NCBI GenBank assembly: GCA_021737405.1
Contig: JAIPEG010000002.1
Location: 62,001-126,000 of the forward strand
From: Bacteriovoracaceae bacterium
GTDB lineage: Bacteria > Bdellovibrionota > Bacteriovoracia > Bacteriovoracales > Bacteriovoracaceae
Length of the DNA stretch: 64,000 nt
Direction: 5' to 3'
Positions 1 through 64,000 of the stretch are shown here, one piece after another. The stretch's first letter is position 1. Each line of letters begins with the position of its first letter. The position numbers and the translations under genes were made by a program. Under the pieces are notes generated by a model. That model was not told where the DNA came from. It ran no database searches and worked only from the letters and a program-made list of their open reading frames with translations.

Positions 1-1361
1 TTGACGAAAAACATAAGGGCTTTTACTCAAGAGAGTTTACTTTTTTAGTTCAACAATTTAAGAAAAATTACCTTGTAGGAAATGATGATCTCTCTCAGGA
101 CTACCTTGAAAAGGCGATTGACTTCTATGACCTAAACCATCAACGAATCGACAATTCAAAGGCCTGGACTCTCTTTATTACAAGTGGCAAAAAGGTTGCG
201 CGAAGAGAAGATCTTACCCTTGCTCTAGACCTCTTTAAAATTAGTGAAAAAACCGCAGACTCTGACCAGCTTCACGAGAGTAAGTTCCAGATGCTGTTTA
301 CTTTGTATCGAGACCGAAAGCTAAGCGACGCCCGAGAGTTTATACAAAATGAGGATTTGATTAAGAACTTTGACCAGTTAAACTCTAAACTTCGCTTTTG
401 GATTTCTAGAGTTTTTCAAGAAAGTAAAGAATTCAAAAAAGCTAAAGAACTCTACCTTAAGCAAATAGAGCTTAGTCCTCTGAGTTTTTACTCCATTTTG
501 TCTTTAAAAAATCTTAGAAGGTTTACTCCAGAGTATGACATCTCTCTTCTTGTTACTGACAACACTCCTCTTTTAAATAATTTAAATCTTTCGAAAGATG
601 TTTTAAACGAGATCTTTCTATTTGATACTTTTAAGACGGCAGGTAGTAACTTTTTAAGCTCTATACAAGCGCAAGAAATCCGCTATATATCTTCTTCGCG
701 CTTCTTTAATGATGTTGAGCCCGGACAGTCAATTAAGCTTAAGTCTTATTTTTTAATAAAGTTTTTTAGTGATCGAAATGAACACCTCTCTAGCTTTAAG
801 GTCGCCTACACTAAACTAAACCAGGGTGTTATTAAGCTTAACTCTCTTGTTATCGACAGTCTTTTTCCAAACAAATTTAGAGGTATTGTTAAAAGCAAAA
901 GTAGTGTAATTGATGAAAAAATTCTTCTCTCTTTGATTAGGCAAGAATCCGCATTTAATGAAAGGGCCCAAAGTATTGTTGGTGCGAGGGGATTAATGCA
1001 GATAATGCCCGCAACCGGTAAGCAATATGTTCGTAACTTAAAAGCAAGTAATCTTTATGATCCTAATTTGAATGTTACTATCGGTGCGAAATATTTGGAA
1101 AAACTTCTGCGACGCTATGACGGTAGCTTAGTTTTTGCTCTTGCAGCCTATAACGCAGGAATGGGTAATGTTGGCCGTTGGCAAAAGACGATCCCATTTA
1201 GCGATGACAACTTGGCCAATATTGAAATGATTCCGTTTAAGGAAACAAGAAACTACGTTAAGTTGATTTATAGAAATCTTTTCTTCTATTCATATATTGA
1301 TGGTGTTACAGATCACATTGATCTACCTATGAATCAAAGTTTTAAGGTAGCGTTAGATTAA
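1..1361 (+). CDS. Soluble lytic murein transglycosylase (SLT family), 5' end outside window
   Basis: The reading frame is open from base 3, so the gene starts upstream of the window and only the C-terminal part (about 452 codons) is seen. The visible N-terminal part is helical with TPR-like character, as in Slt70-type enzymes. The last ~150 residues form an SLT domain: LSLIRQESAFN holds the catalytic Glu (codon near 945), followed by GARGLMQIMPATG and LAAYNAGMGNVGRW. Such enzymes cleave the MurNAc-GlcNAc bond of peptidoglycan in the periplasm, giving 1,6-anhydro products. Its stop codon overlaps by 4 bp the stop codon of the convergent ychF gene. Family is clear; the precise subtype cannot be fixed without the N-terminus. 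Confidence 0.9.
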   Translation, partial: DEKHKGFYSREFTFLVQQFKKNYLVGNDDLSQDYLEKAIDFYDLNHQRIDNSKAWTLFITSGKKVARREDLTLALDLFKISEKTADSDQLHESKFQMLFTLYRDRKLSDAREFIQNEDLIKNFDQLNSKLRFWISRVFQESKEFKKAKELYLKQIELSPLSFYSILSLKNLRRFTPEYDISLLVTDNTPLLNNLNLSKDVLNEIFLFDTFKTAGSNFLSSIQAQEIRYISSSRFFNDVEPGQSIKLKSYFLIKFFSDRNEHLSSFKVAYTKLNQGVIKLNSLVIDSLFPNKFRGIVKSKSSVIDEKILLSLIRQESAFNERAQSIVGARGLMQIMPATGKQYVRNLKASNLYDPNLNVTIGAKYLEKLLRRYDGSLVFALAAYNAGMGNVGRWQKTIPFSDDNLANIEMIPFKETRNYVKLIYRNLFFYSYIDGVTDHIDLPMNQSFKVALD

Positions 1362-2467
1362 ACGTTAAACCTAAAGTGAACGATATCTCCATCTTTTACT
1401 ACGTATTCTTTTCCCTCAATACGAAGCTTACCAGCTTCCTTTACCTTTTGCTCACTACCCAAGTTAAATAGGTCATCACAGTGATAAATTTCAGCTTTAA
1501 TAAAGCCTCGTTCAAAATCTGTGTGGATAACACCTGCTGCTTGTGGAGCTTTAGAACCTGCCGAAAATGTCCATGCTCTTACTTCCTTTTCGCCGGCCGT
1601 AAAGTAAGTTCTTAAACCAAGTAAATCATAAGCTATTTTAGTAAGTGTTTGTAGGCCTGATTTCTCAATTCCTGCTGCTTCCAAAAATTCCTTTTTCTCT
1701 TCTTCTGTTTCTAATAAAGAAATTTCTGCTTCTAATTTTCCACATATGATTAAGGCTTGAGATCCTTCTTCTTCGGCATGCTTAAATACTAATTTTGTGT
1801 ACTCGTTACCCTCCGTTACTCCATCTTCATCAACATTACAGAGGTATACGACTGGCTTGAGTGTGATGAGGTTTAAATCCTTTATAGCTTCTTGATCATC
1901 TTCACTAAGACCTAGAGAGAATGCCCTTTCCCCTCTTTCTAAATGGTCCTTTAAATTCTCCAAAATTGGCTGTTGAATTTTCGCGAGCTTTTGAAGATCT
2001 TTATTTTGGCCTTTTAAGACTTTTGGGATCGCAGTTAATTTTTTTTCAACGACCTCTAAGTCAGCTAACGCTAGTTCGTAATTAATCGTCGTTATGTCGT
2101 CAACTGGATCTATCTTGCCGTGAACATGAACAACATTTTCATCATCAAAGCAGCGAATAACATGAACAATCGCATTTACTTGTCGGATGTGACCTAAGAA
2201 TTGATTTCCAAGACCCTCGCCTTTTGAGGCACCCTTTACAAGGCCAGCAATATCTACGAACTCAACAATTGTAGGAACTGTTCTTTGGGGTTTTATAAAA
2301 TGTGTGATCTTATCAAGACGATCATCCGTAACGTTCACAATTCCAACATTCGGCTCAATAGTACAAAAGGGGTAATTTGCAGCTTCTGCTGGAGCGGCCG
2401 TAACTGCCTTAAAGAGAGTTGATTTTCCAACATTTGGTAAGCCTACAATTCCACAATTCAATCCCAC
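1358..2467 (-). CDS. ychF: Redox-regulated GTPase/ATPase YchF (OLA1 family)
   Basis: Predicted P-loop NTPase of the Obg-related YchF/OLA1 family, 369 aa, close to the usual ~363. G1 is GLPNVGKST at residues 9-17; the DIAGLVKGASKGEGLGNQFL segment is the family's G3 and switch region; the C-terminal ~80 residues form the TGS domain ending DGDIVHFRFNV. Start is GTG at 2467, two bases after the pth stop, so the two genes are co-transcribed. The pth-ychF pairing is common in bacteria. YchF binds ribosomes and prefers ATP in characterised members; its exact role is unsettled. Confidence 0.97.
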   Translation of the reverse strand: MGLNCGIVGLPNVGKSTLFKAVTAAPAEAANYPFCTIEPNVGIVNVTDDRLDKITHFIKPQRTVPTIVEFVDIAGLVKGASKGEGLGNQFLGHIRQVNAIVHVIRCFDDENVVHVHGKIDPVDDITTINYELALADLEVVEKKLTAIPKVLKGQNKDLQKLAKIQQPILENLKDHLERGERAFSLGLSEDDQEAIKDLNLITLKPVVYLCNVDEDGVTEGNEYTKLVFKHAEEEGSQALIICGKLEAEISLLETEEEKKEFLEAAGIEKSGLQTLTKIAYDLLGLRTYFTAGEKEVRAWTFSAGSKAPQAAGVIHTDFERGFIKAEIYHCDDLFNLGSEQKVKEAGKLRIEGKEYVVKDGDIVHFRFNV

Positions 2468-2469
2468 AA

Positions 2470-3048
2470 CTATTCCTTTTCTAACACAGTTTTTTTACTG
2501 TATTTATTTTGAGCTTTTTGAAAGCCCGATTTTAAAAAATATTCTAAAGCTTCTGCACCAAGTTTTGTAAACTCATCTAAAAATGGTTTTTCATCTTCAC
2601 TAAATTGACCGAGAACGTGAGCTGATACCTCGCCAAATTTAGGTCTTGCAATCCCCATTCTTAATCTAAGAAAGTCTTGATTTGGAGAATGCTGGGCAAT
2701 AGACTTTAAACCATTATTTCCAGCAAGGCCTCCGCCTTTTTTTAAATGTATTGTTCCAAATGGCAAATCAATCTCATCATGAATCACCAAAACATTTTCA
2801 ATGGGAACTTTGTAAAAGTCCATTGCAGGTCTTACGCTTTCACCACTTAAGTTCATAAAGGTTTGAGGTTTTAAAAATATGACCTGATCATCTTTAAAGT
2901 TTTTTAATGCGAAGAAGCCCTTAAACTTTTCTTTCCAAGCAAGTTCTTTTTGAAAACTTAATTCATCGAAGACTTTCCAGCCGATATTATGACGAGTTTC
3001 TTCGTACTGACTTCCGGGGTTTCCAAGGGCGACTATAAGTAAAGGCAT
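2470..3048 (-). CDS. pth: Peptidyl-tRNA hydrolase
   Basis: Hydrolyses peptidyl-tRNA released from stalled ribosomes so the tRNA can be reused. About 192 aa, the usual bacterial Pth length. Conserved parts visible: VALGNPGSQYEETRHNIGW (the His of TRHN is catalytic), KPQTFMNLSGESV, VIHDEIDLPFG and KGGGLAGNNGLKSI. The prs stop codon TAA is followed directly by GTG-ATG; the ATG at 3048 is preferred because it gives the standard MPLLIVALGNPG start, but GTG at 3051 is possible. Lies between prs and ychF; the ribosomal protein L25 gene often found between prs and pth is absent. Confidence 0.97.
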   Translation of the reverse strand: MPLLIVALGNPGSQYEETRHNIGWKVFDELSFQKELAWKEKFKGFFALKNFKDDQVIFLKPQTFMNLSGESVRPAMDFYKVPIENVLVIHDEIDLPFGTIHLKKGGGLAGNNGLKSIAQHSPNQDFLRLRMGIARPKFGEVSAHVLGQFSEDEKPFLDEFTKLGAEALEYFLKSGFQKAQNKYSKKTVLEKE

Positions 3049-3051
3049 CAC

Positions 3052-3996
3052 TTAAACAAAAAGGGAGCTTACAGAATCGTTGTTAAATGTTCTGTGAATA
3101 GCTTTTGAGAGCAGCTCAGCTGTTGATAATACTTTTATCTTATCGATATTTTTTCCTGCATCAATTAAGGGAATGGTATCTGTTACGATGACCTGATCGA
3201 GGTCCGGTGACTCTTGTATTCTTGTTAGAGCTGGTTCTGAAAAGATGGGATGAGTTGCGCAGGCATATACCTTTGTCGCACCATGATCTTTAAGGGCCTT
3301 ACAGGCCTCGACCAAAGTCCCTGCAGTATCAATCATATCATCAATAATAATACATTCTTTACCGCTTACATCACCAACCACATTCATGGCCTTAGCAACA
3401 TTATTTCCAGTCCTACGCTTATCAATCATTGCGATATCGCGCTTTAATTTTTTTGCGTAATGCCTAACTCTCTCAACCCCACCTGCATCAGGAGACACAA
3501 ATATTGATTTCTCACTAATAAGAGTATTTTCTATGTAATCCATAATAACTGGAGAGGCATAAATATTATCAAAGGGTATGTTAAAGAAACCCTGAATCTG
3601 GCCAGCATGAAGGTCCATCGTGATGACACGAGTTGTACCAGCTGTTGTTAATAAATCTGCAACCAGTTTTGCTGAAATAGGTGTTCTTGGGCTTACTTTA
3701 CGATCCTGTCTAGAATAACCATAATGAGGAATGACGGCAGTAATAGACGCAGCAGAAGCCCTTTTGAGAGCATCTACCATGATCAGAAGCTCCATTAAAT
3801 TGTCATTAACGGGTGTGCAGGTGGACTGTATAACAAAAACGTCCGCCCCTCTTACGTTTTTCTCCATCTCACAAAAGATTTCGCCATTAGCAAAACGAAC
3901 CAACTGAGGGTCCACTAGGGAGACGTCTAAAAAGTCAGAAATTTTAAGTGCTAGGTTTTTATTTGAGTTTCCAGATACAAGGACTATTCGTTTCAT
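3052..3996 (-). CDS. prs: Ribose-phosphate pyrophosphokinase (PRPP synthetase)
   Basis: Makes PRPP from ribose 5-phosphate and ATP for nucleotide, histidine and tryptophan synthesis. 314 aa from the ATG at 3996 (MKRIVLVSGN), the usual length. An upstream in-frame start at 4068 exists but would read through most of the tRNA-Gln gene, so it is rejected. Seen: FANGEIFCEMEKNVRGADVF, HYGYSRQDRK (ATP loop region), the VSPDAGGVERVRHYAKKL flexible loop, and the PRPP loop CIIIDDMIDTAGTLVEA near residues 211-227. It is first in the prs-pth-ychF run and probably follows tRNA-Gln in the same transcript. Confidence 0.97.
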   Translation of the reverse strand: MKRIVLVSGNSNKNLALKISDFLDVSLVDPQLVRFANGEIFCEMEKNVRGADVFVIQSTCTPVNDNLMELLIMVDALKRASAASITAVIPHYGYSRQDRKVSPRTPISAKLVADLLTTAGTTRVITMDLHAGQIQGFFNIPFDNIYASPVIMDYIENTLISEKSIFVSPDAGGVERVRHYAKKLKRDIAMIDKRRTGNNVAKAMNVVGDVSGKECIIIDDMIDTAGTLVEACKALKDHGATKVYACATHPIFSEPALTRIQESPDLDQVIVTDTIPLIDAGKNIDKIKVLSTAELLSKAIHRTFNNDSVSSLFV

Positions 3997-4025
3997 AGGC
4001 AGAACCTTATGTATGGATAAAAAAG

Positions 4026-4101
4026 TGGCAGGGGTGGCAGGAGTCGAACCTGCGAATGGCAGAATCAAAATCTGCTGACTTAACCACTTGTCGACACCCC
4101 T
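4026..4101 (-). tRNA. tRNA-Gln (anticodon TTG)
   Basis: On the minus strand the 76-nt segment folds as a cloverleaf: acceptor AGGGGTG pairs with CACCCCT, discriminator G, and the CCA end is encoded. The T arm is GCAGG-TTCGACT-CCTGC, and the anticodon loop sits in GCAGATTTTGATTCTGC with anticodon TTG, reading CAA (and CAG by wobble). It lies 29 bp upstream of the prs ATG and downstream of a good sigma70-type promoter. Confidence 0.96.
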
Positions 4102-4115
4102 GTACTGAGAAGAAA

Positions 4116-4144
4116 TTTATACTGAATATGTGCTTTATTGGCAA
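4116..4144 (-). promoter_or_regulatory. Predicted sigma70-type promoter for tRNA-Gln and prs
   Basis: Minus-strand TTGCCA (-35, 4139-4144) and TATAAA (-10, 4116-4121) are separated by exactly 17 bp. Initiation would fall a few bases before the tRNA 5' end at 4101, a typical stable-RNA arrangement. Predicted by eye only. Confidence 0.7.
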
Positions 4145-4162
4145 GATTAAGAAACAACCTTG

Positions 4163-6052
4163 CTAATGACACGCCATTTCATTGAATAATTTTCCTCTAT
4201 ATTGGTAGTAGTTTTTATAAATAAGAAAAGATGAGTTGGAACCAAAAAGTTTAAATTCCTTTTCACTATCTCTTGGCCCCTCTAGCCCTACCCATGTAAT
4301 CAAGAGCTCTAAGCCATCAAAGCCCACAAACCAACTGTCAAAGCCATTGTTTGAGGTCCCTGTTTTACCAAAAAACCTCATTTGACCAAGTTTCTCTCCA
4401 ACCCGGAAGCGAATTGTCGTTTTCAATGGATCGGATAATACATTTAGTACTTCTGACTCATTCTCTCCATAACAAGTCCTTTTTAGGAATTCTCCATAAA
4501 CTGCAGAGAGTTCGCTTAAGCTCAATTCTACTGACCCCAGAAGCTGGGCTGGAAACTCTGATAAAGGCAGCTTAAGCCTTGGTATTTTTGTCACTAAAAT
4601 CTTCTCAAAGTTATCAAATCCATATTTCATTACAGCTCTTATAACTGGTCGATTTAAGCTTTGAACAAGGGCCTCTTTTATTAGAACTTTTTCTGGCAAT
4701 CCACCATGAGACTCTCGAGGTGCCCAGGGACCTGACTTTAACTCAAGGGTTAGAGGAGTTGTTTCAATCGAGTCATTTAAGTTCATTCCGGTTTCTTCTA
4801 ATAGGCCGTAAATAATTGGTTTAAGGGTACTGCCTACCTGATGGCGCTCGTTCTCAATGGCTAAGGTGAGGTCCCTTTCGACCTTTGTATAGTACTCAAA
4901 CTGGTTTTCCATTGTTGAATCTTTAAGGTTAACCTTAAAAGATTTAATCGCAAAATCACTTTTCGGGTACCGCTTTCTAAGATCTCTGTTTAACTCTTCT
5001 ACTTGATTTATAAAAACAAAGTTTCCAAGAGTTCTTCTTTCACGCACTTTTTTTGATAACAAATACATTGAGCGAAAGCCCATGCCTTCAGAGCGAGCTT
5101 TAATGCCCTTGTGCCAAGTATCCCAAGTTTCTTGCGGCCAAGGGTTAGAGGAATCTGGAAATAGGTTCAATGATTTTAATTTTTCAAAAACTAAATTCGC
5201 TCTCTCTTTTAGTCTCTCAATCTTATAAACAGGGCTATAGTAATAGGGCCCCTTCAAGAGACTTATTAAAATACTTACTTCATAAGGGTCCAGTTCGGAT
5301 GGCTTTTTTAAAAAGTAGAAGAAGGCCGCAGCCGAGACACCCTTAATTTTTATTCCTTGTAAACTTCCCCACATAACCTCGTTAAAGTAAGCTTGAAGTA
5401 TTTGCTCTTTTTCTAAGCTAAACTCAATATAGGCACTTGCAATCATCTCTTTTATTTTTCTCGAGAACTTTTTTTCATTAGTATAAAAAAGATTTTTTGC
5501 TAACTGTTGGGTGAGGGTCGATCCACCTTGCTCAAGCCGAAAGACTTTTAAGTCGTGCCAAAGCGCTCGGATCAATGACTTTGGATCCACACCCTTATGA
5601 TCTAAAAACCGATAATCCTCTATCCCAATTAAACCCTTCCAAAGTAAACTTGGAATTTCGGAGAACCTGAGTTTTGATTGGATACAATAAATCTCTAAGC
5701 AATCATTTTGACGCAGCTCGGGCAAAACAACTTTTTCTTGAAAAAAGATGGCATCCCCTTCCTCTACCAATTGATCAGAAAATCCTCTTTGCTTTAAAAA
5801 TTCATTCTTATTTAGTTCTTCTTTTGACCAAATCAAGTAGAGCTCAAGATCCTTCGCTTTAACCAAAGAACCCTGCTCAATAAAGTCCTCTCTATCAAGT
5901 CTCTTTGATGGCGGTGGTGAACTATCGAGGATTTTTGTAAGCTGAATTGAGTCGATGACACGGTATGAGAAAACGCCGAATGCTGCCGCACACAACAAAA
6001 GGATGGCCAAGGAAGTTTTGAGTAAAAATAAAAGTTGTTTCTTTTTAAACAT
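4163..6052 (-). CDS. Class A penicillin-binding protein (glycosyltransferase 51 plus transpeptidase)
   Basis: Bifunctional peptidoglycan synthase, 629 aa, PBP1b-like. One N-terminal membrane anchor (about residues 8-30). GT51 domain: IEDYRFLDHKGVDP with catalytic Glu145, then GGSTLTQQLAKNLF and KEMIASAYIEFSLEKEQILQ. Transpeptidase domain: active Ser408 in GSTLK (SxxK), SLN at 465-467 (SxN) and KTGTS starting at 563. All catalytic motifs are intact. At 629 residues it is shorter than E. coli PBP1b (844), mainly because the accessory regions are small. It is divergently transcribed from the outer-membrane barrel gene at 6173. The family does not settle whether it acts in division, elongation or growth inside prey. 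Confidence 0.95.
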   Translation of the reverse strand: MFKKKQLLFLLKTSLAILLLCAAAFGVFSYRVIDSIQLTKILDSSPPPSKRLDREDFIEQGSLVKAKDLELYLIWSKEELNKNEFLKQRGFSDQLVEEGDAIFFQEKVVLPELRQNDCLEIYCIQSKLRFSEIPSLLWKGLIGIEDYRFLDHKGVDPKSLIRALWHDLKVFRLEQGGSTLTQQLAKNLFYTNEKKFSRKIKEMIASAYIEFSLEKEQILQAYFNEVMWGSLQGIKIKGVSAAAFFYFLKKPSELDPYEVSILISLLKGPYYYSPVYKIERLKERANLVFEKLKSLNLFPDSSNPWPQETWDTWHKGIKARSEGMGFRSMYLLSKKVRERRTLGNFVFINQVEELNRDLRKRYPKSDFAIKSFKVNLKDSTMENQFEYYTKVERDLTLAIENERHQVGSTLKPIIYGLLEETGMNLNDSIETTPLTLELKSGPWAPRESHGGLPEKVLIKEALVQSLNRPVIRAVMKYGFDNFEKILVTKIPRLKLPLSEFPAQLLGSVELSLSELSAVYGEFLKRTCYGENESEVLNVLSDPLKTTIRFRVGEKLGQMRFFGKTGTSNNGFDSWFVGFDGLELLITWVGLEGPRDSEKEFKLFGSNSSFLIYKNYYQYRGKLFNEMACH

Positions 6053-6088
6053 ATCCTCAATATTTCAAAGCGTTAGGAAGACCCTTTT

Positions 6089-6118
6089 TTGACGAATTTA
6101 CAGGCATTTTTGTATAGT
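6089..6118 (+). promoter_or_regulatory. Predicted sigma70-type promoter for the barrel gene at 6173
   Basis: TTGACG (6089-6094) and TATAGT (6113-6118) are spaced by 18 bp in the gap between the divergent PBP and barrel genes. The expected start site is near 6125, giving a leader of roughly 50 nt with an AAGGAG ribosome site at 6161-6166. Confidence 0.65.
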
Positions 6119-6172
6119 AACAAAGTTTAAGACAAGTGTCTGACAAAATCAGATTTGCCCAAGGAGACCTCG

Positions 6173-7615
6173 GTGCTCAAGTCCTTTATAGTTTTCGTTG
6201 TTATTTCATGCTCCACTTCAATTTATGCGCTTCCAATTGATTGGCATGGTGTTTTGGGTTTTGATACCAGCGTCTTAGATGCCTACAGAAGAGTTAATAC
6301 AAATTCTTTCACTCTTGGAAATGATGGTTCACAAGAAGTTGAACTTCCTACCGGTGAAGCTCTTAGCGGAAGCTGGCAAAGTTATATCTTTAGACTTCAA
6401 CCCAATATTGTTGTTAACGACAGTGCAACCATAAAAGCGGAACTCTCTAGTGGTTATGCTCGTGGCGGATTTGTTGGTGATGAGTCCACTCTTTCTCAAG
6501 CCAGTGGAACGGCCAACCAACTTTATCCACTTAACTTTAGTACAGGTGCTGACGGTCTTGTCGTCAATCAGCTTTATGCAGAAATTTATTCGGATACTGC
6601 GACCTATCTACTTGGTCGTCACCCACAACACTTTGGCCTTGGGGCTGTTGTAGATTCTGGAGAAGACACTTGGGATCGTTTTTCTTATTTAAGAGATGGG
6701 ATAACAGTAAAGGTAAAACTAGGTAATTTTAAAATAGAGCCATATTGGACGAGAGTAAATAACGGAACATCTTTAACAAAGGGAACAAGAGTTAAAGATT
6801 ACGGGATCAGTCTTGTGTACGATAGTGTCGAAAGAGATTTGGCCTTTGGAATTCTTTATAATAAGAAACAGACCACTGCTTCTTCTCTTGGTTATACAAC
6901 GACTGTTAATAGTGCAACAACTCAGAGCATAGGCGCTACAGATGTTAAGATGACGGACATCTACTTTCACAAGGCGTTTGGTGATTTTGATTTTGGTGTA
7001 GAAGTTCCTATTCTCACTGGAGAAATCGGTAATGTTTATACAGGAACGACAACTTATAAAGCACAAGCGATTGTCTTAGAATCTAATTTTAAAGCGAGCA
7101 GTAGTTGGTCTTTTGGGCTTGATGCCGGAAAGGTTAATGGCGATGATGGCGGTCAATCAAGCTTTGACGCCATGTACTTAAACCCTAATTATCAAGTCGC
7201 AAATATTTTGTTTCGTTATAACCTAAGGGCCATTGCTAATGACGGTAGCTATAACCTATATGACAGCTATATCAACAACGCCACCTATGCTCGTCTTAGA
7301 GCACGATATTCTACTGAAAAATGGCGCTGGGACGTGGCCTGGATTTATGCCAAGGCCGATCAGGTTGCGAAGGCCGGTACAACTGCCTACAACCACCTTA
7401 GAAATGAGAGCTTTACCGCTAACTTTAATCAGCAAGACGATCTAGGTATGGAATTTGATTCTGGTTTTGAATATAAATGGAACTCAGAAATTACGATTGG
7501 TGGTCAATTTGGTTACCTTCTTACTGGTGATTACTTTGGCTACACCAATACGGCCACTAAGAATGAAGTGGCAAACAGTTATCTCTTACAATTAAGAGCT
7601 GCTATAACTTTCTAA
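6173..7615 (+). CDS. Outer-membrane beta-barrel (porin-like) protein
   Basis: Start is taken as GTG at 6173 because AAGGAG lies 6 bp upstream and the protein then opens with a signal peptide (LKSFIVFVVISCSTSIYA, cut before LPIDWHG). The TTG at 6155 precedes that ribosome site. The mature ~460 residues alternate polar and aromatic/hydrophobic residues in short strands and end in LLQLRAAITF, with the C-terminal Phe recognised by the BAM machinery. No enzyme motif is seen. It resembles porin or alginate-export-type barrels in general form only; the substrate is unknown. It has its own promoter and a terminator, so it is probably monocistronic and well expressed. Confidence 0.75.
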   Translation: MLKSFIVFVVISCSTSIYALPIDWHGVLGFDTSVLDAYRRVNTNSFTLGNDGSQEVELPTGEALSGSWQSYIFRLQPNIVVNDSATIKAELSSGYARGGFVGDESTLSQASGTANQLYPLNFSTGADGLVVNQLYAEIYSDTATYLLGRHPQHFGLGAVVDSGEDTWDRFSYLRDGITVKVKLGNFKIEPYWTRVNNGTSLTKGTRVKDYGISLVYDSVERDLAFGILYNKKQTTASSLGYTTTVNSATTQSIGATDVKMTDIYFHKAFGDFDFGVEVPILTGEIGNVYTGTTTYKAQAIVLESNFKASSSWSFGLDAGKVNGDDGGQSSFDAMYLNPNYQVANILFRYNLRAIANDGSYNLYDSYINNATYARLRARYSTEKWRWDVAWIYAKADQVAKAGTTAYNHLRNESFTANFNQQDDLGMEFDSGFEYKWNSEITIGGQFGYLLTGDYFGYTNTATKNEVANSYLLQLRAAITF

Positions 7616-7620
7616 AATAA

Positions 7621-7651
7621 AAAAAGCCACTCTTAAGAGTGGCTTTTTTTT
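7621..7651. terminator. Bidirectional intrinsic terminator
   Basis: AGCCACTCTTAAGAGTGGCT forms a 20-base perfect palindrome, flanked by an A-run on the left and a T-run on the right. It can end transcription of both the barrel gene (plus) and the convergent 662-aa gene (minus). Confidence 0.9.
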
Positions 7652-7652
7652 A

Positions 7653-9641
7653 TCAAAACATTGGTTGTGCAAATGGATTTGGCTGGCTCATAAAGCCCTG
7701 ATTCATTGGTTGTTGCATCATGCCCGGTTGATTAAAGCCTGGTGCAAAAAACTGCGACTGACCAGCAGGTTGCCTCATCATTGGGTTTTGTTGACCGCCC
7801 ATCGGATTTTGCATGCTGTACATCCAACTTAGATCGTCTGAATAATCATTTGGGTTACCGTAAATATCATAGTCAGTGTTAAAGTTAGTTCCACCATAAA
7901 ACTGAAAAGGATCGGAATTATTTTGAGATTCAATCTGTCTTTGTTGAAACTCTTCATAGTTTGTCATGTAAGTAGAATAGCGGTCTGTCTGGGTTCTTAA
8001 GTATGTTAGATCTCTTGACCTTCTATTAAGCACGGCCCTTTGACGACGGTCACGCCCGGCCATCCAACTACGGCAACGAACAGGGTTTTTCACTTGTCCG
8101 ATCATGTTATGCCCACAATATTTCTGTGCATTTTGTTGTTCCGTTCTTTGAAACCTAGAGTAATCACTATCCATGCGCGATTTTCTCTCTCTCATTTCAC
8201 GAATAGCCGCTTGTATTGGGGCCTTACTACCTCGCTTTGTAGCGTAACTTGCTTCCCAATCTTTAAGTCTATTATCTTCAAAAGATCGTATTAGGTTCTG
8301 AACTCTATCAGTTGCATCTTTCAAACTCATGGGTTTTCCACGACTGTCTTCTGTTCCTTTATATACTCTTCCATAATGGTGAGAAGCTAATCTCAAGCCT
8401 TCAATATCTCTGGCCTCATCTGTTAGGGCATATTCTTTTAGAACGTCATAAACAAAGCCCAATTTATCAAAGTTTCTCTTTGAAAATTCTTGTACTTTGT
8501 CATTCAACTCTTTTACTTCTTTATCAATCTCTGCCTTATTTGATTCATTCCTAATCTCTAGAAGATCTGCTACTCGTTGTGTTGATGGCTGAATGACAAT
8601 GCGACTTATTTCTTTTGAAAGGGCACTATATTCCTTTGCATATTCTTGAGCCAAAGATTCTGAAATCATTTCTCCACTCGCGCCTGGCTTCATGGCGTCT
8701 TCAATTTCAGTCATTCTCGCATAAATCTCTTCGACTCTCTTTCCTTGTGCCTTTTCAAACGCTTGTTCAAGGATCTTTTTGAGATCTCGAAAGTTACCCG
8801 CGTTTGAGTCCTTTAACCTTGAAAGTTCTTCTAGTATTTGCTCTGCACTTTCTGTTTCACATACCCTTAACGCTCTATCGTAAACACTATCTTTTACTGA
8901 TGTATAAAGCCTTTGAGTGTTTTCACCTAGGTTTTCGTAGACCACACAAGACCAGCCTGATGGCTTTGGACTTACATTACCAGCTTCCCATGCAACTCCA
9001 TAGCTCGTGGCCTTTGCTGAACCAAAATACACGCTAACACTTTTACTTCTATCGCCATAATCTACGGCAAATGGGTTTGAGCTTAATCCGTAGGAAATTT
9101 CACCGACCTGCTCAGCTTTTACTCTATCGAAGGAGCCATTTTTTAAAAGGCCTTTGCCTTCAACACATCTGTAATACTTTTCATCTACTGAAAGATTCTG
9201 GAAACTCTCATCTGCTCCTACCGCAACATTTTGTGGAGTAAATTCGTAATTATTTTTGACTCTTACAAAGTAATTATTGTCGGCCTTGGTGACTTCAAAT
9301 TGTAAATCCGTACATGCTTTAATATATTTTGGAACTTCTACTTTATAATTACCTTCAGATACTTCTATAACCTTTAGTTCGTTTGGTGAAGGAATCGAAG
9401 GATCAACAATATTTCTAATAAAATTTAAACCAACATAACCTTTTGTATCCTTGGGATCACAACTTGAGCCAGTACCCGCTGATATAACCGTACCCGAGAC
9501 TCCAATGGTTGGATTAGAAATATCTACGCTACCACTGTCCCCTGTCGTTGCCGTTGTTGCTCCCCTTCCCGGCACTCTTGCACCAAGATGAACCGACACT
9601 AAAAGGCATAGTAGGCTAGTTATTAATATTCTTGATCTCAT
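7653..9641 (-). CDS. Secreted protein of unknown function with Met/Gln/Pro-rich tail
   Basis: 662 aa. The N-terminus is a signal peptide (RILITSLLCLLVSVHLGA). Residues ~25-60 are low-complexity Gly/Thr/Ser. The middle (~250-560) is long, charged and helical, suited to coiled coils, with an Arg/Lys-rich part around 470-560. The last ~90 residues are rich in Asn, Gln, Met, Pro and Gly (for example PMGGQQNPMMRQP), a disordered tail. Four cysteines in the exported N-terminal half may pair. No family is recognised. It is preceded by a 109-bp gap from priA in which I see no clear terminator. A structural or surface role is possible but not shown. Confidence 0.8.
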   Translation of the reverse strand: MRSRILITSLLCLLVSVHLGARVPGRGATTATTGDSGSVDISNPTIGVSGTVISAGTGSSCDPKDTKGYVGLNFIRNIVDPSIPSPNELKVIEVSEGNYKVEVPKYIKACTDLQFEVTKADNNYFVRVKNNYEFTPQNVAVGADESFQNLSVDEKYYRCVEGKGLLKNGSFDRVKAEQVGEISYGLSSNPFAVDYGDRSKSVSVYFGSAKATSYGVAWEAGNVSPKPSGWSCVVYENLGENTQRLYTSVKDSVYDRALRVCETESAEQILEELSRLKDSNAGNFRDLKKILEQAFEKAQGKRVEEIYARMTEIEDAMKPGASGEMISESLAQEYAKEYSALSKEISRIVIQPSTQRVADLLEIRNESNKAEIDKEVKELNDKVQEFSKRNFDKLGFVYDVLKEYALTDEARDIEGLRLASHHYGRVYKGTEDSRGKPMSLKDATDRVQNLIRSFEDNRLKDWEASYATKRGSKAPIQAAIREMRERKSRMDSDYSRFQRTEQQNAQKYCGHNMIGQVKNPVRCRSWMAGRDRRQRAVLNRRSRDLTYLRTQTDRYSTYMTNYEEFQQRQIESQNNSDPFQFYGGTNFNTDYDIYGNPNDYSDDLSWMYSMQNPMGGQQNPMMRQPAGQSQFFAPGFNQPGMMQQPMNQGFMSQPNPFAQPMF

Positions 9642-9750
9642 GGTAAATTCCTCTTAATCACATCAATACTTACTCCTTGGTCTTTTCGGAGGATTATTGA
9701 ATATCTTGAGTGATTGAGTAATTTTTATGTGTTTTCGGTGGCTTAAGTGG

Positions 9751-11730
9751 CTAAGTTAGCGTTTGCGGGTCTACATCTACCTTTATGCTAACTCCGGATG
9801 GAGACTTGTAGTTGATGTCAAAATTATCCAATAATGAATGAAGTTCCTTTGTATTCTTGGATCTCAGTAATAAAGTCCATGAAAAATTATTAGCCTTTTT
9901 TTCAATGATAGCGGGCCTAGGCCCGAGAAGATCTACTTCATTAAAGTGCTTTGAAATCATAAAATTTAATATACCACTTGCTCTTCGCGCCTCACTTGCT
10001 GCGCGATCTGAAAATCTAGAGCTAAAGTAAATAGCAACTAATCTTGAAAATGGTGGATAATTAAGGGTAGAGCGAATCTCCAGTTCTTCGTCGTAAAACT
10101 CATCTTGATTATAGTTTTCTATAAAATTAAAAATTTTGTTTTCTGGCACAAGGCTTTGAATCAACACCAAGCCTTGCTTCTCACTTCGACCAGGGCGACC
10201 AGCTGTTTGAGTTATTAACTGGTAAACTTTTTCGTTACTTCTAAAGTCTGGAAAATTTAACTGGCTATCAACACCTAATAATACAACAAGATTAACACCT
10301 TTGAAGTTATGTCCCTTTGAAAGCATTTGGGTTCCAACGAGCAGATCAATCTCTCTTGATTCGAAGCTACCAAGTAAGGCCTTCAAATCCTTAAATGTCT
10401 TTACAGCGTCACGGTCAAACCTCTCAATTCTTTTATTACTAAACCGACCCTTCAAAACCTCTGTAAGTTTTTCTGTACCGAAGCCCTTTTGTAAAAGCTT
10501 TAAATTACCACATTCTGGACAGGATTCTGGATAAGGAATTTTATAATCACAAAACTGACAATTAAGCGTTTGTGTTTTTTTAAAGTACTTAAGGCTAGAT
10601 GTACAATTTAAACAGTGAAAGTCTTTTCCACATGAGCGACACTGCACGAAACTTGCAAACCCAAGCCTATTTACAAAAACTAGAACCTGCTCATTTTGGT
10701 TGAGTCTTATTTCTATTTCTTTTAAAGATTCTTCTGTAAATGGCCAAATGCTCTCATTAAATGGAATATTTTTAGGCCTTCTACTATCTACCATCTTGAT
10801 AGAAGGCATTTTTAAATCAAGTGGTCTTTTTTTGAGTTTAATATAATTCTTTGTTCCCCTTAAAGCGCTTAAGCTCTCCAGCGTTGGAGTAGCAGAGCCC
10901 ATGACAATAGGGATATTTCTCATCGAAGCTAATTTAATGGCGATATCTCTCGTATGATATGGACATCGATCTTCCTGTTTGAAGCTTTGGTCATGCTCTT
11001 CATCTAGAACAATTATTCCTAATTTTTTATGGGGTAAAAATATACTACTCCTAACTCCAATTAATACGTAAGGTGATTCGCTTTGATTTGTTTCTTCCCA
11101 TACTTTCAATTTTTCTGAGCTATTCATTGAAGAGTGATAGGTTAAAATCTTAGCTGGTAAATGTCTCTTGAAGGTTTCTATAAACTGTGGGGTAAGGTTT
11201 ATTTCTGGAACTAAGAAAAGGCAACTTAGTCCATCTTTTAAAGCTTTTTCAAAGGTCTTTAAGTAAATGGTCGTTTTTCCTGATCCAGTAACTCCATGAA
11301 CAAGGAACTTATTAAAAGAGCCTAGCCCATCTCCTATAATATCAACTGCTTCTTTTTGTTCATCCAAAAGAGCATAGTCTAAAGCCTCTCCTCTTCCTGT
11401 CGAAACTTCAACGTTTCTCGGTTTTTTCATGGCCTTTGGCAATGTATCGAAAATATGCTGTCCTAATGGATAATGATAATAATGTGAAACCCATTCTAAG
11501 TAGGACAAGTGATCGGCAGAAAGCTTCCAGTTGAGGTCGTGATCTCCCTGGATATCTTTTAATTTCTCTAAATTTGAAACAGATTTGTCTTCTTTTAAAA
11601 TGCAGCCACCAACGACTCTTTTTCCGAGAGGAACATTTACAAGTTGACCAATTGACTGAACTGTCTCACTTCTATAGGTCAAGATTGAGTTGTTGAATGG
11701 CGTATTAACAGCTACAGAATAGTAATACAT
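9751..11730 (-). CDS. priA: Primosomal replication restart helicase PriA
   Basis: Reloads the replisome at collapsed forks as a 3'-to-5' helicase. 659 aa. N-terminal 3'-DNA-binding domain, then the helicase core with Walker A GVTGSGKT (146-153) and DEEH (243-246). A paired zinc-binding module with eight cysteines follows (CRSCGKDFHCLNC, CQFC, CPEC), then helicase motifs V and VI (LVGTQMLSKGHNF, QTAGRPGR). Motif VI reads TAGRPGR where E. coli has VAGRAGR. Its ATG overlaps the upstream gene's stop as TAATG, so translation is probably coupled. Confidence 0.96.
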   Translation of the reverse strand: MYYYSVAVNTPFNNSILTYRSETVQSIGQLVNVPLGKRVVGGCILKEDKSVSNLEKLKDIQGDHDLNWKLSADHLSYLEWVSHYYHYPLGQHIFDTLPKAMKKPRNVEVSTGRGEALDYALLDEQKEAVDIIGDGLGSFNKFLVHGVTGSGKTTIYLKTFEKALKDGLSCLFLVPEINLTPQFIETFKRHLPAKILTYHSSMNSSEKLKVWEETNQSESPYVLIGVRSSIFLPHKKLGIIVLDEEHDQSFKQEDRCPYHTRDIAIKLASMRNIPIVMGSATPTLESLSALRGTKNYIKLKKRPLDLKMPSIKMVDSRRPKNIPFNESIWPFTEESLKEIEIRLNQNEQVLVFVNRLGFASFVQCRSCGKDFHCLNCTSSLKYFKKTQTLNCQFCDYKIPYPESCPECGNLKLLQKGFGTEKLTEVLKGRFSNKRIERFDRDAVKTFKDLKALLGSFESREIDLLVGTQMLSKGHNFKGVNLVVLLGVDSQLNFPDFRSNEKVYQLITQTAGRPGRSEKQGLVLIQSLVPENKIFNFIENYNQDEFYDEELEIRSTLNYPPFSRLVAIYFSSRFSDRAASEARRASGILNFMISKHFNEVDLLGPRPAIIEKKANNFSWTLLLRSKNTKELHSLLDNFDINYKSPSGVSIKVDVDPQTLT

Positions 11731-12743
11731 TATTGGAGGAGAAACAGATTAAGGCCCTCATCCTTTTTAACGTTATCTTTTAAAGCGTCTCGATATTCAC
11801 CATATCGCAATGCCATCGATTTATTTTTCAACGTCAAATGGCTTAAACTTAGCATTCTCAATTTAACAGTGTTTTCCTCTGAAGATATTTTTATATTCTT
11901 TGGTAACTCATGTGTTCCATCAAAAAGAATATAATCATCAAAGTTGAAAATTAAAGTTTTTTCAAATGGTCCGTATTTAAGTTTTTCCAAACGGTAGTCT
12001 TTATTACTAAAAACGGCTTCCATTACATCAAGCTTTACCGTCCAAAAGAATCCATTTTGGGTTTTTACTAAAGACACATTTTGATCCTTCATCATAAACG
12101 GACGATTTTTAATGGCATTTACCACTTTTAATACCTCTGGGTCTTCCGGCCGAAAGGGATTGTCCATTGTGTCCTTTAGCGAACTATCTTCCTTTACGAC
12201 ACTTAGGTACCTCTTGTATTTATCGTAAAGAGCTCTTTTCTCTGGATCTATTAATTCTCTGTTGTCCTTGTAGACTTTGGAATTTCTCTTTAAAAACTCG
12301 CTCATTTCATTGCTTCTATTTAAAGCGAGGGAACTGAGAACTGAGTAGAAAAGAGCTAAATTACTTGGCGATTTTAATATTTTCTCTTTTAGATTTGAAA
12401 AATAACGAACATCAGCTACCTGATTATCGTCCATCTTGCCGTCAGTATAAGTGATTTGAATTAATTGAACTCTATCCTCTGGTTCTGCAGATAATAAAAA
12501 CTTAACATAAAGTGGCTTTTTTGTTTTCTCTTCCAACGCCTGCTTTTCCAATTCCGCAGATACTTTTGAAGATTCTTTTGCCATCAACATTTCGCTTACA
12601 TCATTTTCAACCATCATTTTTATCATGATTAAATTTGTTAAAACGTCGGCATTATTTCCGTTTCTAAAAAGACCTTCTACCGTCGGAACAGATGCCGAAA
12701 TATTTGTAATAGTGAAAATGATAATTAAGATTAATTTATTCAT
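11730..12743 (-). CDS. Exported protein of unknown function
   Basis: 337 aa with a signal peptide (KLILIIIFTITNISA, cut before SVPTVEG). The N-terminal third is helical (TNLIMIKMMVENDVSEMLM), with charged residues in between; the C-terminal ~120 residues look beta-rich. No catalytic motif or known domain is recognised. It overlaps galU by 8 bp upstream and priA by 1 bp downstream, so the three genes form one transcription unit galU-unknown-priA. The grouping does not by itself reveal a role; a periplasmic location is inferred from the signal peptide. Confidence 0.8.
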   Translation of the reverse strand: MNKLILIIIFTITNISASVPTVEGLFRNGNNADVLTNLIMIKMMVENDVSEMLMAKESSKVSAELEKQALEEKTKKPLYVKFLLSAEPEDRVQLIQITYTDGKMDDNQVADVRYFSNLKEKILKSPSNLALFYSVLSSLALNRSNEMSEFLKRNSKVYKDNRELIDPEKRALYDKYKRYLSVVKEDSSLKDTMDNPFRPEDPEVLKVVNAIKNRPFMMKDQNVSLVKTQNGFFWTVKLDVMEAVFSNKDYRLEKLKYGPFEKTLIFNFDDYILFDGTHELPKNIKISSEENTVKLRMLSLSHLTLKNKSMALRYGEYRDALKDNVKKDEGLNLFLLQ

Positions 12744-13617
12744 ATTTTTTAATATTCTCCCTACAGATATCTAGCATAATCTCTTTATACTGGTCATCCA
12801 TCATGGCAAATTCCACCGTGGCATTAAGATAACCTGTTATCGAGCCTGTATCAAATCTGCTTCCTTCGAAGATATGAGCATAAACCGATGTATTTTTTGC
12901 CATGGCATTGATTGCATCCGTTAATTGATACTCCCCTCCAACACCACGAGGAATCTCATCTAAATACTTAAATATTTCTTGGGTTAATATATAGCGGCCA
13001 GGGGTGGCGAGATTCGTTGGTGCTTCGTCTGGATTTGGTTTTTCCACCATTTTAGACATTTTATAAGTTTTATTAGACCCATTTATGGCCTCTCCATCAA
13101 TTATTCCATATTTATTCGTGTCTTCTTTGGGAACTTCCATAACACCGATTACTGGAGAATTATTATTTTTTGCACTTATTTCAATCAATTGTTTTGTTAC
13201 TGGATTTGATCCTCTAACAAGATCATCACCTAAGATAACTGCAAATGCTTCATCTTTAATAAGATCTCGCGCACAGTTAATTGCATGGCCGAGACCGAGC
13301 TGCTCTTTCTGTCTAACTGAGGTTACCTCTATCATTGATCCTAATTTTTTCATTGATTCTGCTAGCTCACCCTTGCCCGCTCTCTCAAGAAAAGTTTCAA
13401 GTTCGATATTCCGATCAAAATAGTCCTCTATTGCTGTTTTGCCAGAGCTTGTGACAAATACAATTTGCTCAATACCTGACAAGACTGCTTCTTCCACTGC
13501 ATAGTGAATCATCGGCTTTGTTAAGATTGGTATCATCTCTTTGGGGATTTCTTTAGTTGCAGGTAAAAATCTTGTTCCCTTTCCCGCAACGGGGATGACG
13601 GCCGTTCTTATCTTCAT
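12736..13617 (-). CDS. galU: UTP-glucose-1-phosphate uridylyltransferase
   Basis: Forms UDP-glucose from UTP and glucose 1-phosphate for lipopolysaccharide and other glycan synthesis. 293 aa. Nucleotide-binding signature near the N-terminus: AVIPVAGKGTRFLPATKEIP, then KEMIPILTKPMIHYAVEEA. Also seen are LGLGHAINCAR, AVILGDDLV, MVEKPNPDEAPTNLA and the C-terminal GSRFDTGSITGYLNA. The ATG at 13617 is preferred over the one at 13635 because AGGA falls between them at a proper distance and MKIRTAVIPVAG is the standard start. Confidence 0.96.
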   Translation of the reverse strand: MKIRTAVIPVAGKGTRFLPATKEIPKEMIPILTKPMIHYAVEEAVLSGIEQIVFVTSSGKTAIEDYFDRNIELETFLERAGKGELAESMKKLGSMIEVTSVRQKEQLGLGHAINCARDLIKDEAFAVILGDDLVRGSNPVTKQLIEISAKNNNSPVIGVMEVPKEDTNKYGIIDGEAINGSNKTYKMSKMVEKPNPDEAPTNLATPGRYILTQEIFKYLDEIPRGVGGEYQLTDAINAMAKNTSVYAHIFEGSRFDTGSITGYLNATVEFAMMDDQYKEIMLDICRENIKKYE

Positions 13618-13661
13618 TATACTTATCCTATGCAAAAAACTTGGTTATTCCCGAGGTTCTA

Positions 13662-14567
13662 ATGTTCAAAAATTTGTTTCGATTTTATTTCTTATTCTCA
13701 CTAATAGCAATGCTCACGGGGACAACCTACGCGCGAAATAGGATACCTAAATTCGAAACGACTCGAATGAAGAGTACTGCTGGTACAGGTATCGCTAGTA
13801 TCCTTATGGATGAAGCTACTTTTTTAAACCCTGCGACTATAGCCTATTATAAAAATGCAAGTTTCTATTTTCAACGCTCTGGCCTAGAGATAACACAATC
13901 AGCAAGCCAGCAAAGTCCTGCTGAAGAATTTAATTCGATGAGTATCATTGCTAGTGATGCCAAGGGCCTGGCTGGCGGCTCCCTTAGCTACAACACCATT
14001 GATTACAAAGGGGAGCAGGTTAAAAAGTTCTCCTCAGCCTTTGGAAGACCCATAGGAAAAAAGTCGAGCTTTGGAATTAATTTTGCTTATACCAAAGAAA
14101 AAGTTTTTGATGATAACAATCAACTTATTGAGCAAGACTATAAACAAGCAACCTTTGGCGTAGCCCATGCTATTAATGACGAAGTAACTTTAGGTTTAGT
14201 AGTAGAAGACCCATTTAAAGAACGTCCTGAAGAAACACGGGCCCTCGCAGGCTTTCAATATGTTTACAAAGGATTCATTAGCTTAATGTTAGATATGGGG
14301 GCTGATTATAATCAAAACCTATCTGACACTGTTATGTGGCGTGCGGCTTCACAGCTGAAAGTTTTTGAAGATTTTTTTCTAAGATTTGGTACCTTTAACG
14401 ACAAGGGTCGGCAGGAAAAAGGTAGTGGTGCTGGCGTCGGTTGGCTTCAACCAAAACTAGTTTTAGAAGTTGCCATTAAAAATACTCAACGACTTGAATC
14501 TGTCTCTCTTAATCAAACGGGTGAAGATATTAAAGAAACAAGTTTCAGCTTATCGTATCGATTTTAA
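13662..14567 (+). CDS. FadL/PorV-like outer-membrane barrel protein
   Basis: ATG at 13662 is chosen because GAGGT lies 6 bp upstream and a signal peptide follows (NLFRFYFLFSLIAMLTGTTYA). The mature start has the family-like pattern STAGTGIASILMDEATFLNPAT, close to the 'A-x-A-x-x-D-A-x-x-x-x-NPA' opening of FadL and PorV proteins. About 300 aa, with short alternating strands and a C-terminal SFSLSYRF ending in Phe. FadL members import hydrophobic compounds and PorV members carry secretion cargo; which applies here cannot be decided. It is the first gene of a plus-strand run to 16 kb and is divergent from galU. Confidence 0.7.
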   Translation: MFKNLFRFYFLFSLIAMLTGTTYARNRIPKFETTRMKSTAGTGIASILMDEATFLNPATIAYYKNASFYFQRSGLEITQSASQQSPAEEFNSMSIIASDAKGLAGGSLSYNTIDYKGEQVKKFSSAFGRPIGKKSSFGINFAYTKEKVFDDNNQLIEQDYKQATFGVAHAINDEVTLGLVVEDPFKERPEETRALAGFQYVYKGFISLMLDMGADYNQNLSDTVMWRAASQLKVFEDFFLRFGTFNDKGRQEKGSGAGVGWLQPKLVLEVAIKNTQRLESVSLNQTGEDIKETSFSLSYRF

Positions 14568-14570
14568 ATT

Positions 14571-15272
14571 ATGACAACAAAAAAGGCAGATGCTAGCGGC
14601 GATAAAGCTGTTGAGGTCGCTCCCAAAGTATATCAAGACAGATTAAAGCTTTTAAAGAAGGCACAAGAGTACTCCGCCGCCGATGAAATTCCCAAAGCGG
14701 TGGAGCACTATAGCCAATATCTCAATGCTTTGGCACTTTTTCATAAAGTGGACGAATCTAAACTAGATCCAAAAATGTTTGATCAGGAAAGAGACATAGC
14801 TGAATTGTTTCTCATAAGCCATGCCTACTGGGATCTCGCAAAGGCTTACGACAGAAGCCCAAATCTTCATCTAGAATCAATTCGCTGTCTCGATCAATTT
14901 GTTAAATTTACAATTGGATATAAGTTTCAATATGTAAATTCTCGAACCATAAAATCTTTTATCCGAAAAAGACTCGCGCATAATCCAAAAGCTTTTAAGC
15001 AAGCCTATGACCGAATCCATGTCGAGTCTAAGGGCTGCTTTATTAGTACTGAACTATTTGGACAAGAACATATCATTACAAATGATCTTAGAGTCATTAA
15101 ATTTAGAATTCAGAAAAACATTATCGGCCGATTTTTCACAAGGCTTTATTACGATCAAATCTGTCCTTTTTACTTTAGATACGAAAGCAGGCTTTTCTTA
15201 AACACTATTTTTAAGAATTTCATTATTTGTATTCACTTCTTATTTTCTCACTTGCTAGGCTTCAAAAAGTGA
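14571..15272 (+). CDS. CFI-box C-terminal domain protein
   Basis: 233 aa, no signal peptide. The N-terminal ~140 residues are helical and TPR-like (KLLKKAQEYSAADEIPKAVEHYSQYL). The C-terminal part has CFISTELFGQEH at about 158, then a basic stretch, IIGRFFTRLYYDQICPFYF, and a hydrophobic tail (IFKNFIICIHFLFSHLLGF). This matches the small CFI-box module (CFIATAAYG...LGRxFVRxYY), found at the C-terminus of many otherwise unrelated bacterial proteins; its function is not known to me. The gene follows the barrel gene by 3 bp and shares a GTGA overlap with the LptF/G permease, so it belongs to that operon. Confidence 0.75.
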   Translation: MTTKKADASGDKAVEVAPKVYQDRLKLLKKAQEYSAADEIPKAVEHYSQYLNALALFHKVDESKLDPKMFDQERDIAELFLISHAYWDLAKAYDRSPNLHLESIRCLDQFVKFTIGYKFQYVNSRTIKSFIRKRLAHNPKAFKQAYDRIHVESKGCFISTELFGQEHIITNDLRVIKFRIQKNIIGRFFTRLYYDQICPFYFRYESRLFLNTIFKNFIICIHFLFSHLLGFKK

Positions 15273-16372
15273 CGACTCTCAGAAGTTTTATTTTAAAGGA
15301 ATGGTTTCGTTTTTTTGTAGGCGCTTTTGTTGTCTTAATTCTACTTATTTCAGTTGCTGAATTAATATCTGGTTTTCTTAGGAGTAATGTTACTCCTATG
15401 GAAGTCATTTTTAATCATTTTCTGGAGATACCTAATAAGTTAAAGCTTATTATGCCCGTTGGCTGTCTTGTCGCTTCCCTTTTTAGTGTCAACAAACTAA
15501 AAACTCGGAATGAACTAACGGCGATTTTTGCGGGTGGTTACTCACGAAAAAGATTCATGACGGACATTGCCATCGGAACTATTGTCGTTAGCCTTTCCCA
15601 ATTGTTTATTAGCTCATTTTTAGAACCTTTTGCTATTTCCAAAAAAGATATTTTAATTACAGACGGTCAATCAAAGTTTAAAAACTTAAAGTCCCAAGGC
15701 TTAATGGCTTCAACTATCGGCTCAGGTAGGATGTGGTTTAAAAGTAAGAATTATTTTTTTAGTTTTTCCACATTCGACAAAGAAAACAGCCAACTCAATG
15801 ATGTTTCTATTTACTACTATAATGACAATAATTTTTTAAAAGAAAAGGTTACCAGTAAGAAGCTTCAGTATATTGGTGGAGCATGGATCGGAACTCAAAC
15901 TAATATTTTGCGAAATCTTGAGACAAGTGAATTTCCCCTCGTGCAAAATATTGAGAGTGGTCCAATTGATATCAATGAGTCCCCTTTTGACTTTCGTGAA
16001 ATTGAGGCGGATATCACGACCCTTAATATTTTCGACTTATATCGTTACATTGATAAACTTCAAGAAGGCGGTATTAATGTAAATGAATATTTGGTTATTT
16101 TCCTTGAGAAGTTTTCAATCTCCATTGTTTGTATAATTTTTGGTTTAGTGGCTGCGATAGGTGCCTTTAGACCAAACAGGAGGGGCAACTCTTTTGGGAA
16201 AAGTCTTTTGGGTGTATTCGTTTTTGTGATTGTTTATTGGCTGATAAATAGTTACTTTATTGAGCTTGGTAAATCCAGCAAACTTAACCCATACCTCGCT
16301 TGCTTTGGTGTTCCCATCATTTTTGGTCTCTTTCTTTCTTATCAGTTTATTAGAAATAGAAAACTTATATGA
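15269..16372 (+). CDS. LptF/LptG (YjgP/YjgQ) family permease
   Basis: Membrane subunit of the LptB2FG exporter, which pulls lipopolysaccharide from the inner membrane toward LptA. GTG at 15269 overlaps the preceding stop as GTGA, giving 367 aa, close to the family's ~360. Three membrane segments near the N-terminus, a periplasmic beta-jellyroll region (~115-255), then three C-terminal segments (VCIIFGLVAAIGAF, LLGVFVFVIVYWLI, LACFGVPIIFGLFLSY). FRPNRRGNSFGKSLL matches the conserved loop before the fifth segment. LptF and LptG cannot be told apart with confidence; a partner gene is not in the window. Confidence 0.88.
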   Translation: MTTLRSFILKEWFRFFVGAFVVLILLISVAELISGFLRSNVTPMEVIFNHFLEIPNKLKLIMPVGCLVASLFSVNKLKTRNELTAIFAGGYSRKRFMTDIAIGTIVVSLSQLFISSFLEPFAISKKDILITDGQSKFKNLKSQGLMASTIGSGRMWFKSKNYFFSFSTFDKENSQLNDVSIYYYNDNNFLKEKVTSKKLQYIGGAWIGTQTNILRNLETSEFPLVQNIESGPIDINESPFDFREIEADITTLNIFDLYRYIDKLQEGGINVNEYLVIFLEKFSISIVCIIFGLVAAIGAFRPNRRGNSFGKSLLGVFVFVIVYWLINSYFIELGKSSKLNPYLACFGVPIIFGLFLSYQFIRNRKLI

Positions 16373-17946
16373 ACAAATTCTTAATCAATATCTTTTTCAT
16401 AATAATCGTATCACTCTTTTTTTTCGATATTGGGAACCTAGATGGCCTTAGGCAAGGGACCGAAGGCTTTTACTTATTGATCAGCCAAGAAATGTATGAA
16501 GCTGGTGATTTACTTACGCCTCGAATTTATGGTCAGTATCATTGGAGTAAGCCTCCATTTCAATTCTGGCTCCCAATTCCCTTTTATCATATTTTTGGTG
16601 GAAGTTTTTTAACCTCAGCCCGCGTAGCCGTTCTCATTTTTTCTTTAGCTTGCTGTGTTCTTATTTCCCTATGGTATCAAAATGAGCTTAAACGAAATTG
16701 GTATGAAGCTTTTGGCTTTTTAGTCTGTCCCTTATATTTTATAAAATACTCTCGTATCTTTATGATGGAAATGGCACTCACCTATCTTACAACCCTGGGT
16801 GCCCTCTATTTCTTTAGTTATTTAAATAAACGGAAATACATAGACCTTTTTTTATCGTCTGCTTTCTCTGGATTGTCTTTAATTGTGAAAGGTCCTGTGT
16901 CATTCGCGATGCTATTTCCTCCAGCGGCAATTTTCTGGTTCTTTAAAACCAAAAAGGAGATCAAGCCGCTAATTCTATTTTTATTCTTCTCCGTGTTAAT
17001 TGGTAGTCTTTGGTTTATTTTATCTTACTGGCGTTTTGGTTATGAATTTTTCAATTACTTCTTCATAAGAGAAAATCTAGGTAAATTTACGGCGAAAAAC
17101 TATCCAATAAGAAGTGTTATACAGGGTTTATTTATTTACTCTTTCCCTATCTTTTTGTTTTTAATTCCGACTATTAAACACACAAAGGCTAAAGACTATA
17201 AGTTACCCATCAATTTCTTTTTTATTCTCTCCTTTATCTTTTTTTACTTTCTGTGGTTTATACCAAAACAAAAATCTCACCACTATGCTGTACCGAGTAT
17301 CCCAATACTTGCTCTTTTTATTTGTTACAATTACAACAGGCTCAATAAAACAATTAAGCAAAAATTTTTGAAGACCATTAACCTCATTTTGAGTTTCATT
17401 TTATTTATTGGAATTGGTCCACTTATTTTATTCTTTTTCTTTAGAGAAGATCTCGAGCTTTCAAATTCTAGGCCTTTTTTTCTTGGTGCTGTATTTTGCC
17501 TTGGCTTATGGTCTTGGTTACAAGATAAACGAGTCAAAAAACTTGAAATACTTAGTCTCGTCATTCCTCTTGTTTTTTATTGGCAATTTTTAATACCACT
17601 TGGAATACTTCCAGTTGCTCCAAAAAAAGTAGCAGTATTAGCACAAACCAAAACCACACTCTTTGTTTCCTATCGAAAACCCTTTTTCATTAAAGAGGCA
17701 CTCGAGAGAGAGATTGAGCTTATGCCAATAGGTGGTCTCAATAGCTCTGATATTAAAACGGGTGACCTTGTTTTTATAGAAAAGAGTGTTTTTTTAAACA
17801 GCCAAAAGGATCTTCATAACTATAAGATTTTACATAGCTGGAGGGTCTGGAAAAGAGGGTCTCGATTTTCTCAAATTACAAATGCCATTCTCAGTAAAGA
17901 CCTTAAAAGCCTGCAAGAATCTTATACTTTAGTTCAAAAAAACTAG
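16369..17946 (+). CDS. ArnT-like / GT39-type membrane glycosyltransferase
   Basis: 525 aa with about eleven hydrophobic segments. The N-terminal loop carries the ArnT/PMT signature: GLRQGTEGFYLLISQEMYEAGDLLTPRIYGQYHWSKPPFQFW (positions about 25-65; key acidic Glu in TEGFY and KPP-FW). Such enzymes move a sugar from a polyprenyl phosphate donor to lipid A or protein outside the inner membrane. Start ATG overlaps the LptF/G stop as ATGA. Placement next to a lipopolysaccharide exporter favours a lipid A or LPS substrate, but this is inference. Unusually AT-rich with many Phe and Ile codons, as expected for membrane segments. Confidence 0.85.
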   Translation: MNKFLINIFFIIIVSLFFFDIGNLDGLRQGTEGFYLLISQEMYEAGDLLTPRIYGQYHWSKPPFQFWLPIPFYHIFGGSFLTSARVAVLIFSLACCVLISLWYQNELKRNWYEAFGFLVCPLYFIKYSRIFMMEMALTYLTTLGALYFFSYLNKRKYIDLFLSSAFSGLSLIVKGPVSFAMLFPPAAIFWFFKTKKEIKPLILFLFFSVLIGSLWFILSYWRFGYEFFNYFFIRENLGKFTAKNYPIRSVIQGLFIYSFPIFLFLIPTIKHTKAKDYKLPINFFFILSFIFFYFLWFIPKQKSHHYAVPSIPILALFICYNYNRLNKTIKQKFLKTINLILSFILFIGIGPLILFFFFREDLELSNSRPFFLGAVFCLGLWSWLQDKRVKKLEILSLVIPLVFYWQFLIPLGILPVAPKKVAVLAQTKTTLFVSYRKPFFIKEALEREIELMPIGGLNSSDIKTGDLVFIEKSVFLNSQKDLHNYKILHSWRVWKRGSRFSQITNAILSKDLKSLQESYTLVQKN

Positions 17947-18016
17947 CTCTCATCTCCAGTATTATCAAAGTCCACAGAATGGACTAACGCAGTGCTCCCG
18001 TGCTATAAAACGTCCC

Positions 18017-18622
18017 ATGATATCTACAATTCCAACCTATCTAGAGGCATTTTCTGACTATCGTTTAGAGGGTGATGAACTAAAAATTTTCACCTATCCA
18101 TCTCCTGTTCTTAAGAAAATTGCTAAACCCGTAATTGAATTCAATGGTGAGCTAAAGTCCTTGTGCAGAAACATGCTTTATACAATGTACAAGGCCCCTG
18201 GAATTGGTCTTGCCGCACCCCAGGTTGGCATAAGTGAAAGAATTTTCGTCATGGATATCGATTATAAGAGAGAAAAAGTTACTAGGGCCGACGGAACCTT
18301 AGATTTTGATCTCAGTGGTTTTAATCCCCTCATTTTTATTAATCCTGTTATTGAAAATAATCAGGGTGAAGTTTTATTCCAAGAAGGATGTCTTTCTGTT
18401 CCAGGTATTTATGAAGAAGTTAAAAGGTCTCAATCTATCACTGTTAAGTTTCAAGATTGGAACGGTGATAACCATTCCATAGACGCTGATGAGCTACTCT
18501 CTGTTTGCATCCAACACGAAAATGATCACCTTGACGGCATTGTTTTTCTTGAGAGACTTAGCTTAATTAAGAGAAATCTTCTCACAAAGAAATTTTTGAA
18601 AAAAAAGAAAAAGAAGGTTTAA
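18017..18622 (+). CDS. def: Peptide deformylase
   Basis: Removes the N-formyl group from new proteins; metalloenzyme. 201 aa. All three motifs are intact: GIGLAAPQVG, EGCLSVPG (metal-binding Cys) and QHENDHLDG (HExxH-type site, two His and the catalytic Glu). The start is less sure: ATG at 18017 adds about 20 residues before the usual ELKIFTYPSPVLKK opening, and no strong ribosome site is visible; no other in-frame ATG lies nearer. The C-terminus is a Lys-rich tail (KKFLKKKKKKV). Its stop and the fmt start overlap as TAATG. Confidence 0.95.
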   Translation: MISTIPTYLEAFSDYRLEGDELKIFTYPSPVLKKIAKPVIEFNGELKSLCRNMLYTMYKAPGIGLAAPQVGISERIFVMDIDYKREKVTRADGTLDFDLSGFNPLIFINPVIENNQGEVLFQEGCLSVPGIYEEVKRSQSITVKFQDWNGDNHSIDADELLSVCIQHENDHLDGIVFLERLSLIKRNLLTKKFLKKKKKKV

Positions 18623-19581
18623 TGAAATACAGAGTCGTTTTTTTTGGAACACCAGATTTTTCAGTTCCATCTTTGGATATTATTTTTCAACATGTTGATT
18701 TTGAGGTCATCGCTGTTGTATCCATGCCCGATCGACCTGCAGGTAGGGGACAAAAGCTCAAGACTCCCCCTGTTGCTGAATACGCCAAACAAAAAGGCTT
18801 AAAGCTTTTTCAAAGCGAAAATGTAAATAAGGATCAATTTCTTAACCAGTTCCTAAAAACTAACGAAATAGATTTCTACGTTGTCATTGCCTTTGCCCAA
18901 TTTCTCGGCAATGATATCCTCAATATACCAAAACATGGTGCCTTTAATATCCATACATCACTTTTACCTAAGTATCGAGGTGCCGCCCCTATTCAATACG
19001 CACTCTTAAACGGAGATCATACCACCGGCGTTAGTATCCAAAAAATGGTGAAAAAAATGGACGCCGGTGACCTAGTATACTCCCACGATGTCGTAATTTC
19101 TCCTGAAGATAACTCTGGCACTCTTTTTAAGAAGCTTGAACAAGAATCGGCAATCGGTCTTAAAACGTTTCTTGATCTTTTTATGGACAAAAAAGGAACC
19201 CTTACCTTTAAATCCCAAGAAGAGGATAATGTTTCTTTTGCACCTACAATACAAAAAGAAGATGGCCTGATAAACCCCTTCACAGAAGATTCTATAAAAA
19301 TTCAAAATAAATTACGCGCCTACACTCCTTGGCCTGGTTTATTTATCTATTTAAATGACATGAGGCTTAAGGTTCACACTATCGAAGCTTTTCCAAAAGT
19401 GTTAAACCCTGGTGATGTCGACACCCAACTTGGCAGTCTATTAATCGGCACGACCAAGGGAACGATTCGACTCTCGGGTGTTCAACCAGAAGGCAAAAAG
19501 GCACAAAAAGACACTGATTTCCTAAATGGCATTAAAAGTAAAAAAATTGTACTTCAATTAAATAAGGATAAATATGAGTAA
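18622..19581 (+). CDS. fmt: Methionyl-tRNA formyltransferase
   Basis: Formylates initiator Met-tRNA with 10-formyl-THF. 319 aa, standard length. N-terminal Rossmann part FFGTPDFSVPSL; the formyl-donor and catalytic motif HTSLLPKYRGAAPIQYALLNG near 114-134 with the conserved N-x-H (NIHTS); GVSIQKMVKKMDAGD follows. The C-terminal OB-like tRNA-binding domain has AYTPWPGLF and LRLSGVQPEGKK-type sequence. Translationally coupled to def (TAATG) and overlaps rpe by 8 bp, the classic def-fmt pair. Confidence 0.96.
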   Translation: MKYRVVFFGTPDFSVPSLDIIFQHVDFEVIAVVSMPDRPAGRGQKLKTPPVAEYAKQKGLKLFQSENVNKDQFLNQFLKTNEIDFYVVIAFAQFLGNDILNIPKHGAFNIHTSLLPKYRGAAPIQYALLNGDHTTGVSIQKMVKKMDAGDLVYSHDVVISPEDNSGTLFKKLEQESAIGLKTFLDLFMDKKGTLTFKSQEEDNVSFAPTIQKEDGLINPFTEDSIKIQNKLRAYTPWPGLFIYLNDMRLKVHTIEAFPKVLNPGDVDTQLGSLLIGTTKGTIRLSGVQPEGKKAQKDTDFLNGIKSKKIVLQLNKDKYE

Positions 19582-20227
19582 CCTAGTCTCTCCATCAATT
19601 TTAAGCTGTGATTTTTTGAATATTGAGACTGAGATTAAACATTTTAACAATGTTGAAAATTTATGGCTTCACCTTGATATTATGGATGGACATTTTGTGC
19701 CCAACCTAACTTTTGGTATTCCTATCATTGAGCAAATTTGCAAAAAAACAAATATCCCACTTGATGCTCATCTCATGGTCTTAAATCCAGAGTTTCACAT
19801 GGAAGAGATGAAAGAATTTGGTTTAGAGAATATTACGTTTCACTTTGAAGCAACAAATGACCCGTTAAAGCTTATTAAAAAATTTCGAGGCTCTTATAAA
19901 AGCATAGGTATCAGCATCAAACCAAACACTCCGACTTCATCATTGTCGGATGAACTTCTAAAGGAAGTTGATCTTGTTTTAGTCATGTCAGTAGAGCCAG
20001 GATTTGGCGGCCAATCTTTTATGGAAAACTCTCTTGAAAAGTGCCAGCTGCTTGTAGAAAAGAGACAAGAACTATCAGCCCATTTTCAGATTCAAATTGA
20101 TGGTGGCATAAGTGATAAAAACGTAAAAATTGTTAGAGACGCAGGCGCTGACAATCTTGTGGCAGGAAGTTACATATTTAAAAATAGCCCTTCAGAATAC
20201 TTAAACAAAGTGAATTCCCTAAGGTAA
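19574..20227 (+). CDS. rpe: Ribulose-phosphate 3-epimerase
   Basis: Interconverts ribulose 5-phosphate and xylulose 5-phosphate in the pentose phosphate pathway. 217 aa TIM barrel. Seen: SPSILSCDF at the N-terminus, HLDIMDGHFVPNLTFG (metal-binding His and Asp), DAHLMV, SVEPGFGGQSF and QIDGGISDKN (second metal Asp), then the phosphate-binding GADNLVAGSYIF. Start ATG lies within the last codons of fmt. Ends 10 bp before hutH. Confidence 0.96.
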   Translation: MSNLVSPSILSCDFLNIETEIKHFNNVENLWLHLDIMDGHFVPNLTFGIPIIEQICKKTNIPLDAHLMVLNPEFHMEEMKEFGLENITFHFEATNDPLKLIKKFRGSYKSIGISIKPNTPTSSLSDELLKEVDLVLVMSVEPGFGGQSFMENSLEKCQLLVEKRQELSAHFQIQIDGGISDKNVKIVRDAGADNLVAGSYIFKNSPSEYLNKVNSLR

Positions 20228-20237
20228 CAATCTAATT

Positions 20238-21776
20238 ATGAAAGAATTAATTATTAATGGCACTGAAATCGATATCAACCAAATCGTTCTTGTCGCCAAT
20301 TCAAAAGCTGGCAAGCTTAAAGTTAAGCTTAGTGAAAAAAGTCTGGAATTACTAAAGGCCTCAAAAGCTTACGTTGAAAAAATTGTAGACGATGGTAAAC
20401 CCGTTTATGGTATCAACACTGGCTTTGGTGCTTTATCTGATGTTCATATACCGAAAGAGGATCTTGCCAAACTACAGGTTAACCTCATCCGAAGCCATTG
20501 TACTGGCGTTGGTAAACCATTTGATCGAGAAATTGTTAGAGCAATCATGTTACTTCGGGCCAATTGTCTAGCATCAGGCTTTTCTGGTGTTAACCCTGCT
20601 GCCGTTGAGCTTTTACTTCAATTTTTAAATCATGACATTATCCCTGTCGTTCCTTCTAAAGGATCGGTTGGTGCTTCTGGGGATCTCGCTCCACTGAGTC
20701 ACATTGCTCTTTGCCTTATTGGCGAAGGCCAGGTTATTTACAAAAATAAGCAGATCAGGTCTGATTTTGCCATCGATCAAATTGGCCTAAAGCCCATTGC
20801 ACTTGGGCCAAAAGATGGGCTAGCTCTTATTAATGGAACTGCCGTTATGGCAGCACTTGGAAGTCTTGCAATTGAAAGAGCTGATCGAATCATGAGGCTC
20901 GCCGATGTCGTTGCCGCTCTTACTTGCGATGGAGTTAGAGGAACAATTAGTGCTTTTGATCCAAGGATTCAAAGGCTAAAGCCCCACCCAGGTCAAATTG
21001 ATACTGCCGACAACCTGCGAAACCTTTTAAAAGGTAGTGAGGTCATGACCTCTCATATGGATTGTGGGAAAGTACAAGATCCTTACTCTCTTCGCTGTGT
21101 TCCTCAAGTACACGGTGCTTGTAGACAAACGCTTAGGCATATCAAAGAAGTTTTTAGCTATGAACTAAATGCCGTTACTGATAATCCCCTTATTTTTATC
21201 GAAGAGGATGATGTCATTTCAGGTGGTAATTTTCATGGTGAGGCCATCGCTTTGGCGATGGATTATCTCGCAATGGGCGTGGCAGAGATTTGTAATATTT
21301 CAGAACGGAGGGTTGAAAAAATGATGAATCCCACCTTTTCTGAACTACCGGCGTTTCTTATCAAGTCCTCCGGTCTCAACTCTGGCCTCATGATAGCTCA
21401 CGTCACAGCAGCGGCTTTGGCTTCTGAAAATAAATACTTATGTCATCCTGCAAGTATTGATAGCATTCCAACCTCTACCGACAAAGAAGACCATGTTTCC
21501 ATGGGTGTAACTTCCGGAAGAAAACTCCTTGAAGTGATCGACAACGCTTTTCATTGTATTGCTATAGAATTTCTATGCGCTACGCAAGCATTAGAATTTC
21601 AAAGACCACATAAGTCATCGCCAGCACTAGAGGGCGTTCATAGTATCATTAGAAAACATGTTCCCTTTATTGAAGAGGATCGCGTGTTTTCAGTCGATAT
21701 AGAAAACATTATTAAAGTTATTAAAACTGATGAAATTTTTAAAATTATAGATTCGCATATTGGAGGCTTAAAATGA
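20238..21776 (+). CDS. hutH: Histidine ammonia-lyase
   Basis: Converts histidine to urocanate and ammonia, the first step of histidine degradation. 512 aa, usual length ~510. The MIO cofactor forms from Ala146-Ser147-Gly148 in [14 protein letters not shown]. Other conserved parts: [43 protein letters not shown] and [10 protein letters not shown]. It begins 10 bp after rpe with no room for its own promoter and overlaps hutU as ATGA. Confidence 0.97.
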
Positions 21777-23434
21777 CTATTGAAATACCTCTTCCACCCA
21801 CTGGAAATACACTTACCTGCAAGGGCTGGCATCAAGAAGCTGCCCTTAGATGTTTATTAAATAATCTTCATCCCGATGTTGCTGAAGACAGAGAAAACCT
21901 CATTGTCTATGGTGGAAATGGACAGGCCGCAAGAAACCCAAAAGCTTTAAATGATATTATTCGCAGTCTTAAAAATCTGGAAAATAATGAAACCCTTTTG
22001 GTTCAATCAGGTAAGCCGGTAGCGGTTGTTCCCTCCCACCCGGAGGGACCTCGAGTCTTGATCGCTAATTCAAACCTAGTTCCAGAGTGGGCAAATTGGG
22101 AATACTTTAACCAACTTAAAGACGAAGGCCTCATGATGTATGGCCAAATGACTGCTGGTAGTTGGATTTATATTGGTACCCAGGGAATACTTCAAGGAAC
22201 CTACGAAACTTTTATGGCGGCAGCAGAAAAGCACTATGGTGAAGGGAGTGATCTTAAAGGAAAACTCGTTCTCACTGGTGGAGTTGGCGGCATGGGCGGG
22301 GCTCAGCCCTTGGCGGTAAAGATGGCCGGAGGTGTTTGTCTTTGCTGTGACGTTGCTAAGTGGAGAATCGAAAAACGCCTTAAGACTAAATATGTCGACG
22401 TTTTAGCGACAACCTTTGACGAGGGAATTCAACTTGCTCTTGAAGCAAAGAAAGAAGGTAAGGCAATTTCAATAGCGGTTGTTGGAAACGCAGCAGATTT
22501 CTTTAATTATGTTTTAGAAAAAAATATTCTTCCAGATTTGGTTACCGACCAAACGAGTGCACATGATCCACTAAATGGTTACGTTCCCTATCATATTAGC
22601 GTTGAAGAAAGGGAAGAGCTTAAAAAGAAAGATCCTGCTAAGTTTATGGAACTCTCATATGAAACCATGGCCGTTCACGTCAAAGCCATGCTTGAGTTTC
22701 AAAAGAGGGGTAGTCATGTTTTTGATTATGGTAACAACCTTCGAGCAGGAGCTCAAAGAGCAGGTGTGGAAAACGCTTTTGATTTTCCAGGGTTTGTTCC
22801 CGCTTATATTCGCCCTCTTTTTTGTCAAGGTTCTGGTCCCTTTAGATGGATCGCTCTATCTGGAGATCCTGAAGATATACGAGTAACAGATCAAGCTTTA
22901 ATGGAAGCATTTCCAGAAGACAAAAAGCTTATTAACTGGCTTAAAAAAGCTGGTGAAATGGTTCAATTCCAAGGACTTCCCTCTAGAATCTGCTGGTTAA
23001 AATATGGCGATCGTGAAAAAGCAGGGTTAATTTTTAATAAACTCGTTAGAGATGGATTGGTTAAAGCGCCAATTGTTATTGGAAGAGACCATTTAGACTG
23101 TGGCTCCGTTGCTTCACCAAACCGCGAAACAGAGTCCATGAAAGATGGTTCAGATGCTGTTTCGGATTGGCCAATTCTCAACATGGCCATCAATACAATG
23201 AACGGTGCCTCTTGGACTTCCTTTCATCATGGAGGCGGCGTAGGAATGGGCTTTAGCCAACATGCTGGCATGGTCATTTGCGCTGACGGTACTGAAGAGA
23301 TGGATCGCAGACTGAGCAGAGTTCTTAATAGTGATCCAGGAATGGGAATTATTCGTCACGCAGATGCTGGCTATGAAATAGCCCTAGAAGAGAGAAAGAG
23401 GACGAATATTAAATTTCCTAGCCTGGATAACTAA
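21773..23434 (+). CDS. hutU: Urocanate hydratase
   Basis: Adds water to urocanate to give imidazolone propionate, using tightly bound NAD+. 553 aa, standard length. Seen: [14 protein letters not shown] near the N-terminus, [33 protein letters not shown] (dinucleotide-binding glycines), [26 protein letters not shown] and the catalytic-region [28 protein letters not shown]. Both ends overlap neighbours (ATGA with hutH; TAATG with hutI), so the three enzymes are translated from one message. Confidence 0.97.
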
Positions 23435-24645
23435 TGAAAGGATTTAGAAATCTGTCGCAAATCGTAACTCTCTCTGGCGTTCATAAAAAGAATGGTAGAC
23501 GTCCTTTAATGGAAGATCTTCATATTATAGAAGATGGCGCCATTATATTTGATGGCGAAAAAATCATTTGGGTCGGAACGACTTCTAACATTCCAGATAA
23601 CTATAAGGACGTTCCACTAACAGAACTTCAAGGCCATGTACTGACCCCTGAAATTGTCGACTCTCATACACATCTTATTTTTGGAGGCAATCGAGCCCAA
23701 GAATATACCATGCGCCTAAATGGTGCTGACTATCAAGAAATCGCACAAGCGGGCGGGGGTATTCTTTCAACCATGAATCATACAAATGCTCTACATAAAG
23801 AAGAATTACATTCTTTGGCAAAAGAGCGCATCGAAAGGATTCACTCCTATGGTGTTGGAACGATTGAAATTAAAAGCGGATATGGATTAAATATTCAAAA
23901 AGAAATTGAATGCGCAGAGATCATTCATGAACTCAAAAAGGAATTTAAGGGCCATGTTCAAATTTTTAATACCTTTATGCCAGCTCATGCTATTCCTTCG
24001 GGCTACGAGAGTGGAAGAGAATATTTGGAAAAAGTTGTCTATCCCTCAATCGAGCAAATCCATAAGAAAAGTATTATTGATGCTGTAGATATTTTCTTTG
24101 AGGAAGGATATTTTAATAAATCAGATACCGAAACCCTTTTTGAGTTTTGTAAGAATTTAAATATTCCCCTCAAGGTTCATGCTGATGAGTTTAATGATAA
24201 TGGTGGAGCCTCACTCGCCTGTCATTACAAGGCCCTCAGTTGTGATCATCTTTTAAAGACTGGTGCTGAAGGAATCAAATCCCTCGCAAACTCTGAAACG
24301 GTAGCAACTATTCTTCCAGGTACAGGCTTCTTCTTAGGAAAAGCCCAAGCAAATGCCAGGCAGCTAATTGATAGTGGGGCCAAGCTTTCAATTGCTTCAG
24401 ACTTCAACCCAGGAAGTTGCCACTGTGATAACCTTCTCTTGATTGCAAGCCTTGCAGGGCCTGCACTTAAACTTTCGCTTGCGGAGATTTGGACTGGCAT
24501 TACACTAAACGCCGCACATTCTCTGGGGTTAAAAGACCAGGGAGCGATTCTCGAGGGAATGAAGCCTCGTTTTTCGCTCTTTAAAGTAAACCAAGTTGAT
24601 GAAATTACATACAACTGGGGAAGAAACTTCGCTATTTCAGTCTAA
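23434..24645 (+). CDS. hutI: Imidazolonepropionase
   Basis: Opens the imidazolone ring to give N-formimino-glutamate. Amidohydrolase family, 403 aa. Metal-binding motif DSHTHLIFGGNRAQEY near residues 72-87; EIKSGYGLN; KVHADEFNDNGG (metal His); SDFNPGSCHC (metal Asp). No hutG or hutF follows in this window, so the last step to glutamate is encoded elsewhere or done by another enzyme. The next gene is a lipoprotein 40 bp downstream. Confidence 0.96.
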   Translation: MKGFRNLSQIVTLSGVHKKNGRRPLMEDLHIIEDGAIIFDGEKIIWVGTTSNIPDNYKDVPLTELQGHVLTPEIVDSHTHLIFGGNRAQEYTMRLNGADYQEIAQAGGGILSTMNHTNALHKEELHSLAKERIERIHSYGVGTIEIKSGYGLNIQKEIECAEIIHELKKEFKGHVQIFNTFMPAHAIPSGYESGREYLEKVVYPSIEQIHKKSIIDAVDIFFEEGYFNKSDTETLFEFCKNLNIPLKVHADEFNDNGGASLACHYKALSCDHLLKTGAEGIKSLANSETVATILPGTGFFLGKAQANARQLIDSGAKLSIASDFNPGSCHCDNLLLIASLAGPALKLSLAEIWTGITLNAAHSLGLKDQGAILEGMKPRFSLFKVNQVDEITYNWGRNFAISV

Positions 24646-24685
24646 ATTTCTCAAGTTTTTTGCTGGTTTTTCCGAAAAATTCCAT

Positions 24686-25084
24686 ATGAAATTGATTGGT
24701 TATATAAGTATCCTATTAATACTATTTTCCTGTGGTCAAGAACTACGAACAGGCTCTAGTAAAGGCTCAAGTTCTTCAAACTTTTCTGGCCTTACCTGTT
24801 CCTGTAGCGACTTAAGACAACCCGTATGTGGCTTTGACGGTAGCAGGTATATTACCTTTCTTAATTCTTGTATCGCTCAATGTAATGGATTTGATTACAC
24901 AAACGGGACCTGTGCCCCAAGTGTAGGCGCTCAATGTAATCAAAGTTCTGGTGAAGTTTGTGGCATTCCGGCATGTCCATCTGGAAGCAATTGTCAGCCA
25001 GCTGGTATTTATAGTGACGAGTGTGCCTTACAGGCAGCAGGAGCTGCTAAGGTCGATTTAAGTCAGTGTACGCAGTCATTCTAA
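24686..25084 (+). CDS. Lipoprotein with Kazal-type (protease-inhibitor-like) domains
   Basis: The ATG at 24686 opens a lipoprotein signal (KLIGYISILLILFSC, lipobox Leu-Phe-Ser-Cys16). A Gly/Ser linker is followed by a Kazal-like domain: CSDLRQPVCGFDGSRY, then NSCIAQC and a closing Cys in NGTC. A second, looser cysteine module follows (VCGIPACPSGSNC, IYSDECALQAAGA, LSQC). 132 aa. Kazal domains usually inhibit serine proteases; here this is inference, and the reactive-site region would be just before PVCG. No clear ribosome site. The last 9 bp overlap the convergent thioredoxin-like gene. An in-frame start at 24596 would overlap hutI and lacks the lipobox at the right place. Confidence 0.8.
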   Translation: MKLIGYISILLILFSCGQELRTGSSKGSSSSNFSGLTCSCSDLRQPVCGFDGSRYITFLNSCIAQCNGFDYTNGTCAPSVGAQCNQSSGEVCGIPACPSGSNCQPAGIYSDECALQAAGAAKVDLSQCTQSF

Positions 25085-25624
25085 CCACTTCGTGACGTTT
25101 TCAAGAAACTCTTCTGAAGTAAAGTCTTTGGATCCTTTCGAAATCTCTACCACCTTACCATCATGATAGATAACTGAAATCGGAATCGCTGTGATTAAAA
25201 ATTCATTTATCAACAGACCTTCAGCATCAAGAACGATTGGAAACTTTAGTTCATATTTATCTATGGTTTTCTTAACCTTCGATTCTTGATCCTTTTCGTC
25301 AGTATTAACCCCTAATACTTGAATATCTTTGCCTTCAAACTTTTTGATAAGAGAATTAAGTGAAGGAAACTCCTCTAGACAGGGAGTACACCAACTTGCC
25401 CAAAAATTTATAATTAATACTTTCGGAGGATTTTTATAGGTTAAGGATTTACCATCCCAAGTTTTAACTTTTAGATTTTTCAATACATCATAATAATGCT
25501 TATCTATCTTACTTTGCTTGTCTGGGGCCGTAGCTGTGGGATCACCATTTGTGAAAATCCCCTGACTAACCAAGTATAAGGAAAGTCCAAAAATTACTAT
25601 AAAAATGGGGATATATTTCTTCAT
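25076..25624 (-). CDS. TlpA/ResA-like thioredoxin-fold protein, membrane anchored
   Basis: N-terminal signal anchor (KKYIPIFIVIFGLSLYLVSQG), then a periplasmic thioredoxin domain: LIINFWASWCTPCLEEFPSL with redox pair CTPC, LGVNTDEKD, and the cis-Pro in TAIPISV. About 182 aa. Members reduce periplasmic disulfides, often for cytochrome c maturation or cysteine-rich exported proteins. ATG 25624 (MKKY) is preferred; ATG 25636 adds four residues. No cytochrome assembly gene is nearby, but the convergent neighbour is a Cys-rich lipoprotein. Confidence 0.88.
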   Translation of the reverse strand: MKKYIPIFIVIFGLSLYLVSQGIFTNGDPTATAPDKQSKIDKHYYDVLKNLKVKTWDGKSLTYKNPPKVLIINFWASWCTPCLEEFPSLNSLIKKFEGKDIQVLGVNTDEKDQESKVKKTIDKYELKFPIVLDAEGLLINEFLITAIPISVIYHDGKVVEISKGSKDFTSEEFLENVTKWLE

Positions 25625-25658
25625 TGTTATTAGCATAAGATTTTTTATAATAGATTGT

Positions 25659-25898
25659 ATGATAGATTTAAAGATTAATCTTATTAGGCAAAAATTTCAA
25701 AGTATAAAGGTCGGCTTTTTAAAGCCACTTAATAACTCACGAGGTCAATCCTTTATAGAGTTCTTGTTCTTATTGTTAATTCTCATGGGTTTATCAATTA
25801 CACTTATAACCGGTATCAATGGAACTGTCGCTAAACAATGGAAGGCCCTTGTTCAGGCAATTGCTATTCCAAATGCAGATAACAATTTCGAACTTTAG
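25659..25898 (+). CDS. Small TadE-like / prepilin-like membrane protein
   Basis: 79 aa from ATG 25659. A basic N-terminal part is followed by RGQSFIEFLFLLLILMGLSI: a Gly-Gln start, a Glu at the fifth position after Gly and a hydrophobic helix, the pattern of TadE-type pseudopilins (usually RGQALVEFAL). The short rest (GINGTVAKQWKAL...) has no recognised domain. It precedes glpK by 8 bp but no functional link is evident. Family call is tentative because the similarity rests on one segment. Confidence 0.55.
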   Translation: MIDLKINLIRQKFQSIKVGFLKPLNNSRGQSFIEFLFLLLILMGLSITLITGINGTVAKQWKALVQAIAIPNADNNFEL

Positions 25899-25906
25899 GA
25901 TTAATT

Positions 25907-27385
25907 ATGGGAATGATTTTGGCCATAGACCAGGGTACCACTGGAACAACCGCTGTATTAATAAACGCTGAAACGTTAGAAGTAGCTGGTAAGGTAAATT
26001 TTGAATTCCCACAGATTTTTCCAAAACCAGGCTGGGTAGAACATAATCTAAATGATATTTGGAACACTGTCGTAAAGTCGATTCAAGAAGTTTTAAAAGA
26101 AAATAATGTTAAATCATCCGATATCATCACCATTGGTATTACAAACCAAAGGGAAACAGTTTGTGCTTTTGATAAAGATTCAAACCCCTTAAGAAACGCA
26201 ATCGTCTGGCAGGACAGACGAACAGGTGATTTTTGTAAAAATCTTGACCCCCAACTTAAAAATGAAATAACTGAAAAAACGGGTCTGCCTGTAGATCCCT
26301 ATTTTAGTGGAACGAAAATTAATTGGATGATTAATAACGATAAGAATATTCAAACCGCAATGGCTGAAAAAAACTGCTTCTTTGGTACTATTGATACCTT
26401 TTTAATACATAAACTAACTGGCGGTAAATCCTTTGTTACAGAAGCTTCAAACGCTTCACGAACTCTTCTCTTTGATATTAAAAAGGGTGTTTGGTGCGAC
26501 AAGCTCCTTGATATTTTTAAAATTGATAAAAGTACATTAGCAACAGTTAAAGATAGCTTCAGTAACTTTGGTGAAACTCAAGGTTTAGACTTTCTACCAG
26601 ATGGAATTTCTATTAACGGCGTTTTGGGCGATCAACAAGCTGCTCTTTTCGGTCAAGCTGGAATCGAGAAAGGAATGAGTAAATGTACTTATGGTACGGG
26701 CGCTTTCTATCTCATTAATACTGGGGATGAGTGTATTAGATCTAAACATGGACTTTTAAGCACTATTGCTTATCGAGAACAAGGCAAAGATTTCTATGCC
26801 CTTGAAGGAAGCAGCTATATTGCGGGTGCAGCAGTTCAGTGGTTAAGGGATCAACTACAATTTTTTCCCGATAGTCCCGACATTGAGGCTTTAGCCAAAA
26901 AGTCTAGTGATGAAAAAATGGCGAATATTTTATTTCTACCTTTCTTTACTGGTCTCGGCTCTCCCTACTGGGTCTCCGAGGCAACCGCTGCAATCACAGG
27001 ATTAACAAGAGACACTGGTCGGCCAGAAATCGCAAGGGCATGCCTCGAAGGAATATGTCTTGCCATCAATGATTTGATCGAAAGTATCGAGCTAGACAGT
27101 GGCTTAAAGGTTAAAGAACTTCGTGTCGATGGTGGTGCTGTTGTTAATAACTTCCTTATGCAAACACAAGCGAACTTTAGTCGCACCAAGATCATTCGGC
27201 CCAAAGTCATTGAAACCACTGCGTTCGGAGCCGCATGTGCCGCCGCAATCGGAAAGGGAATAATGACAAAGGATCAGCTCCAAAAAATGTGGAAAGAAGA
27301 TCATGCCTTCTCCCCAATAGATATTAGCTATTTTGATTTTAAAAAAGTTCAATGGAAAAAGACCATTAAGAAGCTTTATTTATAA
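25907..27385 (+). CDS. glpK: Glycerol kinase
   Basis: Phosphorylates glycerol to sn-glycerol 3-phosphate. FGGY family, 492 aa, standard. Seen: LAIDQGTTGTTAVLIN (phosphate 1), ITNQRETV, AIVWQDRRTGDFC, GLPVDPYFSGTKINW, GVLGDQQAALFGQ, CTYGTGAFYLINTG and VDGGAVVNNFLMQ (adenosine region). AGGA lies 7 bp before the ATG. No glpF or glpD is adjacent. The 3' end overlaps radA tail to tail by 20 bp. Confidence 0.97.
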   Translation: MGMILAIDQGTTGTTAVLINAETLEVAGKVNFEFPQIFPKPGWVEHNLNDIWNTVVKSIQEVLKENNVKSSDIITIGITNQRETVCAFDKDSNPLRNAIVWQDRRTGDFCKNLDPQLKNEITEKTGLPVDPYFSGTKINWMINNDKNIQTAMAEKNCFFGTIDTFLIHKLTGGKSFVTEASNASRTLLFDIKKGVWCDKLLDIFKIDKSTLATVKDSFSNFGETQGLDFLPDGISINGVLGDQQAALFGQAGIEKGMSKCTYGTGAFYLINTGDECIRSKHGLLSTIAYREQGKDFYALEGSSYIAGAAVQWLRDQLQFFPDSPDIEALAKKSSDEKMANILFLPFFTGLGSPYWVSEATAAITGLTRDTGRPEIARACLEGICLAINDLIESIELDSGLKVKELRVDGGAVVNNFLMQTQANFSRTKIIRPKVIETTAFGAACAAAIGKGIMTKDQLQKMWKEDHAFSPIDISYFDFKKVQWKKTIKKLYL

Positions 27386-28697
27386 AAACATCTTTAAAAT
27401 CTAAAAGATTTTTATATGAATAAAACTCAACCCCCGAAAAAGTGGAAACCATTACATTTCCATAAACTCGCTGAATACCCCAACCTAACATTTTTTCTAA
27501 ATCACTCTCTTCAATTGAACAGCTTGAGATGTCACCGCACAGGCCCACCTCCCCAAAAAAGACACTCTTTCTTGGTGGCTTGATCTCATAATAACTTGAT
27601 AAAATACTAGCTACAATTGAAAGGTCACTCCAGCGCTCACCAAAGCGCTGTCCACTTGCTACATTAAAGAAAACATCATAATTTGATAGTGGGATCTTTA
27701 TATATTTTTCAATGGTGGCTATTAATAAATTTATTCGCTGGACCTCTAGACCTTGCACTACTCGCTTACCTTGACCGAACTTGTTTTCATTTATGAGGGC
27801 CTGACCTTCCTTTAAGAACAATTTTTCGCTGTCCCTTGAATACGTAAGACAACTACCTACTTTTATCTCATCTAGGTTTACGCACTCTTCACTTGGCTTA
27901 AGGCTTCTTATTCCTGACTTACTCATTTTATATAGAATGCTTAATCCCGTTGGGCCAAAGCGGTTTTTTTTTACTTTTAGAGAACGCAATTCATCTTTTT
28001 CTTTTTTAAAGGTCACTACAGAGTCAACCATATGCTCTAATACTTTTGGACCAGCTATTGCTCCATCTTTTGTAATGTGTCCTATTATTATCGCCGTTTT
28101 CTCTTTTCCTTTTATGTTGTCTAAGAGCTCTTGTGTCACATTACGCACCTGGCCTACACTACCTGGGGTTGCCGCCATATCCTCATCTCGTATTGTTTGA
28201 ATCGAATCTAAAATAATCAATTCTGGATCGAGGTTTTTTACAGCTACTAATATTTCTTGCCACGAGGATTCGTTTAATAAAAATATATTTTGAGAACTTA
28301 TCTTTAAGCGTGTTGCTCTTTCACTAATTTGATTGAGACTTTCTTCACCTGAAACGTAGAGTACTTTTCGTGAACTATTTAACTTTGAATAACCTTCAAT
28401 CAATTTTAAAAGCAAAGTTGATTTACCAACACCTGGCTCGCCAGAAATTAACGTTAAGCTACCTTCCACCAAACCTCCCCCCATAAGGGAATCAAAATCC
28501 CCATGGTCAAGAACCAACCTTTTTCTTTGATTCATCTTTATTTGGGATAGAGATATATATTTGGCTTTATCAATTTTTGTAGAGGATTTTTCCTGAAAAG
28601 AATTCCATGTTAAACAACTAGGGCATTTACCTATCCAATTAATAGAATCATATTCACATTTTTCACATGTGAACTTTACTTTATTTTTTGCAACCAT
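27366..28697 (-). CDS. radA: DNA repair protein RadA (Sms)
   Basis: RecA-like branch-migration helicase. 443 aa. N-terminal C4 zinc finger CEKC-x13-CPSC; Walker A GEPGVGKST; Walker B LIILDSIQT; the RadA-specific KKNRFGPTG; and a C-terminal Lon-protease-like domain (VFFNVASGQRFGERWSDLSI) without the protease Ser-Lys function, as usual. It lies 2 bp after ligA on the same strand, so the two repair genes are co-transcribed. Confidence 0.96.
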   Translation of the reverse strand: MVAKNKVKFTCEKCEYDSINWIGKCPSCLTWNSFQEKSSTKIDKAKYISLSQIKMNQRKRLVLDHGDFDSLMGGGLVEGSLTLISGEPGVGKSTLLLKLIEGYSKLNSSRKVLYVSGEESLNQISERATRLKISSQNIFLLNESSWQEILVAVKNLDPELIILDSIQTIRDEDMAATPGSVGQVRNVTQELLDNIKGKEKTAIIIGHITKDGAIAGPKVLEHMVDSVVTFKKEKDELRSLKVKKNRFGPTGLSILYKMSKSGIRSLKPSEECVNLDEIKVGSCLTYSRDSEKLFLKEGQALINENKFGQGKRVVQGLEVQRINLLIATIEKYIKIPLSNYDVFFNVASGQRFGERWSDLSIVASILSSYYEIKPPRKSVFFGEVGLCGDISSCSIEESDLEKMLGWGIQRVYGNVMVSTFSGVEFYSYKNLLDFKDVFINKAS

Positions 28698-28699
28698 TT

Positions 28700-30583
28700 T
28701 TAGTCCCCCAATAAGTTGTAGAGAGACTCCTCGTTTATAATTGTTATGCCAAGTGTTTTTGCTTTTTTAAACTTTGAACTAGTACCTGCTTCTTCATTGG
28801 TTAAAATAAGGTCAGTATTCTTTGAAACAGAACCAACAATGATGCCACCATTATTTCTAATCGTGTTTTCTATATCTGATCGCTTCCTGCTTAATGTACC
28901 CGTGATACAAATTTTCTTTTGGCTAATAGGAGAATCCTTCACAGAGAGTTCCACAAACTCAAAACCCAATTCTTCTAATGACCTAATGACTTCTTTTTTT
29001 GATTCTAAACTTTTATGAAATTCATTTGCAGATTTTTCGGCAAAGCCCTCTATATCTAGCAACTCCTCAATGGTTAAGGAGTATATTTTTTCTAATGTAT
29101 TAAAACCTGCTAAGACAACTTTTTCGCATTTATTAAAAGCTCCACCTTGGATACCTAGAGCACTTAAGAAGGTTGCTAAATCGGTACTTTTAGATTTATC
29201 TATTGCCTTCATAAGTTTATCGGCTAACTTGTCCTTGACCTTATCTAGGCATAGGAGGTCCTCTTTCTTTATGCGATATAAGTCTGGTATCTCTTTTATT
29301 AATCCGACTCTTAAAAGTTCATCAAGTCGCTTAGAGGAGAGATCTTCAATTTTTATTTTTTGAATAAAGTTTAATATTGACTCTTTTATTTGTGCCGGAC
29401 AATTTTGATTATCACATCTTAGGCGAATATCATCTTCTCTTATGGGTCCTTCACAACTTGGGCACTTTTTTGGTATCCGAATCTCGCCCTTTTTAGAACT
29501 TATCACCTCCATAAACTTTGGAATGACTTCACCACTTCTAATAATCTGAATCGTATCCCCATTCTTCAGCCCATATTGCTTTACCATGCCAAAATTATGA
29601 AGGGTAACTCTGCTTATTTTTGCGCCTGACAATTCTACAGGTGCTACCTCTGCAATTGGGGTTAAAATTCCGTTTCTAGACACTTGCCATACGATATCTA
29701 AAATTTCTGTATTTTTTGCTTCACCTTGGAATTTGAATGCCATTTTAAAACGGGGATGATGGGAAGTAGAGCCCATTTCCTCATGTAATTTTATTTCGTT
29801 AAACGAAAACACGAGCCCATCGATTTGATAGTCCCCTTCACTCATGAAGAGTTGGGTTTCCTCAAGCCTTTCTAATATATCTTTCTCACTTTTATGAAGG
29901 ACCATTTCTTCTGGAAGAAATCCGAGGGCCTTTAACTTTTTTATTTTTTCTGTTTCTAAGGAGAAGTTCAAGTTCATTTCAATTATATCAAAGGCCCTAA
30001 ACTCTATGTATCTACATAATTCGATATTTTCTTTTCTTCCTATTAATCCTGCAACAATATTTCTTTGAGACATTGGCTTTTCGAGTCCTAAAGTCTCCAT
30101 CTCCTGGCTTAAGTGAAAAAAGCTTTCCTCATTACAATAGATCTCTCCTCTCACCTCGAATCTATTTACATCCTTTACTGAAGATGGAATATTTTTCATC
30201 CAAATCACTTTGTCAGTAATATCCTCTCCTACTGAACCATCACCCCTCGTTTTTGCCAACGTAAGAAATCCATCTTCAAAAATTATTGAACAACTTACTC
30301 CATCAATTTTATAGGTACTAACAACCTGATGTTCGGCAACCCAACTCATAAGCTCTTCAATTTTGTAAGTTTTATTTAACGAGAGCATTTTTGTGTCGTG
30401 AGGTACTTTTTTTGAGCCACTTGGTGATGAGCCAACAATTGTAAGTACTTTATTTTTGGGATCGATATTTTTTAATTCATTTTCTAAATTATCATAATCT
30501 AAATCTGTTATCTCTGGCGTGCCTTGATAGTATTTAGCTTTGTGATACTTGATAAGGTCTTCAAGTTCTTTTATGCGATCCAT
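28700..30583 (-). CDS. ligA: NAD+-dependent DNA ligase
   Basis: Seals nicks using NAD+. 627 aa, slightly short for the family (~670). Domain Ia (AKYYQGTPEITDLDYDNLENEL), adenylation domain with active-site Lys92 in KIDG, TRGDGSVGEDIT, VRGEIY and DGLVFSFN; OB fold; C4 zinc site (CPSC, CDNQNCPAQ); HhH repeats; and a C-terminal BRCT domain (KKICITGTLSRKRSDIENTI). The residue two before the active Lys is Thr (STYKIDG) where E. coli LigA has Glu (ELKLDG), and the usual NPRNAAAGSLRQ is here MSQRNIVAGLIGRK, so this copy is divergent. It may be the only LigA or a second one. Confidence 0.94.
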   Translation of the reverse strand: MDRIKELEDLIKYHKAKYYQGTPEITDLDYDNLENELKNIDPKNKVLTIVGSSPSGSKKVPHDTKMLSLNKTYKIEELMSWVAEHQVVSTYKIDGVSCSIIFEDGFLTLAKTRGDGSVGEDITDKVIWMKNIPSSVKDVNRFEVRGEIYCNEESFFHLSQEMETLGLEKPMSQRNIVAGLIGRKENIELCRYIEFRAFDIIEMNLNFSLETEKIKKLKALGFLPEEMVLHKSEKDILERLEETQLFMSEGDYQIDGLVFSFNEIKLHEEMGSTSHHPRFKMAFKFQGEAKNTEILDIVWQVSRNGILTPIAEVAPVELSGAKISRVTLHNFGMVKQYGLKNGDTIQIIRSGEVIPKFMEVISSKKGEIRIPKKCPSCEGPIREDDIRLRCDNQNCPAQIKESILNFIQKIKIEDLSSKRLDELLRVGLIKEIPDLYRIKKEDLLCLDKVKDKLADKLMKAIDKSKSTDLATFLSALGIQGGAFNKCEKVVLAGFNTLEKIYSLTIEELLDIEGFAEKSANEFHKSLESKKEVIRSLEELGFEFVELSVKDSPISQKKICITGTLSRKRSDIENTIRNNGGIIVGSVSKNTDLILTNEEAGTSSKFKKAKTLGITIINEESLYNLLGD

Positions 30584-30594
30584 TTTTAGTCCGA

Positions 30595-32055
30595 TTAAAA
30601 TGTAAAGGTTGTACCTAATTTAAAAGTTGATTGCTGGACAGATATACTTCTAACGGGTCCAACAAAGCTAGCTTTACTGGAATTTACACCATAAGCGAAA
30701 TCAAATGTCATATTTGGAGCATATAAATACTTGCCCCCAATTTCTAAGGTATAAGTTCTGGCCGAATCATCCTCGCCATAAATGGCAGCTTCCTCTGTAT
30801 ATCCTGGGCTAAACAAGAAAGACAACTCTATATGCGCCCTCAAAACTTTTTGAATCGGTATGCTTCCTCTTGCTCCTAGTAAAATTCCCGAGAAGGTAAC
30901 TTCTGTAAATCCATCACTTGTAGAAGTATCCAAGCTATATGTGTAGGATCCGTATCCAACATAGGCATCAATTTGTGGTCCATAAAAGAAGCCCATTGGT
31001 AAATATTTGTAGCCTGCCTTTACTTTAAAGAAACTATTCGACATTGAGTTAGAATTATTTGTTAAGGTACCCTCTTCTTGAGACAAGCTACCAACGACCC
31101 TACTTATATCGAGTCCTGCCCAATATTTTCGGGTTACCCAAAGAGTTCCAGCTAGGTCAATTCCTAAAACCGTACCTCCTATTTTTCTGTTTGTTGGATT
31201 ATCCGATGTTGCAGATCCTTTGCCTATATTAAACATTAAAGACAATTCACCTAGTTTTCCAAATTTGTAATCATCTTCCTCTACGAACTTCTTTTGTTCT
31301 ACAACACCAACCTTCGAACTTTTCTTTAATACGACCCAGTCGCCGTTTTTAATTTTCTTTGTCGTGTCATATTGTAAGACACTTGCCTGGGATTGATTTT
31401 CAGTTGAATGTATTACTTTGGCCGTGCCCAGTTTGTTACTTTCCCAATCTATTATTTCTTTTAGGAGTGGGTGCCTTCTTTTTCGTGTTGGTCGCAAAAT
31501 TAATAATTCATTTCCTTCAAATAAACTTCTATTTGTACCAACGTCTATTGAAAATTGATTTCCCAAGACTCCAATTATTAGACCATCATAAGGAATCTGT
31601 TTTTCATACACTGATAACCAATTTTTAATAGTTTGAGCTATTACCTTTGGGTCATCAACATTTAGTCTTGTTTGATCTTTAAAGAAGACATCTTCTCCGT
31701 TATCGCCTAAAACTTTTATCTTTATATCAACGCCCCTTACCTGATTTATAATTTCAACCTTTATCAAACTACCCGTGTTTGTTTTTTCAGAAATTATTTT
31801 TAGGACTTTGGGGTTTTCTAGTATCGAATCTAAATTTCTTTTGTGATTGGTTAGGATATTCAAGATTTCACTATTACTTGTATAATAGCACCAATCTGAA
31901 TCTTTCAAATAGGCTTCTACTTCAGTAAAAACCTTAAATCCAAGGGCACCACCAATACTATCTCGAATTGGAAGCAACATACATCGGCGCATACTAGCAT
32001 TTACCGAGATCGATAAACATAGGCCCAATAAGATTAAAAGGTTTTTAATTTTCAT
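30595..32055 (-). CDS. Exported protein: N-terminal periplasmic domain plus C-terminal outer-membrane barrel
   Basis: 486 aa. Signal peptide KIKNLLILLGLCLSISVNA. Residues ~25-240 look like a CsgG/FlgT-type periplasmic region: a mixed alpha/beta part (EVEAYLKDSDWCYY, LIKVEIINQVRGVDIKIKVLGD), then a small beta domain with GVLGNQFSIDVG and KIKNGDWVVLKK. Residues ~265-486 are alternating strands ending TFKLGTTFTF with terminal Phe, consistent with a small barrel of 8-10 strands. It is translationally coupled (TAATG) to the HTH gene upstream. Function unknown; the CsgG/FlgT resemblance is by eye and weak. Confidence 0.7.
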   Translation of the reverse strand: MKIKNLLILLGLCLSISVNASMRRCMLLPIRDSIGGALGFKVFTEVEAYLKDSDWCYYTSNSEILNILTNHKRNLDSILENPKVLKIISEKTNTGSLIKVEIINQVRGVDIKIKVLGDNGEDVFFKDQTRLNVDDPKVIAQTIKNWLSVYEKQIPYDGLIIGVLGNQFSIDVGTNRSLFEGNELLILRPTRKRRHPLLKEIIDWESNKLGTAKVIHSTENQSQASVLQYDTTKKIKNGDWVVLKKSSKVGVVEQKKFVEEDDYKFGKLGELSLMFNIGKGSATSDNPTNRKIGGTVLGIDLAGTLWVTRKYWAGLDISRVVGSLSQEEGTLTNNSNSMSNSFFKVKAGYKYLPMGFFYGPQIDAYVGYGSYTYSLDTSTSDGFTEVTFSGILLGARGSIPIQKVLRAHIELSFLFSPGYTEEAAIYGEDDSARTYTLEIGGKYLYAPNMTFDFAYGVNSSKASFVGPVRSISVQQSTFKLGTTFTF

Positions 32056-32384
32056 TACTGTTCCCTAGGTATTTCCGGTAAACCCCTGACTTTTTTTGTG
32101 ATTTGCCCTTCATAGAGTTGGATAAGCATTTTCAAGTCATTATTTTCTTCTTCTAAGACCCTTACCCGATCATTTAGCTCGTGTAATTGTAGGCGTAGCG
32201 TAAGCTCTTCACGATCTTTTTTGTTTGCTCTGATTGTATAGTTTTCATCAGATACATGGAGCTTATATTTACCCTGTTCTAATCTATAACGAACCCTATT
32301 GGCCTTTATATAGCGTCTAACCGTTGATATTGAAATGTTTCTATAATCTGAATACTCAGTTATTGATAACCATTTTCCATCCAT
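32055..32384 (-). CDS. Small helix-turn-helix protein with coiled-coil tail
   Basis: 109 aa. The N-terminal half, WLSITEYSDYRNISISTVRRYI, is a MerR/excisionase-type HTH with the recognition helix at about 18-27 followed by a beta-wing-like KYKLHV. The C-terminal half (REELTLRLQLHELNDRVRVLEEENNDLKML) is a heptad-repeat coiled coil suited to dimerising. No effector-binding domain. Probably a DNA-binding regulator, perhaps of its own operon with the outer-membrane protein downstream. It is divergent from the patatin gene across a 90-bp AT-rich gap. Confidence 0.75.
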   Translation of the reverse strand: MDGKWLSITEYSDYRNISISTVRRYIKANRVRYRLEQGKYKLHVSDENYTIRANKKDREELTLRLQLHELNDRVRVLEEENNDLKMLIQLYEGQITKKVRGLPEIPREQ

Positions 32385-32474
32385 AGAATTCCTCCTCTGT
32401 TAATATTAAGCTAAATCATTAAAATTTAAAAGATTTGGATTTTATATTAATACTTAGATACCGATAGGAATCCT

Positions 32475-33650
32475 ATGAGAAGAGTAGAACTTGGTAATTT
32501 TAAGGGGAAGAAAGTCGCCCTTGTTTTGAGTGGTGGCGTCGTTAAGGCCGCAGCTTGGCATATTGGCGTTGGGCTTGCACTTGAAGAACTCGGCTTCACC
32601 CTAAAAAGTAATAAAAGCGAGAAAAGTAATTTAGAAATATCGACTTATGTTGGTAGTAGTGCTGGTGCGCTTATCAGCCTCTATTATGCTAGTGGATTCC
32701 GACCAATCGATATAATTCAGGCCCACATGAATAAAAATAATCGTGTGATTAAACCAGTTACATATAAAGACATGCTTACTCTTAAGAGGGACAAACCAAA
32801 TCCTCCCAAAGGGAAAAACTACGATCCTTTTTCTGAATTTCCACCACTCTTAAAAACTTTAATTAATCCCCTTTTGTCATTTAATGGCCTCTTCACAACA
32901 TCCGGCCTCAAAAGTTATCTTGAAAATGAGGTATTAATTTCCAATAACTATGAAGACTACAAGGCCGATGTATTTGTTGTGGCAACGCAGCTGGATCACA
33001 GTAGAAAAGTTATATTCTCTAAATATAAATACCCTTCGCCCTATCACGACAAAACAGCTAGCTATTACACAAACATACCTATTAGTGAGAGTGTCGCTGC
33101 ATCCATGTCCGTACCTCCGTTTTATTCACCGAGCCCTGTTACAAATCCGATTACCGGACAAGTTGATTATTATATAGATGGTGAAATTCGAGAAACACTA
33201 AGCACTCATGTCGCCGTAGATAATAATTGTGATTTCGTTATTAGTAGCTGGACCCATACGCCCTATCATTATCAGGACGCTATTGGGAGTTTGGTTAACT
33301 ATGGTTTACCTGCTATTTGTACTCAGGCGATTTATTTAATGATTCAAAAAAAGATCGTAGCATCTCGAGCTCGTCGGTCGAGCGCAGAGGATATTGTAAA
33401 TACTGTAAATGAGTACTTAAAAATGCATAAATTCAGTTCAGAGCATCGTCTTAATCTTACGCGAATATTAGAAAGGAAACTTAATCATAGTCCAAACGTT
33501 AGGTTTGTCGATATTTGCCCCTCACATGAAAACTATGACATCTTCTTTAAAAATAGTTTTTCCTTAAATCCAGAAAGAATGAAAGAGCTTGTTAAGCTGG
33601 GCTACACCAGAACCATTGAAATATTTAAAAGGCATGAATGGGAAAGTTAA
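32475..33650 (+). CDS. Patatin-like phospholipase
   Basis: 391 aa, no signal peptide. Ser-Asp dyad hydrolase: oxyanion motif LVLSGGVVKAAAWHIGV near residues 16-32, nucleophile elbow GSSAGAL (catalytic Ser about 61) and the Asp in YIDGEI. In patatins the first motif is GGGxxG; here it is SGGVVKAA, a variant. AGGAAT lies shortly before the ATG. The 3' end overlaps the following lytic transglycosylase by 13 bp. Patatin lipases can act on own or prey membrane lipids; lacking a signal it would be cytoplasmic unless exported another way. Confidence 0.88.
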   Translation: MRRVELGNFKGKKVALVLSGGVVKAAAWHIGVGLALEELGFTLKSNKSEKSNLEISTYVGSSAGALISLYYASGFRPIDIIQAHMNKNNRVIKPVTYKDMLTLKRDKPNPPKGKNYDPFSEFPPLLKTLINPLLSFNGLFTTSGLKSYLENEVLISNNYEDYKADVFVVATQLDHSRKVIFSKYKYPSPYHDKTASYYTNIPISESVAASMSVPPFYSPSPVTNPITGQVDYYIDGEIRETLSTHVAVDNNCDFVISSWTHTPYHYQDAIGSLVNYGLPAICTQAIYLMIQKKIVASRARRSSAEDIVNTVNEYLKMHKFSSEHRLNLTRILERKLNHSPNVRFVDICPSHENYDIFFKNSFSLNPERMKELVKLGYTRTIEIFKRHEWES

Positions 33651-35002
33651 TAGTATTATTTTTTATTACTATTTCATCCTTGGCTTTTTCTCCTGACAAC
33701 ATTTTTCAGGATGACCTAAGCATTATCGACACTCTTTCAACAAAAGTCTCCGGTACACATAAGTCAGCCTCTAAAAGTTCTATCTTTGGGAAATTCTTAA
33801 AAGACCCTGAAAACAGAATATCCGAAGACTTCAAAATACCAAGCCCTCTTAAAAGCAGAGTTCTTTTCTGGTTTATGGTTTATACTCAACATGACAGTAC
33901 TCACTCTGTTTTGCATGACATTGAGAATCTTGGCATTATTTATGATGTCATAAACTTCAAAGAATTGACCGAATCTGGTCTTAATAAGAACACCCGCTAT
34001 AGCTTGCAAAATAAAGCCATGAGAGAAATTGTAAAAAATTATAAAGCAGCTTTTAAAAAACTAGAGTCAAAAGACTGCTTTGGCGAAAAGTGTAAAATCA
34101 TTCTCGACACACTTGAAGAACAAAAAATTTCTATCCCTAAGAGCTCTTCTAAGAGAAGACTCTTTTTTAGAAAATTATCCAATAATTTAAGAACCCAAAC
34201 AGGACAAAAAGATCACATCTTACAAGGACTTAAAAACCTTGAGGGCTACACTGAAACCGTCGAGATCCTTTTCAAGTCGTTTGATTTACCCCACGAATTA
34301 TTGGCGATTAGTTTTCTCGAGTCTTCCTTTAATATACATGCTCGTTCAAAGGTTGGCGCGACTGGTCCCTGGCAATTTATGAACGTAATTGGAAAACATT
34401 TCTTCACCATGAATAAATTTTCCGATCAAAGAAAAAGTGCTGTTCTTAGCACTGCCGGAGCACTTCACTTGTTAGCGCAAAATCGTAAAATCATGAAGTC
34501 GTGGGATCTTGCTGTAAATGCTTATAATAGTGGAACCGGACTCCTAAGAAGGGGTGTCAAAACCCTCAAGGCGAAAGGCTTTAGTGACGTTAGTGTTGAT
34601 AACTTAATTGAACATTTTAAACATCCAAACTGGGGTTTTGCTGCGAAGAATTTTTATAGCGAGTTTCTCGCCCTGGTGTATACACTTGCTTATAAAAAGG
34701 AAGTTTATGGATCACATTTTAATGATAAAGATGGAATCATTAATATCTACATTACAAAGTGTAAAATACCGGTCCTTAAACTCTTACCAAGCCTAAGTTC
34801 AAGTAAGAAAAACCTAATGGCGTTAAATAACCACTTAAACCGAAATTATAAACGCACAAGCTATCCAAAAGGATCTGTCGTTTTATCTGATGTTGACCTA
34901 ACAACCAAAAAATATTTCAAAGTGGAACATGAATTATTAAGAAGAAGATATCCAAAGAACTTATATAAGTTTGTTAAGAATCAAAGTTGTTCCAACAAAT
35001 AA
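33638..35002 (+). CDS. MltD-like lytic murein transglycosylase
   Basis: 454 aa with a short signal peptide (KLIVLFFITISSLAFS). The C-terminal SLT domain shows LPHELLAISFLESSFN (catalytic Glu in LESSFN), SKVGATGPWQFMN and AVNAYNSGTGLLRRG, the arrangement of MltD-type enzymes. The preceding ~220 residues are helical and unassigned; no LysM repeat is visible at the end. Overlaps the patatin gene by 13 bp, so lipase and murein enzyme are co-expressed. A predator could use both on prey, but neither is proven to be secreted outside the cell. Confidence 0.9.
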   Translation: MGKLIVLFFITISSLAFSPDNIFQDDLSIIDTLSTKVSGTHKSASKSSIFGKFLKDPENRISEDFKIPSPLKSRVLFWFMVYTQHDSTHSVLHDIENLGIIYDVINFKELTESGLNKNTRYSLQNKAMREIVKNYKAAFKKLESKDCFGEKCKIILDTLEEQKISIPKSSSKRRLFFRKLSNNLRTQTGQKDHILQGLKNLEGYTETVEILFKSFDLPHELLAISFLESSFNIHARSKVGATGPWQFMNVIGKHFFTMNKFSDQRKSAVLSTAGALHLLAQNRKIMKSWDLAVNAYNSGTGLLRRGVKTLKAKGFSDVSVDNLIEHFKHPNWGFAAKNFYSEFLALVYTLAYKKEVYGSHFNDKDGIINIYITKCKIPVLKLLPSLSSSKKNLMALNNHLNRNYKRTSYPKGSVVLSDVDLTTKKYFKVEHELLRRRYPKNLYKFVKNQSCSNK

Positions 35003-37029
35003 GTAGAGGGTGAGCAATAGGTTCTAATAAAATCTGTCTTACCTGACTCATACTCTACCTTTAAATTATAAATGCCTTCCTCGTTACCTAATAAGAACAG
35101 TTTTTCTGTTAGAGGCGATATCTCAGATGAAAATACACCATCTTTATCTAGGTAACTAAAATCAAATACTGCGGGGCCTCTAAAAGTCTCCCCGAGTATC
35201 TTAATATCTTTTATGCTTCCTTTTAGATTTACTTGGACCAGGCATTCTTGGTTTAATCCATCCATGTTAAAGGACCTTAATACTTCTGCTATAAATTCAT
35301 TAGAGGGTAGCTCAATCTCCTTATCATCATCGAGGCCAACAAAAATAGAATCGCTTAGATATTCAAGTTCAATATAGGAGCGTGATCCTTTTATTCTATA
35401 GGGAGATGTTAATACGTATTCTCCTGGTGCTACCTTTCTAGGATTTTTCTCATTTAGAATATTCATTATCTTCTGAGGACTTATATCGATAATTGTTGGT
35501 GTTTTACCTAGAGTATTTTGTAGCTTAGTTTTTATATTATAATCAGTAGGTCGTTCTAATTGACTAAAGTCATAGAGCAACTCCTCTGGAGCGACGAAAG
35601 TTATCTTTGATGTTTGCTGACCATTTATTCCGAGATACCTTACATTTATATTACCTGGCTCAACACCAATAAAGAGAACGTACCGAAAACCTTGCCCTCC
35701 ATTAACCTTTTTAAAGTTTTCATCTAAGAGAAGTCTGTGCTCATAAACTATCTTTTTTGAGTTTGAGAACTTTTCTATTTCTACGTCCTCTAGATTCTCC
35801 CCAAGATCTGCAAGATAAAACCCACCGTAACCCTCAAGATTATTCTTATCTAAATAATTCTGAATTGACTCCTGACTAATCATTGGTATTTCAAACCTTG
35901 AGTATTCACCACCCAGTGGTATTTCAAATGACGTTCGAATAAAAAAGTTTTTAACGACAGTTCCTCTCAGAAGACCCGTTGTGTTTTTCAATGAATACTC
36001 AAAAGTAATCTTTCCTTCACTAAAATCTTCTAAAACCTCATTAGTGTCATAACTTGGTATGAAGTTAAAGTTTGTGACTGATTCACCAAAGCCTTCATCT
36101 AAATTCGCTTCGATGGTATGAAGCTCTATTTCATTTTTATCACTTATGTTTTCAGGAGTTGGTTTATTACCCTCTAGTTTCTGACCGCTTACTGCCATTA
36201 AGTTTTGGCTGACAGCTTTTTCTACCGGCCCCATTTCTCTGGCGATCACCCTTTTTACTGCTTGAGATATTGGTGAAGCCGCTACTTTTGCAATACCTTT
36301 CTCTAATTCACTCTCTTCATTTGCATAGTCAATAAGGACAAGGTCATCTGTTTTATTTTCTTTCTTTTCTTTTTTCTTTATTATTTCTTCAACGTTGATT
36401 TCATTATTATTAAACATGGCGAGCAATTTGGGATCTGTTGGGTCGTAAGATGTTGCCGGAGCCGCTTGCATATTTGTCACTGTATCTACGGCCATATTTG
36501 TTTCTTGGCGGTTTTTCTCTAAATTTTCTAACTCTGCTAGCTTTCCTTCCATTACGTTTGTCAGCTCATCACTCCATGATGTGACCAATACTTCAGAGTC
36601 GACTTTGAATCCGTAATGCTCAATTCCCTTATCCATGCTTAATTCATGCTCGCCTTTTAAAACCGCTTTATCCGTCTTTTCAGTTTTCGTTTCGACAACA
36701 ATTAGCTCATAATCTTCTATTTCTTCAACCTCGTAATTCTTTTTGACGGTTTCTACCTTTAGTTCATTTAGGACCAGTTGCTTTCTTGGCGTAACCTCGG
36801 AAGGCTTCTCTGCCTGAACAAGCAGTAGTGGCTTATCGGCCAAAAGTTGTTTTGGTGCACTGGTAAAGGTTATTGGTTTTAAATGTGGGCTTGTGACCTT
36901 ACTTATTGATTGAAGGCTTGGTATTGGAACTGCTATTATATGATCTGTGCTTTTTAAAGCACTACACCCCTGTCCTAGAACAAGAAGGTAGATCAAATAC
37001 ATTGTAGAAATTCCAAATATCCTTTTCAT
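34981..37029 (-). CDS. Large predicted lipoprotein of unknown function
   Basis: ATG at 37029 opens KRIFGISTMYLIYLLVLGQGC, a signal with a possible but imperfect lipobox (Leu-Gly-Gln-Gly-Cys). 682 aa. Residues ~20-310 are acidic and low in complexity, with Lys/Glu-rich runs (KKKEKKENKTDD). The C-terminal ~370 residues look beta-rich, with repeated Ig-like or jellyroll strands; Cys residues occur only near the end. No domain is recognised. It overlaps the convergent transglycosylase by 22 bp. Probably a periplasmic or surface-exposed lipoprotein. Confidence 0.75.
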   Translation of the reverse strand: MKRIFGISTMYLIYLLVLGQGCSALKSTDHIIAVPIPSLQSISKVTSPHLKPITFTSAPKQLLADKPLLLVQAEKPSEVTPRKQLVLNELKVETVKKNYEVEEIEDYELIVVETKTEKTDKAVLKGEHELSMDKGIEHYGFKVDSEVLVTSWSDELTNVMEGKLAELENLEKNRQETNMAVDTVTNMQAAPATSYDPTDPKLLAMFNNNEINVEEIIKKKEKKENKTDDLVLIDYANEESELEKGIAKVAASPISQAVKRVIAREMGPVEKAVSQNLMAVSGQKLEGNKPTPENISDKNEIELHTIEANLDEGFGESVTNFNFIPSYDTNEVLEDFSEGKITFEYSLKNTTGLLRGTVVKNFFIRTSFEIPLGGEYSRFEIPMISQESIQNYLDKNNLEGYGGFYLADLGENLEDVEIEKFSNSKKIVYEHRLLLDENFKKVNGGQGFRYVLFIGVEPGNINVRYLGINGQQTSKITFVAPEELLYDFSQLERPTDYNIKTKLQNTLGKTPTIIDISPQKIMNILNEKNPRKVAPGEYVLTSPYRIKGSRSYIELEYLSDSIFVGLDDDKEIELPSNEFIAEVLRSFNMDGLNQECLVQVNLKGSIKDIKILGETFRGPAVFDFSYLDKDGVFSSEISPLTEKLFLLGNEEGIYNLKVEYESGKTDFIRTYCSPSTYLLEQL

Positions 37030-37128
37030 ACTTATGTTTATTGTCTCAAAGGATAGGAATTTTTCCACCAAGTGGAGCTTTTTTCACCTACATTTTAAAT
37101 AGTCAGTACAGACAGCTAACAAAGTTGG

Positions 37129-37157
37129 CAAAAAAAAGCCCTCTTTTTCAAGAGGGC
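37129..37157 (-). terminator. Intrinsic terminator of the atp operon
   Basis: On the minus strand GCCCTCTT pairs with AAGAGGGC around a 4-nt loop (37138-37157) and is followed by a run of nine T (37129-37137). It lies 33 bp after the atpC stop. Confidence 0.9.
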
Positions 37158-37189
37158 CTATGGATAGTCATGACTATTTAGTTTTTTAG

Positions 37190-37603
37190 CTACTGTTTTG
37201 AAAGTTGAATTCTTAGTCGCGCCCTTTCTGCTTTTCGTTGAAATTTCTCAATTTCGGAATCGCTTAAAGCTTCTCCACTGTTCAATCGTCTTTCTGCAGT
37301 CTCAAGAGCTTGCTCTGCTCTATCAGCACTAATTTCACTTTTTTCTTCTGAGGTATGAGACATGATGATGACTTTATCTTCTAATACCTTACAGATTCCG
37401 TAAGTTACTGAGAAGTGCCTATCTGGGTCATCTGCTCCACCAAAAATTGAAAGTACACCAGTGCTCAGTCTATTTATTAGATGAGTGTGATGCGGAAGAA
37501 TGTTGATTTGCCCCCTAACCGTTGGAATCAAAAGTGATTCCGCCGGTATGTCTTTGGCGACAACTTTTTCTGGAGTTAATAGATCAACAGTAAAGTAATT
37601 CAT
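37190..37603 (-). CDS. atpC: ATP synthase F1 epsilon subunit
   Basis: 137 aa. N-terminal beta-sandwich (FTVDLLTPEKVVAKDIPAES, RGQINILPHHTHLINRLSTG) and C-terminal helical hairpin (DRAEQALETAERRL ... KFQRKAERARLRIQL). Part of the central stalk; the C-terminal helices can inhibit ATP hydrolysis. Last gene of the F1 operon, 11 bp after atpD and followed by a terminator. Confidence 0.95.
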   Translation of the reverse strand: MNYFTVDLLTPEKVVAKDIPAESLLIPTVRGQINILPHHTHLINRLSTGVLSIFGGADDPDRHFSVTYGICKVLEDKVIIMSHTSEEKSEISADRAEQALETAERRLNSGEALSDSEIEKFQRKAERARLRIQLSKQ

Positions 37604-37614
37604 TTTCCGTACCC

Positions 37615-39907
<2,293 letters not shown>

Positions 39908-39920
39908 TTCAGCTACCTAA

Positions 39921-41986
<2,066 letters not shown>

Positions 41987-41993
41987 ATACTAC

Positions 41994-42527
41994 CTATATT
42001 TGAGAAATTAATTTGTTTGTTGCTTTTTTATTAAGTCCAGAATCGTTTTTTATTTTTTCTTTTGCCTTCTCAATTACTTCTGTAACCAGGTCTTCTTTAA
42101 GTCTGTTTTCTAAAGAGCTTTTTTCATGCAAGACTTTGCTTTCTGAATCCCTCTCTAATCTTTTTAAATATTCTTCAGATTCTAGTTTTGTTCTTTGTAC
42201 AAAATCGTTGGCTTCTTTTTCTGCATTTTGAATAATCTTCTTTTTCTCAGACTCAAGATTTTCTATTTTTTTTTGAAACATCTCTAATTTGATTTTTGCT
42301 TCCTTGTCTCTTTTGTCCGCATATTCATATAGGTTTGTAACGTCTTCTGCATTTTTATCAAACATTTCTCTTAGAGGTTTTTTAAGAAGGAAAAGTAAGG
42401 CAAAAAATAGAATAAAAAAGTTAACTGCAGGATAAAGTAAATCCGTGACACTACCGTGTGCACCACCACCGGCGGCAAATGTTATTTTTGTTACAAGCAA
42501 GACCAATAAAGTGATTAAACATTTCAT
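41994..42527 (-). CDS. atpF: ATP synthase Fo b subunit with signal-peptide-like N-terminus
   Basis: 177 aa. It begins with KCLITLLVLLVTKITFAAGGG, which looks like a Sec signal peptide with cleavage after TFA, then a single membrane helix (YPAVNFFILFFALLFLL) and a long Lys/Glu-rich coiled coil (FQKKIENLESEKKKIIQNAEKEA). Ordinary b subunits begin directly with the membrane helix, so the extra leader is unusual. It follows a second b-type gene by 15 bp. Confidence 0.92.
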   Translation of the reverse strand: MKCLITLLVLLVTKITFAAGGGAHGSVTDLLYPAVNFFILFFALLFLLKKPLREMFDKNAEDVTNLYEYADKRDKEAKIKLEMFQKKIENLESEKKKIIQNAEKEANDFVQRTKLESEEYLKRLERDSESKVLHEKSSLENRLKEDLVTEVIEKAKEKIKNDSGLNKKATNKLISQI

Positions 42528-42542
42528 TTCGATAGTCCTAAA

Positions 42543-42986
42543 TTAATTTACTAATTTATTTACAAGGGTTTCAGATAAATTCTCAGCACTCTTTAAAACT
42601 GAAGTTCTACTAGCTTCCACTTCGGCGATTACACCCTTTTTCTTTTCTTCATACTGAGCCAGTACTTTTAATTCTTCATTTTTTTGTGCTTCAGAAATTT
42701 CTTTTACTGATTTATTTTTTAACTCAGACATCTTCATATGAGCTTCTTCACTTGTTTTTTGTATTTCCTTATCAAACTTTTCAGAAAGCTTATCTGCTTC
42801 CTTGAATTTGTTACCCGCTTCCTGGTCAAGCTTTGTTGTCTTTGACTCTCTTGTTTGGAGAACAAATAAAAGCTTATTAAAGAAGACAACCTTCAATAAG
42901 AAGAAAATAATGACAAAAATTCCGAATTGATAAAATATTGATTCGTCGACGCCTAATTTTTGGAAAATCCCAATAAATTTATCCAT
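42543..42986 (-). CDS. ATP synthase Fo second b-type subunit (b')
   Basis: 147 aa. One N-terminal membrane helix (FYQFGIFVIIFFLLKVVFF) followed by a charged coiled coil (LDQEAGNKFKEADKLSEKFDKEI). Unlike its neighbour it has no leader before the helix. The two tandem b-type genes imply a heterodimeric b/b' outer stalk as in photosynthetic bacteria and many delta-like groups. First gene of the F1 operon, downstream of a predicted promoter. Confidence 0.9.
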   Translation of the reverse strand: MDKFIGIFQKLGVDESIFYQFGIFVIIFFLLKVVFFNKLLFVLQTRESKTTKLDQEAGNKFKEADKLSEKFDKEIQKTSEEAHMKMSELKNKSVKEISEAQKNEELKVLAQYEEKKKGVIAEVEASRTSVLKSAENLSETLVNKLVN

Positions 42987-43058
42987 AAGACTCTATTCCC
43001 CTGACGGTCCTTTGCTTAGGACTTTTTCAGATAAGATGATGCTAAAAATTGAACCTTA

Positions 43059-43087
43059 TATGTAGTCATCTCTGGCAAGTTTGTCAA
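43059..43087 (-). promoter_or_regulatory. Predicted promoter of the F1 ATP synthase operon
   Basis: Minus-strand consensus TTGACA (-35, 43082-43087) is followed after 17 bp by TACATA (-10, 43059-43064). The -10 match is moderate. The 165-bp gap between the bactofilin stop and the b' start contains no gene and is where the operon promoter is expected. Confidence 0.5.
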
Positions 43088-43151
43088 AGTGTAAAATCTT
43101 CTAAATGGGCTTAAATTAAGGCTTAGAACCAAAGATATGAGTTCTTTACAA

Positions 43152-43487
43152 TTACCTTTTTTCACGCATTTTTGTTGTGCCGTGGAAAATCACTCCTTCC
43201 TCTACAATTAGACTCGGTGTGGTAATTGTCCCCTCAAATCTTGCGGGCTTGATTATCTCTACTCGACTGCTGGCCTTTATATTACCTTTCACAGTACCTG
43301 AGATCAGTATGACGTTTGCATTTATGTCAGCATTCACGACAGCACCCTCAGAGACAATGACTGTGTCATTTGAAAATACTGAACCGTTCACTATTCCTGC
43401 AATTCTAGCAACCCCGTTAAAACTTAGGTTGCCCTCAAATTTACAGCCCTCTTCAATAATGGCTGAAATTTCACCCTTATGCCTCAC
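43152..43487 (-). CDS. Bactofilin (polymer-forming cytoskeletal protein)
   Basis: 111 aa from GTG at 43487, chosen because AAGGGA lies 7 bp upstream; the TTG at 43508 would add seven residues and precede that site. The protein is one right-handed beta-helix core with the bactofilin repeat pattern: GCKFEGNLSFNGVARIAGIVNGSVFSN, ...EGAVVNADINANVILISGTVKGNIKASSRVEI, ...ARFEGTITTPSLIVEEGVIFHG (positions roughly 13-105). Bactofilins form filaments without nucleotide; in Myxococcus they scaffold the ParABS system. Here the gene follows parB by 38 bp, in line with that role. A six-member palindrome copy lies in the gap. Confidence 0.93.
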   Translation of the reverse strand: MRHKGEISAIIEEGCKFEGNLSFNGVARIAGIVNGSVFSNDTVIVSEGAVVNADINANVILISGTVKGNIKASSRVEIIKPARFEGTITTPSLIVEEGVIFHGTTKMREKR

Positions 43488-43509
43488 TGCACAATCCCTT
43501 GTTAGCAAT

Positions 43510-43525
43510 TGGTCCTATGGGACCA
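43510..43525. repeat. parS-like 16-bp palindrome between parB and bactofilin
   Basis: TGGTCCTATGGGACCA, one base from a perfect palindrome, lies directly after the parB stop (43526-43528) and 22 bp before the bactofilin GTG. It is the only copy in the window outside mnmE and is in a non-coding spot, so the sequence is not there for its coding value. As RNA it could form a short hairpin ahead of the bactofilin ribosome site. Confidence 0.75.
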
Positions 43526-44434
43526 CTAGCGCTTTAGCAGATATTCGTAAATATCGTTAAATTCTGCTTCATTTGAGAATTTTATCACAAACTCCCCTTT
43601 TCCTGCTTTTTTTGATTTTAGATCAAAATGGTAACCAGTCTTCTGCTCAAGAGTTTGCCTGAATTGATCCAACTTACCATCAAAGCTTTTTTCTTGAGGT
43701 CTTTTTGCTATTGGATCTTTCTTTTTTAATAGTTTTTCTAGCTCTCTTACAGACATATTTTCTGTGACTGCTAAGTTTGCAAACCTTATGCTTCTTTCAC
43801 GTTCTTTTTCAGCTGCTAAAACCTTAGCGTGGCCAAAACTTAAAAACTCTTTTTGAAGGAGTTCAATCACATCTCTTGGTAGTTTTAATATTCTTATATA
43901 GTTTGCGATTGTAGATCTTTCTTTTCCAAGTCTTTTGGCAACTTCCTCTTGGGTAAGATCAAATTCGTTCATTAATTGATAATAGGCCAAAGCTTCTTCA
44001 ACACAATTGAGATCACTTCTTTGAACGTTCTCTATGATAGAGATAACCATTCGTTCTCTATCAGTAACCTTCTTTATAACAACGGGAACCTTATCAATTC
44101 CTGCCATTTTTGCGGCCCTTAGTCTTCTCTCACCCGCAATAAGCTCAAAGCCTTTCTCTGCTTTTAAAACAACTAGTGGCTGAATTATTCCGTTCTCTTT
44201 AATCGAGTCCGATAATTCTTTTAGTTCTTTCTCTTTAAATATTTTTCTTGGCTGATTAGGATTTGCCTTTATTTCACTAATACTTATTAATGCAGGATTT
44301 TCCCCAAAGCTTTCTTCTCTTTTGGCTTGTGAATTATCTGCAGCAAGATCCTTTAGAGATGCTTTTAAAATCTCATTCGGTGTATCTTGAATTAATGAAG
44401 CTATTCCTTTTCCGAGTGCTACTTTTTTCGCCAT
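43526..44434 (-). CDS. parB: Chromosome-partitioning protein ParB (Spo0J)
   Basis: 302 aa. N-terminal CTPase/clamp domain with ISEIKANPNQPRKIF, IIQPLVVLKAEKGFELIAGERRLRAAKMAGI (GERRxRA CTP-binding box) and ENVQRSDLNCVEEA. Central HTH (LTQEEVAKRLGKERSTIANYIRIL) reads parS; C-terminal dimer domain follows. ParB loads at parS, spreads as a sliding clamp and is moved by ParA. The parA-parB pair with parS nearby makes a complete chromosomal Par locus. Confidence 0.97.
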   Translation of the reverse strand: MAKKVALGKGIASLIQDTPNEILKASLKDLAADNSQAKREESFGENPALISISEIKANPNQPRKIFKEKELKELSDSIKENGIIQPLVVLKAEKGFELIAGERRLRAAKMAGIDKVPVVIKKVTDRERMVISIIENVQRSDLNCVEEALAYYQLMNEFDLTQEEVAKRLGKERSTIANYIRILKLPRDVIELLQKEFLSFGHAKVLAAEKERERSIRFANLAVTENMSVRELEKLLKKKDPIAKRPQEKSFDGKLDQFRQTLEQKTGYHFDLKSKKAGKGEFVIKFSNEAEFNDIYEYLLKR

Positions 44435-44447
44435 TTCTAATCCCTAA

Positions 44448-45293
44448 TTACTGTAATTGATCTCTATGCTCTGAAGGTATCTCTGGTATCGTGAAATTTA
44501 ATTCAGGCTGATTTTCAGGAGCTTTCATTCGTTCTTTTAAAATCATCTCTTTTGCTAGAGATAAATATGCCTGACTTCCCTTTGATTCAATATCGTAGAG
44601 AATTATTGGTTTCCCAAAGGAAGGGCATTCTGAAATTTTCACATTTCTTGGAATAATCGTTTCAAATACCTTATCGCCAAAGTGAGTTTTCACTTCCGCA
44701 GAAACCTGCTTATGAAGAGAAGTTCTCGCATCAAACATCGTTAACAAAATTCCCTCTAAATTTAGCGTGGGATTAAGAGATGATCTAACAAGTCTAATAG
44801 TATTAAGTAACTGTGCTAGGCCCTCCATTGCATAATACTCAGTTTGTAAAGGTACTATCACCCCAGTACAAGCCGTTAAGGCATTCACTGCAAGTACATT
44901 CAAGCTGGGTAAACAATCAACTAAGATGTAATCGTAGTCTTTTACAATTGGCTCTAGAGCGGCTTTAAGCTTGTGTTCCCTAGCAAACTCACTAACTAAC
45001 TCTATTTCTGCACCAATTAGATTTTGGTCAGCAGGACAAACGTCAAAATGAGGTAATTCTGTGGGGTAGATACAGTCCTTAATAGACTTTTTCCCAATTA
45101 TTGCGTGATAAATATTACTTTCAGCAAAGTCCTCTTTATTTAAACCAGCTCCAACACTGGCATTTCCTTGAGGGTCTAGATCAATTAGTAGAGTTTTTTT
45201 CTCAGCTACTGCTAGACACGCCGCAAGATTTATGGCCGTAGTTGTTTTACCAACTCCGCCTTTCTGATTGGCTATAGCAATGATTTTAGTCAT
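44448..45293 (-). CDS. parA: Chromosome-partitioning ATPase ParA (Soj)
   Basis: 281 aa, deviant Walker ATPase. [25 protein letters not shown] (signature Lys in KGGVGKT), [30 protein letters not shown] (normally DCPPSL; here Cys-Leu-Pro) and [16 protein letters not shown]. Binds DNA nonspecifically as ATP dimer and drives ParB-parS complexes apart. Starts 37 bp after rsmG and is 13 bp ahead of parB. Confidence 0.97.
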
Positions 45294-45329
45294 TTAGGTG
45301 CTCCGTTTGTTGTTGCCGCGATAGAATTT

Positions 45330-45956
45330 TTAAATAAGTTGCGATAGTTTGACAAGCGCTTTCTTTGTTCCACGTGGAACATTTGCGCTTTGGTAAGCTA
45401 TAAAGCTTCTCCCATTGGTGCCTGGGAGGTCGTACTCTTCATCTAGCACCTTTCTAAAACTTTCTATCTTTTCTGGGACAGACTCAAGCTCCTTAACATT
45501 AGGACCTTTATAAAAATAAACCGTGATCGGCTTATTTGAATTTATTTTTTTAATATAATCAGAAATCTTGCCTACGGCCTTAAAAGAGAGTGAGCAAGGC
45601 ACATCTATCAAGATGTCCTCTATTCTATAGTGGTAAGTCTTAATATTTTTAAGTTTTAGATCTAGTGCTATATCTCTGACAGCGTCTGCTTTTTTTCGCC
45701 TCGCTTCAAACCCTATAAACTTCGTTCCAGGATACTTGTGCCCAAGTGGCAACAAAGGAAAGCCACCACCAAAGCCTATATCCAAGTGAAGACCCTTTTC
45801 TATGCTTTTTGAGAATGAATTAAATAAATCACAAGGAAGAATCGAGTCAAGAACTTGCTTCTGAAAAAACTCCTCTGGTTCATTGATTCGTGTCAAATTT
45901 AGTGAACCATATTTATCGTTAAGTAAATCGAGAAGATTATCAGAGAAGTCTCTCAC
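45330..45956 (-). CDS. rsmG: 16S rRNA (guanine527-N7)-methyltransferase RsmG
   Basis: Methylates G527 of 16S rRNA. 208 aa, SAM-dependent Rossmann fold: GLHLDIGFGGGFPLLPLG (usually DxGSGAGFPG), then KFIGFEARRKKADAV. GTG start at 45956 overlaps the mnmG stop by 1 bp. The C-terminal NVPRGTK is written by a perfect parS site (45366-45381), so this stretch of protein is constrained by segregation. mnmG-rsmG-parA-parB is the standard order near bacterial origins. Confidence 0.92.
   Translation of the reverse strand: MRDFSDNLLDLLNDKYGSLNLTRINEPEEFFQKQVLDSILPCDLFNSFSKSIEKGLHLDIGFGGGFPLLPLGHKYPGTKFIGFEARRKKADAVRDIALDLKLKNIKTYHYRIEDILIDVPCSLSFKAVGKISDYIKKINSNKPITVYFYKGPNVKELESVPEKIESFRKVLDEEYDLPGTNGRSFIAYQSANVPRGTKKALVKLSQLI
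45366..45381. promoter_or_regulatory. parS: parS centromere site (perfect 16-bp match)
   Basis: TGTTCCACGTGGAACA, a perfect palindrome and the canonical bacterial parS, lies inside the 3' end of rsmG, about 70 bp upstream of parA and ~8 kb from oriC. ParB nucleates here. Confidence 0.95.
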
Positions 45957-47821
45957 TATAAGGCCGATGCTATAAAGGTCAGAGTTGCGGGCCTTATCCC
46001 CTCTATTCTTTTGAGCTGACCAAATGTTTCTGGCTTAATCTTTTCAATCCGCTGCTTACATTCAAAGCTCACATTTCTATTTTTAAGTAGGTTTTCCCAA
46101 TCAACCCTTTTGTCTTCTAGCTTCCTTTGAATTTTGTTTTCTTGTTCTTCCCGTATAATATATCCGCGATACTTAAGAGAGATGCCTACAGCCCTTATCA
46201 CCCTCACATCAAAATCAACACCAGATCTCTGTAAAATTTTAGAAAGTCCACTAACTGGATCCACATTGCTTCTTTGCAAGACCTCTACGAGGCTAATTTT
46301 TTCTTTTATTCCACCCCAGTTAAATTCATCAAATAGCTGGACGTTCTCTTTATTTGGAAAGAAAAACATTTTTTCGCACATTTTTTCTAATAATTTAAAT
46401 TGAGCAAGGAAATTTTCGTTCGCCCTATCAATTGCCAAATCAAGATCAAGGGACTTTCTATAGCCTGACATCCTTAAAACAGAATTATCTTCTCTAATAA
46501 AAAGCCTATTTTCTGAGCGTGCGGTAAAGAGCCTGTAGGGCTCATCTCGCTCAAAAGTAACCAAATCCTCAATCATGACACCTATGTAGCTTTCATGCCT
46601 ACTGAGGACCAATGGAGCTCTACCCAGCACGGCCAAAGCTGCGTTGAGGCCGGAAATCAAACCTTGTCCGGCAGCTTCTTCATAGCCAGAGGTTCCACAA
46701 ACTTGGCCAGCAAAGTACAGACCCTCAATCCGCTTGTGTTCCATAGATCTGGTTAAATCAAGAGTATCAACAACGTCGTACTCAACAGCATAACCATAAA
46801 CCGCAATTTCTGCCTCTTCTAGCCCGGGAATAAGTCTTAAGAACTCTAATTGAACCTCTTTTGGCAATGAAGTTGATATTCCATTTGGATAAAATGTGTC
46901 TATATCAAGACCTTCGGGCTCCACGAATACATGATGAACATTTCTATCTAAATACCGAAAAGCCTTGTCTTCAATGCTGGGGCAATACCTTGGTCCAACG
47001 CCTTTAATTTGACCATTGAAAATTGGGCTTTTTTCTTTGTTTTCTCGAATGATAGTCAGCGCACTCTCATTAGTTCTCGTTAGAAAACAATCAACCTGAG
47101 ACTGAGCCCTATTGAAACTATCATGGGCCCAATGGAAGTTTAATGCCATTGGATCACTTGGCTGCGCCTCCATTTTAGAGAAATCGATAGAATCCCTTCT
47201 TATTCTTGGTGGTGTACCTGTTTTAAAGCGCTTTTTTAGGGTTTTAACGTTCTCAAAAAGGTCATCTATACTTCTAGATGATTCTTTACCAAATCTGCCG
47301 CCTACCGAAACCTCTGGCCCAGTGTGGAGTTTTCCTCCAAGAAAAGTTCCAGTAGTGACAATAAGTTTTTTACTAAAATATGTTCCAAGATCTCCCGCTA
47401 ATTCAAAATATTCACCAACCTTTGGGGAAACACAATTGATCTTGTCTCTAACAACGGTGATGCTTGACTGAGAAATCACTTCTTCTGCAAATTTACTATA
47501 TTTTGTCTTATCTATTTGAATTCTAGTTGATTGAACGGCGTAGCCCTTGCTCTCATTTAAAACTCGATACTGAATGCCTGATAGGTCAGCCAGCTTGCCC
47601 ATTAAACCACCAAGGGCATCAATCTCTCTAACTACCTGACCCTTTCCAACGCCACCCACTGCGGGATTACATGGTGCAGATCCAAGACCAACACCTGGAA
47701 GAGAAACGATTCCAACTTTGAGACCGAATTGATTTGCAGCCCATGCAGCCTCAAGGCCAGCATGACCGCCACCCATAACTAAAATATCAAATTTTTCTAA
47801 AGATTGTTCCACGTAGAACAT
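45956..47821 (-). CDS. mnmG: tRNA uridine-5-carboxymethylaminomethyl modification enzyme MnmG (GidA)
   Basis: With MnmE installs the cmnm5 group on U34 of tRNAs. 621 aa FAD protein. FAD-binding DILVMGGGHAGLEAAWAANQ near residues 12-31, CNPAVGGVGKGQVVREIDALGG, GTFLGGKLHTG, FKTGTPPRI, and GQVCGTSGYEEAAGQGLISGLNAA. The start codon region MFYVEQ is encoded by a parS-like site. It is 53 bp after mnmE and overlaps rsmG. Confidence 0.97.
   Translation of the reverse strand: MFYVEQSLEKFDILVMGGGHAGLEAAWAANQFGLKVGIVSLPGVGLGSAPCNPAVGGVGKGQVVREIDALGGLMGKLADLSGIQYRVLNESKGYAVQSTRIQIDKTKYSKFAEEVISQSSITVVRDKINCVSPKVGEYFELAGDLGTYFSKKLIVTTGTFLGGKLHTGPEVSVGGRFGKESSRSIDDLFENVKTLKKRFKTGTPPRIRRDSIDFSKMEAQPSDPMALNFHWAHDSFNRAQSQVDCFLTRTNESALTIIRENKEKSPIFNGQIKGVGPRYCPSIEDKAFRYLDRNVHHVFVEPEGLDIDTFYPNGISTSLPKEVQLEFLRLIPGLEEAEIAVYGYAVEYDVVDTLDLTRSMEHKRIEGLYFAGQVCGTSGYEEAAGQGLISGLNAALAVLGRAPLVLSRHESYIGVMIEDLVTFERDEPYRLFTARSENRLFIREDNSVLRMSGYRKSLDLDLAIDRANENFLAQFKLLEKMCEKMFFFPNKENVQLFDEFNWGGIKEKISLVEVLQRSNVDPVSGLSKILQRSGVDFDVRVIRAVGISLKYRGYIIREEQENKIQRKLEDKRVDWENLLKNRNVSFECKQRIEKIKPETFGQLKRIEGIRPATLTFIASAL
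47805..47820. promoter_or_regulatory. parS: Second parS site, one mismatch, at the mnmG start
   Basis: TGTTCCACGTAGAACA differs from the canonical parS by a single base (A for G at position 11). It covers codons 1-6 of mnmG, including most of the ATG, 2.4 kb from the perfect site in rsmG. Confidence 0.85.
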
Positions 47822-47874
47822 TTACAATTAATTGACCATTATTGTCCAGAAAACAGTATAAGACATTGTAAATA

Positions 47875-49335
47875 CTACTTTCCTATGCAGAAATTGCTAA
47901 ATATAGAGTCCAGGACGTCCTGTGGGGATATGACACCGATTAGCTCGTCCAAGGAGGCGCCCAACCTATTAGCAAAGGAGCTCAGAATAGCACAATCCCT
48001 CGTTTCTCCGTAAGTAGCTAAATACTCATTGAAAGCATGGTAAATATCTGAAATTACATCGCGGTGTCTAGAGATAGCTATTGGGTTAGATAACGTAAGT
48101 GATTGATATTTATTGAAAATGAAATATTCCAACGAATTCTCTGGTCCTATAGGACCACCATATTTAAAAGCTGCCCCTATGGGACCACTTAGTAATTGTG
48201 GTTCTATAGGACCACCTAAATTACTTGCCCCTATAGGACCAATACCCTCTGCCCCCATAGGACCACTAGATAGAAAGAAATTGCCATTTATTTTACTAGT
48301 AATGGACTTTAATTTTTTATCTGCTCCGGGAATATCACCATGGGTAAAAACGATAGCATCGAAATTAAAATCTTTATTGATGGTTAAATTATCAAATGGA
48401 TTAATAACAAAAATTTTAAAGAAACTTTCTTCGTTAATTTTCTTTGATCTCTCTATTCCCAAGTTTTCAACTTCTTCAGAAGTATCTCTGAGTCCAGCAG
48501 TATCAATCAATTTGAAGGAAGACCCGAATAGCTGCACATACTCTGAAATTGAATCTCTGGTAGTACCATGAACACTGCTTACAATCGCCCTATCCTCTCC
48601 CAGCAGCTTATTAAAGAAGGTACTCTTGCCAGCATTGGTAGCGCCATACAAAGAGATAACAGGGGAAAGTAGATGATTCAAATTACCCTGAGTTCTTTGA
48701 TATAACTTTGAAATAAGACCATGAAATTTTGTATGAATAAATTCGAGCTTTTGAAAAATTTCATCTTCTCCTACATCATCAGAAAAATCGATGAGAATTT
48801 CGAGATGCATCTTAATTTCCAAAAAAAGACTACGTACTTCATTATAACTTTTAAATAATTTGTTATTAAGTAACTCAGTCCCAGCTTTTAGACCAAAGCC
48901 GGAGTTAGCATTAAGAATTAAATCGAGACCTTCAACCTGAGTAAGGTTTAGTTTATTGTTTTTAAGCGCCCTGTAGGAGAATTCTCCTGGCTGAGCCCGA
49001 CGAAAGCTAAATTTCTCAACCAGATAATCACAGAAGTTGTTTAAAATTAGTGGGTTACCATGAAGATTAAACTCGACAATGTTTTCACCAGTAAAGCTCT
49101 CGGGACCCTTAAAATAAATAAAGATGCCCTCATCTAGAATCTCTCCACTCTCTTTAGAAAATTTCGAAAAATAAGCTTTTCGCGCTTCTGGCAAGAAGCC
49201 ATCACCTTTTTTAGTAATGGCCCTTAAGAAAGAAAGATCCTCTATACCACTGACCCTTACAATTCCCAGGGCACTTTTTTCACCTAAACCAGTACTAACA
49301 GCAACAATAGGGCCTGGTTGGTTTTGCAAAGACAT
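47875..49335 (-). CDS. mnmE: tRNA modification GTPase MnmE (TrmE), with in-frame palindrome array
   Basis: 486 aa (family ~455). N-terminal folate-binding domain (DEGIFIYFKGPESFTGENIVEFNLHGNP at ~67-95, RRAQPGEFSYRALKNNKLNLTQVEGL at ~112-137), central G domain inserted in a helical domain, C-terminal FCIGK with the conserved Cys. G1 is GATNAGKS (231-238), G2 GTTRD, G3 DTAG. G4, normally NKxD, reads THGD (331-334). Right after the G5 region (FLSS) residues 358-399 carry five Gly-Pro-(Ile/Met) repeats written by palindromes. The domain otherwise looks complete, so function is probably kept. Overlaps nothing; yidC ends 3 bp upstream. Confidence 0.93.
   Translation of the reverse strand: MSLQNQPGPIVAVSTGLGEKSALGIVRVSGIEDLSFLRAITKKGDGFLPEARKAYFSKFSKESGEILDEGIFIYFKGPESFTGENIVEFNLHGNPLILNNFCDYLVEKFSFRRAQPGEFSYRALKNNKLNLTQVEGLDLILNANSGFGLKAGTELLNNKLFKSYNEVRSLFLEIKMHLEILIDFSDDVGEDEIFQKLEFIHTKFHGLISKLYQRTQGNLNHLLSPVISLYGATNAGKSTFFNKLLGEDRAIVSSVHGTTRDSISEYVQLFGSSFKLIDTAGLRDTSEEVENLGIERSKKINEESFFKIFVINPFDNLTINKDFNFDAIVFTHGDIPGADKKLKSITSKINGNFFLSSGPMGAEGIGPIGASNLGGPIEPQLLSGPIGAAFKYGGPIGPENSLEYFIFNKYQSLTLSNPIAISRHRDVISDIYHAFNEYLATYGETRDCAILSSFANRLGASLDELIGVISPQDVLDSIFSNFCIGK
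48142..48265. repeat. Array of five 16-bp parS-like palindromes inside mnmE
   Basis: Copies on the plus strand: TGGTCCTATAGGACCA (48142), TGCCCCTATGGGACCA (48172), TGGTTCTATAGGACCA (48199), TGCCCCTATAGGACCA (48226), TGCCCCCATAGGACCA (48250). Starts are 30, 27, 27 and 24 bp apart, all multiples of three, so every copy is read in the same frame as Gly-Pro-Ile/Met-Gly/Glu. All five end in GGACCA; the other half varies. The spacer sequences between copies are not repeated, so the units are the palindromes themselves rather than one long tandem repeat. Confidence 0.92.
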
Positions 49336-49338
49336 AAA

Positions 49339-50829
49339 TTAATCGACAGTCTTATAGACGAAAAGCTGTTGAGCGATACCAAAAACAGTGGATACAAAAA
49401 TATAGAGGTTAAGACCCGCAGGTAAATCCTTCATAAAGAATGTAAATATTAAGGGCATAAACATCATCATCTTCTGCTGAGTAGGATCAGCTGTCGTCGA
49501 GGGGTTAAGCTTTGTTTGAGCAAACATAGCAGCACCCATAAGAACCGGTAATACATAGTAGGGATCTTTTGCTGAAAGATCATTAATCCATAATATAAAT
49601 GGTGCATTCAAGAGTTCAACACTGTTAAAGAGAACTTGATAAAAGGCGAAGAAAACTGGCATCTGAAGGACCAGCGGCAGACAACCACCCATAGGGTTGG
49701 CACCATTTTTCTTAAAAAGCTCCATGGTTTCTTTTTGCATCCGCTGCGGATCATCCCCATACTTCTCCTTAACCTTGGCCAAGTCAGGCTGGAGTCTCTG
49801 CATCTTTTTCATACTCTTAAAACTTTTATACTGAAGTGGAAAAAGAAGGGTTCTAATAAAAAGAGTGATGAGGATAATAGCAAAGCCGTAATTAGGGACA
49901 TATTTATAGAAAAACTGAAGTCCCCTTAGAATAGGAACCGCTATTACCCCAAACACTCCAAAGTCCACACTCAGCTGAAGATTGCTCCCCTGCTTACTTA
50001 AATCGTCGTACGACTTCTTAGTAAAAATATTGTAACCGGCAAGCTTAGTTGTTGGCTCTACGAGCTTGATCCCAAGGTTTTGATTTTTGATATTAGATGC
50101 AGCAACTAATTTATTCCGAAAAACAGTGGCAAATAGGTGGTAATGAAAATCAATCCCAAACCACTGTATTTTACCATCTACAGTTTCATCATCGTCTATA
50201 TTGTTCCTATCAACTTCCTTAAAATAAGTGAGAAACTGACGAATTTGACGAGCCTCTCCCTCTTTCTTTTCCGATTGACTGCTAATGAAATACTGATGAG
50301 GCTGATCTGAACCAAGGCTCCAATTAAAAATACCTTTTTCGTCCAAAGAACCACTCAGCGTTACTCCTAGGGCCTCATTAAAGCCACTTAGGATAGATCC
50401 ATTTGCTGAAAATTGATCAAAAGTTAGTCTTCTTGCTTCACCATTTTGTATAACGAAGACCTGAAGTGGATTTCTTGCTCCAACAACATCTTGAAATGAA
50501 TCATTCGCCAGGACAGACTTAAAGCCTGAAATACTAAAGTCGCTTGATACCTGTAAGGTATTCTCTCCATTAACAAGAACCACCTTCTTGGCCTCTGAAT
50601 TGTTTGCTACCGGCAAGGTCTCAACAGCGACCCTCTCAGCTGGACTAGCAACTACAGCTTCAGAACCTGCCTCTTTTGCAGTAGAAACTACAGGAGTGCC
50701 ATCTACACTTTTAGTTTTATTAATTGATGCATCGAAATTATCTTTTGGAGCAAAGTAGGCTTGCCAGGTAAAAAGAACCAAAGCTGACAATGAAAGGGCT
50801 AAGAATAATCTTTTTTGCTCTGAGGCCAT
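49339..50829 (-). CDS. yidC: Membrane protein insertase YidC
   Basis: 496 aa, Gram-negative type: N-terminal helix (RLFLALSLSALVLFTWQAYFA), large periplasmic beta domain (~60-310), then the conserved insertase core with YGFAIILITLFIRTLLFPLQYKSFKSMKKM (containing the hydrophilic-groove Arg), QMPVFFAFYQVL and a C-terminal pair of helices. Inserts small membrane proteins such as ATP synthase subunit c. Located in the usual rpmH-rnpA-yidD-yidC order. Confidence 0.97.
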   Translation of the reverse strand: MASEQKRLFLALSLSALVLFTWQAYFAPKDNFDASINKTKSVDGTPVVSTAKEAGSEAVVASPAERVAVETLPVANNSEAKKVVLVNGENTLQVSSDFSISGFKSVLANDSFQDVVGARNPLQVFVIQNGEARRLTFDQFSANGSILSGFNEALGVTLSGSLDEKGIFNWSLGSDQPHQYFISSQSEKKEGEARQIRQFLTYFKEVDRNNIDDDETVDGKIQWFGIDFHYHLFATVFRNKLVAASNIKNQNLGIKLVEPTTKLAGYNIFTKKSYDDLSKQGSNLQLSVDFGVFGVIAVPILRGLQFFYKYVPNYGFAIILITLFIRTLLFPLQYKSFKSMKKMQRLQPDLAKVKEKYGDDPQRMQKETMELFKKNGANPMGGCLPLVLQMPVFFAFYQVLFNSVELLNAPFILWINDLSAKDPYYVLPVLMGAAMFAQTKLNPSTTADPTQQKMMMFMPLIFTFFMKDLPAGLNLYIFVSTVFGIAQQLFVYKTVD

Positions 50830-50848
50830 AAAAATTCCTTTAATTTAC

Positions 50849-51067
50849 TTATCTCTTAGGGATGGGATCAAATCCACCAGATTGATAAGGGTGACATCTG
50901 CATATTCGATTGATTGAATACCATAGGGCCTTGTGGGCTGGAAAGGCTTGAAAACATTCACGACTATATTGGGAACAAGATGGATAGTAACGACAATTCT
51001 TTCCAAAAAAAGGAGAAATGGCCTTCTGATAAATCCAAAGAAGAGACAGAAAGAAGTGTTTAATCAT
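50849..51067 (-). CDS. yidD: Membrane protein insertion efficiency factor YidD
   Basis: 72 aa, typical of the family. CRYYPSCSQYSRECFQ (Cys motif) and HPYQSGGFDPIP are diagnostic. The ATG overlaps the rnpA stop as ATGA. Precedes yidC by 19 bp. Confidence 0.95.
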   Translation of the reverse strand: MIKHFFLSLLWIYQKAISPFFGKNCRYYPSCSQYSRECFQAFPAHKALWYSINRICRCHPYQSGGFDPIPKR

Positions 51068-51429
51068 TGAACAGCTCCCCTTCTCTCAATTGCCTTACTC
51101 CAAGAATTTCTAAGCTCAGTTTTCACATCTTGTTTTTCTTTAAAAAGGGCTTTCAGACGGGGTGAGGCCACAACAAGAATATCATCACCTTTTTCTAGCC
51201 AATCACTATTTCTAAAATTTTCTCTAAGGAAACGCTTCACTACATTTCTTTGAACAGCATTTCCTACTTTCTTTGAGACACTAAGACCGATTCGAGAACT
51301 TGAGCCTTGTATTCGAGATTCTTTGTAATAGAAACGTAAGAAAGGGGTACTCAGAACCCTGGCACCCTTCCTTAAATAATCAAAATCTTTAGAGTTCAAT
51401 AACCGCGACTCTTTAGGAAAAGAGGTCAC
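51064..51429 (-). CDS. rnpA: Ribonuclease P protein component
   Basis: 121 aa, basic. Signature RNVVKRFLRENFR with the RNR-type core; RIGLSVSKKVGNAV before it. Binds RNase P RNA for tRNA 5' processing. Start is GTG at 51429 (TSFPKESRLLNSKDFDYLRKG). It follows rpmH by 11 bp and overlaps yidD by 4 bp. Confidence 0.95.
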   Translation of the reverse strand: MTSFPKESRLLNSKDFDYLRKGARVLSTPFLRFYYKESRIQGSSSRIGLSVSKKVGNAVQRNVVKRFLRENFRNSDWLEKGDDILVVASPRLKALFKEKQDVKTELRNSWSKAIERRGAVQ

Positions 51430-51440
51430 CGCTCAAGTCG

Positions 51441-51593
51441 TTATTTGGTACCAGTAGAAACGGTTAACCTTTTACGGCCTTTAGCGCGTCTAGCGTTTAT
51501 TACTTTTCTTCCACCAGCAGTGGCCATGCGCTTTAAAAAGCCATGAACACGGAGACGTTTTTTTCTCTTTGGTTGCCAAGTTCTTTTACTCAT
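51441..51593 (-). CDS. rpmH: Large-subunit ribosomal protein L34
   Basis: 50 aa, basic: starts [18 protein letters not shown] and has the family core [26 protein letters not shown] (positions 18-43). A GAGGA ribosome site precedes the ATG at 51593. It is shorter than most predicted genes in the area but unmistakable by sequence and by its place before rnpA. Confidence 0.97.
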
Positions 51594-51851
51594 AACATCC
51601 TCACGGAACTTATCACATTAACTGTAATTGAATCTTCTAATAAGAAGCGGAATGTACAAAATGGTGCTTAAAAAGGCAATGGCCAAATGCAAAATACAGG
51701 GTGCCAAATTACCAACATTTTGTAAGAAGAGGTCAGAATATTTGCGCTTCGCACTATATTGATTCTTTCTCGGCCGTCATGTACAAAAATGTCCCGCAAC
51801 TAAACAGGCACACGACTTTACACACAGAAAAGTTAATTGGAGACGTTCGAA
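51594..51851. other. Divergent regulatory gap between rpmH and dnaA
   Basis: 258 bp with no gene. It must hold the rpmH operon promoter (leftward) and the dnaA promoter (rightward). A weak candidate for dnaA is TTGATT-17-TACAAA around 51759-51787. No clear DnaA-box cluster (TTATCCACA) is seen; the box cluster lies on the far side of dnaA. Confidence 0.5.
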
Positions 51852-53438
51852 ATGACTCAGGATTTTCCTTTTGAAAAATTTCTTAAAAATAGTGACATAA
51901 AAACCAATAAAAACAACGACTTACTGGAAAATATTTTTAACACCTCAACAGACAAAGAAAAAGAAAAAGAAAAAGAAAATACAAAAATCGTCAACAATCC
52001 AGACGATAATAATGCTCTTAACCCTATTACAATGGGCTTGTTTGAAATATTAAAAACGAAAATAGAGAAGATAAAATTTGATACTTTTATAGAAAATAAG
52101 ATTGAACTGATTGAAATTACGAATGATAAAGCAATTTTTGTCGCTCAAACCCAATTCATAAAATCAACTATAGAAAATTCATTCTTAAATTCTATTAAAA
52201 AAGCGCTTTATGAACTTATGGGTTCAAATTATAAAATTGAGATTTTGGTGAAAAAAGAACAAGTTCCAATTTTTGAGGGCTTGATCGCAAATGACACTGT
52301 TAATTCCAAAAACAATAGCAAACCAACATTTACTCTCGATCTTTCTCCAAAATCGAGTGAAATCGCTGTACAGGTCCAAAGTAGATTTATAGATCACATG
52401 GAAAAAGAGAACTCTGGTCAAACAATAGATCCAAAGAAAACATTTGATAACTACATTGTTGGACCATCAAATAACCTCGCCTTTGCTACAGCTTGTGCGG
52501 TGGCTGACTCCCCTGGAAAAACGGGTAAATATCCATGCTTATATATCTACTCCGATTCTGGTCTTGGAAAAACTCACCTACTCCATGCTGTTGGAAATGG
52601 TATTTTTGAACACCATCCTGATCTAGCCATTTGTCTTATATCAGCTCGTGACTTTATGAAAGAATTGATAAATGCATATAAAGACAAAACACTAAGTGAA
52701 TTCCAGAGAAAATATACCGAAAGTATTGATGTCTTAATGATCGACGACATTCATGAACTTAAAAATAAAAACTCCACTCAGGAAGAATTCTTTCATATTT
52801 TCAACTTTCTTCATGACAAGGGTAAACAGCTCATTTTCACCTCTGATAAGTCTCCAGAGAAAATTACAGGAATTGAAGAACGAATCATAACAAGGCTCCA
52901 ATGGGGCTTGGTTGTCGATATTCAAAAACCTGATTTTGAAACAAGAACAGCAATATTAAAAAAGAAAGCAATTGAGCTAGACCTTTTTGTTCAAGACGAA
53001 GTTCTGAACTTAATAGCTAGTTCGATAAAAACATCGATTAGAGAATTAGAAGGTTCGCTTATCAGACTTCAGGCACATGCAGAACTTATGGAGTCAGAAA
53101 TTGACACAGAGATGGCACGGGATATCTTAAAGCTACAAGACTTAAATGAGAAACCTGCAGCAACTCTTGAGAGCGTTTGTAGAGCAAGCTCACAATATTT
53201 TAAAATTGCAGTGGCCGACCTAAAGTCCAAGAGTAGAAATAAAGATATTGTTAGAGCACGACACATTGCCTGGTACTTAAGTAAGAATATAGTTGGCGCA
53301 ACCTTTAACGAAATTGCTCAATACTACAGCAACAGAGATCACTCATCTGTAATTCATGGCGTAAACAAGATAAGCAATAACTTGAAAACCGATCCAAAAC
53401 TCTCTAAGGATCTCATTTTCCTCGAAAACAATATCTAG
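51852..53438 (+). CDS. dnaA: Chromosomal replication initiator DnaA
   Basis: 528 aa from ATG 51852 (GGAG 9 bp upstream); a TTG at 51837 would put the ribosome site inside the gene. Residues 1-57 are an extra leader with a Lys-Glu run (DKEKEKEKENTK) before domain I (GLFEILKTKIEKIKFDTFIENKIEL). Domain III: Walker A region YIYSDSGLGKTHLLHAVGN, where the usual GGxGLGKT is SDSGLGKT; Walker B MIDDIHELKNK; arginine-finger region ERIITRLQWGL. Domain IV signature DIVRARHIAWYLSKN and NRDHSSVIHGVNKI. Unwinds oriC as an ATP filament. Confidence 0.97.
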   Translation: MTQDFPFEKFLKNSDIKTNKNNDLLENIFNTSTDKEKEKEKENTKIVNNPDDNNALNPITMGLFEILKTKIEKIKFDTFIENKIELIEITNDKAIFVAQTQFIKSTIENSFLNSIKKALYELMGSNYKIEILVKKEQVPIFEGLIANDTVNSKNNSKPTFTLDLSPKSSEIAVQVQSRFIDHMEKENSGQTIDPKKTFDNYIVGPSNNLAFATACAVADSPGKTGKYPCLYIYSDSGLGKTHLLHAVGNGIFEHHPDLAICLISARDFMKELINAYKDKTLSEFQRKYTESIDVLMIDDIHELKNKNSTQEEFFHIFNFLHDKGKQLIFTSDKSPEKITGIEERIITRLQWGLVVDIQKPDFETRTAILKKKAIELDLFVQDEVLNLIASSIKTSIRELEGSLIRLQAHAELMESEIDTEMARDILKLQDLNEKPAATLESVCRASSQYFKIAVADLKSKSRNKDIVRARHIAWYLSKNIVGATFNEIAQYYSNRDHSSVIHGVNKISNNLKTDPKLSKDLIFLENNI

Positions 53439-53464
53439 TTTATATCTTTAAAATTACTCATCTC

Positions 53465-53496
53465 AAAAGGCCGGCTGAATAGTCGGCCTTTTTTAT
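53465..53496 (+). terminator. Intrinsic terminator after dnaA
   Basis: AAAAGGCCG (53465-53473) pairs with CGGCCTTTT (53484-53492) around a 10-nt loop and runs into a T-rich tail. It lies 26 bp after the dnaA stop, isolating dnaA transcription from oriC. Confidence 0.85.
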
Positions 53497-53499
53497 TTA

Positions 53500-53945
53500 A
53501 AAAGCACATTAACTAATTGAAATTAAAAATAATTATAAAACAATCCACAAAGTTATCCACTGTGGAAAAAGAGTTATCCACTATTTCCACAAAGGGAATA
53601 AAAAATTATCAACATGTTGATAAAAGTGTGAATAAAAAACTAATTAATCCGAAATCCTTAGATACTCAAATGTGTAAAAGAAAAGATGTGAAAAAAATGT
53701 GGATTACTAGTTAAAAAGAGTCAAAAAAATGTACTAGAATTAATAATATACGCATTTAGCAATCGCATATAAGTTTTTTATTAACAATTCTACCCTGGGC
53801 CGAATCGCTAAAAGCTTTACCAAGTGGACTTATCGAGAGTTATCCCCTTATCAACAGCCTATAATATATATTAATTAAATATATATATATATAATACACA
53901 AAACCCTACCTGAAGAGGTGTCTTGCTTAGGAAGAATCATTAGGA
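53500..53945. other. oriC: Replication origin oriC in the dnaA-dnaN gap
   Basis: The gap has no real gene. A left cluster of DnaA-box-like 9-mers: TTATCCACT (53553, 53574), TGTGGAAAA (53561, reverse), ATTTCCACA (53583) and the inverted pair TTATCAACATGTTGATAA (53606-53623). A right cluster has TTATCCCCT (53840) and TTATCAACA (53848). This is followed by a nearly pure A/T tract, 53859-53894 (TATAATATATATTAATTAAA and an ATATAT run), the expected DNA-unwinding element, next to the right boxes. Orientation of flanking genes and strand bias agree with initiation here. Confidence 0.92.
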
Positions 53946-53973
53946 TAGAACAAATATGTTCAAGGAAAATGAT

Positions 53974-55089
53974 ATGCACGCACAAGTAAGTACAGAATCT
54001 ATAAGAGAAGCTATAACAAAAGTTACATCAGTAGTGGATCGAAAGAATACTAGACCCATACTGGCATACACGCTTGTAGAAGCTAAAAATGGACAAATAA
54101 GTTTTTCAGCAACTGATCTAGAAGTTTCAGCAAAAATAACGATTGAAGCAGTTACAGAAATTCCAGGATCATTCTGTGTAAACGCAAAAAACTTTTCAGA
54201 TATTTTAAGAGAGTTACCAAATTCAAATCTTGAATTAAAGCTCGATGAAAATGAAAACAGCTTGAAGATTAACTGTGGTGACATTCACTTCACTCTTTTA
54301 ATTTATAAAAATGAAGATTTTCCTCAATTAGTTTTCCAGAACAAGCAAAACGAATTCAGTATTCCAAGTGAAAAAGTCCTAGAAATAATTTCAAAAACTT
54401 CTCATGCAATAAGCACAGATGAGACAAGATTATTTTTAAATGGAATATATCTTCAAGAAATTGATTCTAAATTAAGAGCTGTGGCAACAGATGGTCACAG
54501 GCTTTCGATGATTGATACAGAACTTGAAGACAGCAACATAGACAACTTAATTAATGGAATCATCGTTCCAAGAAAAGGTGTAAATGAATTAAAGAGAGTT
54601 GCGGAATCATTTCCTAAATCACTTATTAACCTGAGTGTGGATGATTCGTTCATGTATGTGAATTGCGATGAAAAATATTTTCTAAGTATTCGTTTAATCT
54701 CAAGGGAATATCCAAAGTATCAAGCAGTAATTCCTCAAAAGACATCTTTTACAATGACAGCTGATAAGGCATCACTCTTTGATGCTTTAAGAAGAATAAA
54801 AATCATGTCTAATGAGAAGAGTAATGGTGTTCGCGTAAAGCTCAGTGAAAAAGAAATTACTTTAATGGCCAATCATCCCTCACTTGGCGACGCAAGAGAG
54901 ACGATACCTGTAGACTATAGTGGTAAAGAGATGGAGATTGGTTTCAATGCAAAGTACTTAATTGATACCTTAGCTACATTTGAAGAAGGTGAAATTCAAT
55001 TTGAGTTGAACAATGAATTTAGCGCCGTTGTCATAAAATCGCCAAATGTTCCAAATATGCTAGGGATCATAATGCCGCTTAAGCTTTAG
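53974..55089 (+). CDS. dnaN: DNA polymerase III beta clamp
   Basis: 371 aa, three repeated clamp domains. ATG 53974 (AAGGA 7 bp upstream, HAQVSTESIREAITKV at the start) matches the usual DnaN N-terminus; ATG 53956 is the alternative with six more residues. Seen: RPILAYTLVEAKNGQISFSATDLEVS, GTDGHRLS-like VATDGHRLSMID, VPRKGVNEL and the C-terminal IIMPLKL ending (usually MPMRL). Recruited polymerases and repair proteins bind its hydrophobic pocket. Confidence 0.97.
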   Translation: MHAQVSTESIREAITKVTSVVDRKNTRPILAYTLVEAKNGQISFSATDLEVSAKITIEAVTEIPGSFCVNAKNFSDILRELPNSNLELKLDENENSLKINCGDIHFTLLIYKNEDFPQLVFQNKQNEFSIPSEKVLEIISKTSHAISTDETRLFLNGIYLQEIDSKLRAVATDGHRLSMIDTELEDSNIDNLINGIIVPRKGVNELKRVAESFPKSLINLSVDDSFMYVNCDEKYFLSIRLISREYPKYQAVIPQKTSFTMTADKASLFDALRRIKIMSNEKSNGVRVKLSEKEITLMANHPSLGDARETIPVDYSGKEMEIGFNAKYLIDTLATFEEGEIQFELNNEFSAVVIKSPNVPNMLGIIMPLKL

Positions 55090-55091
55090 GT

Positions 55092-56195
55092 ATGCTTCCT
55101 CTTCAAATAAGTAAGCTTCAAGTTAAAAACTTTAGAAACTTAGACGAAGAGATAATAAATTTCTCTAACGGCATAAATTGTATTTTTGGAGAAAATGGAA
55201 ATGGCAAAACCAATATTCTAGAAGCTCTATATTATTTAATAAAAAGAAAATCTTTTAGAAAAAACACAAGTTTTCCACAAATACTCGGTCTAGATGGGGA
55301 AAACACTGAAATATCTTTTCAATCAGTTTTTTCAAATAATGAGACTTCAGAAACCTATTCTTATTCTGGCAAATTAAATGAGAATGGCCACTCTTGGTTT
55401 TATCAGGGAAAAAGTACGAATAAGAAACTAGAAATTGGAGTAGTGTTTATAAATCCATTTGATAGCCAAGGCTTTCATTTATCGTCCTCTCAAAGAAGAG
55501 CATGGATTGATGATCACTTGAGTCAGCTTGATTTAAGTTATAAAAAATCATTAGCAAGATTTACTAAAAGCTTGAGATTTAGAAACAAACTTCTCTCGCA
55601 AAAACCCTCTCAATTTCAAAAGCAAATAAATGCCATTGATGAAGAAATGGCAGATAACTCAATTTTTCTTACCCAGAAAAGACTAGCTTTCCTAGATGAG
55701 CTCAGACCGTTTATTCGAGAATCTTTTAAAAATCTATTCTCAGAGGAACATGATCTAGAAATAATGCTAGACACAAAAATAACTAATATGAATCGCGACA
55801 ATTATCTAGATATGTGTCAAAAAAATCGTGAAAAAGATCTAATTATCGGGCATACGTCCTATGGCATACATAAAGATGACTATGTGCTTCTTTTTGATGG
55901 ATTAAACTCATTTGATTACTGTTCTCTTGGCCAACAAAAAATGTCTTATTTGAGCCTCTTATTTGCTTACATAGAGCTATTTAGGTATAAATTTAAATCT
56001 TTTCCTATCGTATTGTTAGACGACGTTTCAGGCGAATTAGACAAGCTCAGGTGGCGTCGATTGGTAGAGTACCTAAAGAATAAAAACTTTCAGGTTCTAA
56101 TTACCACAGCAAACGATAGTTTTAAGGAAGTATTGGACACCATAGAGGGCGCAAATAAGTTGTTAGTTAACTCTGGAATTGTTCAAGAAGTTTGA
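55092..56195 (+). CDS. recF: DNA replication and repair protein RecF
   Basis: SMC-like ATPase loading RecA at gaps. 367 aa. Walker A FGENGNGKTNILEALYYL near residues 32-49; signature CSLGQQKMSYLSLLFA; Walker B with D-loop IVLLDDVSGELDKLR. Starts 2 bp after the dnaN stop; the dnaN-recF pair is standard. Confidence 0.95.
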   Translation: MLPLQISKLQVKNFRNLDEEIINFSNGINCIFGENGNGKTNILEALYYLIKRKSFRKNTSFPQILGLDGENTEISFQSVFSNNETSETYSYSGKLNENGHSWFYQGKSTNKKLEIGVVFINPFDSQGFHLSSSQRRAWIDDHLSQLDLSYKKSLARFTKSLRFRNKLLSQKPSQFQKQINAIDEEMADNSIFLTQKRLAFLDELRPFIRESFKNLFSEEHDLEIMLDTKITNMNRDNYLDMCQKNREKDLIIGHTSYGIHKDDYVLLFDGLNSFDYCSLGQQKMSYLSLLFAYIELFRYKFKSFPIVLLDDVSGELDKLRWRRLVEYLKNKNFQVLITTANDSFKEVLDTIEGANKLLVNSGIVQEV

Positions 56196-56204
56196 AAATT
56201 TTAA

Positions 56205-58682
<2,478 letters not shown>

Positions 58683-58696
58683 GACAGGAATAATTC

Positions 58697-61156
58697 ATGG
58701 CAGATAATAATAATGAAACACCCACACCTAGTAATGTAGCCCCAGTATTCATTCAAGATGAAATGCGAAGCTGTTACCTTGATTATGCTATGTCCGTTAT
58801 TATTGGACGTGCATTGCCCGACGTACGAGACGGTTTAAAGCCAGTTCATAGAAGGGTTCTATATGCGATGCACTCGATGGGAAATTATCACAATAAACCG
58901 TTTTTAAAATCTGCCAGAGTTGTTGGTGATGTAATTGGTAAGTATCACCCGCACGGTGACTCAGCTGTTTACAACACGATTGTAAGGCTAGCTCAAGATT
59001 TTTCAATGAGATACCAGCTTGTAGATGGCCAAGGTAACTTTGGGTCTATTGATGGAGATAGTGCAGCTGCTATGAGGTATACGGAAATCCGTATGAAAAA
59101 GCTCACTGAAGAGATGCTTAAAGACCTCGATAAAGAAACTGTTGAGTGGCAACCAAACTATGATGATTCCCTTAAAGAACCAAGAGTCTTACCTACGCGG
59201 GTGCCAAATCTTTTAGTGAATGGTTCTGCGGGTATTGCTGTTGGTATGGCAACAAATATTCCACCTCATAATTTATCAGAGATTATGAAAGGTTTATTGC
59301 TTCTTTTAGAAGATGAGACCACAACGATAAATCAACTAATGGAAATTATACCTGGACCAGATTTCCCCACAGCTGGAACAATTCATGGAACAGAAGGAAT
59401 TAAATCTGCTTACCATACAGGAAAAGGTGTCCTTCAGATCAGGGCAAAGACAGATATAGAAAGTCATGGGAAGTCTGGTGATAGAGAAAGAATTGTCATT
59501 CATGAACTACCCTATCAAGTAAATAAAGCAAAACTAATCGAAAAAATAGCTGAACTCGTTAATGCCAAACAGATCGTTGGCATATCTGATATTAGAGATG
59601 AGTCATCTCGTGAAGGTATTCGAGTCGCTTTAGATTTAAAGAAAGGTGAAATTGGTACTGTAATTTTAAATAGATTATATAAACACACCCAGTTACAAAC
59701 CTCATTCGGTATAATCTTTCTAAGTATTTCTAATGGCTCACCAAAAGTGATGAATATCAAAGAGCAGCTACTTGCCTTTATTGATCACAGAAGAGAAGTC
59801 GTAATTAGAAGAACGGTTTTTGAACTGAAAAAGGCAAAAGAAAAAGCCCATATCTTAGAAGGTTTAAAAACTGCGGTAGAAAATATTGATGAACTTGTAG
59901 AGCTAATTAAAAAGTCGGAAGGACCTGCTCAAGCAAGACAGAAATTGATGTCAACTTACTCTCTATCAGAAATCCAATCTCAAGCAATTTTGGATATGAG
60001 ATTACAAAGATTAACTGGTCTTGAGCGAGATAAGATAATTGCCGATTATGAAGCCATAATGAAAGAGATTGCTCGCTTGGAAAGTATTCTTCAGAGTGAA
60101 GATTTAATAAAAGGAATCATTAAAGATGAATTTAATGAAATTCTAGAAAGCTATGGTGATGAAAGAAGAACAGATATCATTGCAAAAGCGGACGAAATTC
60201 AAATCCAAGATTTGGTGAAAGAAGAAGAAGTAATTGTTACAGTAACTCACAAGGGCTACATAAAAAGAATGGCCACTGATACCTATAAAACTCAAAAACG
60301 TGGGGGAACTGGTGTAAAAGGCGCCAATAGTGATGATGACTTCTTTACGAATATCTTTACTGCAAACACTCACTCTACTCTGTATTTCTTCACTTCAAGA
60401 GGAACAGTGTTCTCGAAAAAAGTTTACACGGTACCGGAAGGATCTCGTACGAATAAGGGACGAAATATAGCCAACCTTATTCAAATCCCAAGTGGAGAAA
60501 AAATTAAGGAAATAATTTGCCTTCCTGATGACAAGGACATCGATGGAAAATTTCTTCTCTTCGCTACGGAGAGAGGACTTGTTAAGAAGTCTTCTTTATC
60601 TGATTATAAAAATATTAAGCAAAGCGGATTGAGGGCCATTAAAATAATAGATGGTGATAACTTGCTTAATGTAAGAGTAACGACTGGGGAGCATGATGTA
60701 CTCCTTTGCTCATCCTCTGGAAAAATCATTAGATTCTCTGAAGAAGATTGTAGACCTATGGGTAGAGTTTCTCAGGGGGTAAAAGGAATCAACATAGACG
60801 AAAGTGAAAAAATCATCGGCATGGAAATAATCGATGATAATGTAGAAATTCTTTCTGTAACAGAAAATGGTTACGGAAAAAGGACTTCAGCATCACAGTA
60901 TCGTAAACAGACAAGAGGCGGAAAAGGTATTTTGGCCATGCGTTTGACTGAAAAAAATGGTGAAATTTGTGCCATTAAGCCAGTTACCGAAGAAGATGAT
61001 TTGATGATCATTACAGATAAGGGACAAGTAATTAGAACAAAAATTTCAGGAATAAGTTTAATGGGTCGAGCTACTCAAGGTGTTCGCATCATTAGACTTA
61101 AAGATGGTGAAAAGGTTGTAGCCGTTGAAAATATTGTTGAGGAAGATGAAGAATAA
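58697..61156 (+). CDS. gyrA: DNA gyrase subunit A
   Basis: 819 aa. Breakage-reunion domain: [37 protein letters not shown] (QRDR) and catalytic Tyr128 in [10 protein letters not shown]-terminal beta-pinwheel with GyrA-box [10 protein letters not shown]. In the QRDR, Ser89 (E. coli Ser83) is kept but residue 93 is Asn where E. coli has Asp87, a substitution linked with quinolone resistance elsewhere. Ends in an acidic tail (VEEDEE) and overlaps the next gene. Confidence 0.98.
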
Positions 61157-61931
61157 AATTCTTTTAATTTTGATAGGAGTAATATCACTCTCTTGTGATT
61201 TTACTCCTCCTCTTAATAAAGAAATTCTTCAGGCACAGAAATATATTATTCAACAAGATTATTTAGCGGCCATTAAAAAATATAACGCCATCTTAGGTAA
61301 AAACCCCCCAAAGGACATTCAGGTAAAAATTAATTATCAATTGGGTGACCTGTATTCAATTTACTTATCTAAAAATAGTGAAGCACTTCCCTACTATCAA
61401 AAAATAATGAAAATAAGTGATGAGCCTCTGTGGTTAGTAAAAACACAGGAAAGAATGGGTGAAATATATTTTAGCTATTTAAAGAATTATGCCAAATCTA
61501 AAGACATATATAAGAAATTAAGTCTTTTTAGACCCAAATTAGCAAAACAAGATTTTTATAGTTTTAGATACGCCTTAAGTACTTTTAATAATGGTAATTA
61601 TAAAGAGTCTTATATTCTGTTTGAGGAAATTAAAAATAATCAAGGGCATGAGTTTAGAGACAGGGCCATTTACTATGAAGGCTTAATTTTATTTAGAAGA
61701 AAAGATTGGGAAAAAGCCGTAGAAATTTGGAAGGGTTACCTAAAGCGAGAAAAGCGACGGGATAATATTGTTCAAACAAAATTTTTGATGGCAAACGCCT
61801 ATGAAACAATGGAAGATCTTAAGATCGCCTACAACCTCTATTATTCAATATTAGGTGAGTACCCAAACACTGAAGTAATTAAAAACAGGCTAAAAAGTAT
61901 TTACCAAAGAAGAGTCGCGAGAAAACGGTGA
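61146..61931 (+). CDS. TPR-containing lipoprotein
   Basis: 261 aa from ATG 61146 (GAGGA upstream; overlaps gyrA end by 11 bp). Lipobox in [12 protein letters not shown] (Cys about 17). The rest is a helical series of TPR-like repeats ([67 protein letters not shown]). Resembles BamD/YbgF-type assembly lipoproteins in form. Role unknown; it sits between gyrA and the Fo genes and is probably in their operon. Confidence 0.85.
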
Positions 61932-61935
61932 TAGA

Positions 61936-62136
61936 TTGAAAATTCCTAAAAATTGGATGGCTGCCCTTGGGATAGCACTTTCATTACCATCGACAATTTT
62001 AGGGATTGCTTGGCTTGCATTTAAATTGGTTGAACTAGGCTATATATCGAGATTTTGGGCAATAGCGTTATTTTTAATTGTAATTATAAATAGTTTTGGA
62101 TTATTGATTTGGCATGGAACTAATAAAAAAAATTGA
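61936..62136 (+). CDS. AtpZ-like small membrane protein
   Basis: 66 aa from TTG 61936 with GGTGAT upstream (ATG 61957 would shorten it by seven residues). Two membrane helices: MAALGIALSLPSTILGIAWL (about 8-27) and FWAIALFLIVIINSFGLLIW (about 40-59). The AtpZ family precedes ATP synthase genes and may aid Fo assembly or ion handling. It overlaps the next gene by 23 bp. Confidence 0.7.
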   Translation: MKIPKNWMAALGIALSLPSTILGIAWLAFKLVELGYISRFWAIALFLIVIINSFGLLIWHGTNKKN

Positions 62137-62485
62137 TCATAAATTATTTTGGCCCCTATCCCTTGTAAGCACTTTAATATTTTGCTTATTTGCTAGAGGT
62201 CCAGTGGAATTATATTCTATTATATTTGTTTACGCAGCGACTCTTATTAGTCTCTTTATGCTGATGGCGATTCTTTACTCTCTTGTTTTGGATCAGGAAT
62301 CAAGAATAACAGGCAGATTGAAAAAGGGACGCCTCCTACTCTATATGTTTTTCCACATCCTTTTTCTATTTGGCTCAATTGGTATAGGTGTACATTTTAT
62401 GGGGAATAGGATAATACTTGCGGTACTCAATTATGTAACTCAAATTTTTGTGCTAGGCATTGGTCTTCGTAAAAACTTGAAATAA
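62114..62485 (+). CDS. AtpI-like ATP synthase accessory membrane protein
   Basis: 123 aa with four hydrophobic segments (LFWPLSLVSTLIFCLFA, LYSIIFVYAATLISLFML, LLLYMFFHILFLFGSIGIGV, LAVLNYVTQIFVLGIGL). The size, position just before subunit a, and arrangement fit subunit I (AtpI), a chaperone-like factor for c-ring assembly, but sequence similarity is loose. It ends immediately before the atpB start. Confidence 0.65.
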   Translation: MELIKKIDHKLFWPLSLVSTLIFCLFARGPVELYSIIFVYAATLISLFMLMAILYSLVLDQESRITGRLKKGRLLLYMFFHILFLFGSIGIGVHFMGNRIILAVLNYVTQIFVLGIGLRKNLK

Positions 62486-63286
62486 ATGGCATCTGGAAAG
62501 ATGTTGTGGGTGTTTAAAATGAAAAGACTACTAATTCCAGCTTTAACAATTTTATCTACAAGCACAATGGCCGCTTCTGGATTTACTTGGTTTGGTGGAC
62601 TATCACATGCCCTCCATATCCCAGGACATACTATAACATTCATATTTGTAGGCCTTGCTCTTCTAAGTATGGGTGTTTTATACAGATCGAAAATTTCAAA
62701 AGTTTCAAATGTTGTTATTCCAGATAAGGGAATTACTTTTAGAAATATTGTTGAACTCTATGGGAACTTTATATACGGACAATGCAAGGGAATTATTGGA
62801 GAAGAAGAAGGACCGAAGTATTTCTCGTTCATTTCTTCAATTTTTATTTTAATTTTGATTTCAAACTTGATCGGCCTTGTCCCAGGCTTCTTGCCCCCTA
62901 CTGAATACTTATCAACTACACTCGCACTTGGCGCATTTGCTTTTATTTATTACAACTACCAAGGTTGTAAGGAGCAAGGTACTTGGAATTATATTAAACA
63001 CTTTGCTGGCCCTCTTTGGTACTTAGCCTTTTTAATATTTCCAATCGAAATTATTTCAAACTTTATTAGACCACTTTCACTAGCACTACGTTTAAGATCA
63101 AACATGATGGGCGACCACATTGTTTTGACTCAGTTTTCAAACCTAGTAGCACTCGGTGTTCCTATTATTTTCATGGTTTTAGGAATTTTAGTTTCACTAA
63201 TTCAAGCATATGTTTTTACAGTTTTAACAATGGTTTATATCCAAATGGCGGTTGCACATCACGATCATGATGAAGATCAACACTAA
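62486..63286 (+). CDS. atpB: ATP synthase Fo subunit a
   Basis: 266 aa if started at ATG 62486; ATG 62519 (KRLLIPALTILSTSTMA) gives 255 and a signal-peptide-like N-terminus cut before ASGFTW. Membrane helices include FISSIFILILISNLIGLVPG and the stator region LSLALRLRSNMMGDHIV, where the key Arg of the ion path lies. C-terminal helix LIQAYVFTVLTMVYIQMAV is conserved. The His/Asp-rich tail (HHDHDEDQH) could bind metal. Followed 43 bp later by atpE. Confidence 0.95.
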   Translation: MASGKMLWVFKMKRLLIPALTILSTSTMAASGFTWFGGLSHALHIPGHTITFIFVGLALLSMGVLYRSKISKVSNVVIPDKGITFRNIVELYGNFIYGQCKGIIGEEEGPKYFSFISSIFILILISNLIGLVPGFLPPTEYLSTTLALGAFAFIYYNYQGCKEQGTWNYIKHFAGPLWYLAFLIFPIEIISNFIRPLSLALRLRSNMMGDHIVLTQFSNLVALGVPIIFMVLGILVSLIQAYVFTVLTMVYIQMAVAHHDHDEDQH

Positions 63287-63329
63287 GATATAGACTTAAA
63301 CTTTTAACCACAAATTTAGGAGAATGGTT

Positions 63330-63632
63330 ATGAACAAATTTCTAGTAGCTTTTTTGGCCGTTGTTGTTTCTGGTGCAGTTTTCGCTCAAGAGGGTGGAAT
63401 GACTACACTTATCCCAATGAATGAATTCACAAAAATCCCAATGTACTTCCTAGCAGTTGCTTTCGCAGCTTACGCAGGTACACGTGCTCAATCAGCAGCT
63501 GCTTCTGTAGCTCTTGAAGGTATGGCCCGTAACCCAGCAGCAGCTGACAAGCTTTTCGTACCAATGATTCTTGGTCTTGCACTTATGGAATCACTTGTGA
63601 TCTTTACACTTATCACAATCTTCCTTGTATAA
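63330..63632 (+). CDS. atpE: ATP synthase Fo subunit c with signal peptide
   Basis: 100 aa from ATG 63330 (AGGAG 7 bp upstream). Signal-like leader NKFLVAFLAVVVSGAVFA, cleavage predicted after Ala19. Two helices follow: FLAVAFAAYAGTRAQSAAAS (39-58) and PMILGLALMESLVIFTLI (78-95), joined by ARNPAAADK (66-74). The ion site has Glu87 and Ser88 in helix 2 and Gln54 in helix 1, the Na+-type set. The GxGxGxGxG pattern of helix 1 is AxAxTxAxS here, and Arg52 is inside helix 1. Confidence 0.96.
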   Translation: MNKFLVAFLAVVVSGAVFAQEGGMTTLIPMNEFTKIPMYFLAVAFAAYAGTRAQSAAASVALEGMARNPAAADKLFVPMILGLALMESLVIFTLITIFLV

Positions 63633-63653
63633 TTTTTAAAAAAATATACATAA

Positions 63654-63690
63654 AAAGAAGGGGGCTCGATGAGCCCCCTTTTTTATGCTT
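63654..63690. terminator. Bidirectional terminator after atpE
   Basis: GGGGGCTC-GAT-GAGCCCCC (63660-63678) is a perfect 8-bp stem with a 3-nt loop, with an A-rich left side and a T run on the right. It ends the Fo operon and can also end the convergent minus-strand gene at 63707. Confidence 0.92.
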
Positions 63691-63706
63691 AATTTAGAAT
63701 TAATCA

Positions 63707-64000
63707 TTAATTAACTTTAATCTCAAAATTCTGCCTTCTGGTTAACGGCTCTCTTGTCCTATTGATGATCTCATCTTCAAAATTAAGAGATACTTCTACA
63801 GTAACCTCGTGCTTCTTATCTTTTAAGCTAACTCCATATTTACTCAAATCGATTAGTAATTTAGTGCCACCATTAACTTGCTGAAAAGAAAGTTGATTAT
63901 GAGTAAGAGTCTTGTCGAATAAAGTCTTAGCTCCAGAAAAAGGACCATCTCTTACAATTTTTAGAGCGACTTTAATTCTCTCGGGCTTTGAAATGTAGCC
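63707..64000 (-). CDS. C-terminal part of an unknown protein, 5' end outside window
   Basis: A minus-strand frame is open from the last base of the window to a stop at 63707-63709 (97 codons). The residues alternate polar and hydrophobic in a beta-rich way (GVSLKDKKHEVTVEVSL) and no motif is recognised. It could be the end of an exported protein, but this cannot be tested without the rest. Confidence 0.7.
   Translation of the reverse strand, partial: GYISKPERIKVALKIVRDGPFSGAKTLFDKTLTHNQLSFQQVNGGTKLLIDLSKYGVSLKDKKHEVTVEVSLNFEDEIINRTREPLTRRQNFEIKVN

Follow-up and report, generated by a model that had tools for sequence, protein, structure and literature searches.

The window, as the whole 64,000-nucleotide stretch of analyzed DNA is called here, belongs to a Bacteriovoracaceae bacterium and contains the parA and parB genes of a resident ParABS system, a bactofilin gene downstream of parB, two parS sequences, and an mnmE gene in which five of six related 16-bp palindromic sites are embedded. 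The features are as follows.

43152–43508, minus strand: bactofilin gene, downstream of parB (PF04519)
43510–43525, no strand: palindromic site 6, TGGTCCTATGGGACCA, in the parB-bactofilin gap; the same gap is occupied in 22 of 52 origin loci
43526–44434, minus strand: parB of the resident ParABS (HTH_ParB, ParB_N)
44448–45293, minus strand: parA of the resident ParABS, assigned from ParA-type ATPase models below curated cut-offs and its place beside parB
45366–45381, no strand: exact copy of canonical parS, close to the rsmG 3′ end
47805–47820, no strand: parS with one mismatch, overlapping the first codons of mnmG
47875–49335, minus strand: mnmE, the array host gene (TrmE_N, MMR_HSR1, MnmE_helical)
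48142–48157, no strand: palindromic site 1, TGGTCCTATAGGACCA, perfect
48172–48187, no strand: site 2, TGCCCCTATGGGACCA
48199–48214, no strand: site 3, TGGTTCTATAGGACCA
48226–48241, no strand: site 4, TGCCCCTATAGGACCA
48250–48265, no strand: site 5, TGCCCCCATAGGACCA
48145–48264, minus strand: array-bearing MnmE loop, residues 358–397, predicted disordered (AlphaFold pLDDT; alignment of 22 MnmE sequences)

The five 16-mers of mnmE begin at 48142, 48172, 48199, 48226 and 48250, with starts 30, 27, 27 and 24 bp apart. They share one frame of the minus-strand gene and encode Gly-Pro-Ile/Met segments at about residues 358–399 of MnmE, exactly as the original prediction had described. Their consensus is a perfect palindrome, as had also been proposed, but among the five mnmE copies only that at 48142 is itself perfect; the remaining four have 1, 2, 3 and 3 mismatches to it, owing in three copies to a TGCCCC half. 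A count by eye reproduces the reported 10 of 16 positions in common with parS (TGTTYCACGTGRAACA). The separation of the array from parS, given earlier as 2.5 kb, needs correction: the exact parS is ~2.8 kb away, and the one-mismatch parS TGTTCCACGTAGAACA at 47805–47820 is only ~0.3 kb from the array. Near the mnmG start, many relatives also carry a parS-like site. The window holds 6 matches within three mismatches of TGGTCCTATAGGACCA, compared with a mean of 0.13 in 100 shuffled sequences, none of which reached 6. The sixth copy is located directly past the parB stop codon and before the bactofilin gene, which indicates that the feature is not limited to mnmE.

In the rest of the 3.36 Mb assembly (84% complete), a search for the perfect palindrome that allowed two mismatches revealed no further copy, and the broader pattern TGSYYCNATNGRRSCA yielded one extra, non-canonical match outside the origin region. 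Across the family the pattern is TGGTYC-TATA-GRACCA, with TGCCCC as an alternative half. The exact pattern TGSYYCYATAGRACCA was found in 95 of the 97 genomes of the window's family, against 4 of 193 genomes from the other families of the phylum; the reversed control pattern matched 6 of all 290 genomes (rows counted by hand). The two family genomes lacking the exact pattern, G010 and G215, belong to the same genus. Degenerate sites are nevertheless retained in mnmE, parA and parB of G010, and a test of coevolution based on site loss in this genus (g5) was discarded on that account. In a set of relatives retrieved through ParB similarity, and thus picked regardless of the motif, all 24 family loci had sites, as opposed to neither of two outgroup loci. 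These relatives are titled Bacteriovoracaceae, Halobacteriovoraceae or Halobacteriovorax, with others under the looser titles Bacteriovoracales, Bacteriovoracia, Bdellovibrionales, Oligoflexia and Deltaproteobacteria. Prevalence is better read from the 95/97 and 24/24 counts than from the 52 origin loci described below, most of which were fetched through motif hits.

Confinement to the origin was assessed with the pattern TGGTYCNATNGRRSCR in eight genomes of 91–100% completeness. All seven matches in G247 (one contig, 4.15 Mb) lie within 6.3 kb, and all 15 in G008 (two contigs) lie within 12.6 kb in the origin region. The other six genomes each have a single cluster of canonical sites, the widest spanning 33 kb (G222), together with zero to two stray matches each, eight in total, none of which passes the stricter site definition used for the origin loci below. 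The control pattern produced one match in this search, in G008. Rather than being scattered evenly over the genome, the motif is origin-confined in the two closed or nearly closed assemblies, and the palindromes share with canonical parS the trait of clustering at the origin. The original prediction had offered as its alternative an element of the Rickettsia type that spreads selfishly through coding sequence. In-frame copies within one gene and a variable copy number would suit such an element. However, Rickettsia palindromic elements are dispersed across many genes of a genome, whereas the canonical copies here all cluster at the origin, no more than ~35 kb apart, and little is conserved past the 16-bp core; this alternative is now hardly credible. 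The idea that the sites stem from phages or plasmids was likewise rejected: of the 60 stretches found in a scan of a viral collection, 59 have one site each and one has two. The two sites of the latter (L157, 1961–2012), which was the stretch inspected, are perfect palindromes 36 bp apart within a collagen-like Gly-Pro-Ile-Gly-Pro coding repeat, and are a codon coincidence rather than part of the same system.

Across the 52 non-redundant origin loci, 321 sites were identified, with none in the backwards-read control. Copy number ranges from 1 to 11 per locus, within the dnaA-mnmE-parAB-atp region and in both coding and non-coding DNA. The mnmE gene contains 219 of the sites, spread over 48 loci, and the parB-bactofilin gap contains 34, in 22 loci; a further 20 lie past the atp genes, and the remaining sites occupy other gaps and the interiors of yidC, parB, mnmG and dnaA. 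Of the 47 loci that span mnmE as well as the parB-bactofilin gap, 21 carry sites in both, 24 have them in mnmE alone and 2 have them in neither. A minor second cluster is seen past the atp genes, 5–8 kb beyond parB, in 12 of the 52 loci (20 sites; for example L039 776–3044 and L041 9943–10006), and is absent there in the window.

The half-sites are TGGTCC, TGGTTC and TGCCCC, and the center is TATA in 211 of the 321 sites. Adjacent sites are at least 22 bp apart, with 27 or 24 bp the commonest spacing, and the flanks of the 16-bp core are little conserved, except that A is uncommon at the position preceding the core and T at the one following it. One TGCCCC half is present in 102 of the 321 sites. 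Its orientation is unbiased outside mnmE (21 versus 18) and mostly one way inside mnmE (54 versus 9), which suits a symmetric DNA site on which a protein-level preference is superimposed in the MnmE loop.

Codon usage in 50 mnmE genes indicates what is being conserved. The Ile codons within sites comprise 157 ATA, 5 ATC and no ATT, compared with 445 ATA, 378 ATC and 1208 ATT elsewhere in the same genes (Fisher p ~1e-87, with repeats within one array not being independent). The first Pro of the repeat is encoded by CCT 150 times, CCC 13, CCG once and CCA never, and the second by CCA 151 times, CCG 12 and CCT never. The Ile and Pro codon choice follows the palindrome, and hence the DNA rather than the protein is conserved; the outcome named beforehand as fatal to the proposal, relatives that keep Gly-Pro-Ile in codons that destroy the palindrome, is the reverse of what the codons do. 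Selection on RNA hairpins, or on the Gly-Pro-Ile repeat at the protein level, could account for the 6-bp RNA stems that perfect copies might form and for the 214 of 219 mnmE sites read in the Gly-Pro-Ile frame (5 of 219 are in other frames). Against it stand the three codon choices that track the palindrome, the mismatched stems that the sites with one TGCCCC half would form, the non-coding copies, and the unbiased orientation of the TGCCCC half outside mnmE, and we regard such selection as very improbable. In addition, all six mnmG sites are in frames other than Gly-Pro-Ile. Of the alternative frames, one places a TAG stop at the center of TATAG sites and one reads Trp-Ser-Tyr-Arg, which may be the reason why Gly-Pro-Ile is the reading used in the loop.

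The suggestion that the array occupies an extra, tolerated surface loop of MnmE fits the structure prediction and the protein lengths. The AlphaFold model of the window's MnmE has pLDDT below 50 at residues 358–397, as well as at 250–259 and 481–486. MnmE can be 451–457 residues long where there are 0–2 sites and reaches 595 residues with eleven sites.

The parS sequence of chromosomal ParABS systems resembles the palindromes in being a 16-bp palindrome with TG...CA ends, located near oriC and partly within genes. The palindromes differ from it in having a TATA rather than an ACGT center, another third half-site base and denser arrays. Within the window, the only sequences at three or fewer mismatches from exact parS are those at 45366 and 47805, and all six palindromes fall outside this limit. 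parS coexists with the palindromes at the same origin loci: among 30 loci it is exact in 15 and within two mismatches in 27, and on the contigs of the three loci without it a search located no parAB region.

The original prediction named ParB or a ParB-like protein as the binder. Resident ParB could use the palindromes as secondary or weaker sites beside parS, giving a larger partition complex. The palindromes lie a few kb from parS and beside parB, share 10 of 16 positions with parS, and are accompanied by resident ParB in G000 and G032, two of five genomes in which the second ParB described below was not matched; the ParB of Pseudomonas aeruginosa is described as binding half-parS sites in the available text of PMC10419367. 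The residues at DNA-contact positions (Caulobacter numbering, with contact roles as given in the available part of PMC7383237) point the other way. Q162, G170, K171, R173, N178 and G201 are present in 53 of 53 resident ParB sequences, as would be expected of a parS binder. Resident ParB departs from this pattern at position 204, which is K in 53 of 53, and at position 172, which is E or D in 52 of 53 and counts in favor of palindrome binding by resident ParB. The fixed differences between the palindromes and parS, in the third half-site base and the center, argue for separate selection. Because most parS-contact residues are kept and parS sites are present, resident ParB is probably not the palindrome binder, and its use of these sites is judged unlikely. 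The ParB-like half of the prediction fares better, through the ParB of a second ParA/ParB pair located elsewhere in the genome, here termed ParB-B and ParA-B, to which the sequence comparisons point.

A ParB_N search of 16 family genomes returned a second ParB (~54–64 bits) in 15, the exception being G032. A search with a ParB-B alignment (E ≤ 1e-25) matched 92 of 97 family genomes and none of 193 genomes of other families; the match in G287 is a fragment only and G249 has two copies. The five family genomes without a match, G000, G032, G238, G254 and G259, all carry sites. Four of them are 81–85% complete; G032 reaches 99% completeness, although its assembly is split into 240 contigs. In all 44 loci examined, which represent 37 distinct ParB-B sequences, parB-B adjoins a ParA gene, so that a ParA-type ATPase stands beside a ParB with a ParB_N domain as in ParABS systems. 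The window's genome also has a further ParA/ParB-like pair at G000:C16 (L035 922–2870).

ParB-B has the character of a ParB/Noc-type protein. Nucleotide-binding boxes I–III are intact in 37 of 37 sequences. The Pfam HTH_ParB model scores below its cut-off (16–20 bits in three proteins), yet ParB-B aligns with Noc through the HTH_ParB region, which is predicted at pLDDT ~84–95. Its closest sequence relatives in the PDB are Noc, then Spo0J/ParB, and a Foldseek search with the ParB-B model (mean pLDDT 75, pTM 0.48) places ParB, Noc and KorB structures at the top. Relatives of ParB-B on plasmids and phages show ~26–34% identity among the matches listed, which comprise 25 out of 309 plasmid records and 15 out of 45 from phages. 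At the parS-contact positions, ParB-B has E162, K173 and R178 in 37 of 37 sequences and I171 in 35 of 37, whereas Q162, R173, N178 and K171 are found in all 53 resident ParB sequences. Of these residues, Q162, K171 and N178 are common even to ParB and Noc, according to the same portion of PMC7383237. ParB-B keeps the contact residues G170 (36 of 37) and S172 (37 of 37). The alignment is unsure near 201–204, and the comparison accordingly covers 162, 170–173 and 178. The recognition surface of ParB-B appears to be different and nearly invariant, as expected for a protein that recognizes a different, conserved site. The published ParA-binding motif [LFI]G[KR]G[LFI], as given for ParB in the available text of PMC12704722, occurs within the first 60 residues of at least 34 of 53 resident ParB sequences (aligned pieces rather than whole genes) and in none of 37 ParB-B sequences.

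The canonical palindrome was found at the ParB-B operon in 0 of 44 loci. Poor matches with 2–3 mismatches lie inside parB-B, at approximately the same codons, in 11 of the 44 loci (for example L200 1654–1669); they are taken for chance matches in coding sequence that is itself conserved, though a local regulatory site is conceivable. As for another local site, no palindrome of 12 bp or more common to the 44 loci was seen by eye. Three genomes, G008, G022 and G195, have AACCCATGGGTT downstream of parB-B, and G094 has a variant of it, but this sequence is not family-wide. If both chromosomes are taken as circular, the distance of the ParB-B operon is ~376 kb from dnaA in G247, and in G008 it is ~381 kb when counted from the contig end that bears rnpA.

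ParB-B is proposed as the palindrome binder because of how the sites are built and distributed, and because its own operon lacks a good site nearby. Several observations count against this assignment: the five genomes with sites and no ParB-B match, the two contact residues that are kept, the absence of the ParA-binding motif, the distance of ~375–382 kb between operon and origin in two genomes (chromosomal parS usually lies close to its own parAB), and the joint occurrence of mnmE and gap sites in only 21 of 47 loci. Furthermore, the family-wide co-occurrence of sites and ParB-B represents one phylogenetic event, and any family-specific DNA-binding protein would correlate equally well. The sites could therefore be occupied by an unrelated protein of this kind, such as an origin-domain organizer, a replication regulator or a condensin loader. 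Origin confinement and symmetry suit any dimeric factor, co-occurrence at the family level cannot separate the candidates, and the five site-bearing genomes without a ParB-B match would be explained. On the other hand, the palindrome has parS architecture, and a ParB paralog does exist whose specificity residues are changed and whose own operon lacks a canonical site; an unrelated binder consequently seems rather unlikely. A third ParB-like protein, G000:C9 (~326 aa), also has a ParB_N domain. Clear orthologs are present in only 21 of 37 family genomes and were not found in the array-bearing G012, G021 and G029, a patchy distribution that makes it a most improbable binder. Its gene (G000:C9:16120–17097; L036 1435–2415) is beside ORFs that by eye resemble an asparaginyl-tRNA synthetase and an SbcC-type ATPase.

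The reading preferred here is that the palindromes are loading sites of ParB-B at oriC and form a second, centromere-like class distinct from parS, to which a probability of about 0.57 is assigned. The dense array near the origin envisaged in the original prediction gains from the DNA-level constraint, the origin confinement and the tolerated loop, and its putative ParB-like binder is named on comparative grounds. In the proposed mechanism, these sites would serve as origin markers on Bacteriovoracaceae-type chromosomes. The unlinked ParB-B, a ParB/Noc-type protein with a re-specified recognition helix, would bind the palindromes through its DNA-binding domain. Once loaded at the array, it would form a closed clamp and spread outward, while ParA-B or some other partner would move, anchor or organize the origin in parallel with the resident ParABS; the cellular role could lie in segregation, anchoring, folding or a Noc-like function. 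The MnmE loop may host the array because the palindrome, read as Gly-Pro-Ile-Gly-Pro, does no harm in a disordered segment.

Descriptions of bacterial chromosomes usually feature a single ParABS system. The broader proposal that two ParABS-type systems operate on one chromosome throughout the family, with their two centromere classes interleaved at one origin, the second largely within mnmE coding sequence and its operon hundreds of kb away, is put forward tentatively, at close to even odds. The nearest parallel is Noc and its NBS sites in Bacillus, likewise a ParB paralog whose recognition residues are altered and whose palindromic site has changed; in ParB-B the changed DNA-contact residues are 162, 171, 173 and 178. 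As presented in the available part of PMC7383237, parS and NBS differ at bases 1 and 6. The palindromes retain G at base 1 and depart from parS at bases 2, 6 and 7. ParB-B further differs from Noc in having a ParA gene alongside in 44 of 44 loci. NBS are scattered over the chromosome (PMC4331003, available text), whereas the presumed ParB-B sites are clustered at the origin, with all matches in the origin region in G008 and G247. The Streptomyces plasmid SCP1 provides a case of dual ParABS, with two CTP-dependent ParB proteins and distinct sites on one replicon, as described in the accessible portion of PMC13245405. The present arrangement would resemble SCP1 in its two ParB proteins with distinct sites. 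In contrast to the plasmid, it concerns a chromosome, is family-wide and has its second operon far from the presumed sites. Among the open-access literature matches listed, neither these sites nor a second ParAB is described for the Bacteriovoracaceae-type family.

Bdellovibrio is a predator with non-binary division (PMC6985089, in the text available). If the proposed assignment is true, the ParB-B system would constitute an independent natural case, besides Noc, of a change in ParB specificity, in a family related to predators, and mnmE would be a coding gene that serves as a landing array, its codon choice dictated by the DNA site.
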